Source of the DNA: Oscillibacter sp. ER4
Lineage (GTDB): Bacteria; Bacillota; Clostridia; Oscillospirales; Oscillospiraceae
NCBI RefSeq assembly: GCF_000765235.1
Contig: NZ_JPJG01000091.1
Coordinates: forward strand, 1 to 51,489
DNA length: 51,489 nucleotides
Reading direction: 5' to 3'
This document shows positions 1 to 51,489 of the stretch, one piece after another. How positions within the stretch are numbered: position 1 is the stretch's first letter; each line of letters starts with the position of its first letter. Below the pieces are notes generated by a model, which was given only the letters and a program-made list of their open reading frames with translations, made no database searches and was not told the origin of the DNA. Both the position numbers and the translations under genes were made by a program.

Positions 1-358
1 CCCGCCCGCCGTTTCCGCTTCCCTATTATCCTGTGCCGCAGGACGCGGGAAAACAGGCCGGACCTGTGCCTTTTTGATGAATCATAGCACAATCAGCTCC
101 CTACCGCAACGGTATGTTTGCGGTAAATATCCATCACCTTTCGCCCGCGTACACGGCAGTTATAGAGTTCGTGTCACCCAATAGATTGAATCGGCAATGA
201 GAAAAAGATGGATTCCGGTTGCAATTCACAGATGGGAGGAATGCATATGGAAGGCTTCATTACAAATGTTCTCAATTTATAAAGGGTACGATAAAGGGTA
301 AATGGCACCTCAAGGCAATAAAAAACCTTGAAGCCATTGAAGCTTCAAGGTTTTTCTC
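1..358. other. gene-free left edge
   Basis: I see no supported gene before the tRNA. One frame is open from base 1 to a TAG at 85-87, but 28 codons without a recognisable motif cannot be called the end of a gene. An 11-codon reading frame (247-282) follows a strong GGGAGGA site but is too short to call. Only the tRNA terminator at 320-350 is interpretable. Confidence 0.5.
320..350 (-). terminator. terminator of tRNA-Val
   Basis: A perfect 9-bp stem (CCTTGAAGC / GCTTCAAGG, 326-334 and 342-350) with a 7-nt loop is followed, on the minus strand, by a run of six T (A-run at 320-325). It starts 9 nt after the tRNA 3' end, a standard intrinsic terminator for a single-tRNA transcript. Confidence 0.88.
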
Positions 359-434
359 TGGTGCGCGGTACAGGACTCGAACCTGTGACCCCATGCACGT
401 CAAGCATGTGCTCTACCAGCTGAGCTAACCGCGC
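359..434 (-). tRNA. tRNA-Val (anticodon GAC)
   Basis: The minus strand folds into a full 76-nt cloverleaf: acceptor GCGCGGT/ACCGCGC, D stem GCTC/GAGC, anticodon stem CATGC/GCATG with loop TTGACGT, T arm ACAGG-TTCGAGT-CCTGT, discriminator A and an encoded CCA (359-361). Anticodon GAC reads valine codons GUC/GUU. It has its own promoter (450-478) and terminator, so it is transcribed alone. Confidence 0.96.
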
Positions 435-449
435 GAATCGAACAGTGAT

Positions 450-478
450 ATACTACTATATCCGCATTCTTTTGTCAA
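450..478 (-). promoter_or_regulatory. promoter of tRNA-Val
   Basis: On the minus strand a perfect -35 TTGACA (473-478) lies 17 nt from TAGTAT (450-455, 4/6 to the consensus). The -10 box is about 15 nt before the tRNA 5' end, so the leader would be only a few nucleotides. Fits a strong housekeeping sigma-A promoter. Confidence 0.72.
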
Positions 479-622
479 CACCTTTTTTCAAAAAGTGCGG
501 ATTTTTTCTTCCCCCCGTGAAGAGACTGTTTATAGCATACGCTAAGAGCTCGCTGATGTAAAGAGGGGAAAATAGCAGAAATTCGCCGCCGTTTTTCATC
601 TATTTTTCTGCGGGCACATTTC

Positions 623-651
623 TTGTCAAGCCGCCGTACGTTCTATATAAT
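623..651 (+). promoter_or_regulatory. sigma-A promoter of DUF1846-psuK operon
   Basis: TTGTCA (623-628), 17-nt spacer, perfect TATAAT (646-651). Transcription would begin near 658, leaving about 5 nt before the ATG at 663; this favours the downstream ATG at 696 as the start of the first gene. Confidence 0.82.
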
Positions 652-695
652 AGGCATATATTATGTGTAAATTGAAAATGGGGTGCTTTTTTACG

Positions 696-2180
696 ATGGG
701 ACAAATCGGTTTTGATAACGACAAATACCTTGCCATGCAGTCCGCGCACATCCGCGAGCGCATCAGCAAGTTCGGCGGCAAGCTGTACCTCGAGTTCGGC
801 GGCAAGCTCTTTGACGATTTTCACGCCTCGCGCGTGCTGCCCGGCTTCCAGCCCGACAGCAAGATCCGCATGCTTCAGCAGTTGCGCGACGACGCGGAGA
901 TCGTCATCGCGGTCAACGCGAACGACATTGAAAAGAACAAGGTGCGCGGCGACCTCGGCATCACCTATGATGACGACTGCCTGCGCCTGATTGACGCGTT
1001 CCGCTCGCTGGGGCTTTATGTCGGCGGCGTGTGCATCACGCAGTACGCGGGGCAGAACGCAGCGGATGCCTTCATCAAGCGTCTCAACACGCTTGGCGTT
1101 CGCAACTACCGCCACTACCCCATCGCGGGCTATCCCTCCGACGTCGCTCACATCGTGAGCGACGAGGGCTTTGGCCGCAACGAGTATATCGAGACGACGC
1201 ACTCGCTCATCGTCGTCACCGCGCCGGGCCCCGGCAGCGGCAAGATGGCGACGTGCCTCTCCCAGCTCTACCACGAGCACAAACACGGCGTGAGCGCGGG
1301 CTACGCCAAGTTTGAGACCTTCCCCATCTGGAACCTGCCACTCAAGCACCCCGTGAACCTCGCCTACGAGGCCGCGACCGCGGACCTTGACGACGTGAAC
1401 ATGATCGACCCGTTCCACCTCGAGGCCTACGGCGAGACGACCGTGAACTATAACCGCGACGTGGAGATCTTCCCCGTCCTGCGCGCGATCTTCGAGCGCA
1501 TCTCCGGCAAGTGCCCCTACCAGTCCCCCACCGACATGGGCGTCAACATGGCGGGCAACTGCATCATCGACGATGAGGTCTGCCGTCAGGCCTCGCGCAT
1601 GGAAATTCTGCGCCGCTACTACACCGCGCAGGTCGACGTCGCGCGCGGCATTGCTGACGCCTGCCAGCTCAGAAAGCTCGAGCTCGTCATGCAGCAGGCG
1701 GATGTGACGCCCGACCTCTGCCCCGCTGTGGCCGCGGCCAAGCAGAAGGCCGAGGAGACCGGCGCGCCCGCGGGCGCGATGGTGCTGCCCGACGGCCGCG
1801 TTGTCACGGGCAAGACCTCTTCCCTTCTCGGCGCTTCAGCGGCGCTGCTCTTAAACTCTCTCAAGGCCATGGCCGGTATCCGCAGCGACATGAACCTCAT
1901 CTCGAATCAGGTCATTGAGCCGATCTCAGCGCTCAAGATCCAGTCGCTCGGCCACCACAACCCGCGCCTGCACTCTGACGAGGTGCTCATCGCGCTGGCG
2001 ATCTCGGCGCTGACGAACCCCCTCGCCGACATGGCAAGAGCCCAGCTCGGCACGCTCCGCGGCTGCGATGCGCACTTCTCCGTCATCATCTCGGAGGAGG
2101 ACATCAAGCTCTACAAACGCCTCGGCATTCACGTCAGCTGCGAGCCGAAGTATGAATCCAAGCGTCTTTATCACAAATAA
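696..2180 (+). CDS. DUF1846 (UPF0371) family protein
   Basis: This 494-residue protein has the usual length and landmarks of the DUF1846 family, cytosolic proteins of unresolved function. It opens with IGFDNDKYLAMQ, then GGKLYLEFGGKLFDD and HASRVLPGF (about residues 30-55). A glycine-rich GPGSGK loop near residues 178-185 resembles a phosphate-binding P-loop. There is no signal peptide or membrane segment. I chose ATG 696 over ATG 663 because family members begin just before IGFDN and because the promoter at 623-651 would start the transcript only about 5 nt before 663; the ribosome site is weak (GGGG at 680-683). The pseudouridine-kinase-like gene follows after 18 nt, so the two are co-transcribed. 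A role in nucleotide or sugar-phosphate metabolism is only a guess from that neighbour. Confidence 0.9.
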   Translation: MGQIGFDNDKYLAMQSAHIRERISKFGGKLYLEFGGKLFDDFHASRVLPGFQPDSKIRMLQQLRDDAEIVIAVNANDIEKNKVRGDLGITYDDDCLRLIDAFRSLGLYVGGVCITQYAGQNAADAFIKRLNTLGVRNYRHYPIAGYPSDVAHIVSDEGFGRNEYIETTHSLIVVTAPGPGSGKMATCLSQLYHEHKHGVSAGYAKFETFPIWNLPLKHPVNLAYEAATADLDDVNMIDPFHLEAYGETTVNYNRDVEIFPVLRAIFERISGKCPYQSPTDMGVNMAGNCIIDDEVCRQASRMEILRRYYTAQVDVARGIADACQLRKLELVMQQADVTPDLCPAVAAAKQKAEETGAPAGAMVLPDGRVVTGKTSSLLGASAALLLNSLKAMAGIRSDMNLISNQVIEPISALKIQSLGHHNPRLHSDEVLIALAISALTNPLADMARAQLGTLRGCDAHFSVIISEEDIKLYKRLGIHVSCEPKYESKRLYHK

Positions 2181-2198
2181 TTCGGAGAAAGCAACATC

Positions 2199-3128
2199 AT
2201 GTCTAACGAAAAGAATCTTCCCTACGCCGTCGTCTGCGGCGGCGTGAATATCGACATCGGCGCGCACTCTTTCGCGCCGCTGCGCGCGAAGGACTCGAAC
2301 CCCGGCAAGGTCGAGCTGAGCCTCGGCGGCGTGGGACGCAACATCGCGCACAACATGCGCCTGCTCGGCGTACCGACGTATCTTCTGACCGCCGTGGGCG
2401 GCGATTCGCGCGCAAGCCAGGTCGAAGAGAGCTGTAAAGAACTCGGCATCGACCTTTCGCACGCGCTGCGCGTGCCCGACGGCCGCACCTCGACCTACGT
2501 GTTCGTGGGCGACAGCGACGGCGACATGACCGTGGCCGTGGCCGACATGGAGATCTGCGAAAAGTTGACGCCGGACTACTTTGCCTCGCAGAAGGAGCTG
2601 CTCGACGGCGCCGCCGCGGTGGTCGTGGACGCGAACCTGCCGCGCGAGTCCATCGCGTACCTTGTCGAGCACTGCGCCGCGCCGCTCTTCGTCGATCCGG
2701 TATCCACCGTCAAGGCGGAAAAGCTCCAGGGCTTACTCAGTCACGTCCACACGCTCAAGCCCAACCGCATCGAAGCAGAGCTCCTCTCCGGCGTGAAGAT
2801 CACGGATGACGCCACGCTCTATCAGGCCGCGCAGGCGCTGCTCGGTCAGGGCGTGCAGCGCGTATTCCTATCGCTCGGCGGCGACGGCGTGTTTGCCGCA
2901 CAGCAGGGCGAGACGCATTTGGAGCCCATCTGCAAAGCCGAGATGCGCAACGCCACCGGCGCGGGCGACGCGATGATGGCGTCCCTCGTCTGGTCGTTCC
3001 TCGCGGGCCGCGACCTTGCCGAAAGCTGCGCCGCCGGTACGGCTGCCGCGGCCATCGCGGTCGAGAGCGAAGAGACCATCAATCCCGCCATGAGCGCCGA
3101 GGCCGTTCTGGCCCGCGCCGCGAAGTAA
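2199..3128 (+). CDS. psuK: PfkB-family kinase, probable pseudouridine kinase
   Basis: A 309-residue ribokinase-fold sugar kinase. The N-terminal stretch with DSNPGK (28-33) and GGVGRNIAHNMRLLG (43-57) closely follows E. coli PsuK (YeiC), as do FVDPVS and HTLKPNRIEAELLSG further on; these go beyond the general PfkB pattern. The C-terminal signature NATGAGDAM (251-259) carries the anion-hole GAG and catalytic Asp257. PsuK phosphorylates pseudouridine to its 5'-phosphate, normally cleaved by the glycosidase PsuG to uracil and ribose 5-phosphate. No psuG lies next to it; it pairs with the DUF1846 gene 18 nt upstream. It ends at a strong bidirectional terminator. A related nucleoside or sugar substrate remains possible. 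Confidence 0.85.
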   Translation: MSNEKNLPYAVVCGGVNIDIGAHSFAPLRAKDSNPGKVELSLGGVGRNIAHNMRLLGVPTYLLTAVGGDSRASQVEESCKELGIDLSHALRVPDGRTSTYVFVGDSDGDMTVAVADMEICEKLTPDYFASQKELLDGAAAVVVDANLPRESIAYLVEHCAAPLFVDPVSTVKAEKLQGLLSHVHTLKPNRIEAELLSGVKITDDATLYQAAQALLGQGVQRVFLSLGGDGVFAAQQGETHLEPICKAEMRNATGAGDAMMASLVWSFLAGRDLAESCAAGTAAAAIAVESEETINPAMSAEAVLARAAK

Positions 3129-3143
3129 ATTTCTACGACAAAA

Positions 3144-3174
3144 AAGAACCGTCCGATCGGACGGTTCTTTTTTT
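3144..3174. terminator. bidirectional terminator, psuK / FAD subunit
   Basis: A perfect 13-bp palindrome (AAGAACCGTCCGA / TCGGACGGTTCTT, 3144-3169) is followed by T-runs on both strands. It separates the convergent psuK-like gene (stop 3128) from the leftward FAD-subunit gene (stop 3177). Confidence 0.92.
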
Positions 3175-3176
3175 GC

Positions 3177-4115
3177 TTATTTTCTCAGATTCAGCAGCAT
3201 CGCGACGTGGCGATAGAGGCTTCTCTTGACCGCGGGGGTCATGCAGGCCTCCTTGATGGGCATGGCGAGCTTTCTGAGCTCGTCCTCGGCCTGCGCGATG
3301 ACCTCGTCATCCGTGGCGTCGGAGTCGATCTTCGCCGCCGTCTCGGCCATCACGACCGGATGGGGCGCGAGCGCGCCCGCAGCCAGACGCGCGGGGCGAT
3401 TGCCGCCGCAGCGGAGCGCAAAGTTGATGATCGGGAAGTCGATCGTCGTGCGCATCGCGTACTTATAAAAGCCGCTGCGCTCGCCCTCTTCCGCCGCGGG
3501 GACGAAAAAGCGCGTGACGAGGATGGGCAAATGCTCGTGGCAGGCAAGGCCGTTGGCCACGCTGTGGCGCTCGATGAGGGACTTGAGGTCGGTGCGGTGC
3601 GTCTCGCCGTCTTCGATGTACTCGACCTCCGCCTCGTAAGCGATGAGCGCGGTGGCGACGTCGGAATAGTAGATCGCGCGGCAGACCGGCGAGTTCGGGA
3701 TCTGGTGGCAAATGCTGCCGCCGGTCTTGAAGCAGTACGGAAGGCCGCTGCGCCACAGGTGCGGCTGGTTGAAGTAAATGCAGCGGCGGTCCTGCATGAT
3801 GTTGCCGCCGACGGTGGCGATGTTTCTGATCTGCGGGGATGCCGTCAGCGACGCCGCCTGCGCGATGGCCGCGTAGCGGCTGTTCAAAAGCGCGCTCTCG
3901 GCAAGCTCGGTGAGCGTCATCGCCGCGCCGATGATGAGCTCGCCGTCCTTTTCCTCCAGGACGTGCAGCTCCGGAATTTTCTTCAGGAAGACGAAGTCCT
4001 TGTCGTCGCGCACCTCGTTTTTCAGCAGCGGCATGATGTCCGTGCCGCCGCCGATGTATGTTGGGTGCTCGGCGGAGACGACGTCGTGTAAGCTCTCTAA
4101 AACCTGTCCGCTCAT
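3177..4115 (-). CDS. molybdenum hydroxylase FAD subunit with extra Fe-S-type Cys cluster
   Basis: A 312-residue medium subunit of the xanthine dehydrogenase family, which passes electrons through FAD. FAD-binding motifs are YIGGGTD (20-26) and QIRNIATVGGN (about 95-105). Unlike ordinary FAD subunits it has an insertion with Cys112, Cys128, Cys136 and Cys145. Their spacing (16, 8, 9) equals that of the four cysteines I recall binding the additional [4Fe-4S] cluster of 4-hydroxybenzoyl-CoA reductase beta subunit (122/138/146/155 in Thauera). A low-potential reductive or aromatic-acyl role is therefore possible, but substrate is unknown. ATG 4115 was chosen over upstream in-frame starts: it has a GAGGGGG site and overlaps the stop of the Mo subunit (ATGA). 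No 2Fe-2S subunit lies on this strand; it may share the one at 8312-8785. Confidence 0.88.
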   Translation of the reverse strand: MSGQVLESLHDVVSAEHPTYIGGGTDIMPLLKNEVRDDKDFVFLKKIPELHVLEEKDGELIIGAAMTLTELAESALLNSRYAAIAQAASLTASPQIRNIATVGGNIMQDRRCIYFNQPHLWRSGLPYCFKTGGSICHQIPNSPVCRAIYYSDVATALIAYEAEVEYIEDGETHRTDLKSLIERHSVANGLACHEHLPILVTRFFVPAAEEGERSGFYKYAMRTTIDFPIINFALRCGGNRPARLAAGALAPHPVVMAETAAKIDSDATDDEVIAQAEDELRKLAMPIKEACMTPAVKRSLYRHVAMLLNLRK

Positions 4116-5743
4116 TTCACATTCCCCCTCTCGGTCGGCAGGATGGCAAATTTGTCGCACAGCGGCAGGCTGTTGATCTCAATGCCGCTTGCCCGGCGCA
4201 CCGCGTTCACGATGGCCGGCGCCACGGGCACCGTGGCAAGCTCGCCGACGCTCTTCGCGCCGTGCGGGCCGTATGGGTCGTGGCTGTTGACCATGTCGAC
4301 ATACGTGCGCGGCATGTCGCCCATCTGCGGGATGCGATAGTGCAGAAAATCGGTCGACAGCGTGCGGCGCGAGCGCGGGTTGATCTCCATGCGCTCATAG
4401 AGCGCGTAGCCCACGCCCTGCGCGATGCCGCCCTCGAGCTGACCGGCGACGGTCAGGCGGTTGATGGGCGTGCCGACGTCCACGACCTCGATGATGTCCA
4501 TGAGGCGGATGGCGTTGAGTTTCTTGTGGTATTCCGCCTTGACAAAGCAGACGGAGAACGGGTTGGGGCAGGCCGCGGCCTTGTAGGTGCCCGCGCCGAT
4601 GGGCACGCTGCCCTTGGGGGCGAACAGGATCTTGCGCGCGGCGTCCTCAAAGCTCAGCTCGAGCTCCTCGCCGCCGCTGATATAGTAGCGGTGGTCCTTT
4701 TCCTTGACCGTGCAGCCGTCGTAGATGACCTTGAGCTGCTCGACCATCTTCTTTTTCAGATCGTCGCAGGCGAGCTTGACGGCGTTGCCGCAGATAAACG
4801 TCTGGCTTGAGCCGAACGTGCCGGTGTTATACGGCGTCAGGCCCGTGTCCGCCGCGGTGATCTGCACGCTGGAGAGTGGGATGCCGAGGCATTCCGCCGC
4901 GATCTGGCTCTCCATCGTCTCGCTGCCCTGACCGATATCGGCAGAGCCGACGAGAAGATGCACGGACGCGTCGGCGTTGAGCATGACGACCGCGCCGCTC
5001 AGGCCCTCTTTCGAGGACGGACCGGAGCCGTGGCAGCTGAACGAGATGCCCCATGCCTGACGGATGTTTTCGTCGTCGATCAGGGGCTCTTTCTCGTCGA
5101 TCTCCTTCTGGATCTGCTGGCAGCGGCGCGCGCAGTCCTCAATGCCGTTGCTGCTGACAGGGATGCTCGCGCAGGGGAAGCACTCGCCCACCTGCACGTG
5201 GTTCATCAGGCGGAATTCGACAGGGTCCATATCGAGCTTCTGCGCGAGGCGGTCCATCAGAATTTCGCGGCCGAACGTGAGCTGCGTGTTGCCGTAGCCA
5301 CGGAACGCGCCGCCCGTCACATGGTTCGTGAAGACGCTCAGGCCGATGAACGAGTAGTTCGGCACGTTGTACTGCAATTTACGCGCGGCGGCGGCCACGA
5401 CCGTCGGCGTGTGCGTGGTGTAGGGGCCGGCGTTCAGGCGGAACGTCGTATCAAAGAGCTGCAGCTTGCCGTTTTTGTCCGCGCCGATGCGCAGATCGAC
5501 ATCAGAGGCGTGGCGCACGACGGAGTAGAAGTCCTCCTCGCGCGAATAGAGCAGCTTCACGGGGCGCTTGATCTTGCGCGAGATGAGCGCCGCGGCGTGC
5601 TGGGCGTGCAGCTGCTGGCGCGCGCCGAAGCCTGCGCCGACAAGCGGCTTGATGATGTGCACGTCCACTTCCTTGAGGTCGAAAAGCTCGGCCAGAATGC
5701 GGCGCTCCTGGAACACCGTTTGCGAGCAGCTGTAGATCGTCAT
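4112..5743 (-). CDS. N-terminally truncated molybdopterin-binding subunit, xanthine dehydrogenase family
   Basis: This 543-residue frame matches the large catalytic subunit from its cofactor domain onward: SCSQTVFQERR (Gln loop), VGAGFGARQ, GGAFRGYGN, a GSADIGQGSETM loop and GAKSVGEL, where the Glu is the expected catalytic base. It starts at the point equivalent to residue 204 of the complete paralogue at 6033-8312 (MTIYSCSQ against MTVWSPTQ), so the a/b-hammerhead domain and the start of the cofactor domain are missing. No matching sequence lies upstream in any frame; the DNA there is AT-rich intergenic sequence. A good ribosome site (GGGAGGTG, 9 nt before the ATG) nevertheless exists. It is probably a deletion remnant, perhaps still translated, followed by the FAD gene through an ATGA overlap. 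Confidence 0.82.
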   Translation of the reverse strand: MTIYSCSQTVFQERRILAELFDLKEVDVHIIKPLVGAGFGARQQLHAQHAAALISRKIKRPVKLLYSREEDFYSVVRHASDVDLRIGADKNGKLQLFDTTFRLNAGPYTTHTPTVVAAAARKLQYNVPNYSFIGLSVFTNHVTGGAFRGYGNTQLTFGREILMDRLAQKLDMDPVEFRLMNHVQVGECFPCASIPVSSNGIEDCARRCQQIQKEIDEKEPLIDDENIRQAWGISFSCHGSGPSSKEGLSGAVVMLNADASVHLLVGSADIGQGSETMESQIAAECLGIPLSSVQITAADTGLTPYNTGTFGSSQTFICGNAVKLACDDLKKKMVEQLKVIYDGCTVKEKDHRYYISGGEELELSFEDAARKILFAPKGSVPIGAGTYKAAACPNPFSVCFVKAEYHKKLNAIRLMDIIEVVDVGTPINRLTVAGQLEGGIAQGVGYALYERMEINPRSRRTLSTDFLHYRIPQMGDMPRTYVDMVNSHDPYGPHGAKSVGELATVPVAPAIVNAVRRASGIEINSLPLCDKFAILPTERGNVK

Positions 5744-5853
5744 ATGACTCGCACCTCCCAGCGCTCGGCCGCCTTTTATCCCTTTCGCGGAACTTTAAAG
5801 CGGCAACAGTATCATTGACACAACGCAACTGTAAGCATCAAAAATCAAAAAAT

Positions 5854-5883
5854 CGTCAAATTTTTTGTAAAATCGATTTGACG
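5854..5883. promoter_or_regulatory. operator-like inverted repeat between divergent Mo-hydroxylase operons
   Basis: CGTCAAAT (5854-5861) and ATTTGACG (5876-5883) form a perfect 8-bp inverted repeat with a 14-nt spacer, in the AT-rich 289-bp gap between the two divergent operons. Three more TTGAC(G/A) copies follow at 5897, 5925 and 5936. The repetition suggests a regulator-binding array controlling one or both operons. I cannot assign clean -35/-10 pairs, and no regulator gene is adjacent. Confidence 0.45.
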
Positions 5884-6032
5884 CTTAAAATTTTTTTGAC
5901 ACAGCCTGTCGAAATGCGTTTTTCTTGACGCTCCTTTGACGGTTGTGGTTCATTATAGGGTATCAGTAAAGGGTTTTGCCGCCGCATTTTGCGGCTGCAT
6001 TCGTTCCGATAAACATTCTGGGAGAATCCATT

Positions 6033-8312
6033 ATGAATTATCAATACATCGGTAAGAGCACACCCGTGAACAATTCCCGTGCCAAGGCCAGCGGCCTTCT
6101 GCGCTACGCAGGGGACATGAAGCTGCCGAACATGCTGCACATGAAGCTCGTGCTCAGCCCTGTCGCCCACGGGATCGTCAAAGCGATCGACTCCTCCGCC
6201 GCACTTGCGATGCCAGGCGTTGCTGCGGTATTGTCGTTTGAAAATACGGTGGACACTAAATACAATCGCGGTCGCGTTCGCATCAGCGAGGATGTCATGG
6301 ACCAGGAAACGCTCTTCAGCCGTCACGTCCGTTTTGTCGGCGACCGCGTGGCTGCCGTGCTGGCCGATTCGCCGGAGATCGCCGCAGCAGCAGCGGAAGC
6401 GATCCAACTCGAAATAGAGGAACTCCCCGCTGTCTTTACCGTGGAAGCCGCCAAGCGCGAAGGTGCGCCGCAGCTGCACGAGGACGGCAACACGGTCACA
6501 CTGCCCGAATGCGGCTTCGGCGGCAGATATGCCGATGTGCAGGGCGAAGAGTTCATCCACCGCTCACAGACGCAGCGTGTCTCGCATATCGCCATGGAAA
6601 CGCACTGCGCCGTGGCAGACTATAACCCCGGCACCGACCGCATGACCGTCTGGTCTCCCACACAGTCGACATTTGGCGTGCGCTCGTGTGTTGCAGCGCT
6701 GCTTGGAATGCCGATGAGCCATGTGCGCGCCATCAAAACGCCGATGGGCGGCTCGTTCGGCTGCAAGCAGGAGATAATCCTGGAACCGCTGGCCGCCGTC
6801 GGCGCAAAAATGACGGGACGCCCCGTCAAGCTTCAGCTCGACCGGCGCGAGACCATCCTCTGCACTGTGCTGCGCCATCCCATCAAAAGTGAAATTCGCG
6901 CCAAATTCGACAAAGGCCATATTCTCAAAGCGCTCGACCTGACCGCTGAGCTCGACGCGGGCGGTTATCAGGGTGTTTCGCCGGATTACATGGGATCCAT
7001 GTTCAAAAAGCTCTCCTGGGTCTACGGCGTGGAGGATGTAGCGTACCATGCGACCTCCACCTGTACGAACACGCCCATGTCCGGCAGCTACCGTGGTTGG
7101 GGCGGCCCCGAGACCGCGTTCATCATGGAAAACATGATGAACGCCGCCGCGCAGAAATTCCGCTGTGACCCGCTCGAGTTGCGGCTCAAAAATATCCTGC
7201 CGCCCGACGCAATCAGCAAGATTGGCAATTTCCCGCTCGGCGATGTCCGCCTTGAGGACGTGCTGCGCCTTGGCAGTGAACGTTTCCGCTGGTCCGAGCG
7301 CCGCGCCGCCGCGCAGGCGCAGGATCGAAGCAGCCGCTATCTCAAGGGCGTCGGCCTCGCCGTGTCCACCCATACCTCAGGCTACTATCCTCGCCGTCTT
7401 GACTGGTGCACCGTCACGGCCAAGTTTGAAGAGGACGGCTCGGCGAGCTTCAACTGCAACATCCACGACCATGGCTGCGGCACGGTTGCCGCGCTGAAGA
7501 ATATTGCCGCAGAAGAACTCTCCATCCCCCCTGACAGCATTGATTTCCCTGAGGGCGACACGGCATACAATGCGCTCGATAATGGCTGCTACACCAGCCG
7601 CACAATTTATGTCACCGGCCGTGCCGTGTTGGAAACGGCGCAGAAGCTCAAATCTCTGCTGCTGGAAAATGCCGCACGTCTCATGGTATGCAGTGCCGGA
7701 GACCTCGCCTGTCAAAACGGTGAGATCTTTGTCACCGCTGATCCCTCTCGCCGGAAAACCTACCGTGATGTTATCTGCTATGCCGCCGACCAGTGCGGCG
7801 GCAGCGGCGCAATTTTCGTTTCCCACACTTACCAGCCCTCGTCCAACCCCGGCCCTGCCGCTGCTCACTTTGCCGAGGTCGAGGTCGACACGCTCACTGG
7901 GCTCTGCCGCCTGACAACCTACACCGCCGCGCATGATGTAGGAAAGGCCATCAATCCCGAACTCTGCCGCGGGCAGGTCGGCAGCGCCTTGCAGCAGGGC
8001 ATGGGGCTTGTCTTTTGCGAGCATGTCAAAATCGACCCGAAGACCGGCCAGCCGCTCAACGCCACCCTGCAGCGCTATCACGTGGCACGCGCGTGCGACT
8101 TCCCGCACATTGAGACAGTGCTTGTCGAAAACGGCAGCCCCGAAGGGCCTTACGGCGCCAAGTCCATCGGCGAATCCTGCTTTGTGCCGGTCGCGCCGGC
8201 GCTACTTGCCGCCGTCAATGACGCACTGCAAACCGATCTGACCACCCTGCCGCTGACGCCGGAGAAGCTCATCCGCGCCGTGCAGGAAAAACGCAAGGAG
8301 GCGTCGCTGTGA
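6033..8312 (+). CDS. molybdopterin-binding catalytic subunit, xanthine dehydrogenase family
   Basis: A complete 759-residue large subunit of a molybdenum hydroxylase, which hydroxylates a heterocycle, aldehyde or aromatic substrate using water. The a/b-hammerhead domain occupies about residues 15-130 (KASGLLRYAGDM; FVGDRVAAVLAD). Cofactor loops follow: SPTQSTFGVR near 208-217, PMGGSFGCKQ, SGSYRGWGGPE, and GAKSIGESCFVPVAP near the C-terminus with the catalytic Glu. ATG 6033 was chosen because GGGAGAA (6020-6026) precedes it and homology begins there; the upstream ATG 5976 lacks a site. The stop overlaps the 2Fe-2S gene (TGATG). With the next two genes it makes the usual Mo/2Fe-2S/FAD heterotrimer. 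It is only distantly similar to the truncated paralogue, so the substrates probably differ. Confidence 0.92.
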   Translation: MNYQYIGKSTPVNNSRAKASGLLRYAGDMKLPNMLHMKLVLSPVAHGIVKAIDSSAALAMPGVAAVLSFENTVDTKYNRGRVRISEDVMDQETLFSRHVRFVGDRVAAVLADSPEIAAAAAEAIQLEIEELPAVFTVEAAKREGAPQLHEDGNTVTLPECGFGGRYADVQGEEFIHRSQTQRVSHIAMETHCAVADYNPGTDRMTVWSPTQSTFGVRSCVAALLGMPMSHVRAIKTPMGGSFGCKQEIILEPLAAVGAKMTGRPVKLQLDRRETILCTVLRHPIKSEIRAKFDKGHILKALDLTAELDAGGYQGVSPDYMGSMFKKLSWVYGVEDVAYHATSTCTNTPMSGSYRGWGGPETAFIMENMMNAAAQKFRCDPLELRLKNILPPDAISKIGNFPLGDVRLEDVLRLGSERFRWSERRAAAQAQDRSSRYLKGVGLAVSTHTSGYYPRRLDWCTVTAKFEEDGSASFNCNIHDHGCGTVAALKNIAAEELSIPPDSIDFPEGDTAYNALDNGCYTSRTIYVTGRAVLETAQKLKSLLLENAARLMVCSAGDLACQNGEIFVTADPSRRKTYRDVICYAADQCGGSGAIFVSHTYQPSSNPGPAAAHFAEVEVDTLTGLCRLTTYTAAHDVGKAINPELCRGQVGSALQQGMGLVFCEHVKIDPKTGQPLNATLQRYHVARACDFPHIETVLVENGSPEGPYGAKSIGESCFVPVAPALLAAVNDALQTDLTTLPLTPEKLIRAVQEKRKEASL

Positions 8313-8785
8313 TGGAAATTCGTTTTTACTTAAACGGGAAAGAAACCGTTGTGAACGCCCCGCCGGAGCGCCTGCTTGTCGACGTGCTGCGCGAAGACCT
8401 GCACCTGACCGGCACAAAGCGCGGCTGCGGCGAGGGTGAGTGCGGCACCTGCACGGTGCTGCTCAATGATAAAGCCGTCCACTCCTGCATGACGATGATC
8501 GCGCAGGTGAACGGACACCGCGTCATCACGTCCGAGGGCGTCGAATCCGACCCGCGCATCGCACCTATTGTCCCCGCTTTCGTGAACAACATGGCCATTC
8601 AGTGCGGCTACTGCACGCCCGGCATGGTGATGAGCGCCGCGGGCCTGCTGCTCAACAATCCCGATCCCACCGAAGACGAGATCCGCACCGCGATCTCCGG
8701 CAATATCTGCCGGTGCAGCTGCTATGAACAGATCCTGCGCGCCATCCAGCAGGCCGCGCACGACATGAAGGAGGCGGCCAAATGA
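8312..8785 (+). CDS. (2Fe-2S)-binding subunit of molybdenum hydroxylase
   Basis: This 157-residue electron-transfer subunit carries two [2Fe-2S] clusters between molybdopterin and FAD. The plant-type ferredoxin domain shows GCGEGECGTC and a fourth Cys in HSC; the second helical domain shows QCGYCTPGM and NICRCSCY. The last motif normally reads CRCTGY, so SCY is a small departure with an additional Cys. ATG 8312 overlaps the previous stop (TGATG) and has AAGGAGG at 8295-8301; a GTG at 8309 is the alternative. It is the only such subunit in the window, so both FAD/Mo pairs may depend on it. Confidence 0.94.
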   Translation: MEIRFYLNGKETVVNAPPERLLVDVLREDLHLTGTKRGCGEGECGTCTVLLNDKAVHSCMTMIAQVNGHRVITSEGVESDPRIAPIVPAFVNNMAIQCGYCTPGMVMSAAGLLLNNPDPTEDEIRTAISGNICRCSCYEQILRAIQQAAHDMKEAAK

Positions 8786-9645
8786 ACTTCTTTCAGCCAA
8801 CAAACCGCGACGAGCTCGCCTCTGCCCTCGCTTCCCTCTCCGGCGGCTCCATTGTCGCCGGGTGCACGGACTTTTTGGCTCAGCGCAACGGCAAGGTCTG
8901 GCACGCGGACGCTATTTTGAGCCTGACGGAGATGCAGGAGCTCAAGCAAATTGAATTGGCCGGCGATTCTCTCGCCGTCGGCGCGGTGTGCGTGCATTCG
9001 CAGGTCGCACAGTCCCCCGTTGTGCGGCAGTATTTTCCTGCACTCGCCATGGCGTGCAGCCAGGTCGGCTGCGCGCAGATCCGCAACCGCGGCACGCTCG
9101 GCGGCAGCATCGGCACCTCTTCCCCCGCGGGCGACGTCTACCCGCCCCTGCTCGCGCTCTGCGGCGCGGCCGAGGTGATGAACAGCCGCGGCGCGGTGCG
9201 CACCATCCCCGCACGCGAGCTCATGCTCGGCAAGGGCAAGACCGCGCTCGCGAGCGACGAGGCCATTCTGCGCTTCCTCCTCCCCCTGCCCGCCGAACAT
9301 GAGATCAGCGCGTTCGGCAAGATCGGTGAACGGCACCAGGTCACGATCTCCAAGATCAACCTCGCCGTCAGCGCGGTTGTCGAAAACGGCTGCATCCAGA
9401 GCGCGCGCGCTGCACTCGGCGCGGTCGCGCCGCACGCCTACCTTTCAGAAGACGCCGCGGCGTTCCTTGGGGGAAAGCCGCTCACGGCGGAGACCGGCGC
9501 CGCGCTCGGCGACCTGCTCTCTTCCGAGGTCGAGCGCGTCATCGCGGGGCGCGGCTCCATGCCCTACAAGCGTGAGGCCGTCCGTGGCCTTGCACAGGAC
9601 CTGTTCGCCCGTCTGATCGCGCTGGCGCAGGAGCGCGGCCTATGA
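8782..9645 (+). CDS. FAD-binding subunit of molybdenum hydroxylase
   Basis: A 287-residue medium subunit with the FAD_binding_5 and CO_deh_flav_C domains. FAD contacts are IVAGCTDFLAQ (24-34; VAGGTD in most relatives, so one Gly is Cys here) and QIRNRGTLGGSIGTSSPAGD near residues 98-117. Unlike the FAD subunit at 3177-4115 it has no four-Cys insertion, so it is the conventional type. It overlaps both neighbours (ATGA at each junction), with AGGAGG 7 nt before the start, indicating tight co-translation with the 2Fe-2S subunit and the following dehydrogenase. Confidence 0.93.
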   Translation: MNFFQPTNRDELASALASLSGGSIVAGCTDFLAQRNGKVWHADAILSLTEMQELKQIELAGDSLAVGAVCVHSQVAQSPVVRQYFPALAMACSQVGCAQIRNRGTLGGSIGTSSPAGDVYPPLLALCGAAEVMNSRGAVRTIPARELMLGKGKTALASDEAILRFLLPLPAEHEISAFGKIGERHQVTISKINLAVSAVVENGCIQSARAALGAVAPHAYLSEDAAAFLGGKPLTAETGAALGDLLSSEVERVIAGRGSMPYKREAVRGLAQDLFARLIALAQERGL

Positions 9646-10670
9646 AAAAAGAGATCCGCATCGACGAGCTCCGCGTCATGATGCTCGACGCGCTCACGCT
9701 GCGCGGCATCGGCAGCGAGGACGCCGATTTCATCGTCGATGATTTTCTGGATGCCGAGCTGGAGGGTCACAAGACCCACGGCGTCTCCAAATTCCTGACC
9801 CTCGACATCGGTCTTTCAGGCCGCGAGAGCGGCATTGAAATTGTAAGACAAACCGGCGGCCACGCCAAGATCGACGGCCACCGCGAGCTCGGCCACATCG
9901 CCGCGCGGCAGGCTGCCGCGTTCAGCGTAGAGCTCGCCAAGGAATATGGCGTCGGCCTTGTCGCGCTGACCAACGTCAGCCGCTATGCCCGCCTTGTCCC
10001 CTATTCCCGCCTGATCGCCGAGCGCGGCTGCATCGGCATCATCACGAACAACGGTGGTCCCGCGCACGTGGTTCCGTTTGGCGGCAGCGCGCCGATGTTC
10101 GGCACAAATCCGCTCTCCTTCGGCTTCCCGCAGGGCGAAAAGCCCCCCCTCCTCTTTGACTTTGCCACCGCGCAGGGTGTGTGGGGCGAGCTGCGGCAGG
10201 CCATTGTCGAGGAGCGTTCCCTCCCCGAGAGGACTTTTCTCGATGCTGCCGGCGCTTTCACCACCGATCCACAGCGCGTGCAGGGCGTGCTCCCCTTTGG
10301 CGGAGCGCGCGGCGCGGCACTGTGCATGGCGCTCGAAATTCTGACCGGCGCGTTCGTCGGCGCAAAGATGGGCGGCGAGATCCGCGATGAATACGACCTC
10401 GGCTACCTGTTCTGCGCCCTGTCGCCGGAAATGTTTTCTTCCGCAGACGATTTCATCGCGCAGACATCGGCGCTGGCCGAGGCTGTACGCACCAGCGCAC
10501 CCGCCGCAGGAAATGCACAGGTCTTCGTCCCCGGCGAACGTTCCGCCCAGCGCCGCAGCGAGCAGCTTGCGCGCGGCACGGTCGAGCTCGAAGCCGATGT
10601 TTATAACCGCATCCGCGCGATGAGCCTTTCGCGCGAGGGCGGCTACGAAAATTCCCGCAGTATGAACTGA
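9642..10670 (+). CDS. Ldh-family (malate/L-lactate/ureidoglycolate dehydrogenase-like) oxidoreductase
   Basis: A 342-residue NAD(P)-dependent oxidoreductase of the Ldh_2 family (AllD, YlbC, sulfolactate and malate dehydrogenases). Family marks are EGHKTHGVSKF (about 45-55), PFGGSAPMFGTNPLSFGFP (about 145-163) and GGARGAALCMALEILTG. The usual catalytic motif NHFG (HSG in AllD) reads SRYAR here (NVSRYARLVPY, about 112-122), so the conserved His appears replaced by Arg. Activity may be altered, or this belongs to a divergent subfamily. Its start overlaps the FAD subunit (ATGA), so it acts in the same pathway. Purine or ureide catabolism would be a natural guess with a xanthine-dehydrogenase-like enzyme, but no allantoinase or ureidoglycolate genes are nearby. 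Confidence 0.85.
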   Translation: MKKEIRIDELRVMMLDALTLRGIGSEDADFIVDDFLDAELEGHKTHGVSKFLTLDIGLSGRESGIEIVRQTGGHAKIDGHRELGHIAARQAAAFSVELAKEYGVGLVALTNVSRYARLVPYSRLIAERGCIGIITNNGGPAHVVPFGGSAPMFGTNPLSFGFPQGEKPPLLFDFATAQGVWGELRQAIVEERSLPERTFLDAAGAFTTDPQRVQGVLPFGGARGAALCMALEILTGAFVGAKMGGEIRDEYDLGYLFCALSPEMFSSADDFIAQTSALAEAVRTSAPAAGNAQVFVPGERSAQRRSEQLARGTVELEADVYNRIRAMSLSREGGYENSRSMN

Positions 10671-10692
10671 GATACCTCTCTTTTCATAAAGA

Positions 10693-10734
10693 AAAACAGC
10701 ATGAGGCAGCGGGCACTGCTTCGTGCTGTTTTTT
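10693..10734 (+). terminator. terminator of the Mo-hydroxylase/Ldh operon
   Basis: A 17-bp stem with two G-T pairs (AAAACAGCA... / ...TGCTGTTTT, 10693-10709 and 10716-10732) runs into a short T-tract, 23 nt after the Ldh-family stop. Confidence 0.85.
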
Positions 10735-10738
10735 ACGC

Positions 10739-10770
10739 AAAAAACGGGCCGCTGAGGTATCAGCGGCCCG
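10739..10770 (-). terminator. terminator of the DUF4015 gene
   Basis: A perfect 11-bp GC-rich stem (CGGGCCGCTGA / TCAGCGGCCCG, loop GGTA) is followed on the minus strand by six T (A-run 10739-10744). It lies 12 nt after the stop of the leftward gene and back to back with the rightward terminator. Confidence 0.9.
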
Positions 10771-10782
10771 CCCTTCGCCTTT

Positions 10783-11847
10783 TCACTTTTCGATCAGATA
10801 GCTGCCGCTGTCCGTCGCCTCCGTCACGATGGGGATGAACTCGACGTCGTAGGCCTTCATCGCCTCGGTGACGCTCTCGAGCTGGTCTGCCGTGACCTTG
10901 ACGTACACGCGGTCGAACTTTTCCGTGAGCTCGCTCATCACGATGCCGGACTTCTCTTCGCTGCCTGCAAGCGCGATGTCCGCGTCCACGCTGACGGAGA
11001 GCTTGCCCTTGTAGCCCGCCCGCTCAAGCGCGGTGTGGATATCGTCGGCGAGCAGCGCAAGCGCCTCCTGCTGCGTCATGGTGCGCTCGTCCGTCTTGAT
11101 GCGGCTCATGCGCCCCTCGCGCGGGTAGTGGAAATCGTCGAGCAGCAGCTCGTCAAAGCCCATCTGTGCGCATTCCGTGACGATATCGGTCACATACTGC
11201 CGCGCGGCCTGCTTTTCGGGCGCGAGCCAGTGGGTGCTGTTCGTATCGTACCAGACGAATCCCGTCAGCTGGCACACGGCGGCGTCCGTCATGTGCTCGT
11301 AGGCGTACAGGCTGTCGTGCAGCGTGCTGATGCGGCCGATCGTATAGTAGTCCGAGTCGACAAGGCCCTGAATGGCCGCATCCGATGCGCTGCCGCCAGC
11401 CACCGCGCCGCAGTCGATCGCGCCCTGCACCTTAGAGCCGTAATGGATCTTGCCGCTCGCGTCCTTGAGTTCGACCGCCACGGCGTTCACGTCCTTATCA
11501 AGGCCATCGAGCGCTGCCTGCCAATCGCTGCCGAGCGCGTCCGCACCCAGCTCGACCGCGTAGGTATCCTTGATGACGGGCTTTTGCACCGTGATCTCAA
11601 GGTCGTCCTGCTTCTTATCGTCGCCGCTGTCGCCGCCATTTGCGCTATCGTCCTGTGGGGTCTTCTTTATCCAGGGGAACTCAAAGCGGACCGAGCCGTC
11701 CGCATCGTATACCATATAGCGCTGCGCAAACAAAAAGCCGCACGCCAGCAGCAAAATGACCACCAGCACCACGGCCAGCACACCTCTGCCGCGCCTGCGC
11801 CCGCGATAACCGGTATAGCCCTTCGTTCCGCTCGATCTTCTTGCCAT
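10783..11847 (-). CDS. membrane-anchored putative glycoside hydrolase (DUF4015)
   Basis: A 354-residue protein with a basic N-terminus (YRGRRRGRG) followed by one hydrophobic segment (about 23-42, VLAVVLVVILLLACGFLF), so the rest is extracytoplasmic. After a low-complexity Asp-rich linker comes a TIM-barrel-like domain typical of DUF4015: NAVAVELKDASGKIHY, a YDTNSTHWLAPEK stretch and FDELLLDDFHYP, whose acidic residues sit where glycoside-hydrolase catalytic residues are expected. Substrate is unknown; a cell-wall or exopolysaccharide role is inference. Start: AGGAGG is 3 nt from ATG 11856 and 12 nt from ATG 11847; 3 nt is too close, so I prefer 11847. It is separated from rpiB by a terminator. 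Confidence 0.78.
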   Translation of the reverse strand: MARRSSGTKGYTGYRGRRRGRGVLAVVLVVILLLACGFLFAQRYMVYDADGSVRFEFPWIKKTPQDDSANGGDSGDDKKQDDLEITVQKPVIKDTYAVELGADALGSDWQAALDGLDKDVNAVAVELKDASGKIHYGSKVQGAIDCGAVAGGSASDAAIQGLVDSDYYTIGRISTLHDSLYAYEHMTDAAVCQLTGFVWYDTNSTHWLAPEKQAARQYVTDIVTECAQMGFDELLLDDFHYPREGRMSRIKTDERTMTQQEALALLADDIHTALERAGYKGKLSVSVDADIALAGSEEKSGIVMSELTEKFDRVYVKVTADQLESVTEAMKAYDVEFIPIVTEATDSGSYLIEK

Positions 11848-11897
11848 TGTCTGCATCCGCCTCCTTTTTCTCGTGCAACAGTTTACCTTTTGAGAGC

Positions 11898-11936
11898 AAA
11901 AAAATCAACAAAAACCTTTCGGTTTTTGTTGATTTT
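11898..11936 (-). terminator. terminator of the hrcA-rpiB operon
   Basis: A perfect 16-bp stem (AAAATCAACAAAAACC / GGTTTTTGTTGATTTT) with a TTTC loop is followed on the minus strand by a T-run. It begins 15 nt after the rpiB stop and closes the long heat-shock operon. Confidence 0.88.
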
Positions 11937-11951
11937 CCGCTTTTGTATGCT

Positions 11952-12389
11952 TTAGCCATCGATAGCGTCCATCAGCGCGACGCGGCGGGCGTGGCGGCCG
12001 CCCTCAAACGCGGTGGAGAGGAACGTCTCAACCATGGCCGCGGCCAGCTTCGGGCCTGTGAAGCCCGCACCGATGGCCATCATGTTGGCGTTGTTGTGCT
12101 GGCGGCACAGCTGCGCTTCGAGCGTATCGGCGCAGTGCGCGCAGCGGATGCCCTTGACCTTGTTCGCCGCAATGGAGATGCCGATGCCCGTCGTGCACAC
12201 GACGATGCCGTACTCGCATTCCCCGCTTGCGACGGCACGCGCGGCGGCCTCGCCGAAAATGGGATAGTCGCAGCTCTCGGTGGAATAGGTGCCGCAGTCC
12301 TTGACCTCGTGGCCCAGGCCCTCCAGCTGCTTTTTGATGTCTTCCTTCATGGCGTATCCGCCGTGGTCACAGCCCAATGCGATCTTCAT
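11952..12389 (-). CDS. rpiB: ribose-5-phosphate isomerase B
   Basis: A 145-residue RpiB/LacAB enzyme interconverting ribose 5-phosphate and ribulose 5-phosphate in the non-oxidative pentose phosphate pathway. The start GCDHGGYAMK holds the substrate Asp-His pair; the catalytic Cys65 lies in VVCTTGIGISIAANK; HNNANMMAIGA matches the family. Length is typical. Ribosome site AAAAGGAG. It is the last gene of a leftward run from hrcA, 20 nt after the PHP phosphatase, and is closed by a strong terminator. Allose 6-phosphate isomerase is the usual alternative for this family. Confidence 0.95.
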   Translation of the reverse strand: MKIALGCDHGGYAMKEDIKKQLEGLGHEVKDCGTYSTESCDYPIFGEAAARAVASGECEYGIVVCTTGIGISIAANKVKGIRCAHCADTLEAQLCRQHNNANMMAIGAGFTGPKLAAAMVETFLSTAFEGGRHARRVALMDAIDG

Positions 12390-12409
12390 AGTGTTTCTCC
12401 TTTTGTCAG

Positions 12410-13216
12410 TCAGATTTTGTGAAAGACCGGTTTTTTCTTTTCAAACGTGCACACATAGTCGAGGCCGCAGTTCTTGAGTAATTCCTGCGTCTCGCGGGCG
12501 CGCATGCCGACGAATTCCGGCGTGTGCGCGTCGGTGCCGATGGTGATGATCTCGCCGCTGAGCTCGTGATAGAGCCTCAGCCATTTGGCGTCCGGCAGCG
12601 GCGTGTTGCCGCGGTTGACGTTGCACTCGATGCCGCAGCCGTTTTCAATGAGCGCGCGGAACACCTGCGCCACCTCGTCCTCGAAGCCGTCGAAACTCAT
12701 GTGCATACCGTGGTTTTCGTTCATGTAGCGAAGCGGCAGCGTCAGGTGGCCGAGCACGGAGAACTTCCCCCACTTGGCCGTCTCCAGAACGAGCGTTAAA
12801 TAGTCCGCGATCTGCTCGCGCGCCTCCTGCTCCGTGGCCTCGGGCATGAAGTAGAGGTCGTTCCAATCGTACTTTTCCGACAGCTGATGCTGCGAGCCGA
12901 TGACAAAGTCGAGCTCCGGCAAACGCGAGAGCAGCTCGTCTGCGTAGGCAAAGTCGCGCATCGCCTCGCCGAGCTCGATACCGCGGCGGACGATGATCTT
13001 CCCGTCCGCCGCCTGGTCGGCGCGCGCAAAGGTCTCTTCACGATTCGAAAAATCGTGCTCCCAGTGCGCCGTCTCCCTCGGGCGGAACAGGTCTACATGG
13101 TCGGTCAGGCACATTTCCTGCAAACCCTGCGCGATGCCCGCGCGCACCATGTCTTCCACCGGCGTTTTCGAGTCGAACGAAAGCGAACAGTGGGTGTGAT
13201 AATCGGATAAATACAT
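12410..13216 (-). CDS. PHP-domain phosphatase, histidinol-phosphatase (HisK/HisJ) type
   Basis: A 268-residue PHP-domain protein. Metal ligands typical of the polymerase-and-histidinol-phosphatase fold are visible: DYHTHCSLSFDS at residues 5-16, TDHVD near 40, an internal FVIGSQHQL and a C-terminal GTDAHTPE. It probably removes phosphate from histidinol phosphate or a related small phosphoester; no other his gene is near, so the substrate is open. It starts 10 nt after the dnaJ stop and is followed 20 nt later by rpiB, so it appears to be transcribed with the heat-shock genes. Confidence 0.87.
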   Translation of the reverse strand: MYLSDYHTHCSLSFDSKTPVEDMVRAGIAQGLQEMCLTDHVDLFRPRETAHWEHDFSNREETFARADQAADGKIIVRRGIELGEAMRDFAYADELLSRLPELDFVIGSQHQLSEKYDWNDLYFMPEATEQEAREQIADYLTLVLETAKWGKFSVLGHLTLPLRYMNENHGMHMSFDGFEDEVAQVFRALIENGCGIECNVNRGNTPLPDAKWLRLYHELSGEIITIGTDAHTPEFVGMRARETQELLKNCGLDYVCTFEKKKPVFHKI

Positions 13217-13226
13217 CTTCTATTCG

Positions 13227-14366
13227 TTACAGCTTGAACTTTCCGAAAAAGCTCTTGTGTTCCTCATAATTCTTCTCGCCGAGCGACTCGCTGAACTTCT
13301 TGAGCGCTTCCTTCTGCTCGCGGTTCAGGTTGCGCGGCGTCTCGATATACACGGTGACGTACTGGTCGCCGCGGCCGCGGCCGTTGAGGCCGGGGATGCC
13401 CTTGCCCTTCAGGCGGAACGTCGTGCCGCTCTGCGTCCCCTCGGGGATGGTGTACTTCACCTTGCCGTCGATCGTCGGGATCTCAAGCTCCGCGCCGAGC
13501 ACCGCCTGCGTGAACGTGATGGGCGCTTCGCACAGGACGCTCGTGCCCTCGCGGCGGAAGATCTCGTGCGGACGCACGGACACAACGATCAGAAGGTCGC
13601 CCGCGGGGCCGCCGTTCTTGCCCGCGTTGCCCTGCGCGCGCAGCGAAATGGTCTGCCCGTTGTCGATGCCCGCAGGAATGCTGACCTTGATGGTCTTGCG
13701 GTGGCGGATCATGCCCTTGCCGCCGCACTTGGGGCAGGGCTGATGAATGATCTTACCCTTGCCGCCGCAGCGCTGGCAGGGGGCCGACGTCGACATATAG
13801 CCCAGCGGCGTCTGGCGGCGCTGCTGGATCACGCCGCTGCCGCGGCAGTCAGGACATACCTCGGCGGTCGTGCCCTTGGCGCAGCCCGAGCCGCGGCAGT
13901 CAGGACACTGCTCGATGCGGTCGATGCTAACTTCCTTCTCGCAGCCGAAGGCCGCCTCTTCAAAGCTGATGTTCACGCTCGTGCGCAGGCTTTCGCCGCG
14001 CTGGGGCGCGTTGGGGTTCGCGCGCGCGCCGCCGAAGCCCCCGCCGAAGAAACTGCCGAAGATATCGCCGAGGTCGCCGAAGTCGAACCCGCCCGCGCCG
14101 TAGGCGCCGCCACCGGCGCCTGCGCCGTAATTCGGGTCAACGCCCGCAAAGCCGAACTGGTCGTAGCGCGCCTTCTTGTCTGGGTCGCTCAAAACCTCGT
14201 TCGCCTCGTTGATCTCCTTGAACTTCTCCTCGGCTTCCTTGTCGCCGGGATTCATGTCGGGGTGATACTTGCGCGCGAGCTTTTTGTATGCTTTTTTGAT
14301 CTCTTCTTCCGAAGCGCCCTTGGAAACGCCGAGCACCTCGTAATAGTCTCTTTTATTTTCAGCCAT
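13227..14366 (-). CDS. dnaJ: molecular chaperone DnaJ
   Basis: A 379-residue type I Hsp40. The J domain (about 5-70) contains the HPD tripeptide (YHPDMNPGD) that stimulates DnaK ATPase; a Gly/Phe-rich segment follows (about 78-115). Four zinc motifs, [24 protein letters not shown] and CPKCGGKG, lie at about 155-230, then the substrate-binding C-terminal domains. Length is standard. TAGGAGCG precedes the ATG. It follows dnaK after 71 nt in the HrcA-controlled operon. Confidence 0.97.
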
Positions 14367-14437
14367 AGACTACGCTCCTAAAAACGCCGCAATCGGGGGC
14401 AGTATAAACTGTCCCCGCTGCGTCGATCGGTTTCAAA

Positions 14438-16303
14438 TTACTTCTTGTTGTTCTCGTCGTCATCCACGACCTTGTAGTCAGCATCATAATACTGCTGACC
14501 GTTCGGGCCGGTCTGCGCGCCGCCGTTCTGGCCGCCCATGTCGGGGCCAGCCTGTGCGCCGCCCTGCGGGTTCGCCTGCTGATAGAGCTTCTCGCTCATC
14601 TGATAGAACATCTGCGTGAGCTCTTCGGTCGCGCTCTTGATGGCGTCGGTATCGTCGCCCTTGAGGACTTCCTTCAGCTTGTCGATACCACTCTGAACCT
14701 TGGCCTTCTCGTCCGCGGGGATCTTGTCGCCCACTTCGCCGAGGGTCTTCTCGCTCTGGTAGACCATCTGGTCGGCCTGGTTGCGGACTTCGACCTTTTC
14801 CTTGATCTTGGCGTCCTCAGCGGCGTACTGCTCGGCGTCCTTGACGGCCTTTTCGATATCCTCCTTGCTCATGTTGGAGGAAGAGGTGATGGTGATGTGC
14901 TGCTCGGTGCCGGTGCCGAGGTCCTTCGCGCTGACGTTCACGATGCCGTTGGCGTCGATATCGAATGTGACCTCGATCTGAGGCACGCCGCGGCGGGCCG
15001 GAGCGATGCCATCGAGGTGGAAGCGGCCGAGGCTCTTGTTGGCAGCGGCCATCTCACGCTCGCCCTGCAGAACGTTGACTTCAACGCTCGTCTGGTTGTC
15101 GGCGGCGGTGGAGAAGATCTGGCTCTTCTTCACGGGGATGGTGGTGTTGCGGTCGATGAGCTTGGTGCAAACGCCGCCCATGGTCTCAATGCCCAGGGAC
15201 AGCGGGGTGACGTCGAGCAGCAGCAGGCCCTTGACATCGCCGGTCAGAACGCCCGCCTGAAGAGCAGCGCCCATGGCGACGCACTCATCGGGGTTGATGC
15301 CCTTGAAGCCTTCCTTGCCGGTGAGCTTCTTGACCATTTCCTGCACGGCGGGGATACGGCTGGAGCCGCCGACCATCAGGACCTTGTGGATGTCGTTGCC
15401 GGTGAGGCCCGCATCGCTGAGCGCCTGACGGACAGGGCCGGCAGTGGCTTCGACCAGGTGCGCGGTCAGTTCGTTGAACTTAGCGCGCGTGAGGGTCAGG
15501 TCGAGGTGCTTCGGGCCGGTGGCGTCGGCCGTGATATACGGGAGGTTGATGTTGGTGGAGGTCACGCCGGAGAGCTCGATCTTGGCCTTCTCGGCAGCTT
15601 CCTTCAAGCGCTGCATGGCGACCTTGTCGCTCGAAAGATCAACGTTGTCGGTGCGCTTGAACTCGCTGACCATCCACTTTATAATGCACTCATCGAAGTC
15701 GTCGCCGCCGAGGCGGTTGTTGCCCGCGGTGGCCAAGACTTCAATGACGCCGTCGTCGATATCGAGGATGGAGACATCGAACGTACCGCCGCCGAGGTCG
15801 TAGACCATGACCTTCTGGCTCTGCTCCTTGTCGACGCCGTAGGCGAGGGCCGCGGCCGTCGGCTCGTTGATGATACGCTTGACCTCGAGGCCGGCGATCT
15901 TACCGGCATCCTTGGTCGCCTGACGCTGCGCATCGGTGAAGTAAGCGGGAACGGTGATGACGGCTTCGCTCACGGGGCCGCCGAGGTAAGCCTCAGCGTC
16001 GCTCTTGAGCTTCTGCAGGATCATCGCGCTGATCTCCTGCGGGGTGTACTTCTTGCCATCGACTTCGACTTTATAATCAGAACCCATCTCACGCTTGATC
16101 GAAGAGATCGTGCGGTCGGGGTTGGTGATGGCCTGACGCTTTGCGACCTGGCCGACCATACGCTCGCCGGTCTTACTGAACGCGACGACGGACGGGGTGG
16201 TGCGGTTGCCTTCGGCGTTGGGGATGACGACGGCTTCGCCGCCTTCCATCACGGCCACACAAGAGTTGGTAGTACCAAGGTCAATACCGATAACTTTAGA
16301 CAT
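14438..16303 (-). CDS. dnaK: molecular chaperone DnaK (Hsp70)
   Basis: A 621-residue Hsp70. The ATPase domain opens with [14 protein letters not shown] and shows the phosphate loops [14 protein letters not shown] and [14 protein letters not shown]; the substrate-binding domain (about 380-500) and helical lid follow. The tail is Gly/Gln-rich and ends in DDDENNKK, unlike the common EEVDKK of Gram-negatives. TTAGGAGG lies 9 nt before the ATG. A 262-nt gap holding a family-C intergenic element separates it from grpE, unusual inside this operon, so a separate promoter or processing site there is possible. Confidence 0.98.
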
Positions 16304-16363
16304 AATGTTGTCCTCCTAAGATCTATCTTAATTTTTTTGTTAACCACTTTATATGTTCATTTT

Positions 16364-16560
16364 GCGTCCGCAGACGCGAAACAAATCCAAATCGTTTTTT
16401 CTGACGACAGAAGGTGAATTGCCGCAAAGCGGCAAGAGAAGCCGCCCTGGGGCGTGCGCGTCAGAAAAAACACATCTCAGCCCTGAAACGTGCGAGCGCA
16501 GCGAGTGCGCTGCACAGGGCTGCAAGCCCTTTCAAAAATGTGTGCCACACATTTTTGAGG
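16364..16560 (+). repeat. family-C intergenic palindromic element, copy 1
   Basis: Modular inverted-repeat element in the grpE-dnaK gap, described on the + strand. Parts in order: a small hairpin GCGTC/GACGC (16364-16377); an A-rich linker; an outer 13-bp stem GTTTTTTCTGACG / CGTCAGAAAAAAC (16394-16406 and 16459-16471) enclosing a CCGC-AAA-GCGG hairpin; stem 2 CAGCCCTG / CAGGGCTG (16478-16485, 16515-16522); stem 3 TCAAAAATGTGTG / CACACATTTTTGA (16532-16558). Bases 16390-16473 match 18619-18702 at 83 of 84 positions. It is transcribed antisense within the heat-shock mRNA. Confidence 0.85.
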
Positions 16561-16565
16561 AACTT

Positions 16566-17174
16566 TTAGTTGGCAACCTTGACGATGGCGAATCTTAAAA
16601 CCTTATCGCCCAGCGTGAAGCCCTGCTGAAGCACCTCGACCACGGTGTTTTCCCCGTAGTTTTCGTCTTCCACATGCATCACGGCGTTGTGCTTTTCAGG
16701 GTCAAAGGGCTTTCCGGCGGCGTCCATCGTTTCAACGCCCAGCTTTTTGAGGCTCTCTTTGAACTGGTTGAACACCATCTCAAGGCCCTTGCGGTGGGGC
16801 GACTCCTCGTCGCCATACTGGGCAAGGCCGCGCTCGAGGTTATCGTAAACGCCCAGCAGCGCCTTGATCGTGTCGATCTTCGCGTCGGCATAAAGGCTTT
16901 CCTTTTCCTTCGCGGTGCGCTTGCGGTAGTTGTCGTATTCGGCGGCAAGGCGCAGGTATTTGTCCTGCTCGTCGGCAAGCGACTTGGCAAGGCCTTCCAT
17001 CTTCTCCATCTGCTCGCGCGTGACAGTGAAGGTCTCGGGCTCCGCGCTCTTTTCGGCGGTCTCGTCAGCCTTGGCAGTTTCTGCGGTTTTGGCCGCCTCG
17101 TCTGCTGTCGGCTGCTGCGCCGTGTTCTTTTCCGGCGTGCTCTCCGCTGCGTTCTGCTTGTCTTTCTTACCCAT
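16566..17174 (-). CDS. grpE: nucleotide exchange factor GrpE
   Basis: A 202-residue GrpE, which releases ADP from DnaK. An N-terminal charged, Ala/Glu/Thr-rich segment (about 1-60) leads into the long coiled-coil helix (EQMEKMEGLAKSLADEQDKY... LAAEYDNYRKRT), then the beta-domain containing FNQFKESLKKLGVE, PFDPEKHNAVMHVED and VVEVLQQGFTLGDKVLR. It begins 3 nt after the hrcA stop, so the two are translationally linked. A family-C element separates it from dnaK. Confidence 0.95.
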   Translation of the reverse strand: MGKKDKQNAAESTPEKNTAQQPTADEAAKTAETAKADETAEKSAEPETFTVTREQMEKMEGLAKSLADEQDKYLRLAAEYDNYRKRTAKEKESLYADAKIDTIKALLGVYDNLERGLAQYGDEESPHRKGLEMVFNQFKESLKKLGVETMDAAGKPFDPEKHNAVMHVEDENYGENTVVEVLQQGFTLGDKVLRFAIVKVAN

Positions 17175-17177
17175 TTC

Positions 17178-18227
17178 TTACTCCTTATCTTCTTCCTTGG
17201 GCGGAAGCTCGTTCTTGCCGAACATCCGCGTCAGGCTGTCTGCAAAATAACTCAGCCGCGCCGTCACGGTGGCGTAGTCCATTCTGGTGGGACCCACCAC
17301 ACCGACGAGGCCGCGCATCCCGTCGCCGATATCGTAGCTGGCGACGACCACGCTTGTTTCCTTGAGCGCCTCGTTCACGTTTTCCGGCCCGATCAGGATC
17401 TTGAGCGGTGCGCCGTCATCCGGCACGGGAAGCTCTTCCTTGTTATCCACAAGGAATGTCACGAGATCGTGCGCCTTGTCGACATCGCGGTACTCAGGCA
17501 TTTTCAAGATCTGGCTCGCGCCCGCGGTCTCCACATTGCGCTGCGCGCTCTGCTCGAGCACACCGATCGCATATTCGACCGCTTTGGACACCACTAAAAA
17601 CAGCTCGGGCGAAAGCTGCTCGGAAAGACTCATCAGCCTTGCACTCATCTCATCGGCGCTCCGGCCGGTGAAGTGCGTGTTCAAAAGCTCCTTGACGTCC
17701 GCGAGCCGCTGGCTGTCGAACGGGAGGTCCGAGCGCTGGAGCTGGCTCTTCACGCGGTTATCCTCGCCCATCACCACGACGATGAAGCTCATTTCATCGA
17801 CCGCGATGAGCTCGAAGCGCTTGACGCTCGCCTCGCGCCGTCCGCCCGTCACGCTGTACACGGGGTAATTGACGATGCTCGACACCATCTGCCCCGCCTT
17901 GGCGATCACGCTGTCCGTGCCGCTGAGCTTGGACTTGAGCTGCTCGTTGATCTCCTCCGCTTCTGTTTCGGAGACCTCGCGCTTTTCCATCAGCTCGTTG
18001 ACGTACAAGCGGTAACCTTTCGGCGACGGCACGCGTCCGGCGGACGTGTGCGGCTGCTCAAGGTAGCCCATTTCGACCAGGTCTGCAAGCTCGTTGCGGA
18101 TGGTCGCGGAGCTCACCGAACCGCCCATCTCCTCGGCCAGCGCCTTGGAGCCGACCGGCTCAGCCGCGGCGATGTAATCCTCGACAACGCGCTTGAGAAT
18201 CTGCTTTTTGCGCTCGGTCAAGTCCAT
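17178..18227 (-). CDS. hrcA: heat-inducible transcriptional repressor HrcA
   Basis: A 349-residue repressor that binds CIRCE and is kept active by GroEL in other bacteria. The N-terminal winged helix (LTERKKQILKRVVEDYI, SSATIRNELADL, then GYLEQPHTSAGRVPS near residue 60) is diagnostic; the remainder is the GAF-like dimerisation domain. ATG 18227 was chosen because AAAGGAG precedes it and homology starts at MDLTERKK; an in-frame ATG at 18266 lies inside the CIRCE operator and cannot be the start. First gene of the hrcA-grpE-dnaK-dnaJ-PHP-rpiB run and autoregulated by the operator just upstream. Confidence 0.96.
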   Translation of the reverse strand: MDLTERKKQILKRVVEDYIAAAEPVGSKALAEEMGGSVSSATIRNELADLVEMGYLEQPHTSAGRVPSPKGYRLYVNELMEKREVSETEAEEINEQLKSKLSGTDSVIAKAGQMVSSIVNYPVYSVTGGRREASVKRFELIAVDEMSFIVVVMGEDNRVKSQLQRSDLPFDSQRLADVKELLNTHFTGRSADEMSARLMSLSEQLSPELFLVVSKAVEYAIGVLEQSAQRNVETAGASQILKMPEYRDVDKAHDLVTFLVDNKEELPVPDDGAPLKILIGPENVNEALKETSVVVASYDIGDGMRGLVGVVGPTRMDYATVTARLSYFADSLTRMFGKNELPPKEEDKE

Positions 18228-18249
18228 ACACCGCGCTCCTTTCGTAGCT

Positions 18250-18276
18250 TTAGCACTCCTTTCCATCGAGTGCTAA
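18250..18276 (-). promoter_or_regulatory. CIRCE operator
   Basis: TTAGCACTC-N9-GAGTGCTAA, a perfect match to the HrcA-binding consensus. It starts 4 nt beyond the -10 box of the hrcA promoter, covering the expected transcription start, which explains repression of the heat-shock operon. Confidence 0.98.
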
Positions 18277-18280
18277 ACGC

Positions 18281-18309
18281 AGTGTACCACCGACATTTCC
18301 CATTGTCAA
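18281..18309 (-). promoter_or_regulatory. sigma-A promoter of the hrcA operon
   Basis: On the minus strand: perfect TTGACA (18304-18309), 17-nt spacer, TACACT (18281-18286; 4/6 to TATAAT). The CIRCE operator lies immediately downstream. Confidence 0.92.
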
Positions 18310-18590
18310 TAGGAGGCAGTGTAAACAGTTTGTGAACTACGCAAAAGTCAGGCCAAGGCCTGCCTTTTGAAGCGTTTTCACTCCGCTCTGTGCCTCGCCT
18401 ACGGCTCGACACTCGCTGCGCGAGAAGAGTTGATCGCCGCGCGCAGGTCGCGGCGATCAACAATCCTAATTCTTCCGCGCCCGCGGGCGCGGAATTCTGC
18501 GAAACCTTTGTAAAAAAAGCATCGCAGATTTTTACCCGCGAGGGGTACGCGGCATCCGTAAAGCAGCAAAGCTGCTAACGGCTGCCCAGG
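18310..18590. other. gene-free chain of short palindromes upstream of hrcA
   Basis: No gene is seen. The stretch is a succession of hairpins: AGGCC/GGCCT (18350-18361), a 13-bp stem GTTGATCGCCGCG / CGCGGCGATCAAC (about 18430-18462), TTCCGCGCC / GGCGCGGAA (about 18474-18494) and AGCAGC/GCTGCT (18562-18576). The phrase GCATCGCAGATTTT at 18519-18532 recurs twice before family-C copy 3 (43213, 43247), so part of this region probably belongs to the same element family. Confidence 0.55.
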
Positions 18591-18803
18591 CCACCGCGCA
18601 CAGTGGTAAATAGATTCTAATCGTTTTTTCTGACGACAGAAGGTGAATTGCCGCAAAGCGGCAAGAGAAGCCGCCCTAGGGCGTGCGCGTCAGAAAAAAC
18701 ACCGCTCAGCCCGCAAGTGTGGAATTTGCCCGCCAAGGCGGGCAAATTATGCGCGCAGCGGGCTGCACTCCCCTCGCGAAAAAGTGACACCGTCACTTTT
18801 TCG
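18591..18803 (+). repeat. family-C intergenic palindromic element, copy 2
   Basis: Same architecture as the copy at 16364-16560: hairpin CCAC/GTGG (18591-18606), linker ending AATCG, outer 13-bp stem GTTTTTTCTGACG / CGTCAGAAAAAAC (18623-18635, 18688-18700), stem 2 CAGCCCGC / GCGGGCTG (18707-18714, 18758-18765) and stem 3 CGAAAAAGTGAC / GTCACTTTTTCG (18777-18803). Stems 2 and 3 differ in sequence from copy 1 yet remain self-complementary. It lies between the rnf terminator and the hrcA promoter. Confidence 0.87.
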
Positions 18804-18810
18804 AAATTAT

Positions 18811-18844
18811 AAAAAAGAGGAACGCTTTCGCGTTCCTCTTTTTT
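18811..18844 (-). terminator. terminator of the rnf operon
   Basis: A perfect 15-bp stem (AAAAAAGAGGAACGC / GCGTTCCTCTTTTTT, loop TTTC) with A/T runs on both sides, 10 nt after the rnfB stop. It would work in either direction. Confidence 0.92.
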
Positions 18845-18853
18845 TAAGAACCT

Positions 18854-19780
18854 TTATTCGGCCTTGGGCGCTTCGGCGGCTTTCGCGGCTTCAGCAGCCT
18901 TAGCTTCGGCGGCTGCCTTGGCGGCAGCGGCCTTGCGCTCGGCGGCAGCCTTCTGCGCGGCCTTGAACTTCTCCTTCTCCTCGGGGGTCGGGATGGGCTC
19001 GATGGCGTTGCGCGGGCAGGCCTTGGCGCACATGGTGCAGTTTCTGCACTTGGTGTAGTCGATGACGGCCACGTTGTTGACGACGTGGATGGCGTCGAAC
19101 TTACAGGTGCGCTCGCACATACCGCAGGCGATGCAGGAGTTGGCGCACACCTTCGTAACGGCGGGGCCCTTCTCCTTGTTCGAGCAGTTGACGAAGACCT
19201 TCTGCTTGTAGGGCACCTCGACGATCAGCTTGCGCGGGCAGGCCTCGCGGCAGGCGCCGCAGTTGGTGCACTTCTCCTTGTCGACCTCGGCGACGCCCTG
19301 CTCATTGATATGGATGGCGTCGAACTGGCAGGCGGCAACGCAGGTGCCAAAGCCCATGCAGCCAAAGGAGCATGCGGTCGGGCCGCCGGCGACCTTCGTC
19401 GCGGCGACGCAGTCGTGAAGACCGACATACTCGAAATTCTTCACAGAAGCCTCGCCGCCGTTGCACAGCACGTGCGCGACCTGCTTTTCGCCGCTGGGGG
19501 CTTCCATGCCCATGATCTCAGCAATCTTGGCAGCGCCTTCTGCGCCAGCGGGCGCGCAGGCGGTGACGGGAGCCTTACCGGCAAGAATTGCCTCGGCGCA
19601 GCCCGCGCAGCCGGGGTAGCCGCAGCCGCCGCAGTTTGCGCCGGCGAGGCAGGCCTGAATCTTGGGCAGGCGCTCATCGACCTTGACCTCAAAGGCCTTG
19701 GCCGCAACGGACAGGATCAGGCCGAACACGACGGCGATCACGCCCAGCACGAGGACAGCGTAAATAACGTTTGTAATCAT
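18854..19780 (-). CDS. rnfB: Rnf complex subunit RnfB (iron-sulfur)
   Basis: A 308-residue membrane-anchored ferredoxin-like subunit, probably the entry point for electrons from ferredoxin. An N-terminal hydrophobic helix (5-27) is followed by the Fe-S domain CLAGANCGGCGYPGCAGC (44-61) and then several Cys groups: CSFGCMGFGTCVAAC, CTNCGACREACPR, CANSCIACGMCERTC and CRNCTMCAKACPR. The C-terminus (about 270-308) is a low-complexity Ala/Lys/Glu tail, also seen on RnfC here. Last gene of rnfCDGEAB, 15 nt after rnfA, in the order known from Clostridia and Acetobacterium. Confidence 0.96.
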   Translation of the reverse strand: MITNVIYAVLVLGVIAVVFGLILSVAAKAFEVKVDERLPKIQACLAGANCGGCGYPGCAGCAEAILAGKAPVTACAPAGAEGAAKIAEIMGMEAPSGEKQVAHVLCNGGEASVKNFEYVGLHDCVAATKVAGGPTACSFGCMGFGTCVAACQFDAIHINEQGVAEVDKEKCTNCGACREACPRKLIVEVPYKQKVFVNCSNKEKGPAVTKVCANSCIACGMCERTCKFDAIHVVNNVAVIDYTKCRNCTMCAKACPRNAIEPIPTPEEKEKFKAAQKAAAERKAAAAKAAAEAKAAEAAKAAEAPKAE

Positions 19781-19795
19781 AATTTCGTCCCCTCC

Positions 19796-20386
19796 TTACA
19801 TGGGCCACACCTGCAGGCCGGAGAAGCCCATGAATGCAAGGGCGATCAGGCCTGCGGTGATCAGCGCGATGGGGAAGCCTTCAAATGCCTTGGGATAGTC
19901 GGCAAATTCCAGGCGCTCGCGCACCGTGGAGAACAGGTAGATCGCCAGCAGGAAGCCAAGGCCGCCGGTGATGCCGTACACCACGGATTCGATGAAGTTG
20001 TAGTCGTTCTGCACGTTGAGCAGCACCACGCCGAGAACGGCGCAGTTGGTGGTGATCAGCGGCAGGTACACGCCGAGGGCCGTGTAGAGCGTCGGCATGG
20101 ACTTTTTGAGGAACATCTCGATAAACTGCACGAGGCTCGCCACCACGAGAATGAAGGCGACGGTCTGCATGTAGTCAAGGCCGAGCTTGACGAGGATGAT
20201 GTTCACGCCGTAGCAGAACGCCGAGGCAAGGCCCATGACGAAAGTAACGGCAAGGCCCATACCGATGGCAGTGTCGCTCTTTTTCGACACGCCGAGGAAC
20301 GGGCAGATACCCAAGAACTGCGAGAAGATGAAGTTATTCGTCAGGATCGCGCCGAGGGAAATAGCAAGTAACTTAGTCACACTCAT
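19796..20386 (-). CDS. rnfA: Rnf complex membrane subunit RnfA
   Basis: A 196-residue integral membrane protein of about six helices, homologous to NqrE. Marks are NNFIFSQFLGICPFLG (18-33), where a conserved Cys in RnfA/NqrE proteins helps bind an intramembrane Fe-S cluster, and LPLITTNCAVLGV (about 108-120), its pseudo-symmetric counterpart in RnfE. It forms the membrane core of the ion pump with RnfD and RnfE. It follows rnfE after 2 nt and precedes rnfB by 15 nt. Confidence 0.96.
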   Translation of the reverse strand: MSVTKLLAISLGAILTNNFIFSQFLGICPFLGVSKKSDTAIGMGLAVTFVMGLASAFCYGVNIILVKLGLDYMQTVAFILVVASLVQFIEMFLKKSMPTLYTALGVYLPLITTNCAVLGVVLLNVQNDYNFIESVVYGITGGLGFLLAIYLFSTVRERLEFADYPKAFEGFPIALITAGLIALAFMGFSGLQVWPM

Positions 20387-20388
20387 TT

Positions 20389-21018
20389 TTATTTACCCTC
20401 CGTTTCTTTCTTTTCCGCGTTCTTCTTCTCGCTTCTGGCAAGCGCCCACTGCATGATGGCGATCAGCGTGCCGAGGCAGAGGAAGCCGCCGACGGGCAGC
20501 GTGAGCATACCGGCGGGAACATAGGAAGAAGGCATGATCTGCACGCCGAGCAGCGTGCCCGCGCCGAGCAGCTCGCGGAACGCGCTCAGGATCAGCAGCA
20601 CCACCGTGTAGCCGATGCCCTGGCAGATGCCGTCCACCGCGGAGGCGGCGACGGAGTTCTTGCTGGCAAAGGCCTCGGCGCGGCCGAGGATGATGCAGTT
20701 GACGACGATCAGCGGGATGAACACGCCAAGGCTATTGGCGATGGCGGGAACAAACGCCTGTAAGCATAGGTCAACGATCGTGACGAAGCCCGCGATGACG
20801 ACGATGTAGCACGCGATACGCACTTCGTTGGGGATGATCTTGCGCAGAAGGGAAATAAAGATGTTGGAAAGCGTCAGAATGACGAGAACGGAGAGGCCCA
20901 TACCAAGGCCGTTCGACACACTCGTGGTGATGGCCATGGTGGAGCACATACCGAGCACTTGCACCAGAACGGGGTTTTGGTAGATCAGACCGTCTTTGAG
21001 CTGTTTGTTAAAATTCAT
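20389..21018 (-). CDS. rnfE: Rnf complex membrane subunit RnfE
   Basis: A 209-residue integral membrane subunit (RnfE/NqrD family, about six helices). It shows NPVLVQVLGMCSTMAITTS near residues 15-33 and IPLIVVNCIILGRAEAFA near 102-120, the two half-helix Cys motifs paired with those of RnfA. The C-terminus is a short Lys/Glu tail. It lies between rnfG (17 nt) and rnfA (2 nt). Confidence 0.96.
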   Translation of the reverse strand: MNFNKQLKDGLIYQNPVLVQVLGMCSTMAITTSVSNGLGMGLSVLVILTLSNIFISLLRKIIPNEVRIACYIVVIAGFVTIVDLCLQAFVPAIANSLGVFIPLIVVNCIILGRAEAFASKNSVAASAVDGICQGIGYTVVLLILSAFRELLGAGTLLGVQIMPSSYVPAGMLTLPVGGFLCLGTLIAIMQWALARSEKKNAEKKETEGK

Positions 21019-21035
21019 AGATCGTTTCCCCTTTC

Positions 21036-21632
21036 TCAGTTCATGGCCTCGGCGGCAGCCAGAGCGGCGTTGACGCCCTTGGTCACGCCCTTGGTGGAGA
21101 CCGTCGCGCCGGTGACGGCGTCGATGTTCTGCTTGACGACGAGCGTGCCCGCGCCGGACTTGCCGACGAACTGATCGAGTGCGCCGGTGCCTGCGGAGGT
21201 CGCTTCATTGTCGATGACCTTGGAGCCGATGCCCTTGGTCTCGGAGTTGTTGACGATGGAAACGCCCGTGACAGTGAGGTCGGTGTCGACGCCGACGATC
21301 ATCACGATGTTGCCCTGAGAGCCGCTCGCGGTGACCTTGAAGGCATAGCCGATGGTGTCGCCGCCGGACTGCACCTCATAGACCTCGCTCAGCTTGCCGC
21401 CCTGTTCGTTGGCAGCGTCGATCATGGCCTGCGGGATCTCCTCCATCGGGGGGAATTCGCAGTCGGCCGCGGAGACGACCTTGGCGAGCGCCTCTTCGGT
21501 CTTCTGCTTGTTGATGGCCGCGATCTTGTCCGCGGTCAGCATGTTGGTCAGGCCCAGCAGCAGCGCGACGACCAGCGAGATCGCCGTCAGCGTACCGGCT
21601 ACCTTGAAAATGAATTTACCTTCGATCTTCAT
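21036..21632 (-). CDS. rnfG: Rnf complex FMN-binding subunit RnfG
   Basis: A 198-residue subunit with an N-terminal membrane anchor (about 8-30) and an extracytoplasmic FMN-binding domain. DAVTGATVSTKGV near the C-terminus is the flavin-transfer motif; the Thr of TGAT (about 177) should carry covalent FMN, attached by ApbE, which is not encoded here. The start overlaps the rnfD stop by 4 nt, as expected in this operon. Confidence 0.96.
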   Translation of the reverse strand: MKIEGKFIFKVAGTLTAISLVVALLLGLTNMLTADKIAAINKQKTEEALAKVVSAADCEFPPMEEIPQAMIDAANEQGGKLSEVYEVQSGGDTIGYAFKVTASGSQGNIVMIVGVDTDLTVTGVSIVNNSETKGIGSKVIDNEATSAGTGALDQFVGKSGAGTLVVKQNIDAVTGATVSTKGVTKGVNAALAAAEAMN

Positions 21633-22648
21633 TTCTTTGCCGCCTCCTTCGCTGCTTTCTTATCTACGCCGAAGCGAGTGGGCTTGGTGTACTTGTCAAT
21701 GATCCAGGTGCAGCAGTTCATCACAAGGATGGAGTAGCAAACGCCCTCGGGATAGGAGCCAAAGTAGCGGATGAACACCGTGATGAGACCGCAGCCGATG
21801 CCGAAGATCAGCTGGCCCTTCTTCGTGACGGGCGAGGTGACATAGTCAGTGGCCATGAAGAACGCGCCGAGGAACAGGCCGCCGCCGAGCACGTTGTAGA
21901 GCATCCAGCTCATCGCATCGTTGCCCTGGGGGAAGAGGAACGTGAGGACTGCCACCGTGCCGATGTAGGCAACGGGGATCTGCCAGGAGATGACCTTGCG
22001 GAAAATTAAGTACAATCCGCCGATGAGCAGCATCATCGCGGAGATCTCACCGAGAGAGCCGCCGATGTTGCCGATGAACATATCGGACAGGCTGTACTGT
22101 GCCGTCACCTCGGCAAACTCGCCGCCCTTCATCATCGCAAGCGGAGTGGCCGCGGTCACGACGTCAGCGCCGCCGAAGAGCGGTGCCTTGCCGGAGGCCG
22201 GGTCGATCCAGGAGGTCATCTGGCTCGTGTAGCACGCGACGAGCGCGGCACGGCCGGCCAGCGCGGGGTTCAGGAAGTTCTTGCCAAGGCCGCCGTAGAG
22301 CTGCTTGACAACAAAAATTGCGAAGAAGTTGCCGACGATCAGCATCCAGTAGGGAAGCGTCACGGGGCAGACGAACGCGAGCAGGACACCGGTGACGGCG
22401 GCGGACAGGTCGCCGAGCGTCTGCGTCTTGTGCATCAGCTTACGGTAGAGCCACTCGAAAAACATCGCGGAAACCACGCTCATGAGCACGGAGATCAGCG
22501 CGCGGAAGCCGAAACGGATGACGCTCATGATGAGCGCGGGGCACAGCGCAATGATCACGTCGAGCATGATCGAGCGCGTGTCTTCATTGTTGCGGATATG
22601 GGGGTTGGAGGAAGCGATGAGCTTCAGACCCTTATAATCATTCAGCAT
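21629..22648 (-). CDS. rnfD: Rnf complex membrane subunit RnfD
   Basis: A 339-residue integral membrane protein of the RnfD/NqrB family with about nine or ten helices. The covalent-FMN region reads VVTAATPLAMMK (about 175), matching the SGATPLA-type motif although the first residues differ. GRAALVACYTSQMTSWIDP and the loop GGLGKNFLNPALAGRAAL are family marks. It probably carries ions together with RnfA and RnfE. It starts 3 nt after the rnfC stop and overlaps rnfG. Confidence 0.96.
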   Translation of the reverse strand: MLNDYKGLKLIASSNPHIRNNEDTRSIMLDVIIALCPALIMSVIRFGFRALISVLMSVVSAMFFEWLYRKLMHKTQTLGDLSAAVTGVLLAFVCPVTLPYWMLIVGNFFAIFVVKQLYGGLGKNFLNPALAGRAALVACYTSQMTSWIDPASGKAPLFGGADVVTAATPLAMMKGGEFAEVTAQYSLSDMFIGNIGGSLGEISAMMLLIGGLYLIFRKVISWQIPVAYIGTVAVLTFLFPQGNDAMSWMLYNVLGGGLFLGAFFMATDYVTSPVTKKGQLIFGIGCGLITVFIRYFGSYPEGVCYSILVMNCCTWIIDKYTKPTRFGVDKKAAKEAAKK

Positions 22649-22651
22649 CTC

Positions 22652-24019
22652 TTAAGCCTCCTTCTTTGCTTCTTCAGCAGCCTTGGCAGCCTCAGCCGCG
22701 GCCTTGGCCTTGGCGGCGGCTTCCTTGACCTTCTGCTTGCCGACCTTGAACGAATGCGTCAGGTGCAGGCGGCCCGGGCAGATGTAAGAGCACGCGCCGC
22801 ACTCGATGCAGTCCATGACGTGGGCCGCCTCGAGATCCTCGATGCGGTTCTTCTGCACATATAAATAGAGGTACAGAGGCTCGAGGTGCATGGGGCACGC
22901 CTCAACGCAGCGGCCGCAGCGGATGCAGGTCGGGTCCTCGGAGACCTTGTTCTCATTCGCGGCGAACGCCAGCACCGCGCCCGTGCCCTTGGCCACGGGG
23001 AAGTCGGCGGAGGCCTGCGCCATACCCATCATCGGGCCGCCGGCGATGAGCTTGAACGTCTCGTCCTTCAAGCCGCCGCAGGCGTCGAACAGGAGCGAAA
23101 CGGGCGTGCCGATCGGGCACTCGAGGTTCTTCGGCTCCACAACGCCGCTGCCGGACACGGTGACGACCTTGCGCACCACGGGCATGCCGTCCTTGATGGC
23201 ATGGTAGATGGCGATGGTGGTGTTGATGTTGAACACGGCGCAGCCGATGTTCGCGGGAAGACCGCCGGGGGGCACCTGCTTGCCGGTGATCGCCTGGCAG
23301 AGCTGCTTTTCGCCGCCCTGCGGGTAGCGGCAGCGCAGCGATTCGACCACGACGGGAGCCTTCTGCTCGGCGATGACCTTGTTGAGGGCCTCGATGCCGT
23401 TTTTCTTGTTGTCCTCCACGCCGATGACGACCTTGCTCACGCCGAACATCTTGGCGAGGTAGCAGCAGCCGCCGATGATCTCAGCGGGGCGCTCAAGCAT
23501 CGCGCGATGGTCGCCGGTGATGTAGGGCTCGCACTCCGCGCCGTTGATGATGACGGTATCGACCTTGCCGATGCCGCTGGAGATCTTCGTGTGCGTGGGG
23601 AACGTTGCGCCGCCCATACCGACGATACCGGCCTGCTTGACCATTTCGACCATTTCCTCCACGCTCAGCGCGTCGGGGTCGGCCGGAGCATGGACTTCCT
23701 CGCTCAAGTCGTCCTTGAAGTCATTGTCGATGACAACGGACATGACCTTGCCGCCCATGGAATAGGGACGGGGCTCCACCGCAGCGACCGTACCGGATAC
23801 GCTTGCGTGAATGGGAGCGCCGAGACCTTTGAATTCGCCGATCTTCTGTCCAAGCTTGACATAGTCGCCCTTGGAGACCGTCGGGGTGCAGGGTGCGCCG
23901 AAGTGCATCGACATGGGGATCACCACCTGAGCAGGGGCTTGTAACTGCTCGATGGCCTTTTCATTGGTAGCAGCCTTCATATCATTGGGATGAACGCCGC
24001 CAAAGAAAGCTTGTGCCAT
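22652..24019 (-). CDS. rnfC: Rnf complex NADH-interacting subunit RnfC
   Basis: A 455-residue peripheral subunit that binds FMN and NADH. The N-terminal domain begins AQAFFGGVHPND and HFGAPCTP; the NADH/FMN domain has GIVGMGGATFPTHTK and INGAECEPYITGDHRAML; two [4Fe-4S] motifs, CIRCGRCVEACP and CIECGACSYICP, lie at about 360-415; the tail is Ala/Lys-rich. ATG 24019 was chosen over 24061 because GAGGTGA precedes it and homologues start there. First gene of the operon, behind the promoter at 24080-24108. Rnf couples ferredoxin oxidation to NAD+ reduction and Na+ or H+ export, the main respiratory pump of many Clostridia. Confidence 0.96.
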   Translation of the reverse strand: MAQAFFGGVHPNDMKAATNEKAIEQLQAPAQVVIPMSMHFGAPCTPTVSKGDYVKLGQKIGEFKGLGAPIHASVSGTVAAVEPRPYSMGGKVMSVVIDNDFKDDLSEEVHAPADPDALSVEEMVEMVKQAGIVGMGGATFPTHTKISSGIGKVDTVIINGAECEPYITGDHRAMLERPAEIIGGCCYLAKMFGVSKVVIGVEDNKKNGIEALNKVIAEQKAPVVVESLRCRYPQGGEKQLCQAITGKQVPPGGLPANIGCAVFNINTTIAIYHAIKDGMPVVRKVVTVSGSGVVEPKNLECPIGTPVSLLFDACGGLKDETFKLIAGGPMMGMAQASADFPVAKGTGAVLAFAANENKVSEDPTCIRCGRCVEACPMHLEPLYLYLYVQKNRIEDLEAAHVMDCIECGACSYICPGRLHLTHSFKVGKQKVKEAAAKAKAAAEAAKAAEEAKKEA

Positions 24020-24079
24020 AGTCTTCACCTCATCTTTATACTGCCAGAGCAGCGGAAACACTGCTCCATAATCGGATAG

Positions 24080-24108
24080 ATTATATCCCCTTTCTTTTCT
24101 CTTGTCCA
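24080..24108 (-). promoter_or_regulatory. sigma-A promoter of the rnf operon
   Basis: On the minus strand TGGACA (24103-24108; 5/6), 17-nt spacer, perfect TATAAT (24080-24085), about 60 nt before the rnfC start. The 339-nt gap up to 24358 holds this promoter and a divergent one, and no gene. Confidence 0.85.
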
Positions 24109-24243
24109 GAAAATATTCTTCATGACCATCATTTTCCTACATAATTTATCAGATTTCGCCGTCATTTTCTCGCAAAAACAGCATTTTGCCAAACAATTTG
24201 ACTTTCGGCGGCCCGCGGAGGGAATAACCCATTTTCCCGCTTC

Positions 24244-24272
24244 TTGACGTGTCCCGGACGCGATGCTATAGT
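24244..24272 (+). promoter_or_regulatory. promoter of the DUF975 gene
   Basis: TTGACG (24244-24249; 5/6), 17-nt spacer, TATAGT (24267-24272; 5/6), about 86 nt before the ATG at 24359. Confidence 0.78.
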
Positions 24273-24358
24273 TATGTATTACTATTTTTATGAATTTCGT
24301 GCATTTTCCGCACTTTGCCGTCCGTTTTTCCCCGTTCCGGCAAGAAAGGAGCTTTTTT

Positions 24359-25128
24359 ATGCCCATGCAGCTCGATACCGGCGCGATCAAGGCAGAATCG
24401 CGCTCACTGCTGCGCACCGGTGAGGTCAATCCCTTCCGGATGACGCTTTTCTATCTTCTCATCACCCTTGTGCTCGATATGATCAACTCGGGCGTGAGCT
24501 ATATGATCGACTCTGCCGGCGGCTTCACAGTGCTCTCGTTCAGCTTTGTGAGCATCCTCGTCGGCCTCGTCGCGCTCGTTCTGAACGCGGGGTATTACTG
24601 CTACTGCTTCGGCATCTTACGCCGTGAGGAAATGCCGTATGAGAGCCTTTTTGACGCGTTCCCCTTTGCCGGGAAGGTCATCCTGCTCTCCATCGTCGAG
24701 GGCGTTTTCATCTTCCTGTGGTCGATGCTTTTCGTCATCCCCGGCATCATCGCGGCCTACCGCTACTCGTTCGCCATGCTCAACTTGTGCGAAAATCCCG
24801 AGCTCGGCGTGATGGAGGCATTGAATCTGAGCAAGCGGCAGACAAATGGCTATAAGATGCAGCTTTTCCTGCTCCAGCTCAGCTTCATCGGCTATCAGAT
24901 CGCCGCGGTGCTTATCGCGCTGCTCTACGAATACGTCATCATCAGCTACCTGCCGACTCGCTCTCCGGTGCGGTGCTCGGTGCTCTGATCTACGGCGTGC
25001 TCTCGGCGGTCGTGGACGTCTACCTGACGCCGTATCTGAACCTTTCGACCTGCCGCTTCTACCAGCTCGCCACCGCGCCGCAGGTAAACGAGCCGCCGCA
25101 CTTCGACTCCTGGAACGACAACTTCTGA
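24359..25128 (+). pseudogene. DUF975 membrane protein, single frameshift
   Basis: The first frame (24359-24988) gives 209 residues: a short soluble start (IKAESRSLLRTGEVNPFRMT), then several hydrophobic segments with AYRYSFAMLNLCENPELGVMEAL, characteristic of DUF975 integral membrane proteins. It then ends in an unrelated RSPVRCSVL. The genuine C-terminus continues in another frame from about 24950 (DSLSGAVLGALIYGVL ... YLNLSTCRFYQL ... SWNDNF) to the stop at 25126-25128. Restoring one base near CTGCCGAC (about 24945-24955) would give about 256 residues, the family's usual size. Either a recent mutation or a sequencing error. AAAGGA lies 8 nt before the ATG. Function of the family is unknown. 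Confidence 0.85.
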
Positions 25129-25140
25129 ACGCAGCAAAAA

Positions 25141-25178
25141 AGAGGGATATCTCGCATGAGATATCCCTCTGTCATTTT
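25141..25178. terminator. bidirectional terminator, DUF975 / SLH gene
   Basis: A perfect 13-bp stem (AGAGGGATATCTC / GAGATATCCCTCT, loop GCAT, 25141-25170) with an A-run on the left and T-run on the right, between convergent genes. Confidence 0.92.
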
Positions 25179-25183
25179 TTGTT

Positions 25184-26221
25184 TTACTTCAGCACGTACA
25201 CCGTCTTGATGCCGAGGAGCTTGCAGAGCTCGGTCTTTTCAGCGATGTCCGCCTCGCTCTCGTACCAGACGACGGTCGTGGAGCCGTCCTTTTCCTTACA
25301 GAGAAGGTACGAGCTGTCGAAGCGGTTCGAGCGCGATTTCTGCACGGCGCTGTCGTTCAAATACGCGCTCAGCTCGTCCTGCGTCAGCTCGCGCAGCGCG
25401 CCCACCTTGCCGCCTTTCACGCTCTGCGCCGCGGGGACGGCGTTGATGACCACGCTGCCGCCCTTGCCGGCCTTGACCGCCGCGTCGTAGACCTGCTCTA
25501 CCGCCGCGCGCGGGGACAGCGGCACCGCACCGCTCGTGCCCGTCAGGCTCTCCGCCGGCACCGCGCCGGAGGGCGCCGCGCTCACGCTCGTCACGCTGAC
25601 TTTGGCCTTGAGGCCGTTGTAGGCGCGCAGCAGCACCGCCGCGGCCTGCTCGCGCGTCGTGTCGTTTTTCGGCGCGAACGTCGTTAAGTTCATACCCACC
25701 ACAAGGCCCATGCGCCAGGCGAGCGTGATATAGCCGGGATTCGTCGAAACATCGGTGAACGGGCACTCATCCTGCACCGTGCCGGAAAGCGTGCTGTACC
25801 CCAGTGCGCGGACGGTCATCGCGGCCATCTCCTCACGCGTGATGGGGTCGTTCGGTCGGCAGGTCGTGCTGTGGCCGGAGAACACGTCGTGCGCGCTCGC
25901 GGTCTCAATGGCGCTATAATACCACTTTTTCGCATCCTGATTGTCGGTATAGCTGCCCTTTTCGGGCGTTACGGTCTTCCAGCCCATCAGGCGGCAGAGC
26001 GCCGCGGCATAGGCCGCGCGCGTCATCTTCTGTCCGAGGCCGAACTTGCCGTTTCCGATGCCCTGCAATAAGTTGTACTGCTTGCACTGCGCGATGCTTT
26101 GGCTCGCCCAGTTCTTGTCCGGCACGTCGGAATAGCCGGATTTGTTGGCGGCAAGCGCGAACGTCGTGGTCATCACGAGCGCAAGAAGAAGCGCCGTCAG
26201 GCGCGTTGCGATCTGTTTCAT
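25184..26221 (-). CDS. secreted SLH-domain protein
   Basis: A 345-residue exported protein. It has a signal peptide (MKQIATRLTALLLALVMTTTFALA, cleavage after about residue 24) and then three S-layer-homology repeats: about 28-75 (YSDVPDKNWASQSI ... MTRAAYAAAL), 90-140 (KKWYYSAIETASAHDVFSG ... ITREEMAAM) and 150-205 (FTDVSTNPGYITLAWRMGLV ... TTREQAAAVL). SLH repeats bind pyruvylated cell-wall polymer. The C-terminal third (about 250-345) resembles nothing I recognise. ATG 26221 was chosen for its signal peptide and AAGGGGG site. Single-gene transcript with its own promoter and terminator. Confidence 0.88.
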   Translation of the reverse strand: MKQIATRLTALLLALVMTTTFALAANKSGYSDVPDKNWASQSIAQCKQYNLLQGIGNGKFGLGQKMTRAAYAAALCRLMGWKTVTPEKGSYTDNQDAKKWYYSAIETASAHDVFSGHSTTCRPNDPITREEMAAMTVRALGYSTLSGTVQDECPFTDVSTNPGYITLAWRMGLVVGMNLTTFAPKNDTTREQAAAVLLRAYNGLKAKVSVTSVSAAPSGAVPAESLTGTSGAVPLSPRAAVEQVYDAAVKAGKGGSVVINAVPAAQSVKGGKVGALRELTQDELSAYLNDSAVQKSRSNRFDSSYLLCKEKDGSTTVVWYESEADIAEKTELCKLLGIKTVYVLK

Positions 26222-26257
26222 TGGTATTTTCCCCCTTTTGGGTGATCTTTCTGCCGT

Positions 26258-26287
26258 ATTGTAGCACAAAGTCGCGTGGATAGTCAA
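26258..26287 (-). promoter_or_regulatory. promoter of the SLH-protein gene
   Basis: On the minus strand TTGACT (26282-26287; 5/6), 18-nt spacer, TACAAT (26258-26263; 5/6), about 37 nt before the ATG. Its -35 lies only 8 nt from the -35 of the divergent recJ promoter. Confidence 0.85.
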
Positions 26288-26295
26288 ATTTTCTC

Positions 26296-26324
26296 TTTAC
26301 CTTTGCGGTGGTCTTTGTTAAAAT
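26296..26324 (+). promoter_or_regulatory. promoter of recJ
   Basis: TTTACC (26296-26301; 4/6), 17-nt spacer, TAAAAT (26319-26324; 5/6), 85 nt before the recJ start and back to back with the SLH promoter. Confidence 0.65.
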
Positions 26325-26408
26325 AATAGATTGTATTAATATGATGAGGCAGTATTGCCTGAGATAGTATGTCCAAAAGTTCTCAAAAGAAAGAAGGTGA
26401 GCCGAAAC

Positions 26409-28481
26409 ATGAAGTACGAGCACTGGCAGATCCCCGCCGCGCCGGAGGATGCCATCAAGACGCTGATGGACGCGGGATACCCCTATCTTGTCTCGTCGGT
26501 GCTGGCCGCGCGCGGCGTCACCACGAGCGAGCAGGCCGCCGAAGCGCTCGAGCGCGAGAAGACGCTCGCTCACTCCCCGTTTTTGATGAAGGACATGGAC
26601 AAGGCCGTCGCGCGCATCTCGAAGGCGCTTGAAAACGGCGAAAAGCTGGCGGTCTTCGGCGACTACGACGTGGACGGTATCACCTCGACCTGCCTTCTGA
26701 CCGATTATCTCCGCTCGCGCGGGGCGGATGTGACGATGCACATTCCCCGCCGCATCGAGGAGGGCTACGGCCTCGGCTGTGACGCCATCCGCGCACTCTC
26801 CGAGTCCGGCGTGACGCTGATCGTTACGGTCGACTGCGGCATCACGGGCGTGGACGAGACGGCCTACGCCGCGACGCTCGGCGTCGATCTTGTCATCACC
26901 GACCACCACGAGTGCAAGGAGCAGCTCCCCGCCGCCGTGGCCGTCGTTGACCCCCACCGGCCCGACTGTCCGTACCCTTTTAAGCATTTAGCGGGCGTGG
27001 GCGTCGCGCTCAAGCTCGTTTTGGCCCTTGGCGAGGGGCGCGAGGATGCGTTGTTTGCGCGCTACTGCACGCTTGCCGCCATCGGCACGATCGCCGACGT
27101 CATGCGCATGGAGGGCGAGAACCGCACCATCGTGCAGTGCGGGCTTGAGAGCATCGACCGCAGCGACTTTACGGGGCTGCACGCGCTGCTGCGCGAGGCG
27201 GGGCTCACGTCGCGCCCCATCTCGTCGATCCAGATCGGCTTTGTGCTCGCCCCGCGCATCAACGCCGCGGGCCGCATGGGCCGCGCCGAGCTGGCCGCGG
27301 AATTATTGCTCACCGACGATCCCGTCCGCGCGGAAAAGCTCGCGCGCGAGCTGTGCGAGCTCAACCGCGAGCGCCAGAGCGTGGAGCAGGACATTTTTCG
27401 CCGCGCCATCGAGCAGATGGAGGACCTCCCCGAGAGCGAGCGCAGCGCGCTCGTGTTGTCGAGCGAGGACTGGCACCAGGGCGTCGTAGGCATCGTGGCG
27501 TCGCGGCTTTCCGAAAAATTCTCCTGCCCGAGCTTTATGATCCACCTCTCCGGCGGGTCGGGTAAGGGCTCGTGCCGCAGCTACGGCGGCTTTAACCTCT
27601 TCAATGCGCTCGAAGCGTGCTCCGACCTTCTTGTGAGCTTCGGCGGACACGAGCTCGCCGCGGGCTTCACGATCGAAGAGCGCAACATCCCCGCGTTCCG
27701 CACGCGGATGAACCAGTATGTGCGCGCCCACACGGGCGAGCATCCGCCGGTGTCGATGCTCGACGTCGACGTCGACTTGCAGCACCCCTCGCTCATCACG
27801 CTTGAGGAGGTCGAGGCACTTTCGCTCCTCGAGCCCTACGGCGCAGGCAACAACCGCCCCGTCTTCTGCCTGCGCGGCGCAACGCTCGAGAGCGTGCAGG
27901 GCGTGGGCCAGAACCGGCACTTAAAGCTGAAACTACAGAAAAGCCGCGTGAATTTCGACGGCATTTTCTTCTCCGTCACCGCCGACGAGTGCGGCGTGTG
28001 CGCGGGTATGCGTGTGGACGCGGCGTTCTATCTGCAGGTGAACGAGTTCCGCTCCCAGCGCTCCATCCAGCTCCAGCTCATCGACCTGCGCCCCTCGCTC
28101 GACCCCAGCGGGCGCGAGAATGAGGCGCTTTCCCTCTGCCGCGAGCTGATTAGCGGCGGCACGCTCTCCCCGCGCGACGCGGCGCGGGCGCTCCCCTCGC
28201 GCGACCAGTTCGTGCGCGCGTGGCGCGTTCTGGAGCGTGAGGTCGGACCTGACGGCGTCAGCGAGCCCATGCTGCCGCTGCTGCGGCATTTGAGCTCGGA
28301 AATGGTCGGCGCGGAGACGTTTCTGCGCACGGCGATGTGTTTGCAGGTCTTTGCCGAGCGCGGGCTTCTTTCGATCGAGCGCGAGGGCACGACCCTCACG
28401 CTCCGCCTGACGGCGGACGGAAAAAAGGTCGAGCTTGACAAGAGTCCCTATCTTTCCGCCCTGCACGGCTTTCTTTCGTAA
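26409..28481 (+). CDS. recJ: single-stranded-DNA-specific 5'-3' exonuclease RecJ
   Basis: A 690-residue DHH-family nuclease acting in recombination and mismatch repair. Metal-binding motifs: GDYDVDGITS (84-93), VDCGITG, ITDHHECKEQLP (DHH at about 165-167), a VVDPHRPDCPYPF stretch and APRINAAGRMGRAE; the DHHA1 domain contains SGGSGKGSCRSYGGFN and FGGHELAAGF; an OB-fold follows. Length suits the Firmicute type with an extra C-terminal domain. ATG 26409 has AGAAGGTGAG before it; an upstream in-frame ATG at 26355 lacks a site. relA follows after 20 nt. Confidence 0.95.
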   Translation: MKYEHWQIPAAPEDAIKTLMDAGYPYLVSSVLAARGVTTSEQAAEALEREKTLAHSPFLMKDMDKAVARISKALENGEKLAVFGDYDVDGITSTCLLTDYLRSRGADVTMHIPRRIEEGYGLGCDAIRALSESGVTLIVTVDCGITGVDETAYAATLGVDLVITDHHECKEQLPAAVAVVDPHRPDCPYPFKHLAGVGVALKLVLALGEGREDALFARYCTLAAIGTIADVMRMEGENRTIVQCGLESIDRSDFTGLHALLREAGLTSRPISSIQIGFVLAPRINAAGRMGRAELAAELLLTDDPVRAEKLARELCELNRERQSVEQDIFRRAIEQMEDLPESERSALVLSSEDWHQGVVGIVASRLSEKFSCPSFMIHLSGGSGKGSCRSYGGFNLFNALEACSDLLVSFGGHELAAGFTIEERNIPAFRTRMNQYVRAHTGEHPPVSMLDVDVDLQHPSLITLEEVEALSLLEPYGAGNNRPVFCLRGATLESVQGVGQNRHLKLKLQKSRVNFDGIFFSVTADECGVCAGMRVDAAFYLQVNEFRSQRSIQLQLIDLRPSLDPSGRENEALSLCRELISGGTLSPRDAARALPSRDQFVRAWRVLEREVGPDGVSEPMLPLLRHLSSEMVGAETFLRTAMCLQVFAERGLLSIEREGTTLTLRLTADGKKVELDKSPYLSALHGFLS

Positions 28482-28501
28482 TTAAAGGAGACGATTCGGA
28501 T

Positions 28502-30802
28502 ATGACAGCACAGGATAAAGCGTTAAAAGAGAATACCGCTTCGGCTCCCCTCCAGATCGTCGCGCCCGGCACCTGCGTGGAGACCGGCGAGCAGGCGGCG
28601 CTCGTGCTCGGTATGTACGACCACCTTGTCGAGACGATCCACCAGTACAACCCGAGCGCAGACTTTGCCCAGATCGACAAGGCCTTCCGCTATGCCGACA
28701 CGCACCACAACGGTCAGCTCAGAAAGGACGGCTCGCCGTTTATCACGCACCCGCTCGCCGTCGCGCAGATCATTGCAGAGGAGCTGCGGCTTGACAGCGA
28801 GTCCATCGAGGCCGCCCTCATGCACGACTGCATTGAGGACACCTCCGCCACGTATGCCGAGATCGCCAAGGAGTTCTCCCCCGCGGTCGCGGATCTGGTC
28901 GAGGGCGTCTCCAAGCTGACGCGCGTGCAGTACGCCAGCAAGGAAGAAGAGCAGATGGAGAACCTGCGCAAGATGCTCATGGCGATGGCCAAGGACATCC
29001 GCGTCATTCTCATCAAGCTGGCCGACCGCACGCACAACATGCGCACCATGGAGTACCAGACGGCGGAAAAGCAGCGGCAGAAGTCGCTCGAAACGATGGA
29101 AATTTACGCGCCCATCGCCCACCGTCTCGGTATGCAGCGCATCAAGTGGGAGCTTGAGGATTTATCGCTCAAGTATCTCGACCCCGTCGGCTACGACGAG
29201 ATCACCTGCTCGCTCGCGGCCAAGGAGGCCGAGCACGAGGCCTTTATGGACCGCGTGCAGGCGCAGATCGAGGCGCGCTTGAAAGAGCAGCATGTCCCGT
29301 ATCTCAAGGTCTACGGCCGCATGAAGCATCCCTACAGCATCTACCGCAAGATGTACGCACAGAACAAGACGATGGACGAGGTGCTCGACCTCTTCGCGTT
29401 CCGCGTCATCGTCGACACCGTGGCCGACTGCTACAACGTGCTCGGCATCATCCACGACCTTTACCGTCCCATTCTGGGCCGTTTCAAGGACTATATCGGC
29501 ACGCCCAAGCCGAACATGTACCAGTCGCTCCACACCACCGTTATCGGCGCAGACGGCATCCCGTTCGAGGTGCAGATCCGCACCGAGGAGATGCACGAGA
29601 TCGCCGAATACGGCGTCGCCGCGCACTGGAAGTACAAACAGGGCATTTCCGGCAACGCAGGCGAGCACAACTACGAATGGGTGCGCCGTTTGCTTGAAAA
29701 TCAGGAGAACACCGACGCCGAGGAATTCGTCCACACGCTCAAGGTCGACATGTTCGCCGACGAGGTCTTCGTCTTCTCTCCGCGCGGTGACGTGACGAAC
29801 CTCCCCGCCGGCGCGACGCCCATCGACTTTGCCTACTCCATCCACTCGGCCATCGGCAACCGCATGACGGGCGCGAAGGTCAACGGGCGCATCGCCCCGC
29901 TCGACTATCAGCTCAAAAACGGCGACATCGTCGAAATTCTGACTTCGAAAAACGCGCACGGCCCCAGCCGCGACTGGCTCAAGATTGCCAAATCGAGCGA
30001 GGCACGCAGCAAAATTCGCCAGTGGTTCAAAAAGGAGCGCCGCGAGGAAAACATCATCAACGGCCGCATCTCGTTTGAAGCAGAGCTCAAGCACCTCGGC
30101 ATCCCGATGAGCGACGTGCTCGGCACGGACATCGAGGCCGCGCTTCTCAAGAAGACGTCGTTCGGCTCGATGGATGAGATGTACGCCGCCATCGGCTACG
30201 GCGGATTTTCCGCGCAGAAGGCCGTCAACCGCATCCACGACGAGATCGTCAAGCTCGAAAAGCAGCGAAAGGAGGAGCGCGCCGCCACCGTGCCGGTGGA
30301 CAACTCCGGCGCGACGCGTCCCGCCGTCCCCAAGCGCACGAAGAGCGAGCAGGGCATCGTGGTCGAGGGGCTGTCGAACTGCCTGGTCAAATTCTCCAAG
30401 TGCTGCACGCCTGTCCCCGGCGACGAGATCGTCGGCTTCATCACGCGCGGCTACGGTGTGTCCGTCCACCGCTGCGACTGCCCCAACGCCGCCATTGAGC
30501 GCAGAAAGCCCGAGGAGCGCGGCCGCTGGATCAAAGTGAGCTGGGGCACGGACGTCAAGGAGTCGTATCAGACCGCGCTCGACATTTACGCCAAGGACCG
30601 CCTCGACCTCGTGCTCGACGTCTCCGCCGCGCTCTCGTCCTCGCAGACGCGCGTGGCGTCCATCAACGCGACGACGACCGCCGACGGCTTTGCGGTCATT
30701 CACCTCAGTATTTTTATTTCCGACGCGCAGCATCTCGCGGCGGTCATGCGTCGGCTGCATCAAATCAGCGGAGTGATGAAAGTGGATCGCCCCGCGGGTT
30801 AA
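28502..30802 (+). CDS. relA: bifunctional (p)ppGpp synthetase/hydrolase
   Basis: A 766-residue long RSH enzyme controlling the stringent response. The HD hydrolase domain has RKDGSPFITHP, ALMHDCIEDT (His/Asp near 108-109) and LIKLADRTHNMRTM, so hydrolysis looks intact. The synthetase domain (about 230-370) has YGRMKHPYSIYRKM, FAFRVIVD, FKDYIGTPKPNMYQSLHTT and QIRTEEMHEIAEYGVAAHWKYK. TGS (about 420-480, VFVFSPRGDVTNLP), a zinc-finger-like CCTPVPGDEIVGF ... HRCDCPN and a C-terminal ACT domain follow. AAAGGAG site. It is 20 nt from recJ and followed by a 635-nt gap with a family-D element. Rel is an equally good name. Confidence 0.96.
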   Translation: MTAQDKALKENTASAPLQIVAPGTCVETGEQAALVLGMYDHLVETIHQYNPSADFAQIDKAFRYADTHHNGQLRKDGSPFITHPLAVAQIIAEELRLDSESIEAALMHDCIEDTSATYAEIAKEFSPAVADLVEGVSKLTRVQYASKEEEQMENLRKMLMAMAKDIRVILIKLADRTHNMRTMEYQTAEKQRQKSLETMEIYAPIAHRLGMQRIKWELEDLSLKYLDPVGYDEITCSLAAKEAEHEAFMDRVQAQIEARLKEQHVPYLKVYGRMKHPYSIYRKMYAQNKTMDEVLDLFAFRVIVDTVADCYNVLGIIHDLYRPILGRFKDYIGTPKPNMYQSLHTTVIGADGIPFEVQIRTEEMHEIAEYGVAAHWKYKQGISGNAGEHNYEWVRRLLENQENTDAEEFVHTLKVDMFADEVFVFSPRGDVTNLPAGATPIDFAYSIHSAIGNRMTGAKVNGRIAPLDYQLKNGDIVEILTSKNAHGPSRDWLKIAKSSEARSKIRQWFKKERREENIINGRISFEAELKHLGIPMSDVLGTDIEAALLKKTSFGSMDEMYAAIGYGGFSAQKAVNRIHDEIVKLEKQRKEERAATVPVDNSGATRPAVPKRTKSEQGIVVEGLSNCLVKFSKCCTPVPGDEIVGFITRGYGVSVHRCDCPNAAIERRKPEERGRWIKVSWGTDVKESYQTALDIYAKDRLDLVLDVSAALSSSQTRVASINATTTADGFAVIHLSIFISDAQHLAAVMRRLHQISGVMKVDRPAG

Positions 30803-31437
30803 ATTCCGCGCATCGCGCGGAGAGAAATGCCGCCTGCGGGCGGCAGAACCACACCCCCCATTTTCTTTCCCGAGAAAGAAAACGGGCGGTGTGACCGTCC
30901 AAAAGAAAGGCATTTGATTGGCAGCCCCAAGCTCGAACAACCTTTATGCCTCCGGAATGCAACTGCCTGCGTGCGGCGGAGCCGCGTTAGCATTGCAAGA
31001 CGATTTGCCTCTGCTTCTACTACCCGCTGCCGCTCTGCTGATCTTGCGCAAGTGCAGCCTAATCGCCGTCTACCGATAATACGATATCGCGGCGAGCGTC
31101 AGCAATGCCGCTTTGGCAGGCAAACACAAGATTGCACCAATCCGAAGTAGACGGAGATTGCTAAAGGGTAACGAATCGCAGGCAAAGCGGCAGCGAAGAT
31201 AGAAGCACACCAAGTCGTTTAGATTCATCACTTGGCAGGCACCCGATTCCGCAGGCTGAGCACTTCTTCAAGCTACAAACTCACAATGTCGGGGGTCGAG
31301 GGGGACTCCCCCCGTCCTTCTCTGGGGGATACAAAGGGGGTATTCTCTTCGAGAAGAGAATACCCCCTTTGACCCGCGCTCCCCACGGCAGTGGGGACCA
31401 AAACGCCGCCCCTTTGGGGCATAGAAAGGAATCTATC
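30803..31437 (+). repeat. gene-free region with family-D structured element, copy 1
   Basis: No gene is seen. The start is a run of hairpins (CCGCG/CGCGG; GCCGCC/GGCGGC; TTTTCTTTC/GAAAGAAAA near 30860-30882). From about 30905 to 31370 the sequence aligns with the reverse complement of 51036-51489 in the same order: AAAGGC(A/G)TTT, a ~54-nt block at 30994-31047 with about 49 identities, CCGTCTACCG, GGCGAGCG and GCAATGCCGCT or close variants, then GGGGTCGAGGGG and a terminal hairpin. That hairpin (31333-31370) is a perfect 17-bp stem. A second hairpin (GCCCC/GGGGC, about 31403-31420) sits just before dtd. Reading frames are not conserved between the copies, so it is noncoding. Confidence 0.83.
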
Positions 31438-31902
31438 ATGCGAGCAGTATTGACTAAGGTTAAACACGCCTCCGTTACGATCGACGGAGAGCTCAAGGGC
31501 AAGATCGGCAGGGGCTTTTTGATCCTGCTGGGCGTTGCGCCTGACGACACGGAAGAAAAATGCCGCAAGATGGCGGACAAGCTCTGCTCGCTGCGCATTT
31601 TTGACGACGAGAACGACAAGATCAACCTCTCCCTCGACGATGTCGGCGGCGAGCTTCTGGTCGTTTCGCAGTTCACGCTCTACGGCAACTGCCGCAAGGG
31701 CCGCCGTCCCGAATTTTTAAGCGCCGCGCGGCCAGAGATCGCCATCCCGATGTATGAAAAGTTCGTAGAGATCTGCCGCGAAAAGGGCTACCATGTCGAA
31801 ACCGGCGAATTCGGCGCCTACATGGAGGTCGAATCGCTCAACGACGGGCCGTTCACGCTGATCGTGGACTCCGCCGACTTAGACGCACCGAAAAAGCAGT
31901 AA
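31438..31902 (+). CDS. dtd: D-aminoacyl-tRNA deacylase
   Basis: A 154-residue Dtd that hydrolyses D-amino acids (and glycine) mischarged on tRNA. The active-site motif SQFTLYG (78-84) is exact; the cross-subunit loop normally GPVT reads NDGPFTLIV (about 137-145). [17 protein letters not shown] is the typical start. GAAAGGA precedes ATG 31438; the longer frame from 31369 is not supported. It opens the run dtd-MBL-hemZ-PNP. In many Firmicutes dtd follows relA directly; here the family-D element lies between them. Confidence 0.95.
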
Positions 31903-31921
31903 AGAAAGGGGTTATTTCTTC

Positions 31922-32533
31922 ATGAAAGTCATCACCACTGTCGTCGGCTCCCTGCAGACGAATTGCTACCTGCTCATCGACGAGGAAACGGAGTCCGCCG
32001 CGCTCATCGACCCGGGCGACGAGGCGGAAAAACTGCTCGCGCTCGTCAAAAGCGAGGGCGTCACGCTCAAATACATTCTCCTGACCCACGGACATCGCGA
32101 CCACACGCTTGCCGTGCCTGCGCTCAAAAAGGCGCTGCCGGACGTGCCCGTCTACATCGGCGAGGCCGACGCCCACTCCACCGGCATCTACCACTACCCG
32201 ATGGCCGACCTCGTCCCCGATCTCAAATACTATGGCGAGGGCGATACGCTGCCGCTCGGCTCGCTGACGATCAAGGTTCTCGCCACGCCTGGCCACACGC
32301 TCGGCGGTGTGACGCTGCTGGTCGGCGACACGATGTTCCCCGGCGACACGCTGTTTGCAGGCTCGATGGGCCGCACCGACCTCCCCGGCGGCAACGACGC
32401 GCAGATGCTCGCCTCGCTGCGCCGTCTCGCCCAGATCGAAGGCGACTACACTGTTTACCCCGGCCACATGAATTCCACAACGCTCGCGCGCGAAAAGGCG
32501 ATGAACCCGTATCTGCGCCATGCGCTGCGATAA
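31922..32533 (+). CDS. MBL-fold metallo-hydrolase, glyoxalase II-like
   Basis: A 203-residue metallo-beta-lactamase-fold hydrolase. The metal motif THGHRDHT (HxHxDH, about 55-62), ATPGHTLGG (about 121-129), GDTLFAGSMGRTD (with the third-ligand Asp) and VYPGHM with the last His match the compact YcbL-like glyoxalase II type. It may hydrolyse S-lactoylglutathione-like or other thioesters; the physiological substrate is unknown. It lies 19 nt after dtd with GAAAGGGG upstream, an order (relA, dtd, MBL, hemZ) that recurs in Clostridia. Confidence 0.9.
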   Translation: MKVITTVVGSLQTNCYLLIDEETESAALIDPGDEAEKLLALVKSEGVTLKYILLTHGHRDHTLAVPALKKALPDVPVYIGEADAHSTGIYHYPMADLVPDLKYYGEGDTLPLGSLTIKVLATPGHTLGGVTLLVGDTMFPGDTLFAGSMGRTDLPGGNDAQMLASLRRLAQIEGDYTVYPGHMNSTTLAREKAMNPYLRHALR

Positions 32534-32548
32534 AGGACAAGAAGCCAC

Positions 32549-34018
32549 ATGAAACTTGAGCTCATTGGGCATGATGAAAAATACGCGCTGGAGCAGAGCT
32601 TACTCACGCTCTTCCCCGGCGAAAAGCCCGTTTACGGCACGGTCGACAAAACCGCCGACACGCGCTGGGCGCGCGTGACGCTCACCGAAGAGGATGAGCG
32701 CGTGCAGGTGACGACGGAGCTGGGCATGGACGGCAAGTCCGCCGCCCACAGCTACGACTATCCCCTCTCCGGCACGGAGTATGAAAAGGAGGGGCAGCGC
32801 CGTCACGCCGTCGGCATCAGCTTTTTCGGCGCGGCGAAGGACCTGCTCGGCATCTCCCCCGCGTGGGGGAGCCTGACCGGCGTGCGGCCCAGCAAGGTCG
32901 CGCTCTCGCTGATCCGCGAGGGCGGCAAAAAACGTGCGGAAAAGGAATTGCAGGAGCTCTACTGCGTCACGCCCGCGCGCGCCCGCCTCGCCATTGAGGC
33001 GGCGGACGCCGGTATCCGCGCTGCGGCAGAGCTGGAGCCGAATGATATCTCGCTCTATGTCGGCATCCCGTTCTGCCCGACGCGGTGCGCGTATTGCAGC
33101 TTTGTGGCGCAGAGCGTCGAAAAGTCGTTCTCGCTCGTCGAGCCGTATCTGGAGGCGCTTTTCGACGAGATCACCGCGGCGGGACAGCTCGTGCGCGATT
33201 TGGGGCTGAACGTCAAGTCGTTCTACATGGGCGGCGGCACGCCGACCACGCTGACCGCCGATCAGATGGACCGTCTGCTCTCAAAATTGGAGCAGAATTT
33301 TGACTTCGGTAATCTCGCCGAGTTGACGATCGAGGCGGGCCGCCCTGACACGATCGACGAAGAAAAGCTGCGCGTGCTGCGCGCGCACAACACCACGCGC
33401 GTTTCCATCAACCCCCAGACGATGGAGGACAACGTCCTCGCGGCCATCGGCCGCCGCCACACGGCGGACGACATCCGCCGCGCGATGGAGCAGGTGCGCG
33501 CCGCCAACTTCCCGCACGTCAACATGGACCTCATCGCAGGTCTGCCCGAGAACACGCCCGAGGGCTTTGCAAGGAGTCTCGACGAGGTCATCTCGATGGG
33601 CGCGGACAACATCACGGTGCACACGCTGTCGCTCAAAAAGGGCAGCCGCATCATGCTCGAAGGCAGCCGCATCCCCGGCGCGGACGAGGTCGCGCAAATG
33701 CTGGACTATGCCGACCCCACGCTGCGTAAACATGGTTTTGCCCCCTATTACCTCTACCGCCAGAAGTACATGTCCGGCAGCTTTGAAAATGTCGGCTGGA
33801 CGAAGCCCGGCGGCACGGGGCTCTACAACATCTACATCATGGAAGAGCTGCACTCCATCCTCTCGCTCGGCGCGGGCGGCTCGACCAAGATGGTCGGCGG
33901 CGGGCAGATCCGCCGCGCGTTCAACGCCAAATACCCGCGCGAATACATCGACCGGCCCGAAAAGCGCCGCGCGAACCTGATGGACTTCGCCCGCTTTTAC
34001 GCCGAACAAGGAGAATAA
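32549..34018 (+). CDS. hemZ: oxygen-independent coproporphyrinogen III dehydrogenase-like, HemZ
   Basis: A 489-residue radical SAM enzyme. The [4Fe-4S] motif CPTRCAYC lies at 176-183, followed by YMGGGTPTTL and later NMDLIAGLPENTPEGF. The ~170-residue N-terminal extension, with a SPAWGSLTGVRPSK region, separates HemZ from HemN. HemZ is proposed to act in anaerobic heme synthesis, but many Oscillospiraceae without other heme genes keep it, so its actual reaction here is uncertain. It sits 15 nt after the MBL gene and 2 nt before the phosphorylase gene. Confidence 0.92.
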   Translation: MKLELIGHDEKYALEQSLLTLFPGEKPVYGTVDKTADTRWARVTLTEEDERVQVTTELGMDGKSAAHSYDYPLSGTEYEKEGQRRHAVGISFFGAAKDLLGISPAWGSLTGVRPSKVALSLIREGGKKRAEKELQELYCVTPARARLAIEAADAGIRAAAELEPNDISLYVGIPFCPTRCAYCSFVAQSVEKSFSLVEPYLEALFDEITAAGQLVRDLGLNVKSFYMGGGTPTTLTADQMDRLLSKLEQNFDFGNLAELTIEAGRPDTIDEEKLRVLRAHNTTRVSINPQTMEDNVLAAIGRRHTADDIRRAMEQVRAANFPHVNMDLIAGLPENTPEGFARSLDEVISMGADNITVHTLSLKKGSRIMLEGSRIPGADEVAQMLDYADPTLRKHGFAPYYLYRQKYMSGSFENVGWTKPGGTGLYNIYIMEELHSILSLGAGGSTKMVGGGQIRRAFNAKYPREYIDRPEKRRANLMDFARFYAEQGE

Positions 34019-34020
34019 CG

Positions 34021-34884
34021 ATGAATAAGAGTGATTTCTTTACCGCCGACGCGGTCAAGCCGCACTTCACCTATGATGATTACTGCGAGAGCGCGGATAT
34101 GATCGCCGCCCACCTCGGCGATTTCCGTCCCGAGGTACTGCTGCTGCTCGGCAGCGGTCTCGGCTTTCTCGGAGACCGCGTCGAGGCGCGCACCTGCGTG
34201 AGCTATGCGGACATCCCGCACTTCCGCGCGTCCACCGCGCCGGGACACGAGGGCCGCTTTGTTTTCGGCGAGCTGCGCGGCAAGCGCGTGGCGGTCATGC
34301 AGGGCCGCATGCACTGCTACGAGGGCTACACGATGGAGGACGCCGCCTATGCCTGCCGCGTCATCCGCTTGCTTGGCGCAAAGACGATGATCGTGACGAA
34401 CGCCGCGGGCGCGGTGAACACCGAGTATTCCGCGGGCGATCTGATGCTCATCTCCGACCATATCAAGCTCTTCGACTTCGGCCCGCTCTGGGGGCCGAAT
34501 ATCGACGAGTTCGGCACGCGCTTCCCCGATATGTCCAATGTCTACTCTCCCCGCCTGCGCGAGCTTGCCAAGGAGGTCGCCAGGGAGCAGGAGCTCACGC
34601 TGCGCGAGGGCGTTTACATGTACTTCCCCGGCCCGCAGTTTGAAACCCCCGCCGAGGTGCGCGCCGCGCGCATTCTGGGCGCGGACGCCGTGGGCATGTC
34701 CACCGTGCCGGAGGCCATCGCCGCCGCGCACTGCGGCTATGAAATTCTCGGTGTGACGCTCTGCGCCAACATGGCCGCGGGCGTTCTCCCCCAGCCGCTC
34801 TCGGGCGAGGAGGTCAACGAAATGGCAGAGCAGTACGCCCCGCATTTCTCCTCTCTTATTCTCGGCTGCCTCGAGCGGCTGTAA
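34021..34884 (+). CDS. purine nucleoside phosphorylase (PNP/MTAP family)
   Basis: A 287-residue trimeric-type phosphorylase cleaving (deoxy)guanosine and inosine to base and (deoxy)ribose 1-phosphate. Motifs: LLGSGLG (40-46, phosphate), PGHEGRFVFGELRGKRVAVMQGR with HCYEGY, VTNAAGAVN (about 126-134, base site) and YFPGPQFETPAE, AVGMSTVPEAIAA. AAGGAG is 6 nt before the ATG, which starts 2 nt after the hemZ stop. It fits nucleoside salvage together with psuK and prs elsewhere in the window. The symbol punA or pupG would depend on the species. Confidence 0.93.
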   Translation: MNKSDFFTADAVKPHFTYDDYCESADMIAAHLGDFRPEVLLLLGSGLGFLGDRVEARTCVSYADIPHFRASTAPGHEGRFVFGELRGKRVAVMQGRMHCYEGYTMEDAAYACRVIRLLGAKTMIVTNAAGAVNTEYSAGDLMLISDHIKLFDFGPLWGPNIDEFGTRFPDMSNVYSPRLRELAKEVAREQELTLREGVYMYFPGPQFETPAEVRAARILGADAVGMSTVPEAIAAAHCGYEILGVTLCANMAAGVLPQPLSGEEVNEMAEQYAPHFSSLILGCLERL

Positions 34885-34924
34885 CACAGTTTATTTCAGC
34901 GAAAAGGAAAAGGTCGAAATTTTA

Positions 34925-36529
34925 ATGGCTACGGAAAAGAAACAGTCCTTTTTCGGCGGCGCGGCGGTGCTGGCCGCCGGCGTCGTCATCGTGAAGATCA
35001 TCGGCGCGCTCTTCAAGATCCCGCTCGCGAACATTCTGGGCGAGACGGGCAACGCCGACTTCAACAACGCCTACAACATCTATGCTGTGCTTCTGACCAT
35101 CTCGACCGCGGGACTTCCCGTGGCGCTCTCGAAGATGATCTCGGAGGCGAAGACGCTCGGGCGCGAGCGTCAGGCGCGGCGTGTGCTCAAGGTGTCGTTC
35201 GCCGCGTTTTTAACGCTCGGTGTCCTCTCGTTTGTCATCATGTGGTTCGGCAACGAGAAGTGCGCGGCGCTTCTCAATAACCCGAACGCCGCCTACGGTA
35301 TCAAGGCGCTTGCCCCGGGCGTTGTGTGCGTCGGCTGCCTTGCCGCATTCCGCGGCTTTGCGCAGGGCAGCTTCCGTATGACGCCGACCGCCGTCTCGCA
35401 GATCATCGAGGCGGTCAGCAAGCTCTTCATCGGCCTTGGCCTTTCGATGTGCATCGTGAGCCTTGGGTACGAGGATTACATCGCCGCGGCCGCGGCCATC
35501 GTCGGCGTGACGGTCGGCTCGGTGCTCGCGCTCGTCTACATGCTCATCGACTACTTGCGCCACTGCCCGCGCACCCCGGGCACAGACACGCCGGATGCCT
35601 CCGGCGCGATCTTGAAGCGCCTGCTCTCGATTGCCATCCCCATCACGCTGTCGGCCTCGATGGTGTCGATCATCACGCTGATCGACACGTCGCTTGTGCA
35701 GGGTCAGCTCCAAAACGCGCTGGGCTACACCCTCAAGGAGACGCGCCACCTCTACGGCACGTATTCCTCGGGCATGAACCTCTACAACCTGCCGTCGTCG
35801 ATGATGACGGCGCTGACCATCTCCGTCATCCCGACGGTATCAGCTTCCCTTGCGCGCAATGACCGCGTGCATACCTCGCGCGTCATCAACTCGTCGCTGC
35901 GCGTCACGGGGCTCATGGCCTTCCCGATGGGTCTTGGCCTCTGGGCGCTGGCTGAGCCCATTATGAAGCTCTGCTACCCGCGCTATGACAGCGAGCTCGG
36001 CGGCTCGCTTTTAGCCGTGCTCGGCATCGCGAGCATGTTCGTCTGCCTGATGCTCATTTCAAACTCCATCCTGCAGTCCTACGGCCGCGTGCATGTGCCC
36101 GTTTTCACGATGCTCATCGGTGGCGTTGTGAAGATCATCTTCAACTACAACCTCACCGCCGTGCCGTCCATCAACATCCACGCCGCTCCCTTCGGCACGC
36201 TCGTGTGCTTTGTGATCGTATCGTCGCTCAACCTCTTTTTCGTCTACCGCACGATGGAGGATAAGCCGAATTACTTCAAGGTCTTTGCCAAGCCCCTCGT
36301 CGCGTCGCTCGTGATGGCCGTGTGCGCCAGATTCTCCTATCGCTTCTTCGCCGCCCATATCGCGCTTGGCGGCGCGACCACGACGCAGATCGTGAACGTC
36401 GGCCTTGCGGTCATGCTGGCGGTCATCGTGTACGTCGCGCTTGTCCTCGCACTGCGGATCGTCACGCGCGACGACCTCGCGCTGCTGCCCAAGGGCGAAA
36501 AGCTCGCCCGCATCCTGCACGTGCGCTGA
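34925..36529 (+). CDS. SpoVB/MurJ-like polysaccharide flippase (MATE/MOP superfamily)
   Basis: A 534-residue integral membrane protein with about 14 hydrophobic segments. The start FFGGAAVLAAGVVIVKIIGALFKIPLANILG and GNADFNNAYNIYAVLLTISTAGLPVALSKM are typical of the SpoVB/YtgP group of lipid-linked oligosaccharide flippases. Members act in spore cortex or cell-wall precursor export; which applies here cannot be said. It is 40 nt after the phosphorylase gene, with AAAAGGAAAAGG upstream, and 56 nt before mazG. Confidence 0.9.
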   Translation: MATEKKQSFFGGAAVLAAGVVIVKIIGALFKIPLANILGETGNADFNNAYNIYAVLLTISTAGLPVALSKMISEAKTLGRERQARRVLKVSFAAFLTLGVLSFVIMWFGNEKCAALLNNPNAAYGIKALAPGVVCVGCLAAFRGFAQGSFRMTPTAVSQIIEAVSKLFIGLGLSMCIVSLGYEDYIAAAAAIVGVTVGSVLALVYMLIDYLRHCPRTPGTDTPDASGAILKRLLSIAIPITLSASMVSIITLIDTSLVQGQLQNALGYTLKETRHLYGTYSSGMNLYNLPSSMMTALTISVIPTVSASLARNDRVHTSRVINSSLRVTGLMAFPMGLGLWALAEPIMKLCYPRYDSELGGSLLAVLGIASMFVCLMLISNSILQSYGRVHVPVFTMLIGGVVKIIFNYNLTAVPSINIHAAPFGTLVCFVIVSSLNLFFVYRTMEDKPNYFKVFAKPLVASLVMAVCARFSYRFFAAHIALGGATTTQIVNVGLAVMLAVIVYVALVLALRIVTRDDLALLPKGEKLARILHVR

Positions 36530-36585
36530 AAACCCCTGAAAAATCAGGGAAATTGCGCAAAACACCTTGCAATGAGAGGGAATAT

Positions 36586-37380
36586 ATGATAAATTATCCT
36601 GAGAAAGCTGTCTACACATATGACGACCTTGTTGACATCCTGCGCATTCTGCGCGCGCCGGGCGGATGCCCGTGGGACCGCGAGCAGACGCACGAGTCGA
36701 ACCGCCGCAACTTTTTAGAGGAAGCCTACGAGGCCGCCGAGGCCTTCGACCTCGACGATCCCGAGCTGATGAAAGAAGAACTCGGCGACGTGCTGATGCA
36801 GGTGCTCTTCAACATCCACATGGAAGAGGAAGCCGGCCGCTTCACGACCGACGATGTGACCGACCACGTGGTGCGAAAGCTCATCTTCCGCCACCCGCAC
36901 GTGTTTTCAAACGCAAAGGCGGACGACAGCGAGCAGGTGCTCGTCAACTGGGACAAGCTCAAGCGGCAGGAAAAGGGCCAGCGCACCACCGCCGACGCGA
37001 TGGATTCCGTCGCCCGTTCACTCCCCGCCCTCTGGCGGGCGGACAAGCTGCAGAGCAAGGCGGCGAAGGCGGGCTTTGAATTCCCCGATGTCTCCGGCGC
37101 GCTCGACAAGCTCGACGAGGAGACGCAGGAGCTGCGCTCCGCCGTCCAAAGCGGCACAAATTTTGAAGAAGAGCTCGGCGATGTGCTGTTTGCCGCCGTC
37201 AAGGTCGGCCGCTTCTGCGGCGTCGACCCCGAAGCGGCGCTCACGAAGACCTGCGAAAAATTCATCGCGCGCTTCCGCAAGGTGGAAGAGGCGGTGAATG
37301 CGCGCGGCGAGGACATGTCCGCTCTCCCGCTCGATGAGCTGATGGCGCTGTGGAACGACGCCAAGGAACAACTCAGATGA
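36586..37380 (+). CDS. mazG: nucleoside triphosphate pyrophosphohydrolase MazG
   Basis: A 264-residue protein with two MazG modules. LRAPGGCPWDREQTHES marks the start. The first module has LEEAYEAAEAFD ... MKEELGDVLMQ (about 45-68) and the second DEETQELRSAV ... EEELGDVLFAA (about 180-205), giving the EExxE/ExxD metal sites. It hydrolyses non-canonical or excess NTPs to NMP and pyrophosphate. ATG 36586 has GAGAGGG 5 nt before it; the longer frame from 36322 overlaps the flippase gene and has no homology. hup follows after 76 nt and a small terminator. Confidence 0.94.
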   Translation: MINYPEKAVYTYDDLVDILRILRAPGGCPWDREQTHESNRRNFLEEAYEAAEAFDLDDPELMKEELGDVLMQVLFNIHMEEEAGRFTTDDVTDHVVRKLIFRHPHVFSNAKADDSEQVLVNWDKLKRQEKGQRTTADAMDSVARSLPALWRADKLQSKAAKAGFEFPDVSGALDKLDEETQELRSAVQSGTNFEEELGDVLFAAVKVGRFCGVDPEAALTKTCEKFIARFRKVEEAVNARGEDMSALPLDELMALWNDAKEQLR

Positions 37381-37382
37381 CC

Positions 37383-37402
37383 AAAAGCGGCAACGCTTTT
37401 TG
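37383..37402 (+). terminator. weak terminator after mazG
   Basis: A 7-bp stem AAAAGCG / CGCTTTT with GCAA loop ending in T, directly after the mazG stop. Short T-tract, so termination may be partial. Confidence 0.5.
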
Positions 37403-37456
37403 CTCATATACACCCCGGAGGCCCCGTCTCCGGACACTATTCAGGAGGATCAAACG

Positions 37457-37732
37457 ATGAACAAGACTGAACTCATTGCTGCCGTGGCGGAAAAAGCCAG
37501 CATTTCCAAGAAGGAGTCCGAGGTTGTGATCAACGCTGCCCTCGACACCATTATCGACTCCCTGAAGAACGACGAGAAGGTCCAGCTCGTCGGCTTCGGC
37601 TCTTTCGAGACCAAGCACCGCGCTGAGCGCACCGGCCGCAACCCCAAGACCAAGGAGAGCATCACCATCGCCGCTTCCAAGGTCCCGACCTTCAAGGCTG
37701 GTAAGGCGTTCAAGGACGCTGTCGCGGAGTAA
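37457..37732 (+). CDS. hup: HU family DNA-binding protein
   Basis: A 91-residue nucleoid protein that bends DNA as a dimer. MNKTELIAAVAEKA, VGFGSFETKHRAERTGRNPKT (the signature and beta-arm region) and PTFKAGKAFKDAV are typical. AGGAGG is 8 nt before ATG 37457. It lies in the mazG-hup-rqcP-yabP-yabQ-divIC order common in sporulating Firmicutes, and is followed by a GC-rich hairpin. Confidence 0.97.
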   Translation: MNKTELIAAVAEKASISKKESEVVINAALDTIIDSLKNDEKVQLVGFGSFETKHRAERTGRNPKTKESITIAASKVPTFKAGKAFKDAVAE

Positions 37733-37758
37733 TTCCCCAGTCAAGCTCTTTCATCATC

Positions 37759-37787
37759 AAAACGGCGGCGCGATGCGCCGCCGTTTG
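37759..37787 (+). terminator. probable terminator after hup
   Basis: A perfect 12-bp stem (AAACGGCGGCGC / GCGCCGCCGTTT, loop GAT or similar) with only TTT after it. Strong hairpin, short U-tract; may attenuate readthrough into rqcP. Confidence 0.6.
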
Positions 37788-37839
37788 AGTTGGTGGAGCC
37801 CCTTTGATCCCGCACTTTTCCGAAAAGGAGACGAATTCC

Positions 37840-38088
37840 ATGCGTCTTGACAAATATCTCAAGGTCTCGCGCCTTATCAAGCGCCGCACCGTGGCCAACG
37901 AAGCCTGCGACGGCGGCCGCGTGACCGTCAACGGCAAGGTCGCCCGCGCGTCGTACGACGTGAAGGTCGGCGACGTGATCGCGCTGCACTTCGGCGAGCG
38001 CGTGCTCGCGGTCGAGGTGCTCGATGTATCCGAGACCGCCGGCAAGAGCGAGGCCACGCTCCTCTACCGCGAAGTGAACGCACAGTAA
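37840..38088 (+). CDS. rqcP: S4-domain ribosome quality-control factor RqcP (YabO)
   Basis: An 82-residue S4 RNA-binding protein: MRLDKYLKVSRLIKRRTVANEACDGG then VTVNGKVARASYDVKVGDVI. In B. subtilis RqcP works with RqcH on stalled 50S subunits to add alanine tails. ATG 37840 has AAAAGGAG upstream; the longer frame from 37804 is unsupported. The position before yabP and yabQ matches B. subtilis yabO. Confidence 0.94.
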   Translation: MRLDKYLKVSRLIKRRTVANEACDGGRVTVNGKVARASYDVKVGDVIALHFGERVLAVEVLDVSETAGKSEATLLYREVNAQ

Positions 38089-38105
38089 ACCGTACTATTT
38101 TGGGT

Positions 38106-38143
38106 GCGCCCTTCATACGTTATCGTATGGAGGGCGCTTTCTT
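38106..38143 (+). terminator. hairpin between rqcP and yabP
   Basis: GCGCCCT-T-CATACG / CGTATG-G-AGGGCGC (38106-38137), TTAT loop, followed by TTTCTTT. It may separate vegetative rqcP expression from the sporulation genes that follow. Confidence 0.72.
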
Positions 38144-38174
38144 TGCGCCCAAAGCGAAAGGACGGGTTCTGACT

Positions 38175-38456
38175 ATGACTTACGACACTTCCCCCGCTTC
38201 TCCCCAGCGCATCGAATTATCCGGCCGCGAGAGCCTGACGGTCTCCGGCGTAGAGGATGTCGACCGCTTCGATGAGACCGAGATCGTGATGAACACGTCG
38301 CTCGGCGTGCTCGTTGTCACGGGCGACAGCCTGCACATCGGCAAGCTGAGCCTCGACGGCGGCGAGCTGCATGTCGACGGGCGCATTGACGCCATCGCCT
38401 TTGAGGATGCGCCGTCAAGCCGCGGCGGCCTGCTCTCGCGCCTGTTCGGGGGTTGA
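38175..38456 (+). CDS. yabP: sporulation protein YabP
   Basis: A 93-residue YabP/YqfC-family protein: RIELSGRESLTVSGVEDVDRF, then MNTSLGVLVVTGDSLHIGKLSLDGGELHVDGRID, the conserved core. It belongs to the mother-cell sporulation programme in B. subtilis; biochemical role unknown. ATG 38175 is preceded by AAAGGA at 13 nt, a rather long spacing. Followed after 6 nt by yabQ. Confidence 0.92.
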   Translation: MTYDTSPASPQRIELSGRESLTVSGVEDVDRFDETEIVMNTSLGVLVVTGDSLHIGKLSLDGGELHVDGRIDAIAFEDAPSSRGGLLSRLFGG

Positions 38457-38462
38457 GGCACC

Positions 38463-39110
38463 GTGGGCGTGTCGCTCTCCGAGCAGGCGCGGTGCTTTCT
38501 CGCCTCGCTCCTGCTCGGCTTCATCCTTTCTCTTCTCTATGACCTGCTGCGCGCCGTGCGGCTGCGGCGAGCGACGAAGCGGCGCTTTACGAGCGCGCTC
38601 GATCTCCTCTACTGCGCGGCGTTCGCGCTGCTGACGTTTCTCTTCGCGCTGCGCATCGGCGGGGGCGAGCTGCGGCTCTATATGCTTTGCTCGGCGCTTT
38701 TGGGCGCGGTGAGCTACTTCACGCTCTGCGCACGGCTTTTCCGTCCGCTATGGGCCTTCTGGGCGGAGGTGCTGTTCTCCTTTGCGCGATTAGCGGCGGC
38801 GCCGCTGCGGTGGCTCCAAAAAGTTTATGGTAAACTTGCCAAACTTTGCAAAAGATACTTTCTTTTTTCCAGAAACCGGCTTATAATAAAGTCGTATGAG
38901 CGCCGCGCCCGTTATTCGCTGCGCCGCGCAAGGAAAAAGGAGGCTCATCGGCATGGCAGAGCAGGCCAAAAAAGGCAAAAAGCGCACCAGCTTTCTCACG
39001 ATGCTCGTCATCGCAATTCTGATCGCACTGGTAGGGGTGCAGCTCATTCATCTGCGGAGCCAGATCGACGACGCGCGCAGCCAGCTCACCGCGCTGCAGA
39101 GCGATCTTGA
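38463..39110 (+). CDS. yabQ: spore cortex biosynthesis protein YabQ
   Basis: A 215-codon frame starting at GTG 38463. The first ~150 residues fit YabQ: SLSEQARCFLASLLLGFILSLLYDLLRAVRL, then several hydrophobic helices (LLYCAAFALLTFLFALRIGGGELRLYMLC is family-like), about four or five membrane segments. The last ~55 residues are a basic, low-complexity stretch read from DNA that encodes DivIC in another frame: the two genes overlap by 158 nt. The natural stop may have been lost by frameshift, or the tail may be neutral. YabQ is needed for cortex formation in the mother cell. Confidence 0.85.
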   Translation: MGVSLSEQARCFLASLLLGFILSLLYDLLRAVRLRRATKRRFTSALDLLYCAAFALLTFLFALRIGGGELRLYMLCSALLGAVSYFTLCARLFRPLWAFWAEVLFSFARLAAAPLRWLQKVYGKLAKLCKRYFLFSRNRLIIKSYERRARYSLRRARKKEAHRHGRAGQKRQKAHQLSHDARHRNSDRTGRGAAHSSAEPDRRRAQPAHRAAERS

Positions 39111-39249
39111 CACCGCCAAGCAGGAGAACGACGCGCTCGCCTCGGCACTCGAAAAGGCCGACGACCCTGAGTTTTTGCAGGAGCTTGCCCGCGATCAGCT
39201 CGGCTACGTAACGCCGGGAGAAAAGACATTCTATGACGTCAGCAACTAA
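38953..39249 (+). CDS. divIC: septum formation initiator DivIC/FtsB
   Basis: A 98-residue bitopic divisome protein: short basic cytoplasmic start (AEQAKKGKKRTS), one membrane helix (about 14-32, LTMLVIAILIALVGVQLI), an extracellular coiled coil (LRSQIDDARSQLTALQSDLDT) and the conserved end ARDQLGYVTPGEKTFYDV. It bridges FtsL/DivIB. ATG 38953 has AGGAGG upstream; the start at 38896 is less likely. A TATAAT at 38882-38887 may be its -10 box, though no good -35 is seen. Confidence 0.92.
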   Translation: MAEQAKKGKKRTSFLTMLVIAILIALVGVQLIHLRSQIDDARSQLTALQSDLDTAKQENDALASALEKADDPEFLQELARDQLGYVTPGEKTFYDVSN

Positions 39250-39265
39250 AAAGAGAACATTATTG

Positions 39266-39290
39266 AAGCGCCCGTTGAGGGCGCTTTTTT
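39266..39290 (+). terminator. terminator after divIC
   Basis: AGCGCCC / GGGCGCT stem with a short loop and a six-T tail, 17 nt after the divIC stop. Confidence 0.9.
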
Positions 39291-39500
39291 CTTGCGTGAA
39301 ATAAAAAGGAGCCGCCGGCCAAGATGGCCCGCGGCTCAAATGGGTGGGATATTGGAAAGCTTCCGATGCTTATGATACCGCCCGTCCGCCAAAACGTCAA
39401 TGGGAGCTTTTGCCGCATTCTGCCGCCTTTTGTCAATTCGCGTCGTATGCCTTATATTTTGTCAATATGTACAAGAATGCTCAATTCATATATCGTTCAT
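39291..39500. other. gene-free region before hpf
   Basis: Part of a 348-nt gap. It holds one further hairpin (GAGCCG / CGGCTC enclosing GGCC/GGCC, 39309-39337) without a T-tract on the + strand; on the minus strand it would be followed by CCTTTTT. The rest becomes AT-rich toward the hpf promoter. No gene seen. Confidence 0.5.
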
Positions 39501-39529
39501 TTGAAATTTTCGTTCATTTGTGCTATGAT
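39501..39529 (+). promoter_or_regulatory. promoter of hpf
   Basis: TTGAAA (39501-39506; 5/6), 17-nt spacer, TATGAT (39524-39529; 5/6), 69 nt before the ATG. Confidence 0.82.
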
Positions 39530-39597
39530 ATAGAAAAGGAAACAGAAGAGCCCTTCGCCCTCTCTTTCCTTCCTCACCAACGAAAGGAGCCAACACT

Positions 39598-40149
39598 ATG
39601 AAATTCACCTACACCTGCAAAAAAGTCTCCCTGAACGATTCCGTCAAGGCCTATGCCGAGAAAAAGGTCGGCAAGCTCGAGAAGTTTTTCAAGGAGGAGC
39701 CCGAGGCTTCTGTCACCTTCTCCGTCGAGAAGAAGAACCGCTGTGTCGCCGAGATCATGCTCCGTGGCGCCAACGGCACGCTGTTCCGCGCGGTATGTGA
39801 GGACCCGGACGGCGACATGCGCGGCGCGATCGACGAGGCCACGGCCCAGATCGAGCGCAAGATCCGCAAGAACAAGACCCGCCTTGCCAAGAACCTGCGC
39901 GCCGAGGCTGTGCTGCCGGAGCTGCCCGAGGAGTTCGAAGCCCACGAGGAGGGCACGTTCGACATCGTGCGCACCAAGCGCTTCACCGTCAAGCCCATGA
40001 GCGTGGAGGAAGCCATTTTGCAGATGAACCTGCTGGGCCACAGCTTCTTCGTCTTCCGCAACACCGATTTCGGCGATGCGATCTGCGTCGTTTACCGCCG
40101 CAACAACGGCGGCTACGGCATCATCGAGACCGAGGACGACGAGGAGTAA
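39598..40149 (+). CDS. hpf: long-form ribosome hibernation-promoting factor
   Basis: A 183-residue long HPF. The N-terminal HPF/RaiA domain (1-~100: VSLNDSVKAYAEKKVGKLEKFF) binds the 30S decoding centre; the C-terminal dimerisation domain (VRTKRFTVKPMSVEEAILQMNLLGHSFFVF ... VVYRRNNGGYGII) pairs two 70S ribosomes into 100S dimers. GAAAGGAG before the ATG; own promoter and terminator. Confidence 0.96.
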   Translation: MKFTYTCKKVSLNDSVKAYAEKKVGKLEKFFKEEPEASVTFSVEKKNRCVAEIMLRGANGTLFRAVCEDPDGDMRGAIDEATAQIERKIRKNKTRLAKNLRAEAVLPELPEEFEAHEEGTFDIVRTKRFTVKPMSVEEAILQMNLLGHSFFVFRNTDFGDAICVVYRRNNGGYGIIETEDDEE

Positions 40150-40171
40150 GCCGTTCAGAAAGCATATAGAA

Positions 40172-40200
40172 GGGCTGAGCGAATGCTCAGCTCTTTTTTT
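40172..40200 (+). terminator. terminator after hpf
   Basis: GCTGAGC / GCTCAGC stem, GAAT loop, seven-T tail, 23 nt after the hpf stop. Confidence 0.93.
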
Positions 40201-40254
40201 GCGCGTTTTTCCGTGGTATACTGAGTCTGTATTTTTCGGAAGAGGAGAAGTCTT

Positions 40255-41454
40255 ATGAATGCCATGTTCTGCCGCGCGTTCCAGTGCTGTTTTGCCGTCG
40301 GCGCGCGCTTTCTCCCCTGGCGCACGCCGGAGGTCTTTTCGGGTGAGGGGAGTTTGCTGCGCGCCGCAGACATTCTGCGCGAAAACGGCCTACGACGCCC
40401 GTTCGTCATCGCGAGCCGCCGCCAGTGCGCGGACGAGCACTTCCGCGCCTTGCAGGAAAAACTTGACGAGCAGGACATCCTGCTCTTCATCTTCTCCTCG
40501 GTCGAGCCGAATCCGTCGGTCGAGACGGTCGAAAAGATCGCCGCGCAGTACAAGATTGATAGCTGCGACTGCTTTCTCGTCATCGGCGGCGGCTCGCCGA
40601 TGGACGCAGCCAAGGCCGCCGCGGCGCGCCTCGCGCGGCCGGGCAAGCCGCTTTCGCAGCTTGCGGGACTCTTAAAGGTCCGGCGCCGCATTCCGCCGCT
40701 CATCGCCGTGCCCACGACGGCGGGCACGGGGTCGGAGACGACCATCGCCGCCGTTGTCACCGGCAGTGACCACCACAAGTATGCGATCTCCGACCTCTGC
40801 CTCATTCCGCGCTACGCGATCTTAGACCCCGCGCTGACCGTCGGGCTGCCTCCACACATCACGGCGGAGACCGGCATGGACGCGCTGACGCACGCGGTCG
40901 AGGCGTACCTGAGCCGCTTTTACAACACGAAGCAGACGCGCCTGCTCGCGGAACATGCCGTCGTCGCCATCTTCACGCATTTGGAGCGCGCGTACCGCGA
41001 CGGCACGTCGCTCCCCGACCGCGCGGCGATGCTGCAGGCCTCGTTCGACGCAGGCGCGGCGTTCACGCGCGCAAGCGTCGGCAATGTGCACGCCATCGCC
41101 CACACGCTCGGCGGGCTCTACGGCGTATCCCATGGCCTTGCGAATGCCGTGCTTCTCCCTCTCGTGCTCGAAGACTACGGCAAAGCGGCCTGTCCGTGCC
41201 TTGCCCGTCTTGCTGCACTTGTCGGCCTCAAGGGCGAGAGCGAAGAATCTCTCGCCAAGGCGTTTATTGCCGAAATCCGCGCGATGAATACCCGCATGGG
41301 CATCCCCGACCGCTTCAACTGCATCCGCAAAGAGGACATTCCCCTCATGGCCACCTGGGCCGCGCAGGAGGCAAACCCCGTCTACCCCGTGCCGGTCATC
41401 TACGACGAAGCGCGCTTTGCGCGCGTCATCGAGCGTTCACACCACAGCCAATAA
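40255..41454 (+). CDS. iron-containing alcohol dehydrogenase
   Basis: A 399-residue group III alcohol dehydrogenase using NAD(P)H and Fe2+. Cofactor motif GGGSPMDAAKAAA (about 121-133), VPTTAGTGSE (about 154-163), and metal-binding AETGMDALTHAVEAY with NVHAIAHTLGGLYGVSHGLAN. It begins with an atypical Cys-rich segment (MNAMFCRAFQCCFAV), and substrate cannot be inferred; relatives reduce butyraldehyde, lactaldehyde or other aldehydes. GAGGAG precedes the ATG. A TATACT (40217-40222) could be its -10 box. Single gene. Confidence 0.92.
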   Translation: MNAMFCRAFQCCFAVGARFLPWRTPEVFSGEGSLLRAADILRENGLRRPFVIASRRQCADEHFRALQEKLDEQDILLFIFSSVEPNPSVETVEKIAAQYKIDSCDCFLVIGGGSPMDAAKAAAARLARPGKPLSQLAGLLKVRRRIPPLIAVPTTAGTGSETTIAAVVTGSDHHKYAISDLCLIPRYAILDPALTVGLPPHITAETGMDALTHAVEAYLSRFYNTKQTRLLAEHAVVAIFTHLERAYRDGTSLPDRAAMLQASFDAGAAFTRASVGNVHAIAHTLGGLYGVSHGLANAVLLPLVLEDYGKAACPCLARLAALVGLKGESEESLAKAFIAEIRAMNTRMGIPDRFNCIRKEDIPLMATWAAQEANPVYPVPVIYDEARFARVIERSHHSQ

Positions 41455-41495
41455 CCTTGTCAGCATTTTAGCGATACTTCCCCGCCGCCGTCTGG

Positions 41496-41501
41496 TATAA
41501 T
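41496..41501 (+). promoter_or_regulatory. -10 box upstream of the phosphatidyltransferase gene
   Basis: Perfect TATAAT overlapping the ATG at 41500, which makes that ATG an unlikely start. No convincing -35 box is visible 16-18 nt upstream. Confidence 0.55.
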
Positions 41502-41535
41502 GGTGCTGCAATCCAAAAGGATCGGACGGTTTTTT

Positions 41536-42159
41536 ATGATCGGAGTTTACGACTACACCGTGATCGCAACCTATCTCTCGCTGCTGCTGGGGCTTGGCGG
41601 CCTCTATTCCGCCGCGCAAAACGAGCCTCTCGACGCCATGCTGTGCCTGATGCTCGCAGGGCTGCTCGATGCCTTCGACGGGCGCATCGCCCGCACGAAA
41701 AAGGACCGCACCGAACAGGAAAAGCGCTTCGGTATCCAGATCGACTCGCTCAACGACCTCGTGTGCTTCGGCGTGCTGCCCGCCGCCATCGGCTGGAGCA
41801 TGGACTGCGATAGACTCTGGTTCCTTGCGACGATGTCGTTTTTCGCGCTCTGCGCGCTCATCCGCCTCGCCTACTTCAACGTGACGGAAGAGGAGCGGCA
41901 GGGCCGCACAAGCGAAAACCGCGCCTACTACCTCGGCGTGCCGGTCACGGCGAGCGCCGTGCTCGCGCCGCTTTTCTACCTGCTCTCGCTGCGCTTTGCC
42001 CTGAACTGCGCGGTCGTTTACGCGCTGGGGCTGTTCCTGCTTGGCGTACTGTACATCACGCCGCTCCACGTCAAAAAGCCGCAGCTGCGCGGCGTGGCGT
42101 TTCTGTCCGTGTTCGGGCTTGGCGAATTTGCTGTTTTGCTCCGCGTATTGACGCGTTAG
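41536..42159 (+). CDS. pssA: CDP-alcohol phosphatidyltransferase, probable phosphatidylserine synthase
   Basis: A 207-residue membrane enzyme moving a phosphatidyl group from CDP-diacylglycerol to an alcohol. The catalytic signature D-x2-D-G-x2-A-R-x8-G-x3-D-x3-D fits DAFDGRIARTKK ... FGIQIDSLNDLVCFG (about 45-80). SLNDLVCFGVLPA is the type seen in PssA, hence serine as the likely acceptor. About six hydrophobic segments. Start: ATG 41500 lies in the -10 box, so 41536 is preferred although its AAAAGGA site is rather distant. No psd decarboxylase nearby. Confidence 0.85.
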   Translation: MIGVYDYTVIATYLSLLLGLGGLYSAAQNEPLDAMLCLMLAGLLDAFDGRIARTKKDRTEQEKRFGIQIDSLNDLVCFGVLPAAIGWSMDCDRLWFLATMSFFALCALIRLAYFNVTEEERQGRTSENRAYYLGVPVTASAVLAPLFYLLSLRFALNCAVVYALGLFLLGVLYITPLHVKKPQLRGVAFLSVFGLGEFAVLLRVLTR

Positions 42160-42180
42160 CGCTCCCATCTCTCTCCTCCG

Positions 42181-42222
42181 GGCCGTCCGAAAGGTTTTCT
42201 TTTGGGCGGCCCCTCTCTTTTT
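42181..42222 (+). terminator. terminator after the phosphatidyltransferase gene
   Basis: A 13-bp stem with G-T pairs (GGCCGTCCGAAAG / CTTTTGGGCGGCC, loop GTTTT) and a T-rich tail, 21 nt after the stop. Confidence 0.88.
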
Positions 42223-42232
42223 ACTTTCCCGA

Positions 42233-42261
42233 TTGACGGCGGGAAGTCCGCGTGCTATGAT
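42233..42261 (+). promoter_or_regulatory. promoter of the EamA transporter gene
   Basis: TTGACG (42233-42238; 5/6), 17-nt spacer, TATGAT (42256-42261; 5/6), immediately after the preceding terminator. Confidence 0.85.
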
Positions 42262-42309
42262 AGTCGGCAACTACCATTTGCATGTTCTGTCAGATCGCGA
42301 GGAATTTTT

Positions 42310-43191
42310 ATGAAAAAGGCCGACCCCCGTCTCATGCTCATTATGTCGATGACCGTCTTCGGCACGCTGGGGCCTTTTGTGCGCAATATTCCCGTCTCGT
42401 CCGGCGAGCTGGCGCTGTACCGCGCCGTGCTGGCCGCGCTGCTGATCGGCGTGTATCTTCTCGTGAGTCGACAGAAGATTCCCTTCGCGCGCATCAAAAA
42501 GGAGGTGCCGCTGCTGCTTCTCTCCGGTGCGGCGATGGGCGTCAACTGGATCCTTTTATTTGAGGCCTACCGCTATACGAGCGTTTCCGTCGCCACGCTG
42601 AGCTATTACTTTGCGCCCGTCATCGTCACGCTCGTCTGCCCCATCCTCTTCCATGAAAAGCTCACGGGAAAGAAATTTCTCTGCTTTGTCATGTCCACGC
42701 TCGGCCTTGTGCTCATCACCGGCATCGGCGACACGCGCGGGTCAAATGACCTCAAGGGCATTCTCTTCGGCCTCGGCGCGGCGGTGTTTTACGCGACAGT
42801 GATCCTGCTCAACAAGTCCATCCATCAGGTCGAGGGTATCCACCGCACGTTTTTGCAGTTTTTGTCCGCCATCGTCGTGCTCATCCCCTACGTGCTCTCG
42901 ACGAGCGGCATCACACTCGGCAGCCTGAACGCCGTCGGCTGGGTCAATCTTCTCATCGTCGGCCTTGTCCACACGGGTGTCACATATTGCCTGTACTTCT
43001 CGTCGCTCAAGGAGCTGCCCGGACAGGAGGCCGCGATTTTAAGCTACATCGACCCCCTCGTCGCCGTCCTCGTCTCCGTCACCCTGCTCGGCGAGAGCAT
43101 GACCGCAATGCAAGTCATCGGCGGCGCCCTGATTTTAGGCTTCACCCTGCTCAACGAGCTCTCCCCCGTGCCCAAGGTAAAAAAGAAGTAA
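42310..43191 (+). CDS. EamA/DMT-family transporter
   Basis: A 293-residue membrane protein with ten hydrophobic helices in two EamA repeats of about 140 residues each (FGTLGPFVRNIPVSSGELALYRAVLAA; LFEAYRYTSVSVATLSYYFAPV; second repeat GLVHTGVTYCLYFSSLKELPGQEAAILSYIDPLVAVL). Such transporters export metabolites or amino acids; the substrate is unknown. GAGGAA before ATG 42310; the longer frame from 42202 overlaps the terminator and promoter and is rejected. Single gene followed by a family-C element. Confidence 0.9.
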   Translation: MKKADPRLMLIMSMTVFGTLGPFVRNIPVSSGELALYRAVLAALLIGVYLLVSRQKIPFARIKKEVPLLLLSGAAMGVNWILLFEAYRYTSVSVATLSYYFAPVIVTLVCPILFHEKLTGKKFLCFVMSTLGLVLITGIGDTRGSNDLKGILFGLGAAVFYATVILLNKSIHQVEGIHRTFLQFLSAIVVLIPYVLSTSGITLGSLNAVGWVNLLIVGLVHTGVTYCLYFSSLKELPGQEAAILSYIDPLVAVLVSVTLLGESMTAMQVIGGALILGFTLLNELSPVPKVKKK

Positions 43192-43212
43192 ATCTCTCAA
43201 ATCACGCCAAAC

Positions 43213-43498
43213 GCATCGCAGATTTTGCCGCTCGCAAATATTAAAAGCATCGCAGATTTTCGCACCGCGCACGGCGCGAAATAAATTTGAATCGTAAATT
43301 CCGACGTCACCGTCGTGGCATTACGATTCCCGCGCCCTTTCGGGCGCGCCAATCGTGCCACTTCCTCGAAACCGGCTCGCTTTATCCGCCACTGGCGGCG
43401 CTTCGCCAATTTCCATGTGCGTCGGAATTTACTCTTTGCGCGGAGCGCGTGTCGCAGCCGCCCTACAGGCGGCAAGGCACGAAGCGCAGCGAATCTCT
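43213..43498 (+). repeat. family-C intergenic palindromic element, copy 3
   Basis: Begins with GCATCGCAGATTTT twice (43213, 43247; also at 18519), then a CGC-rich hairpin, the linker GAAATAAATTTGAATCG and an outer 13-bp stem GTAAATTCCGACG / CGTCGGAATTTAC (43294-43306, 43420-43432) placed exactly as the GTTTTTTCTGACG stem of copies 1 and 2. Inside are GCGCCC/GGGCGC and CCGCC/GGCGG hairpins; after it comes GCCGCC/GGCGGC (about 43457-43473). Only the architecture and the CTGACG/CCGACG edge of the stem are shared with the other copies. This region fills the 350-nt gap; no gene seen. Confidence 0.75.
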
Positions 43499-43500
43499 CT

Positions 43501-43543
43501 AAAATGAGAGGGATGAGAGTTTTACTCTCATCCCTCTCATTTT
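43501..43543. terminator. bidirectional terminator, EamA / SpoIIQ-like
   Basis: A perfect 19-bp stem (AAAATGAGAGGGATGAGAG and its complement, loop TTTTA) between convergent genes; its right arm overlaps the stop codon region of the leftward gene. It occupies the position of stem 3 in family-C copies 1 and 2. Confidence 0.88.
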
Positions 43544-44273
43544 AATTTAGAAATTCCTTCGGGTCGCATGGTACCCCATCTTTGCTGACCGAAAAGTGCA
43601 GATGCGCCGGCATCGAGAACTCGGCGATCGAGCTGCTGCCCACCGCGCCGATGACCTCGCCCGCGGAGACGTACTGTCCCTCGCCGACGCCCGGCGAGCT
43701 GCGGAGATTGGCGTACGTCGTCTCGTACCCGTCGTCGTGCGCGATGGTCACGAGCGTGCCCATCATGTCGTCGTCGCGCACCGCCGTCACAACGCCGCTG
43801 CACGCGGCGATCACCTGTGTGCCGACCTCGGCGGCGATGTCGATGCCGTCGTGCGTGCGCCAGTCGCCAAGCGTCTCGTTATACGTGAGCTCGTCGACCG
43901 AAAACGCCGCGACCTCCTCCCCCACGAGCGGCGCGACCACGAGCCGCGGGGCGACGGGCTGCGCGTCCGTCTCGCTCTCCATCGCGGGGACGGTGTCCTC
44001 CACGCCCGTGGCCTCATCCATCACGGTGAGGTCCTCGGGCGGCTCCTCCACCGGCTCTGCCGGCTTTGCCGCCTCCGGCATCTGCGGCGTCTCGTCCTGC
44101 ACGGGAAGCTCTACCTGTGAGGAGACGTTCTCCGCGTCCTTGTCCGTCGTATTTTTCGGCAGCAGCGTCCAATAGCCCGCGACGGCCAGCGCCGTCACAC
44201 CGAGGAACAGGGCTATGTATAAGCCCGTCCCGCCGAAGAAGTGCCGCTTTGCGCGGCCGTTCGATCCTGCCAT
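43542..44273 (-). CDS. M23-family protein, SpoIIQ-like
   Basis: A 243-residue membrane-anchored LytM/M23 protein: one N-terminal helix (about 18-38), an acidic Pro/Glu-rich linker (about 45-115), then the peptidase-like domain. YNETLGDWRTHDGIDIAA (about 130-147) and HLHFSV (about 226) contain the HxxxD and HxH zinc ligands, so unlike B. subtilis SpoIIQ the active site looks complete. The TLGDWRTHDGIDIA phrase strongly recalls clostridial SpoIIQ, the forespore partner of SpoIIIAH. A general cell-wall endopeptidase is the alternative. Single gene; no sigma-F promoter could be made out. Confidence 0.82.
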   Translation of the reverse strand: MAGSNGRAKRHFFGGTGLYIALFLGVTALAVAGYWTLLPKNTTDKDAENVSSQVELPVQDETPQMPEAAKPAEPVEEPPEDLTVMDEATGVEDTVPAMESETDAQPVAPRLVVAPLVGEEVAAFSVDELTYNETLGDWRTHDGIDIAAEVGTQVIAACSGVVTAVRDDDMMGTLVTIAHDDGYETTYANLRSSPGVGEGQYVSAGEVIGAVGSSSIAEFSMPAHLHFSVSKDGVPCDPKEFLN

Positions 44274-44320
44274 GTTTCATCCTTTCCGCCGCTTTGCGGC
44301 TCGTACGAAAATTGCGAGCA

Positions 44321-44357
44321 AAAAAGCTCTGACGGTAGTGTGTACCGTCAGAGCTTT
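44321..44357 (-). terminator. terminator of the pgk-tpiA-gpmI operon
   Basis: A stem of about 17 bp (AAAAAGCTCTGACGGTA / TACCGTCAGAGCTTTTT) with a short loop and flanking A/T runs, 25 nt after the gpmI stop; functional in both directions. Confidence 0.92.
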
Positions 44358-44382
44358 TTCTAAACATGGCAGATTCGATTTT

Positions 44383-45897
44383 TTAGCGGACGATCAGCGT
44401 CTTGCCGTCCATTTCCGCGGGCTGCTCAAGGCCCATCACGTCGAGGATCGTCGGCGCGATGTCGGCGAGCCGACCCTCGCGCAGCTCCGTGCCCGCGCCG
44501 CAGAGGATGAAGGGCACCACATTCGTCGTGTGCGCGGTCATCGGGCTCTTGCCGTCGCTTTGCAGCATCTGCTCGGCGTTGCCGTGGTCGGCGGTGATCA
44601 TCGCGATGCCGCCCATCTTGAGCGTCGCCTCCACGACCTGACCGACGCACTCGTCAACGGTCTCGACGGCCTTGACAGCCGCGTCGAAGACGCCCGTGTG
44701 GCCGACCATGTCGCAGTTGGCAAAGTTCAGGATGATGACGTCGTACTTGCCGGACTCGATGCGCTCGACGCACTTGCTCGCGACCTCGTAGGCGCTCATC
44801 TCGGGCTGGAGGTCGTAGGTCGCGACCTTCGGGGACGCGACGAGTACGCGGTCCTCGCCGGGATACGGGTCCTCGACGCCGCCGTTGAAGAAGAACGTGA
44901 CATGTGCGTACTTCTCGGTCTCGGCGATGCGCAGCTGGGTCATGCCCATCTTGCTCAGGTACTCGCCAAGGCCGTTTTTCACGCTGATGCGCGGGAAGGC
45001 GACGAGCACGTTCGGCATGGTCGCGTCATACTCGGTGTTGCAGACGTAGGTGAGCGGGAAGAACTCGCGCTTGAAGCCGTCGAACGCGGGGTCGACGAAC
45101 GCGCGCGTGATCTCGCGGGCGCGGTCGGGGCGGTAGTTGAAGAAGATGACCGAATCGTTGTCGGAGATCATGCCGTCCTTGTCGCAGACGATGGGCTCGA
45201 CGAATTCGTCCGTCACGCCGTTTTTATAGCTCTCCTCGATGGCGTGAATGGGGTCGGGATCCTGCACGCCCTCGCCGTAGACGAGCGCGTCATAGGCGTT
45301 CTCTAAGCGGTCCCAGCGCTTGTCGCGATCCATCGCGTAATAGCGGCCCATGACGGTCGCGATCTTGCCGACGCCGAGCTCACGGCACTTTTCCATGGTC
45401 TTTGCGACAAAGTCGCGGCCGGAGGTCGGGGGCGTGTCGCGCCCGTCGAGGAAGGCGTGGATATACACGCGCTTTAAGCCCTTGATGTGCGCCATCTTTA
45501 AGAGCGCGTAGAGGTGGTCGAGCGTGGAGTGCACGCCGCCGGTGGAGTGCAGACCGTAAAGGTGCAGCGCAGAGCCCTTTTCAATGCAGTCGTCCATCGC
45601 CTTGTTGTAGGCGGGATTTTCAAAGAACGTACCGTCCTCGATCGAGCGGGTGATGCGCGGCAGGTCCTGGAACACGACGCGGCCGCCGCCGATGTTGGTA
45701 TGGCCGACCTCGCTGTTGCCCATCTGGCCCGCGGGCAGGCCCACGTCAAGACCGGAGGCCTGGAGCGTCGTGTGGGCATACTCGGCAAAAAGGCCGTCGA
45801 GCACGGGGGTGTTGGCCGCGCGCACCGCGTTGCCGACGGTATCGTTGGACAGGCCGAAGCCGTCCATGATGATCAGCGTGGTGGGAGTCTTATTCAT
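44383..45897 (-). CDS. gpmI: 2,3-bisphosphoglycerate-independent phosphoglycerate mutase
   Basis: A 504-residue Mn-dependent alkaline-phosphatase-fold mutase converting 3- to 2-phosphoglycerate. MDGFGLSNDTVGNA (11-24) gives the first metal Asp, GQMGNSEVGHTNIG holds catalytic Ser62, HAFLDGRDTPP (about 123-133) and ADHGNAEQM near the C-terminus supply other ligands. Length typical. Last gene of the leftward pgk-tpiA-gpmI run, 12 nt after tpiA. Confidence 0.97.
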   Translation of the reverse strand: MNKTPTTLIIMDGFGLSNDTVGNAVRAANTPVLDGLFAEYAHTTLQASGLDVGLPAGQMGNSEVGHTNIGGGRVVFQDLPRITRSIEDGTFFENPAYNKAMDDCIEKGSALHLYGLHSTGGVHSTLDHLYALLKMAHIKGLKRVYIHAFLDGRDTPPTSGRDFVAKTMEKCRELGVGKIATVMGRYYAMDRDKRWDRLENAYDALVYGEGVQDPDPIHAIEESYKNGVTDEFVEPIVCDKDGMISDNDSVIFFNYRPDRAREITRAFVDPAFDGFKREFFPLTYVCNTEYDATMPNVLVAFPRISVKNGLGEYLSKMGMTQLRIAETEKYAHVTFFFNGGVEDPYPGEDRVLVASPKVATYDLQPEMSAYEVASKCVERIESGKYDVIILNFANCDMVGHTGVFDAAVKAVETVDECVGQVVEATLKMGGIAMITADHGNAEQMLQSDGKSPMTAHTTNVVPFILCGAGTELREGRLADIAPTILDVMGLEQPAEMDGKTLIVR

Positions 45898-45909
45898 CGA
45901 TTTTCCTCC

Positions 45910-46683
45910 TTACTCCTGGTTGGCAGCGTGGACGATCTCCATCAGTGCCTTGGGGTCGAGCGAAGCGCCGCCGATCAGGCCGCCGTCGATGTCCTCGTGC
46001 GAGAGCAGCTCGTGGGCGTTCGAGCCCTTCATCGAGCCGCCGTACTGAATGGTCACGCTGCGGGCGATGCGCGCGCCGTACTGCGCGCGGATGAGCGAGC
46101 GGATATAGGTGCAGACCTCGGCCGCCTGCTCGCCCGTGGCGGTCTTGCCGGTGCCGATGGCCCAGATGGGCTCATAGGCGATGACGCAGCGGCGCATCTG
46201 CTCGGCGCTCACGCCCGCGAGGGCGGACTTGACCTGCAGCGCGATGAGCTCCATCGTCACGCCCATCTCGCGCTGGGCAAGGCTCTCGCCCACGCAGATG
46301 ATGGGGTTCAGCCCCGCCTCGAGCGCGGCGAGGACCTTTTTGTTGACGATCTCGTCCGTCTCGCCGAAGAGCGCGCGGCGCTCGCTGTGGCCGACGATGA
46401 CATAGCGCACGCCGAGGTCGGCGAGCATGTCGGCGGAAATCTCGCCGGTGTAGGCGCCGCTCTTTTCAAAGTAGACGTTCTCCGCGCCGACGGCGATGCG
46501 GCTGTCCTTGAACGCGCGCACGGCGGCAGAAAGGTCGACCGTGGGCACGCACACGACGATGTCGCACCATTTGGTTTTGGGAAGGATGGCCTTGAACTGT
46601 TCGGCAAAGGCCTTGGTCTCGCTGGGGGTCTTGTTCATTTTCCAGTTGCCTGCGATGATGGTTTTACGGTATCTGCGATTCAT
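45910..46683 (-). CDS. tpiA: triose-phosphate isomerase
   Basis: A 257-residue TIM barrel interconverting dihydroxyacetone phosphate and glyceraldehyde 3-phosphate. IIAGNWKMNKT (Asn/Lys at about 12-14), VIVGHSERR (electrophile His) and VIAYEPIWAIGTGKTAT (catalytic Glu and flexible loop 6) are all present; IQYGGSMKGSN and GLIGGASLD bind phosphate. It is 73 nt downstream of pgk and 12 nt upstream of gpmI. Confidence 0.97.
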   Translation of the reverse strand: MNRRYRKTIIAGNWKMNKTPSETKAFAEQFKAILPKTKWCDIVVCVPTVDLSAAVRAFKDSRIAVGAENVYFEKSGAYTGEISADMLADLGVRYVIVGHSERRALFGETDEIVNKKVLAALEAGLNPIICVGESLAQREMGVTMELIALQVKSALAGVSAEQMRRCVIAYEPIWAIGTGKTATGEQAAEVCTYIRSLIRAQYGARIARSVTIQYGGSMKGSNAHELLSHEDIDGGLIGGASLDPKALMEIVHAANQE

Positions 46684-46756
46684 ATTGGGTCTTTTCTCCT
46701 GTTACTGTCTAAATCTAAGATCTATGCGAATATATGAAAATCAATAGAGATTTTTC

Positions 46757-48025
46757 TCACTTGTCTAAAAGGCACGCAACGCCCGGTAATTCCTTGCCTT
46801 CCAGGAACTCGAGCGACGCGCCGCCGCCGGTGGAGATGTGCGTGATCTTGTCGGCAAAGCCGAGCTGCTCGGCTGCCGCCGCGCTGTCGCCGCCGCCGAT
46901 GATCGTGACCGCGCCGCTCTCGGCGAGCGCCTTGGCCATGGCCTTCGTGCCGGTCGCAAAGGTTGGGAACTCAAAAACGCCCATGGGGCCGTTCCACACG
47001 ATCGTGCCCGCGCCCTTGGTCGCCGCGCAGAAGAGCTCGACGGTCTTGGGGCCGATGTCCATGCCCATCATATCCGCGGGGATGTGCATCGCGTCGACGA
47101 CGTGGGGCTCTGCGTCGGCAGCAAACTCCGTCGCCGCGACGGTATCGACCGGCAGCAGGAGCTTGACGCCCTTCTGCTTGGCCTTTTCGATCATCTCGAG
47201 CGCGTAGGCGCACTTGTCTTCCTCGAGCAGGGACTTGCCGATCTCGCCGCCCTGCGCCTTGGCGAACGTGTAGGCCATGCCGCCGCCGATGATGACGGTG
47301 TCGGCCTTGTCTAAAAGGTTGTTGATGACGGCGATCTTGTCGCTGACCTTTGCGCCGCCGAGCACGGCGACGAACGGGCGCTTGGGATCGTCGAGTGCCT
47401 TGCCCATGACCTCAAGCTCCTTGGCAACGAGCAGGCCCGACACGGCGGGAAGATAGGCGGCCACGCCCGCGGTGGACGCGTGCGCGCGGTGCACCGTGCC
47501 GAACGCGTCGGAGACGTACAGCTCCGCCATCGAGGCAAGGGCCTTGGCAAGCTCGGGGTCGTTCTTGGTCTCGCCCGCTTCAAAACGGGTGTTTTCAAGC
47601 AGCATGATCTCGCCGCCCTTGAGCGCCGCGGCCTTGGCCTTGGCGTCCTCACCGACGACGTCGTGCGCGAAGATGACATCCTTGCCTAAAAGCTCGGACA
47701 GGCGCTTGGCGACGGGCGCAAGCGTCAGCTTGTCGAGGGACTTTTTCCACTTCTCCTCGGTCAGCGTCGCGGGGTCCTTGCCCTTTTCGGTCTGCTTTTT
47801 CACCCACTTGTCAAACTTGGCCTCGGGCTTGCCGAGGTGGGAGCAGGCGATGACCGCCGCGCCGTGGTCGAGCAGATACCGGATGGTCGGCAGCGCGGCC
47901 ACGATGCGCTTATCCGAGGTGATCTCGCCGGTCTCCTTGTCCTGGGGCACGTTGAAATCGCAGCGCAGCAGCACCTTCTTGCCGCTCACGTCCACATCGA
48001 GAACAGTCTTCTTGTTATAATTCAT
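46757..48025 (-). CDS. pgk: phosphoglycerate kinase
   Basis: A 422-residue PGK making ATP from 1,3-bisphosphoglycerate. [12 protein letters not shown] (18-29), [20 protein letters not shown] and the nucleotide region GGAKVSDKI and [11 protein letters not shown] are standard. It is about 25 residues longer than most bacterial PGKs because of a Lys-rich insertion after SHLGKPE (about 70-95: [15 protein letters not shown] and following). AGGAGG site. First glycolytic gene of the run; gapA is absent. trmL lies 63 nt upstream on the same strand. Confidence 0.97.
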
Positions 48026-48088
48026 GTTGTTTCCTCCTCATAATATACACATACGATTTGGTTACGCAGTTAAAACGAATTTGGGATC

Positions 48089-48583
48089 TTACGTTTTTTC
48101 GAGCATTTCCCCCTCGTGCTTGAGACCGGGAAAGCCCGTCTGCCGCAGCGCTTCATACGTCAGGATCGCCACGGAGTTTGATAGATTCAGGCTGCGCGCC
48201 TCCTTCCGCATCGGAAGGCGGATGCAGCGCTCATAGTGCGCCACGCGGAAAGGCTCCGGCAGGCCCGCGGTCTCCTTTCCGAAAAAGAGCCAGCAGCCGT
48301 CCTTGAATTCCGCCTGGCAGTAGTCCTGAGGAGCCTTGGTCGTGGCGAGCCAGCAGTCGCATTCCGCCTCGGGATGCTTTGCAAAAAGGTCGGCTAAATT
48401 TTCGTACACGCTGATATCCACAAGGTACCAGTAGTCCAGCCCCGCGCGCTTGACGGCGCGGTCGGAAATGTCGAACCCGAGGGGCTTGATGAGATGCAGA
48501 TGCGCCCCCGTCGCCGCGCAGGTGCGCGCGATATTGCCGCAGTTTTGCGGGATCTCCGGCTCGACGAGCACGATATTCAGCAT
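48089..48583 (-). CDS. trmL: tRNA (cytidine(34)-2'-O)-methyltransferase
   Basis: A 164-residue SPOUT methyltransferase that 2'-O-methylates the wobble base of tRNA-Leu. LNIVLVEPEIPQNCGNIARTCAATG (2-26), FGKETAGLPE (about 100-109) and RLPMRKEARSLNLSNSVAI (C-terminal trefoil knot) are diagnostic. ATG 48583 has GGGGGAGG before it; the frame from 48643 would begin inside the promoter's -35 box. Own promoter at 48615-48643; may read through to pgk. Confidence 0.94.
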   Translation of the reverse strand: MLNIVLVEPEIPQNCGNIARTCAATGAHLHLIKPLGFDISDRAVKRAGLDYWYLVDISVYENLADLFAKHPEAECDCWLATTKAPQDYCQAEFKDGCWLFFGKETAGLPEPFRVAHYERCIRLPMRKEARSLNLSNSVAILTYEALRQTGFPGLKHEGEMLEKT

Positions 48584-48614
48584 GACAGCACCTCCCCCAC
48601 GCGAAAGTTTTATC

Positions 48615-48643
48615 ATTGTACCGCAAAAATATTGCGAATTCAA
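48615..48643 (-). promoter_or_regulatory. promoter of trmL
   Basis: On the minus strand TTGAAT (48638-48643; 4/6), 17-nt spacer, TACAAT (48615-48620; 5/6), 31 nt before the ATG. Confidence 0.8.
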
Positions 48644-48755
48644 CCTAAAATGCAGTCTTTTGAAACGAAATTTTGAAAATGCAAAAGTAAAGCCGCCAAA
48701 TCAAAAAATTTTTGTTTTTTTTGTGAGAAACGGTGGATTTTTCGGGCATCTTTGC

Positions 48756-48761
48756 TATAAT
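48756..48761 (+). promoter_or_regulatory. extended -10 promoter of the GlmU-like gene
   Basis: TGCTATAAT: perfect -10 with the TGn extension, 40 nt before the ATG. The -35 region (GTGGAT, 48733-48738) is poor, as is common for extended -10 promoters. The preceding 50 nt are very AT-rich, which could act as an UP-like element. Confidence 0.75.
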
Positions 48762-48801
48762 GACGTTAATAGAGAGTAGAATTGAAAGGAGATGAGCTCC
48801 G

Positions 48802-49941
48802 ATGGATCAGAAGTTGGCAGTTCTCTTTATGCCGGACGATATGACCCTGACAAAAGAACAAACACCGCTAATGCTGAGGCCCATTTTGTTCTGCCCCATT
48901 CTCACGTGGATGGTCGAAGAACTGATGGGGCGGGGCATTGAGCGGTTTTTTATTGTGTCTGACAAACGGGTGCACGACATGATGCGCCCCTACGTCCCCG
49001 AAAACGCCGATGTTGTCTACGTCGACGGTGCCAGACACGGGGAAGAGCTTTTAACGCTCCTCAAGGATGAAAAGGGCAGCGTGCTCATCGTCAACGGCGC
49101 GGTGCTGCCCGTGGGCGTGTTCTCCGGCGGCGCGGTCTACTCCGCGGACGCGAAGGAGTGCTGCAAGGTGCTCAAGGAGCACGGCGCTTTCGCCGCCTTC
49201 CCCAAGGGGGCGGCGATCACGAAGGGCTTTCTGCCCGTCGGCGACGACGAGGAGCTCAGGTCCGCACAGGACATGTGCCGCCGCAAGATCGCCGACAAGC
49301 ACTTCGCCGCGGGCGTTTCCATCATGGACGTGAACAACACTTACATTGACCCGCGCGTCAAGATCGGCAGCGGCACGGTCATCCTGCCGGGAACGATCCT
49401 GCGCGGCCGGACCGTCATCGGCAAGAACTGCACCATCGGCCCGAACGCCATGATCCGCGACTGCACGGTCGGCGACGAGACCGAGGTGAACGCCTCGCAG
49501 CTCAATGAAAGCACGGTCGGCGCGCACACGACCGTCGGCCCCTTTGCCTACGTCCGTCCGAACTCGAAGATCGGCGACCATGTCAAAGTTGGCGACTTTG
49601 TCGAGATCAAAAACAGCGTCATCGGCAACGGCACGAAGATCTCGCACCTCACCTACGTCGGCGACAGCGATTGCGGCGAGCGCATCAACTTCGGCTGCGG
49701 CACGGTCACGACGAATTACGACGGCTTTAAAAAGTTCCGCTGCACGATCGGCGACGACGCCTTCATCGGCTGCAACACGAATCTCATCGCCCCTGTCACG
49801 GTCGGAAACGGCAGCTACATCGCCGCCGGCTCCACCATCACCGACGAGGTGCCCGCCGATTCCCTCGCCATCGCGCGCGAGCGTCAGGTCAACAAGCCCG
49901 GCTGGGCGGAACAGTGGCGCGCGGCGCACGAGAAAAAGTAA
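48802..49941 (+). CDS. GlmU-like protein: left-handed beta-helix acetyltransferase with degenerate N-terminal domain
   Basis: A 379-residue protein. Residues ~175-370 are a GlmU-type hexapeptide-repeat beta-helix: VKIGSGTVILPGTILRG, FAYVRPNSKIGDHVKVGDFVEIKNS, the catalytic-His region ISHLTYVGDSDCGERINFGCGTVTTNYDG and IAAGSTITDEVP. This half should acetylate glucosamine 1-phosphate. The first ~165 residues replace the ~230-residue uridylyltransferase: the glycine-rich LAAGxGTRM loop is missing and only vague similarity remains (ILTWMVEELMGRGIERFFIVSD). It may be acetyltransferase-only. AAAGGAG site. prs follows after 37 nt, as glmU-prs does in most Firmicutes, which supports orthology. Confidence 0.86.
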   Translation: MDQKLAVLFMPDDMTLTKEQTPLMLRPILFCPILTWMVEELMGRGIERFFIVSDKRVHDMMRPYVPENADVVYVDGARHGEELLTLLKDEKGSVLIVNGAVLPVGVFSGGAVYSADAKECCKVLKEHGAFAAFPKGAAITKGFLPVGDDEELRSAQDMCRRKIADKHFAAGVSIMDVNNTYIDPRVKIGSGTVILPGTILRGRTVIGKNCTIGPNAMIRDCTVGDETEVNASQLNESTVGAHTTVGPFAYVRPNSKIGDHVKVGDFVEIKNSVIGNGTKISHLTYVGDSDCGERINFGCGTVTTNYDGFKKFRCTIGDDAFIGCNTNLIAPVTVGNGSYIAAGSTITDEVPADSLAIARERQVNKPGWAEQWRAAHEKK

Positions 49942-49978
49942 CTTCAGAAAATTTTTATAAACAGAGGAGTACATCAAC

Positions 49979-50947
49979 ATGATCTCTCACGGTAAGGACA
50001 TCAAGATTTTCACCGGCAACGCAAACCCCAAACTGGCAGCGGACATCTGCAAGATCATCGGCACCAAGCTCGGCGAGAGCGAGGTCAAGAGCTTCGCAGA
50101 CGGCGAGGCCTCCGTCTCCCTGTACGAGACCGTGCGCGGCAGCGACGTGTTCCTCGTTCAGTCCACCTGCAAGCCCGTCAACGACAGTTTGATGGAGCTT
50201 CTGATCATGGTCGACGCCTGCCGCCGCGCTTCCGCCGGCCGCATCACCGCCGTCATGCCCTACTTCGGCTATGCCCGTCAGGACCGCAAGGCCAAGAGCC
50301 ACGACCCCATCTCCGCCAAGCTCGTGGCCAACATGCTCGTCGCCGCAGGCGTTGACCGCGTGCTGACGATGGACCTGCACGCCAACCAAATCCAGGGCTT
50401 CTTCGATATCCCCGTGGATAACCTCTTCGGCAACCCCATCTTCGTCGACTACTACGCCAAGAAGTTCGGTTCCGTGTGCGAGGACATGGTCGTCGTCTCC
50501 CCCGACGTCGGCTCCGTCGCCCGCGCCCGCACCTTCGCCCAGAAGCTGCACATGAACCTCGCCATCGTCGATAAGCGCCGCCAGAAGGCCAACCAGTGCG
50601 AGGTCATGAACGTCATCGGCGATGTCGAGGGCAAGGAGTGCATCCTCTTCGACGACATGGTCGACACCGCCGGTTCCCTCTGCAACGCGGCCAAGGCCAT
50701 CGTTGAGGTCGGCGGCGCGAAGAAGGTCTACGCCTGCGCGTCCCACGGCGTCCTCTCCGGCCCCGCGCTCGAGCGCCTGGCCGCGAGCAGCATCGAAGAG
50801 CTCGCCCTGCTCGACACCATCCCCGCCCCTGCCGGCGAAGAGGAGCTCGCCAAGTCCCGCATCAAGTACCTGACCGTCGCGCCGATGTTCGCCGAAGCGA
50901 TCGAGCGCACGTATCAGGAAATTTCTATCGCGAAACTGTTTAACTAA
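49979..50947 (+). CDS. prs: ribose-phosphate pyrophosphokinase
   Basis: A 322-residue PRPP synthetase (ribose 5-phosphate + ATP to PRPP + AMP). FTGNANPKLAADI and SFADGEASVSL near the start, ITAVMPYFGYARQDRK (about 90-105, ATP site), TMDLHANQIQGFF and the PRPP loop ILFDDMVDTAGSL (about 220-232) are intact. Most relatives have VDDxIDTGGT; here the loop reads FDDMVDTAGS. GAGGAG site. Downstream is a short palindrome around the stop (TTAACTAA / TTAGTTAA, 50939-50969) without T-tract. Confidence 0.96.
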   Translation: MISHGKDIKIFTGNANPKLAADICKIIGTKLGESEVKSFADGEASVSLYETVRGSDVFLVQSTCKPVNDSLMELLIMVDACRRASAGRITAVMPYFGYARQDRKAKSHDPISAKLVANMLVAAGVDRVLTMDLHANQIQGFFDIPVDNLFGNPIFVDYYAKKFGSVCEDMVVVSPDVGSVARARTFAQKLHMNLAIVDKRRQKANQCEVMNVIGDVEGKECILFDDMVDTAGSLCNAAKAIVEVGGAKKVYACASHGVLSGPALERLAASSIEELALLDTIPAPAGEEELAKSRIKYLTVAPMFAEAIERTYQEISIAKLFN

Positions 50948-51489
50948 AACTCCTTTAGGAATTAGTTAAATAACTTTGCTGGTATGACCCGCTGCGTGGG
51001 GGCGTAAGTCCTTTGCGCCGCGCAAAGAAGCGAGTAAAGGGGGCCATTCTCTCGCGTGAGAGAATGGCCCCCTTTGACCCCCAAGAGAACGCGAGGGGCT
51101 CTGCCCCTCGACCCCGCACATTGGCAGTCTCGATCTTGAAGAGCTGCACGCGCTGCGCAATGTAAGTGCGGTGTACATGGCTTCGCCATGAATCCCTACG
51201 TTTCGTGACAACTCTCAACCGCGCCTTACTATCGTGAGGCGCGAGTGACGTTTGCTCGGCGGCAGACTGCGTGCGAAATAGCGGCAATGCTGCGCTCGCC
51301 GCATTGTAGGGACTGGCGGTAGACGGGAATTAAGCTGTACTCCTACAAGATGAGCAGAGCGGCAGCGGATGATAGAAGCAGAGGCAAATCGTCTAGCAAC
51401 TCCAAACGCGGCAACGCCGCGCTATGGGCAGTGCAATCGGCAAGCATTGCAGCTCTTCGAGCTGCTCGCTTGCAATGGGAAACGCCTTT
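50948..51489 (-). repeat. gene-free region with family-D structured element, copy 2 (cut by window end)
   Basis: No gene is seen in the last 542 nt. From 51489 down to 51036 the minus strand follows the same sequence order as the copy at 30905-31370: AAAGGCGTTT, the ~54-nt conserved block (51341-51394), CCGTCTACCG, GGCGAGCG, CTCTTCAAG, GGGGTCGAGGGG, CTTGGGGGT, then the terminal hairpin. That hairpin (51036-51075) is a perfect 18-bp stem with GCGT/ACGC loop; compared with copy 1 the middle of the stem is changed on both arms. It points toward the prs stop, so it could also terminate transcription. Confidence 0.83.

Follow-up and report, generated by a model that had tools for sequence, protein, structure and literature searches.

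A dispersed family of palindrome-rich, probably mobile cassettes in intergenic DNA of Oscillibacter sp. ER4

The gap between relA and dtd of Oscillibacter sp. ER4 (30803-31424) and the gap downstream of prs (51036-51489, minus strand) are occupied by members of a dispersed family of hairpin cassettes. Copies are scattered over the genome with a fixed order of modules, are absent from the relA-dtd junction of congeners, have been replaced, inverted, gained or lost between strains and occur with or without cargo genes. Several of the breakpoints between strains lie at or beside hairpins. We put at about two in three the probability that these are non-autonomous, modular, palindrome-rich mobile cassettes which reside in intergenic regions, nearly always beside the 3' end of a gene, and exchange at their hairpins. 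The window, i.e. the whole stretch of 51,489 nucleotides that was analysed, is an entire contig (C5) of a draft genome of 2.73 Mb (G000; 130 contigs, 98% complete), and the species was represented by this one draft together with contigs from an uncertain number of strains.

Size, anatomy and constraint of the family

The initial annotation had described a structured non-coding element present twice. Both copies are real: the relA gap and the reverse complement of the prs gap could be aligned over nearly their full length, with identity at 322 of 490 columns (66%) and a local E value of 2e-43, and all of the blocks named in that description were recovered in the alignment. Twice is an undercount, however, as the genome holds at least 36 full-length copies. 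The whole-genome search that had been recommended revealed a wealth of additional copies. With the relA and prs copies as queries at least 92 and at least 85 matching pieces were obtained, both lower bounds, since scoring covered 40 of 81 and 40 of 100 candidates, respectively, and an nhmmer model applied to fetched stretches of G000 delimited 36 full-length cassettes plus further partial ones. The core motif (up to two mismatches) matched 44 times and a terminal-hairpin pattern 89 times per strand, with no match of the reversed control pattern in either case. Several copies were situated at contig ends of the draft. The left end of the prs copy is missing, as the contig, and with it the window, stops there, and cassettes may explain why several draft contigs terminate in a copy.

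Alignment of the 36 copies and the folded consensus gave the order of modules: outer small hairpins, terminal hairpin (about 40 nt), arm, conserved motif, central hairpin, arm, terminal hairpin and again outer small hairpins, within a unit of approximately 500-620 bp. As a whole the cassette is an imperfect inverted repeat: many copies give model matches on either strand. Comparison with the gaps of congeners showed that the entire 30803-31424 (plus strand; element and outer hairpins) is extra in ER4. The interval first proposed, 30905-31370, does lie on the element but is too narrow, as it omits the left terminal hairpin, the outer hairpins upstream of it and, on the right, the outer small hairpin TCCCCAC..GTGGGGA (31380-31397; sequence, hairpin list). 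Outermost on the left is a small hairpin (30805-30821), seen in the sequence and the hairpin list, which may belong to the 3' end of relA. It is followed by the left outer small hairpin TGCCGCC..GGCGGCA (30828-30845; hairpin list), around whose position other copies have small hairpins of varied sequence, by the left terminal hairpin CACACCCCCC..GGTGTG (30850-30893) and by the left arm (30894-31000, plus strand), which alignment and a self-match on both strands relate to the inverted right arm. The conserved motif TRCTYCTNNNNNCCGCTGCCGCTCTG, located by motif search, occupies 31012-31037 on the plus strand, and the central hairpin GCGGCGAGCGTCAGCAATGCCGC, recognised in the sequence, 31089-31111; the consensus of the latter is GCGGCGAGCG..AGCAATGCCGC. 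Alignments identified an inverted second version of the motif in the right arm (31181-31222, minus strand). This version is confined to type 1, which comprises five of the 36 copies including the relA copy; the prs copy is among the 31 copies of type 2. The right arm further contains a small inner hairpin (31300-31313) and is bordered by the right terminal hairpin CAAAGGGGGTATTC..GAATACCCCCTTTG (31332-31371). In the prs copy, delimited by alignment and genome search, the terminal hairpin lies at 51036-51075 (genome search, terminal-hairpin pattern), the central hairpin at 51281-51302 (sequence) and the motif at 51355-51380 on the minus strand (motif search). Three other gaps of the window (16304-16565, 18228-18853 and 43192-43541) hold at least three perfect palindromes each and have no extended match to the relA or prs copies.

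No reading frame is open in all cassette copies, and the relA copy folds far below its dinucleotide shuffles (z -8.2 as RNA and -8.1 as DNA), in keeping with the non-coding, structured character first proposed. The suggestion that the conserved islands reflect more than decay also held up. In the 31 type-2 cores (366 columns; the five type-1 copies were excluded from the rate test) 138 columns were invariant, mean pairwise identity was 80% (range 71-90%), and rates following a gamma model (shape 0.40) fitted better than a single uniform rate, the difference being about 1029 BIC units (10294.2 vs 11323.0). Bins of 20 columns over the central hairpin and the CGCGCCTCACGATAGTAAGGCGCG hairpin reached up to 97% and 98%, respectively. 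No two of these cores were nearly identical, the maximum being 90%, so transposition was not recent or has been masked by mosaicism.

The arms of local hairpins paired better with their own partners than with partners from other copies, with z values from -3.7 to -10.7. The left terminal hairpin gave -10.7 (32 copies, as it is missing in four of 36 rows), the right terminal hairpin, which also shows compensatory changes, -10.1 (36 copies) and the small inner hairpin -5.2 (31 copies); in three other tests one to five rows were missing. This suggests that pairing has been maintained and is not proof of an RNA, and linkage within mosaic copies could feed the signal. For the long-range arms pairing within copies was no better than shuffled in three tests (z +0.64, +0.64 and -0.44). 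RNAalifold predicted 54 pairs, 13 of them changed on both sides, mostly within local hairpins. A single large RNA fold, hinted at by the folded consensus and in part by RNAalifold, was rejected because its long-range arms are unmatched within copies. Since local arms are co-matched whereas long-range arms are not, the cassette is better described as a chain of hairpins than as one large fold. The discrete RNA in two copies that had been envisaged at the outset gave way to a mobile-like, dispersed family with a patchy distribution in the genus. A discrete RNA is opposed not only by the failure to maintain the long-range pairing that one fold would require but also by the solo-hairpin, cargo-bearing, inverted and replaced versions found among strains.

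The view that the element belongs to no known class stood: in a comparison with Rfam 15, at gathering as well as relaxed thresholds, its matches remained far below the gathering scores, the sole match of the window over that score being a tRNA. A weak match to the Rfam family Clostridiales-2 at 31283-31361 (21.2 of 58.6 bits, E 0.02) was discarded; it was not recovered at E 0.5 across eight sources, one of which (L001) carries the same copy, in a search whose larger size may have masked the signal. The terminal hairpins gave no terminator-like call, and there were no promoter calls either.

Distribution among genomes and turnover between strains

Matches to relA and dtd were present in all 17 other genomes of the genus. 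Their junction could be compared in 16 of these congeners, G017 having the two genes on separate contigs. The gap measured 16-103 nt in 13 of them and 373 nt in G006, and relA and dtd are separated by a phosphoglucose isomerase gene in G005 and G012; the element model had no match at E 1 at this junction in any of the 16. With the prs copy as query, three of 60 genomes, ER4 included, were matched. The core motif was found in four of the 18 genus genomes (44 matches in G000, seven each in G005 and G017, one in G013), and the single match in G013, with two mismatches, looks like a chance occurrence. A search for the motif across the taxonomic family matched 21 of 300 genomes, 19 of them with a single match of one or two mismatches; the rest were G000 and G005. 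In a scan of named genomes the exact motif occurred in 27 stretches, 15 of which were also matched by the element model: Oscillibacter MAG ABMPRH_166_1 (seven), MSJ-31 (four), RGIG9025 (one) and a Clostridia MAG (three). The other 12, e.g. from Streptomyces and Burkholderia, had no element-model match. The exact motif was not found in viral contigs, nor the relA copy in plasmids.

The elements of ABMPRH_166_1 have the style of the terminal hairpins and the motif in common with those of ER4 and are divergent beyond. On one contig of this MAG (L166) a small SRP RNA gene, 3754-3854, is found about 170 bp away from that part of an element which the model covers. The elements of G017 are shorter (about 380 bp), with the same architecture and hardly any variation in the block that surrounds the motif. 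In both G005 and G017 the arms and the central part differ in sequence from those of G000, so that architecture and the common motif are what unites the family across species.

A second source of copies was filed as phage. The relA copy matched 12 and the prs copy 11 records titled Bacteriophage sp. The 12 records fetched (L196-L207, i.e. MT835700, MT836034, MT837348, MT835769, MT836974, MT838774, MT836488, MT835783, MT836668, MT836528, MT837820 and MT837744) are INPHARED entries labelled 'UNVERIFIED: Bacteriophage sp.', whose source is in every case given as human faeces from Mexico; they may represent one strain or several. The longest, L196 (MT835700), is collinear with the window over 20197-41081 and 18826-20078 at 97.5% identity, which identifies it as part of another strain's chromosome. 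Flanks matched fetched G000 stretches in ten of the 12 records, and L203 also matched G000 contigs (11 of 12, the exception being L200). The whole set appears, on the same kind of comparison, to consist of chromosomal contigs of the species of ER4. A phage origin of the element was rejected on these grounds, and records filed as phage can prove chromosomal.

In the aligned pieces of L196 the sole inserted run of at least 15 bases fell within the element (57 bp in total). The six other gaps of at least 60 nt covered by L196 were free of indels, while the element gap had gained 57 bp; its substitutions (1.9%) were like those of genes. About 118 bp of the window (20079-20196), within an ORF, are missing from L196, where the alignment is split with a 30-bp overlap, so strain change is not confined to the elements.

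Eleven orthologous sites, with flanks approximately 94-99% identical, were compared between the strains, in a comparison that excluded L200, L203 and the additional elements of L197. Four sites were largely collinear (relA, C50, C52_17583 and C52_13536). At four others (C102, C83, C2 and C26) the second strain had a different copy, and at C83 and C2 this copy matched that of G000 solely when inverted (78-85% identity). The remaining three (C54, C30 and C92) were partly exchanged. The C30 and C92 sites return to orthology immediately ahead of the central hairpin. The exchange at C26 spans from gene border to gene border, and its breakpoints are not at hairpins. In the record covering the C30 site (L206, about 6577-6714) almost nothing separates the terminal and central hairpins of the strain, the left arm having been lost. 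A further site, C83:5671-5686, is a solo terminal hairpin in G000; the corresponding stretch of the strain, about 1007 bp long, comprises hairpin, arm, cargo, arm and hairpin. No duplication was visible at this solo-hairpin site, and the empty relA-dtd gaps are short and differ in sequence.

A 57-bp hairpin module sits inside the conserved motif of the strain's relA copy, and among the matches listed it occupies the same place in seven G000 and five strain copies. It was present in one strain and not in the other at relA, C54, C52_13536, C26 and C2; at C26 and C2 the entire copy differs as well. Its pattern occurs at 16 places in G000 and at none in 17 congeners. Because seven of these 16 places, including 18550-18579 of the window, coincide with no listed element piece, the module appears to be an independent small repeat dispersed over the genome. 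A stand-alone relative of it (GTTAGCAGCTTTGCTGCTTTACGGATGCCG) lies at 18532-18590 of the window, with similar ones at C26, C101 and C103.

Some cassettes carry two small divergent genes, one for a DNA-binding protein and one for a small protein. The DNA-binding proteins matched HTH_26 (44-56 bits), an Arc-like family (22.8) or YlcI/YnfO (44.5). The cargo of G005 additionally gave HTH_3 (63.2) and Arc (22.8), and the protein of C46 had no Pfam match and a weak Arc-like PHROG. The second protein (49-94 residues) is family-less: no weighty Pfam, NCBIfam or PHROG family was found, and one such protein had no match when searched against plasmids. In G000 or the strain, cargo loci were C52 (also L199), C46, L197, L198 and L207, besides C47, of which one edge was fetched. 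In all five fully read distinct loci (six records) the genes lay exactly between an inverted pair of central hairpins; cargo-less copies have a single central hairpin. Copies in G005 contain analogous gene pairs, and in the one checked (L100) the central hairpin of G000 is missing. The cargo proteins that were scanned included no recognisable transposase or recombinase. At C2 a protein homologous to the small cargo protein (63-67% identity) is encoded beside, not inside, the element (L201 3902-4039, L071 2013-2150) and is perhaps a source of the cargo genes.

Probable mobile cassettes and alternative explanations

Intergenic stretches are usually regarded as quiet. Here, in strains about 2.5% apart, intergenic DNA at the same site was swapped, inverted and loaded with small genes, with several joints beside hairpins. 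The likeliest explanation lies in the hairpins themselves: extruded as single-stranded or cruciform DNA, they could provide sites for crossover or template switching. Such events would exchange entire cassettes or halves of them, as well as cargo and the 57-bp module, among dispersed copies and strains, incoming DNA carrying versions from one strain to another. Deletion between the two central hairpins might give rise to cargo-less copies, and deletion between the two terminal ones to solo hairpins, and the founding insertions would be the work of a putative enzyme acting in trans. Effects on neighbouring transcripts, such as 3'-end protection or termination, are likely to be side effects. Several observations argue against mobile cassettes. 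Conserved core islands are atypical of dead mobile DNA and allow a host function, seven of the 11 shared sites retain some or most of the ancestral copy, the C26 exchange took place without hairpin breakpoints, and type-2 cores are at most 90% identical. A further point is that neither a mobilising enzyme, among the scanned cargo proteins or by the searches for PF01797 in G000 and TIGR02249 in the genus, nor a target-site duplication came to light.

The conserved islands, and the hairpins maintained within copies, might instead belong to a structured RNA or DNA signal which serves the host at gene 3' ends (a bidirectional transcript end, an insulator or a site for a nucleoid protein) and is selected at each site. 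The gene context is consistent with such a signal. By a home-made coding model the neighbours were convergent in 14, tandem in 14 and divergent in two of 30 copies, six of the 36 having been dropped for a single scorable neighbour, and at least one gene 3' end adjoined 28 of the 30. The convergent setting was more frequent than in other window gaps of at least 40 nt (14/30 vs 4/24, Fisher p 0.024), a background taken from the gaps of one window; depletion of the divergent setting was not significant (p 0.39). We nevertheless consider a host signal unlikely, since the 16 congeners have no element at relA-dtd, most of the genus lacks the motif, the sequence at a site is replaced between strains, and neither terminator-like calls at the terminal hairpins nor promoter calls were obtained.

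The precise position of the cargo pairs between inverted central hairpins raises another question, namely whether dedicated sites and a specific recombinase swap small gene pairs, as in an integron but without the integron integrase. Differing cargo in one frame, the solo-hairpin state and the breakpoints beside hairpins would all agree with this. However, no dedicated recombinase was seen, the integron integrase model TIGR02249 was over cut-off in none of 18 genus genomes, and replication slippage between repeated palindromes would yield the same solo hairpins, which makes such a system quite improbable. Rather doubtful, too, is the wider proposal that the hairpins are the recombination sites of a new intergenic system, by which cargo of an HTH or ribbon-helix-helix protein plus a small protein is captured, inverted, swapped and lost. 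It would involve two nested hairpin sites, cargo-less cassettes as docking sites and a putative recombinase as the driving force. The turnover of these elements between strains offers a natural system for studying palindrome-driven recombination in gut bacteria.

Relation to known systems

A survey of the open-access literature at the level of abstracts found no description of this cassette family. The nearest described systems are the BOX elements of pneumococci, MITEs and mobile insertion cassettes (MICs), and REPs, and the cassettes probably work like these. BOX elements of Streptococcus pneumoniae are, according to PMC3049150, modular, stem-loop forming, 67-637 bp long and thought to be parasitic; there are many copies within one species and few relatives, and some large copies encode ORFs. 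The cassettes are likewise modular intergenic repeats with stem-loops in one species and a few relatives. The likeness is one of architecture, and the modules here are hairpin, arm, motif, central hairpin, arm and hairpin. In the cassettes, moreover, cargo takes the form of a distinct pair of genes flanked by central hairpins, and replacement between strains, inversion and a solo hairpin are seen.

Passenger genes are present in MICs and absent from MITEs. Both have inverted-repeat ends and no transposase of their own, as outlined in PMC3129680. Similarly, the cassette matches itself when inverted, and no transposase was recognised in the scanned cargo proteins. Unlike MICs and MITEs, it ends in long palindromic hairpins that vary in sequence, and the conserved part is the interior. 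No related insertion sequence or target duplication came to light at the loci examined.

As described in PMC3733652, REPs are palindromes that lie downstream of coding regions, in gaps whose flanking genes are tandem or convergent. The cassettes resemble REPs and BIMEs in being palindromic, intergenic and downstream of coding regions, but have about 500-620 bp as opposed to units of 20-40 bp. Counted by eye in the alignment, CGTC stood beside the left hairpin in six of 36 rows. The Y1 transposase PF01797 had no match in G000, which is 98% complete, and was detected in five of 14 control genomes. On size, on the GTAG/CGTC tag and on PF01797 the cassettes thus differ from a REP/RAYT system, and membership was rejected. 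Decayed remnants of such a system or of an ordinary insertion sequence might account for inverted-repeat ends, dispersed copies and a 3'-end bias like that stated for REPs in PMC3733652, but are highly improbable given a conserved interior rather than conserved ends, the missing Y1 transposase, the lack of a conserved tag and a length far above 20-40 bp.

Integron gene cassettes consist of small gene cargo bounded by folded palindromic attC sites, with one site per cassette. Membership in this class was rejected, as no integron integrase was over the cut-off in the 18 genus genomes. The likeness lies in small gene cargo between folded palindromic sites. In contrast to integron cassettes, those of ER4 are dispersed, not arrayed, and their sites are inverted around the cargo.
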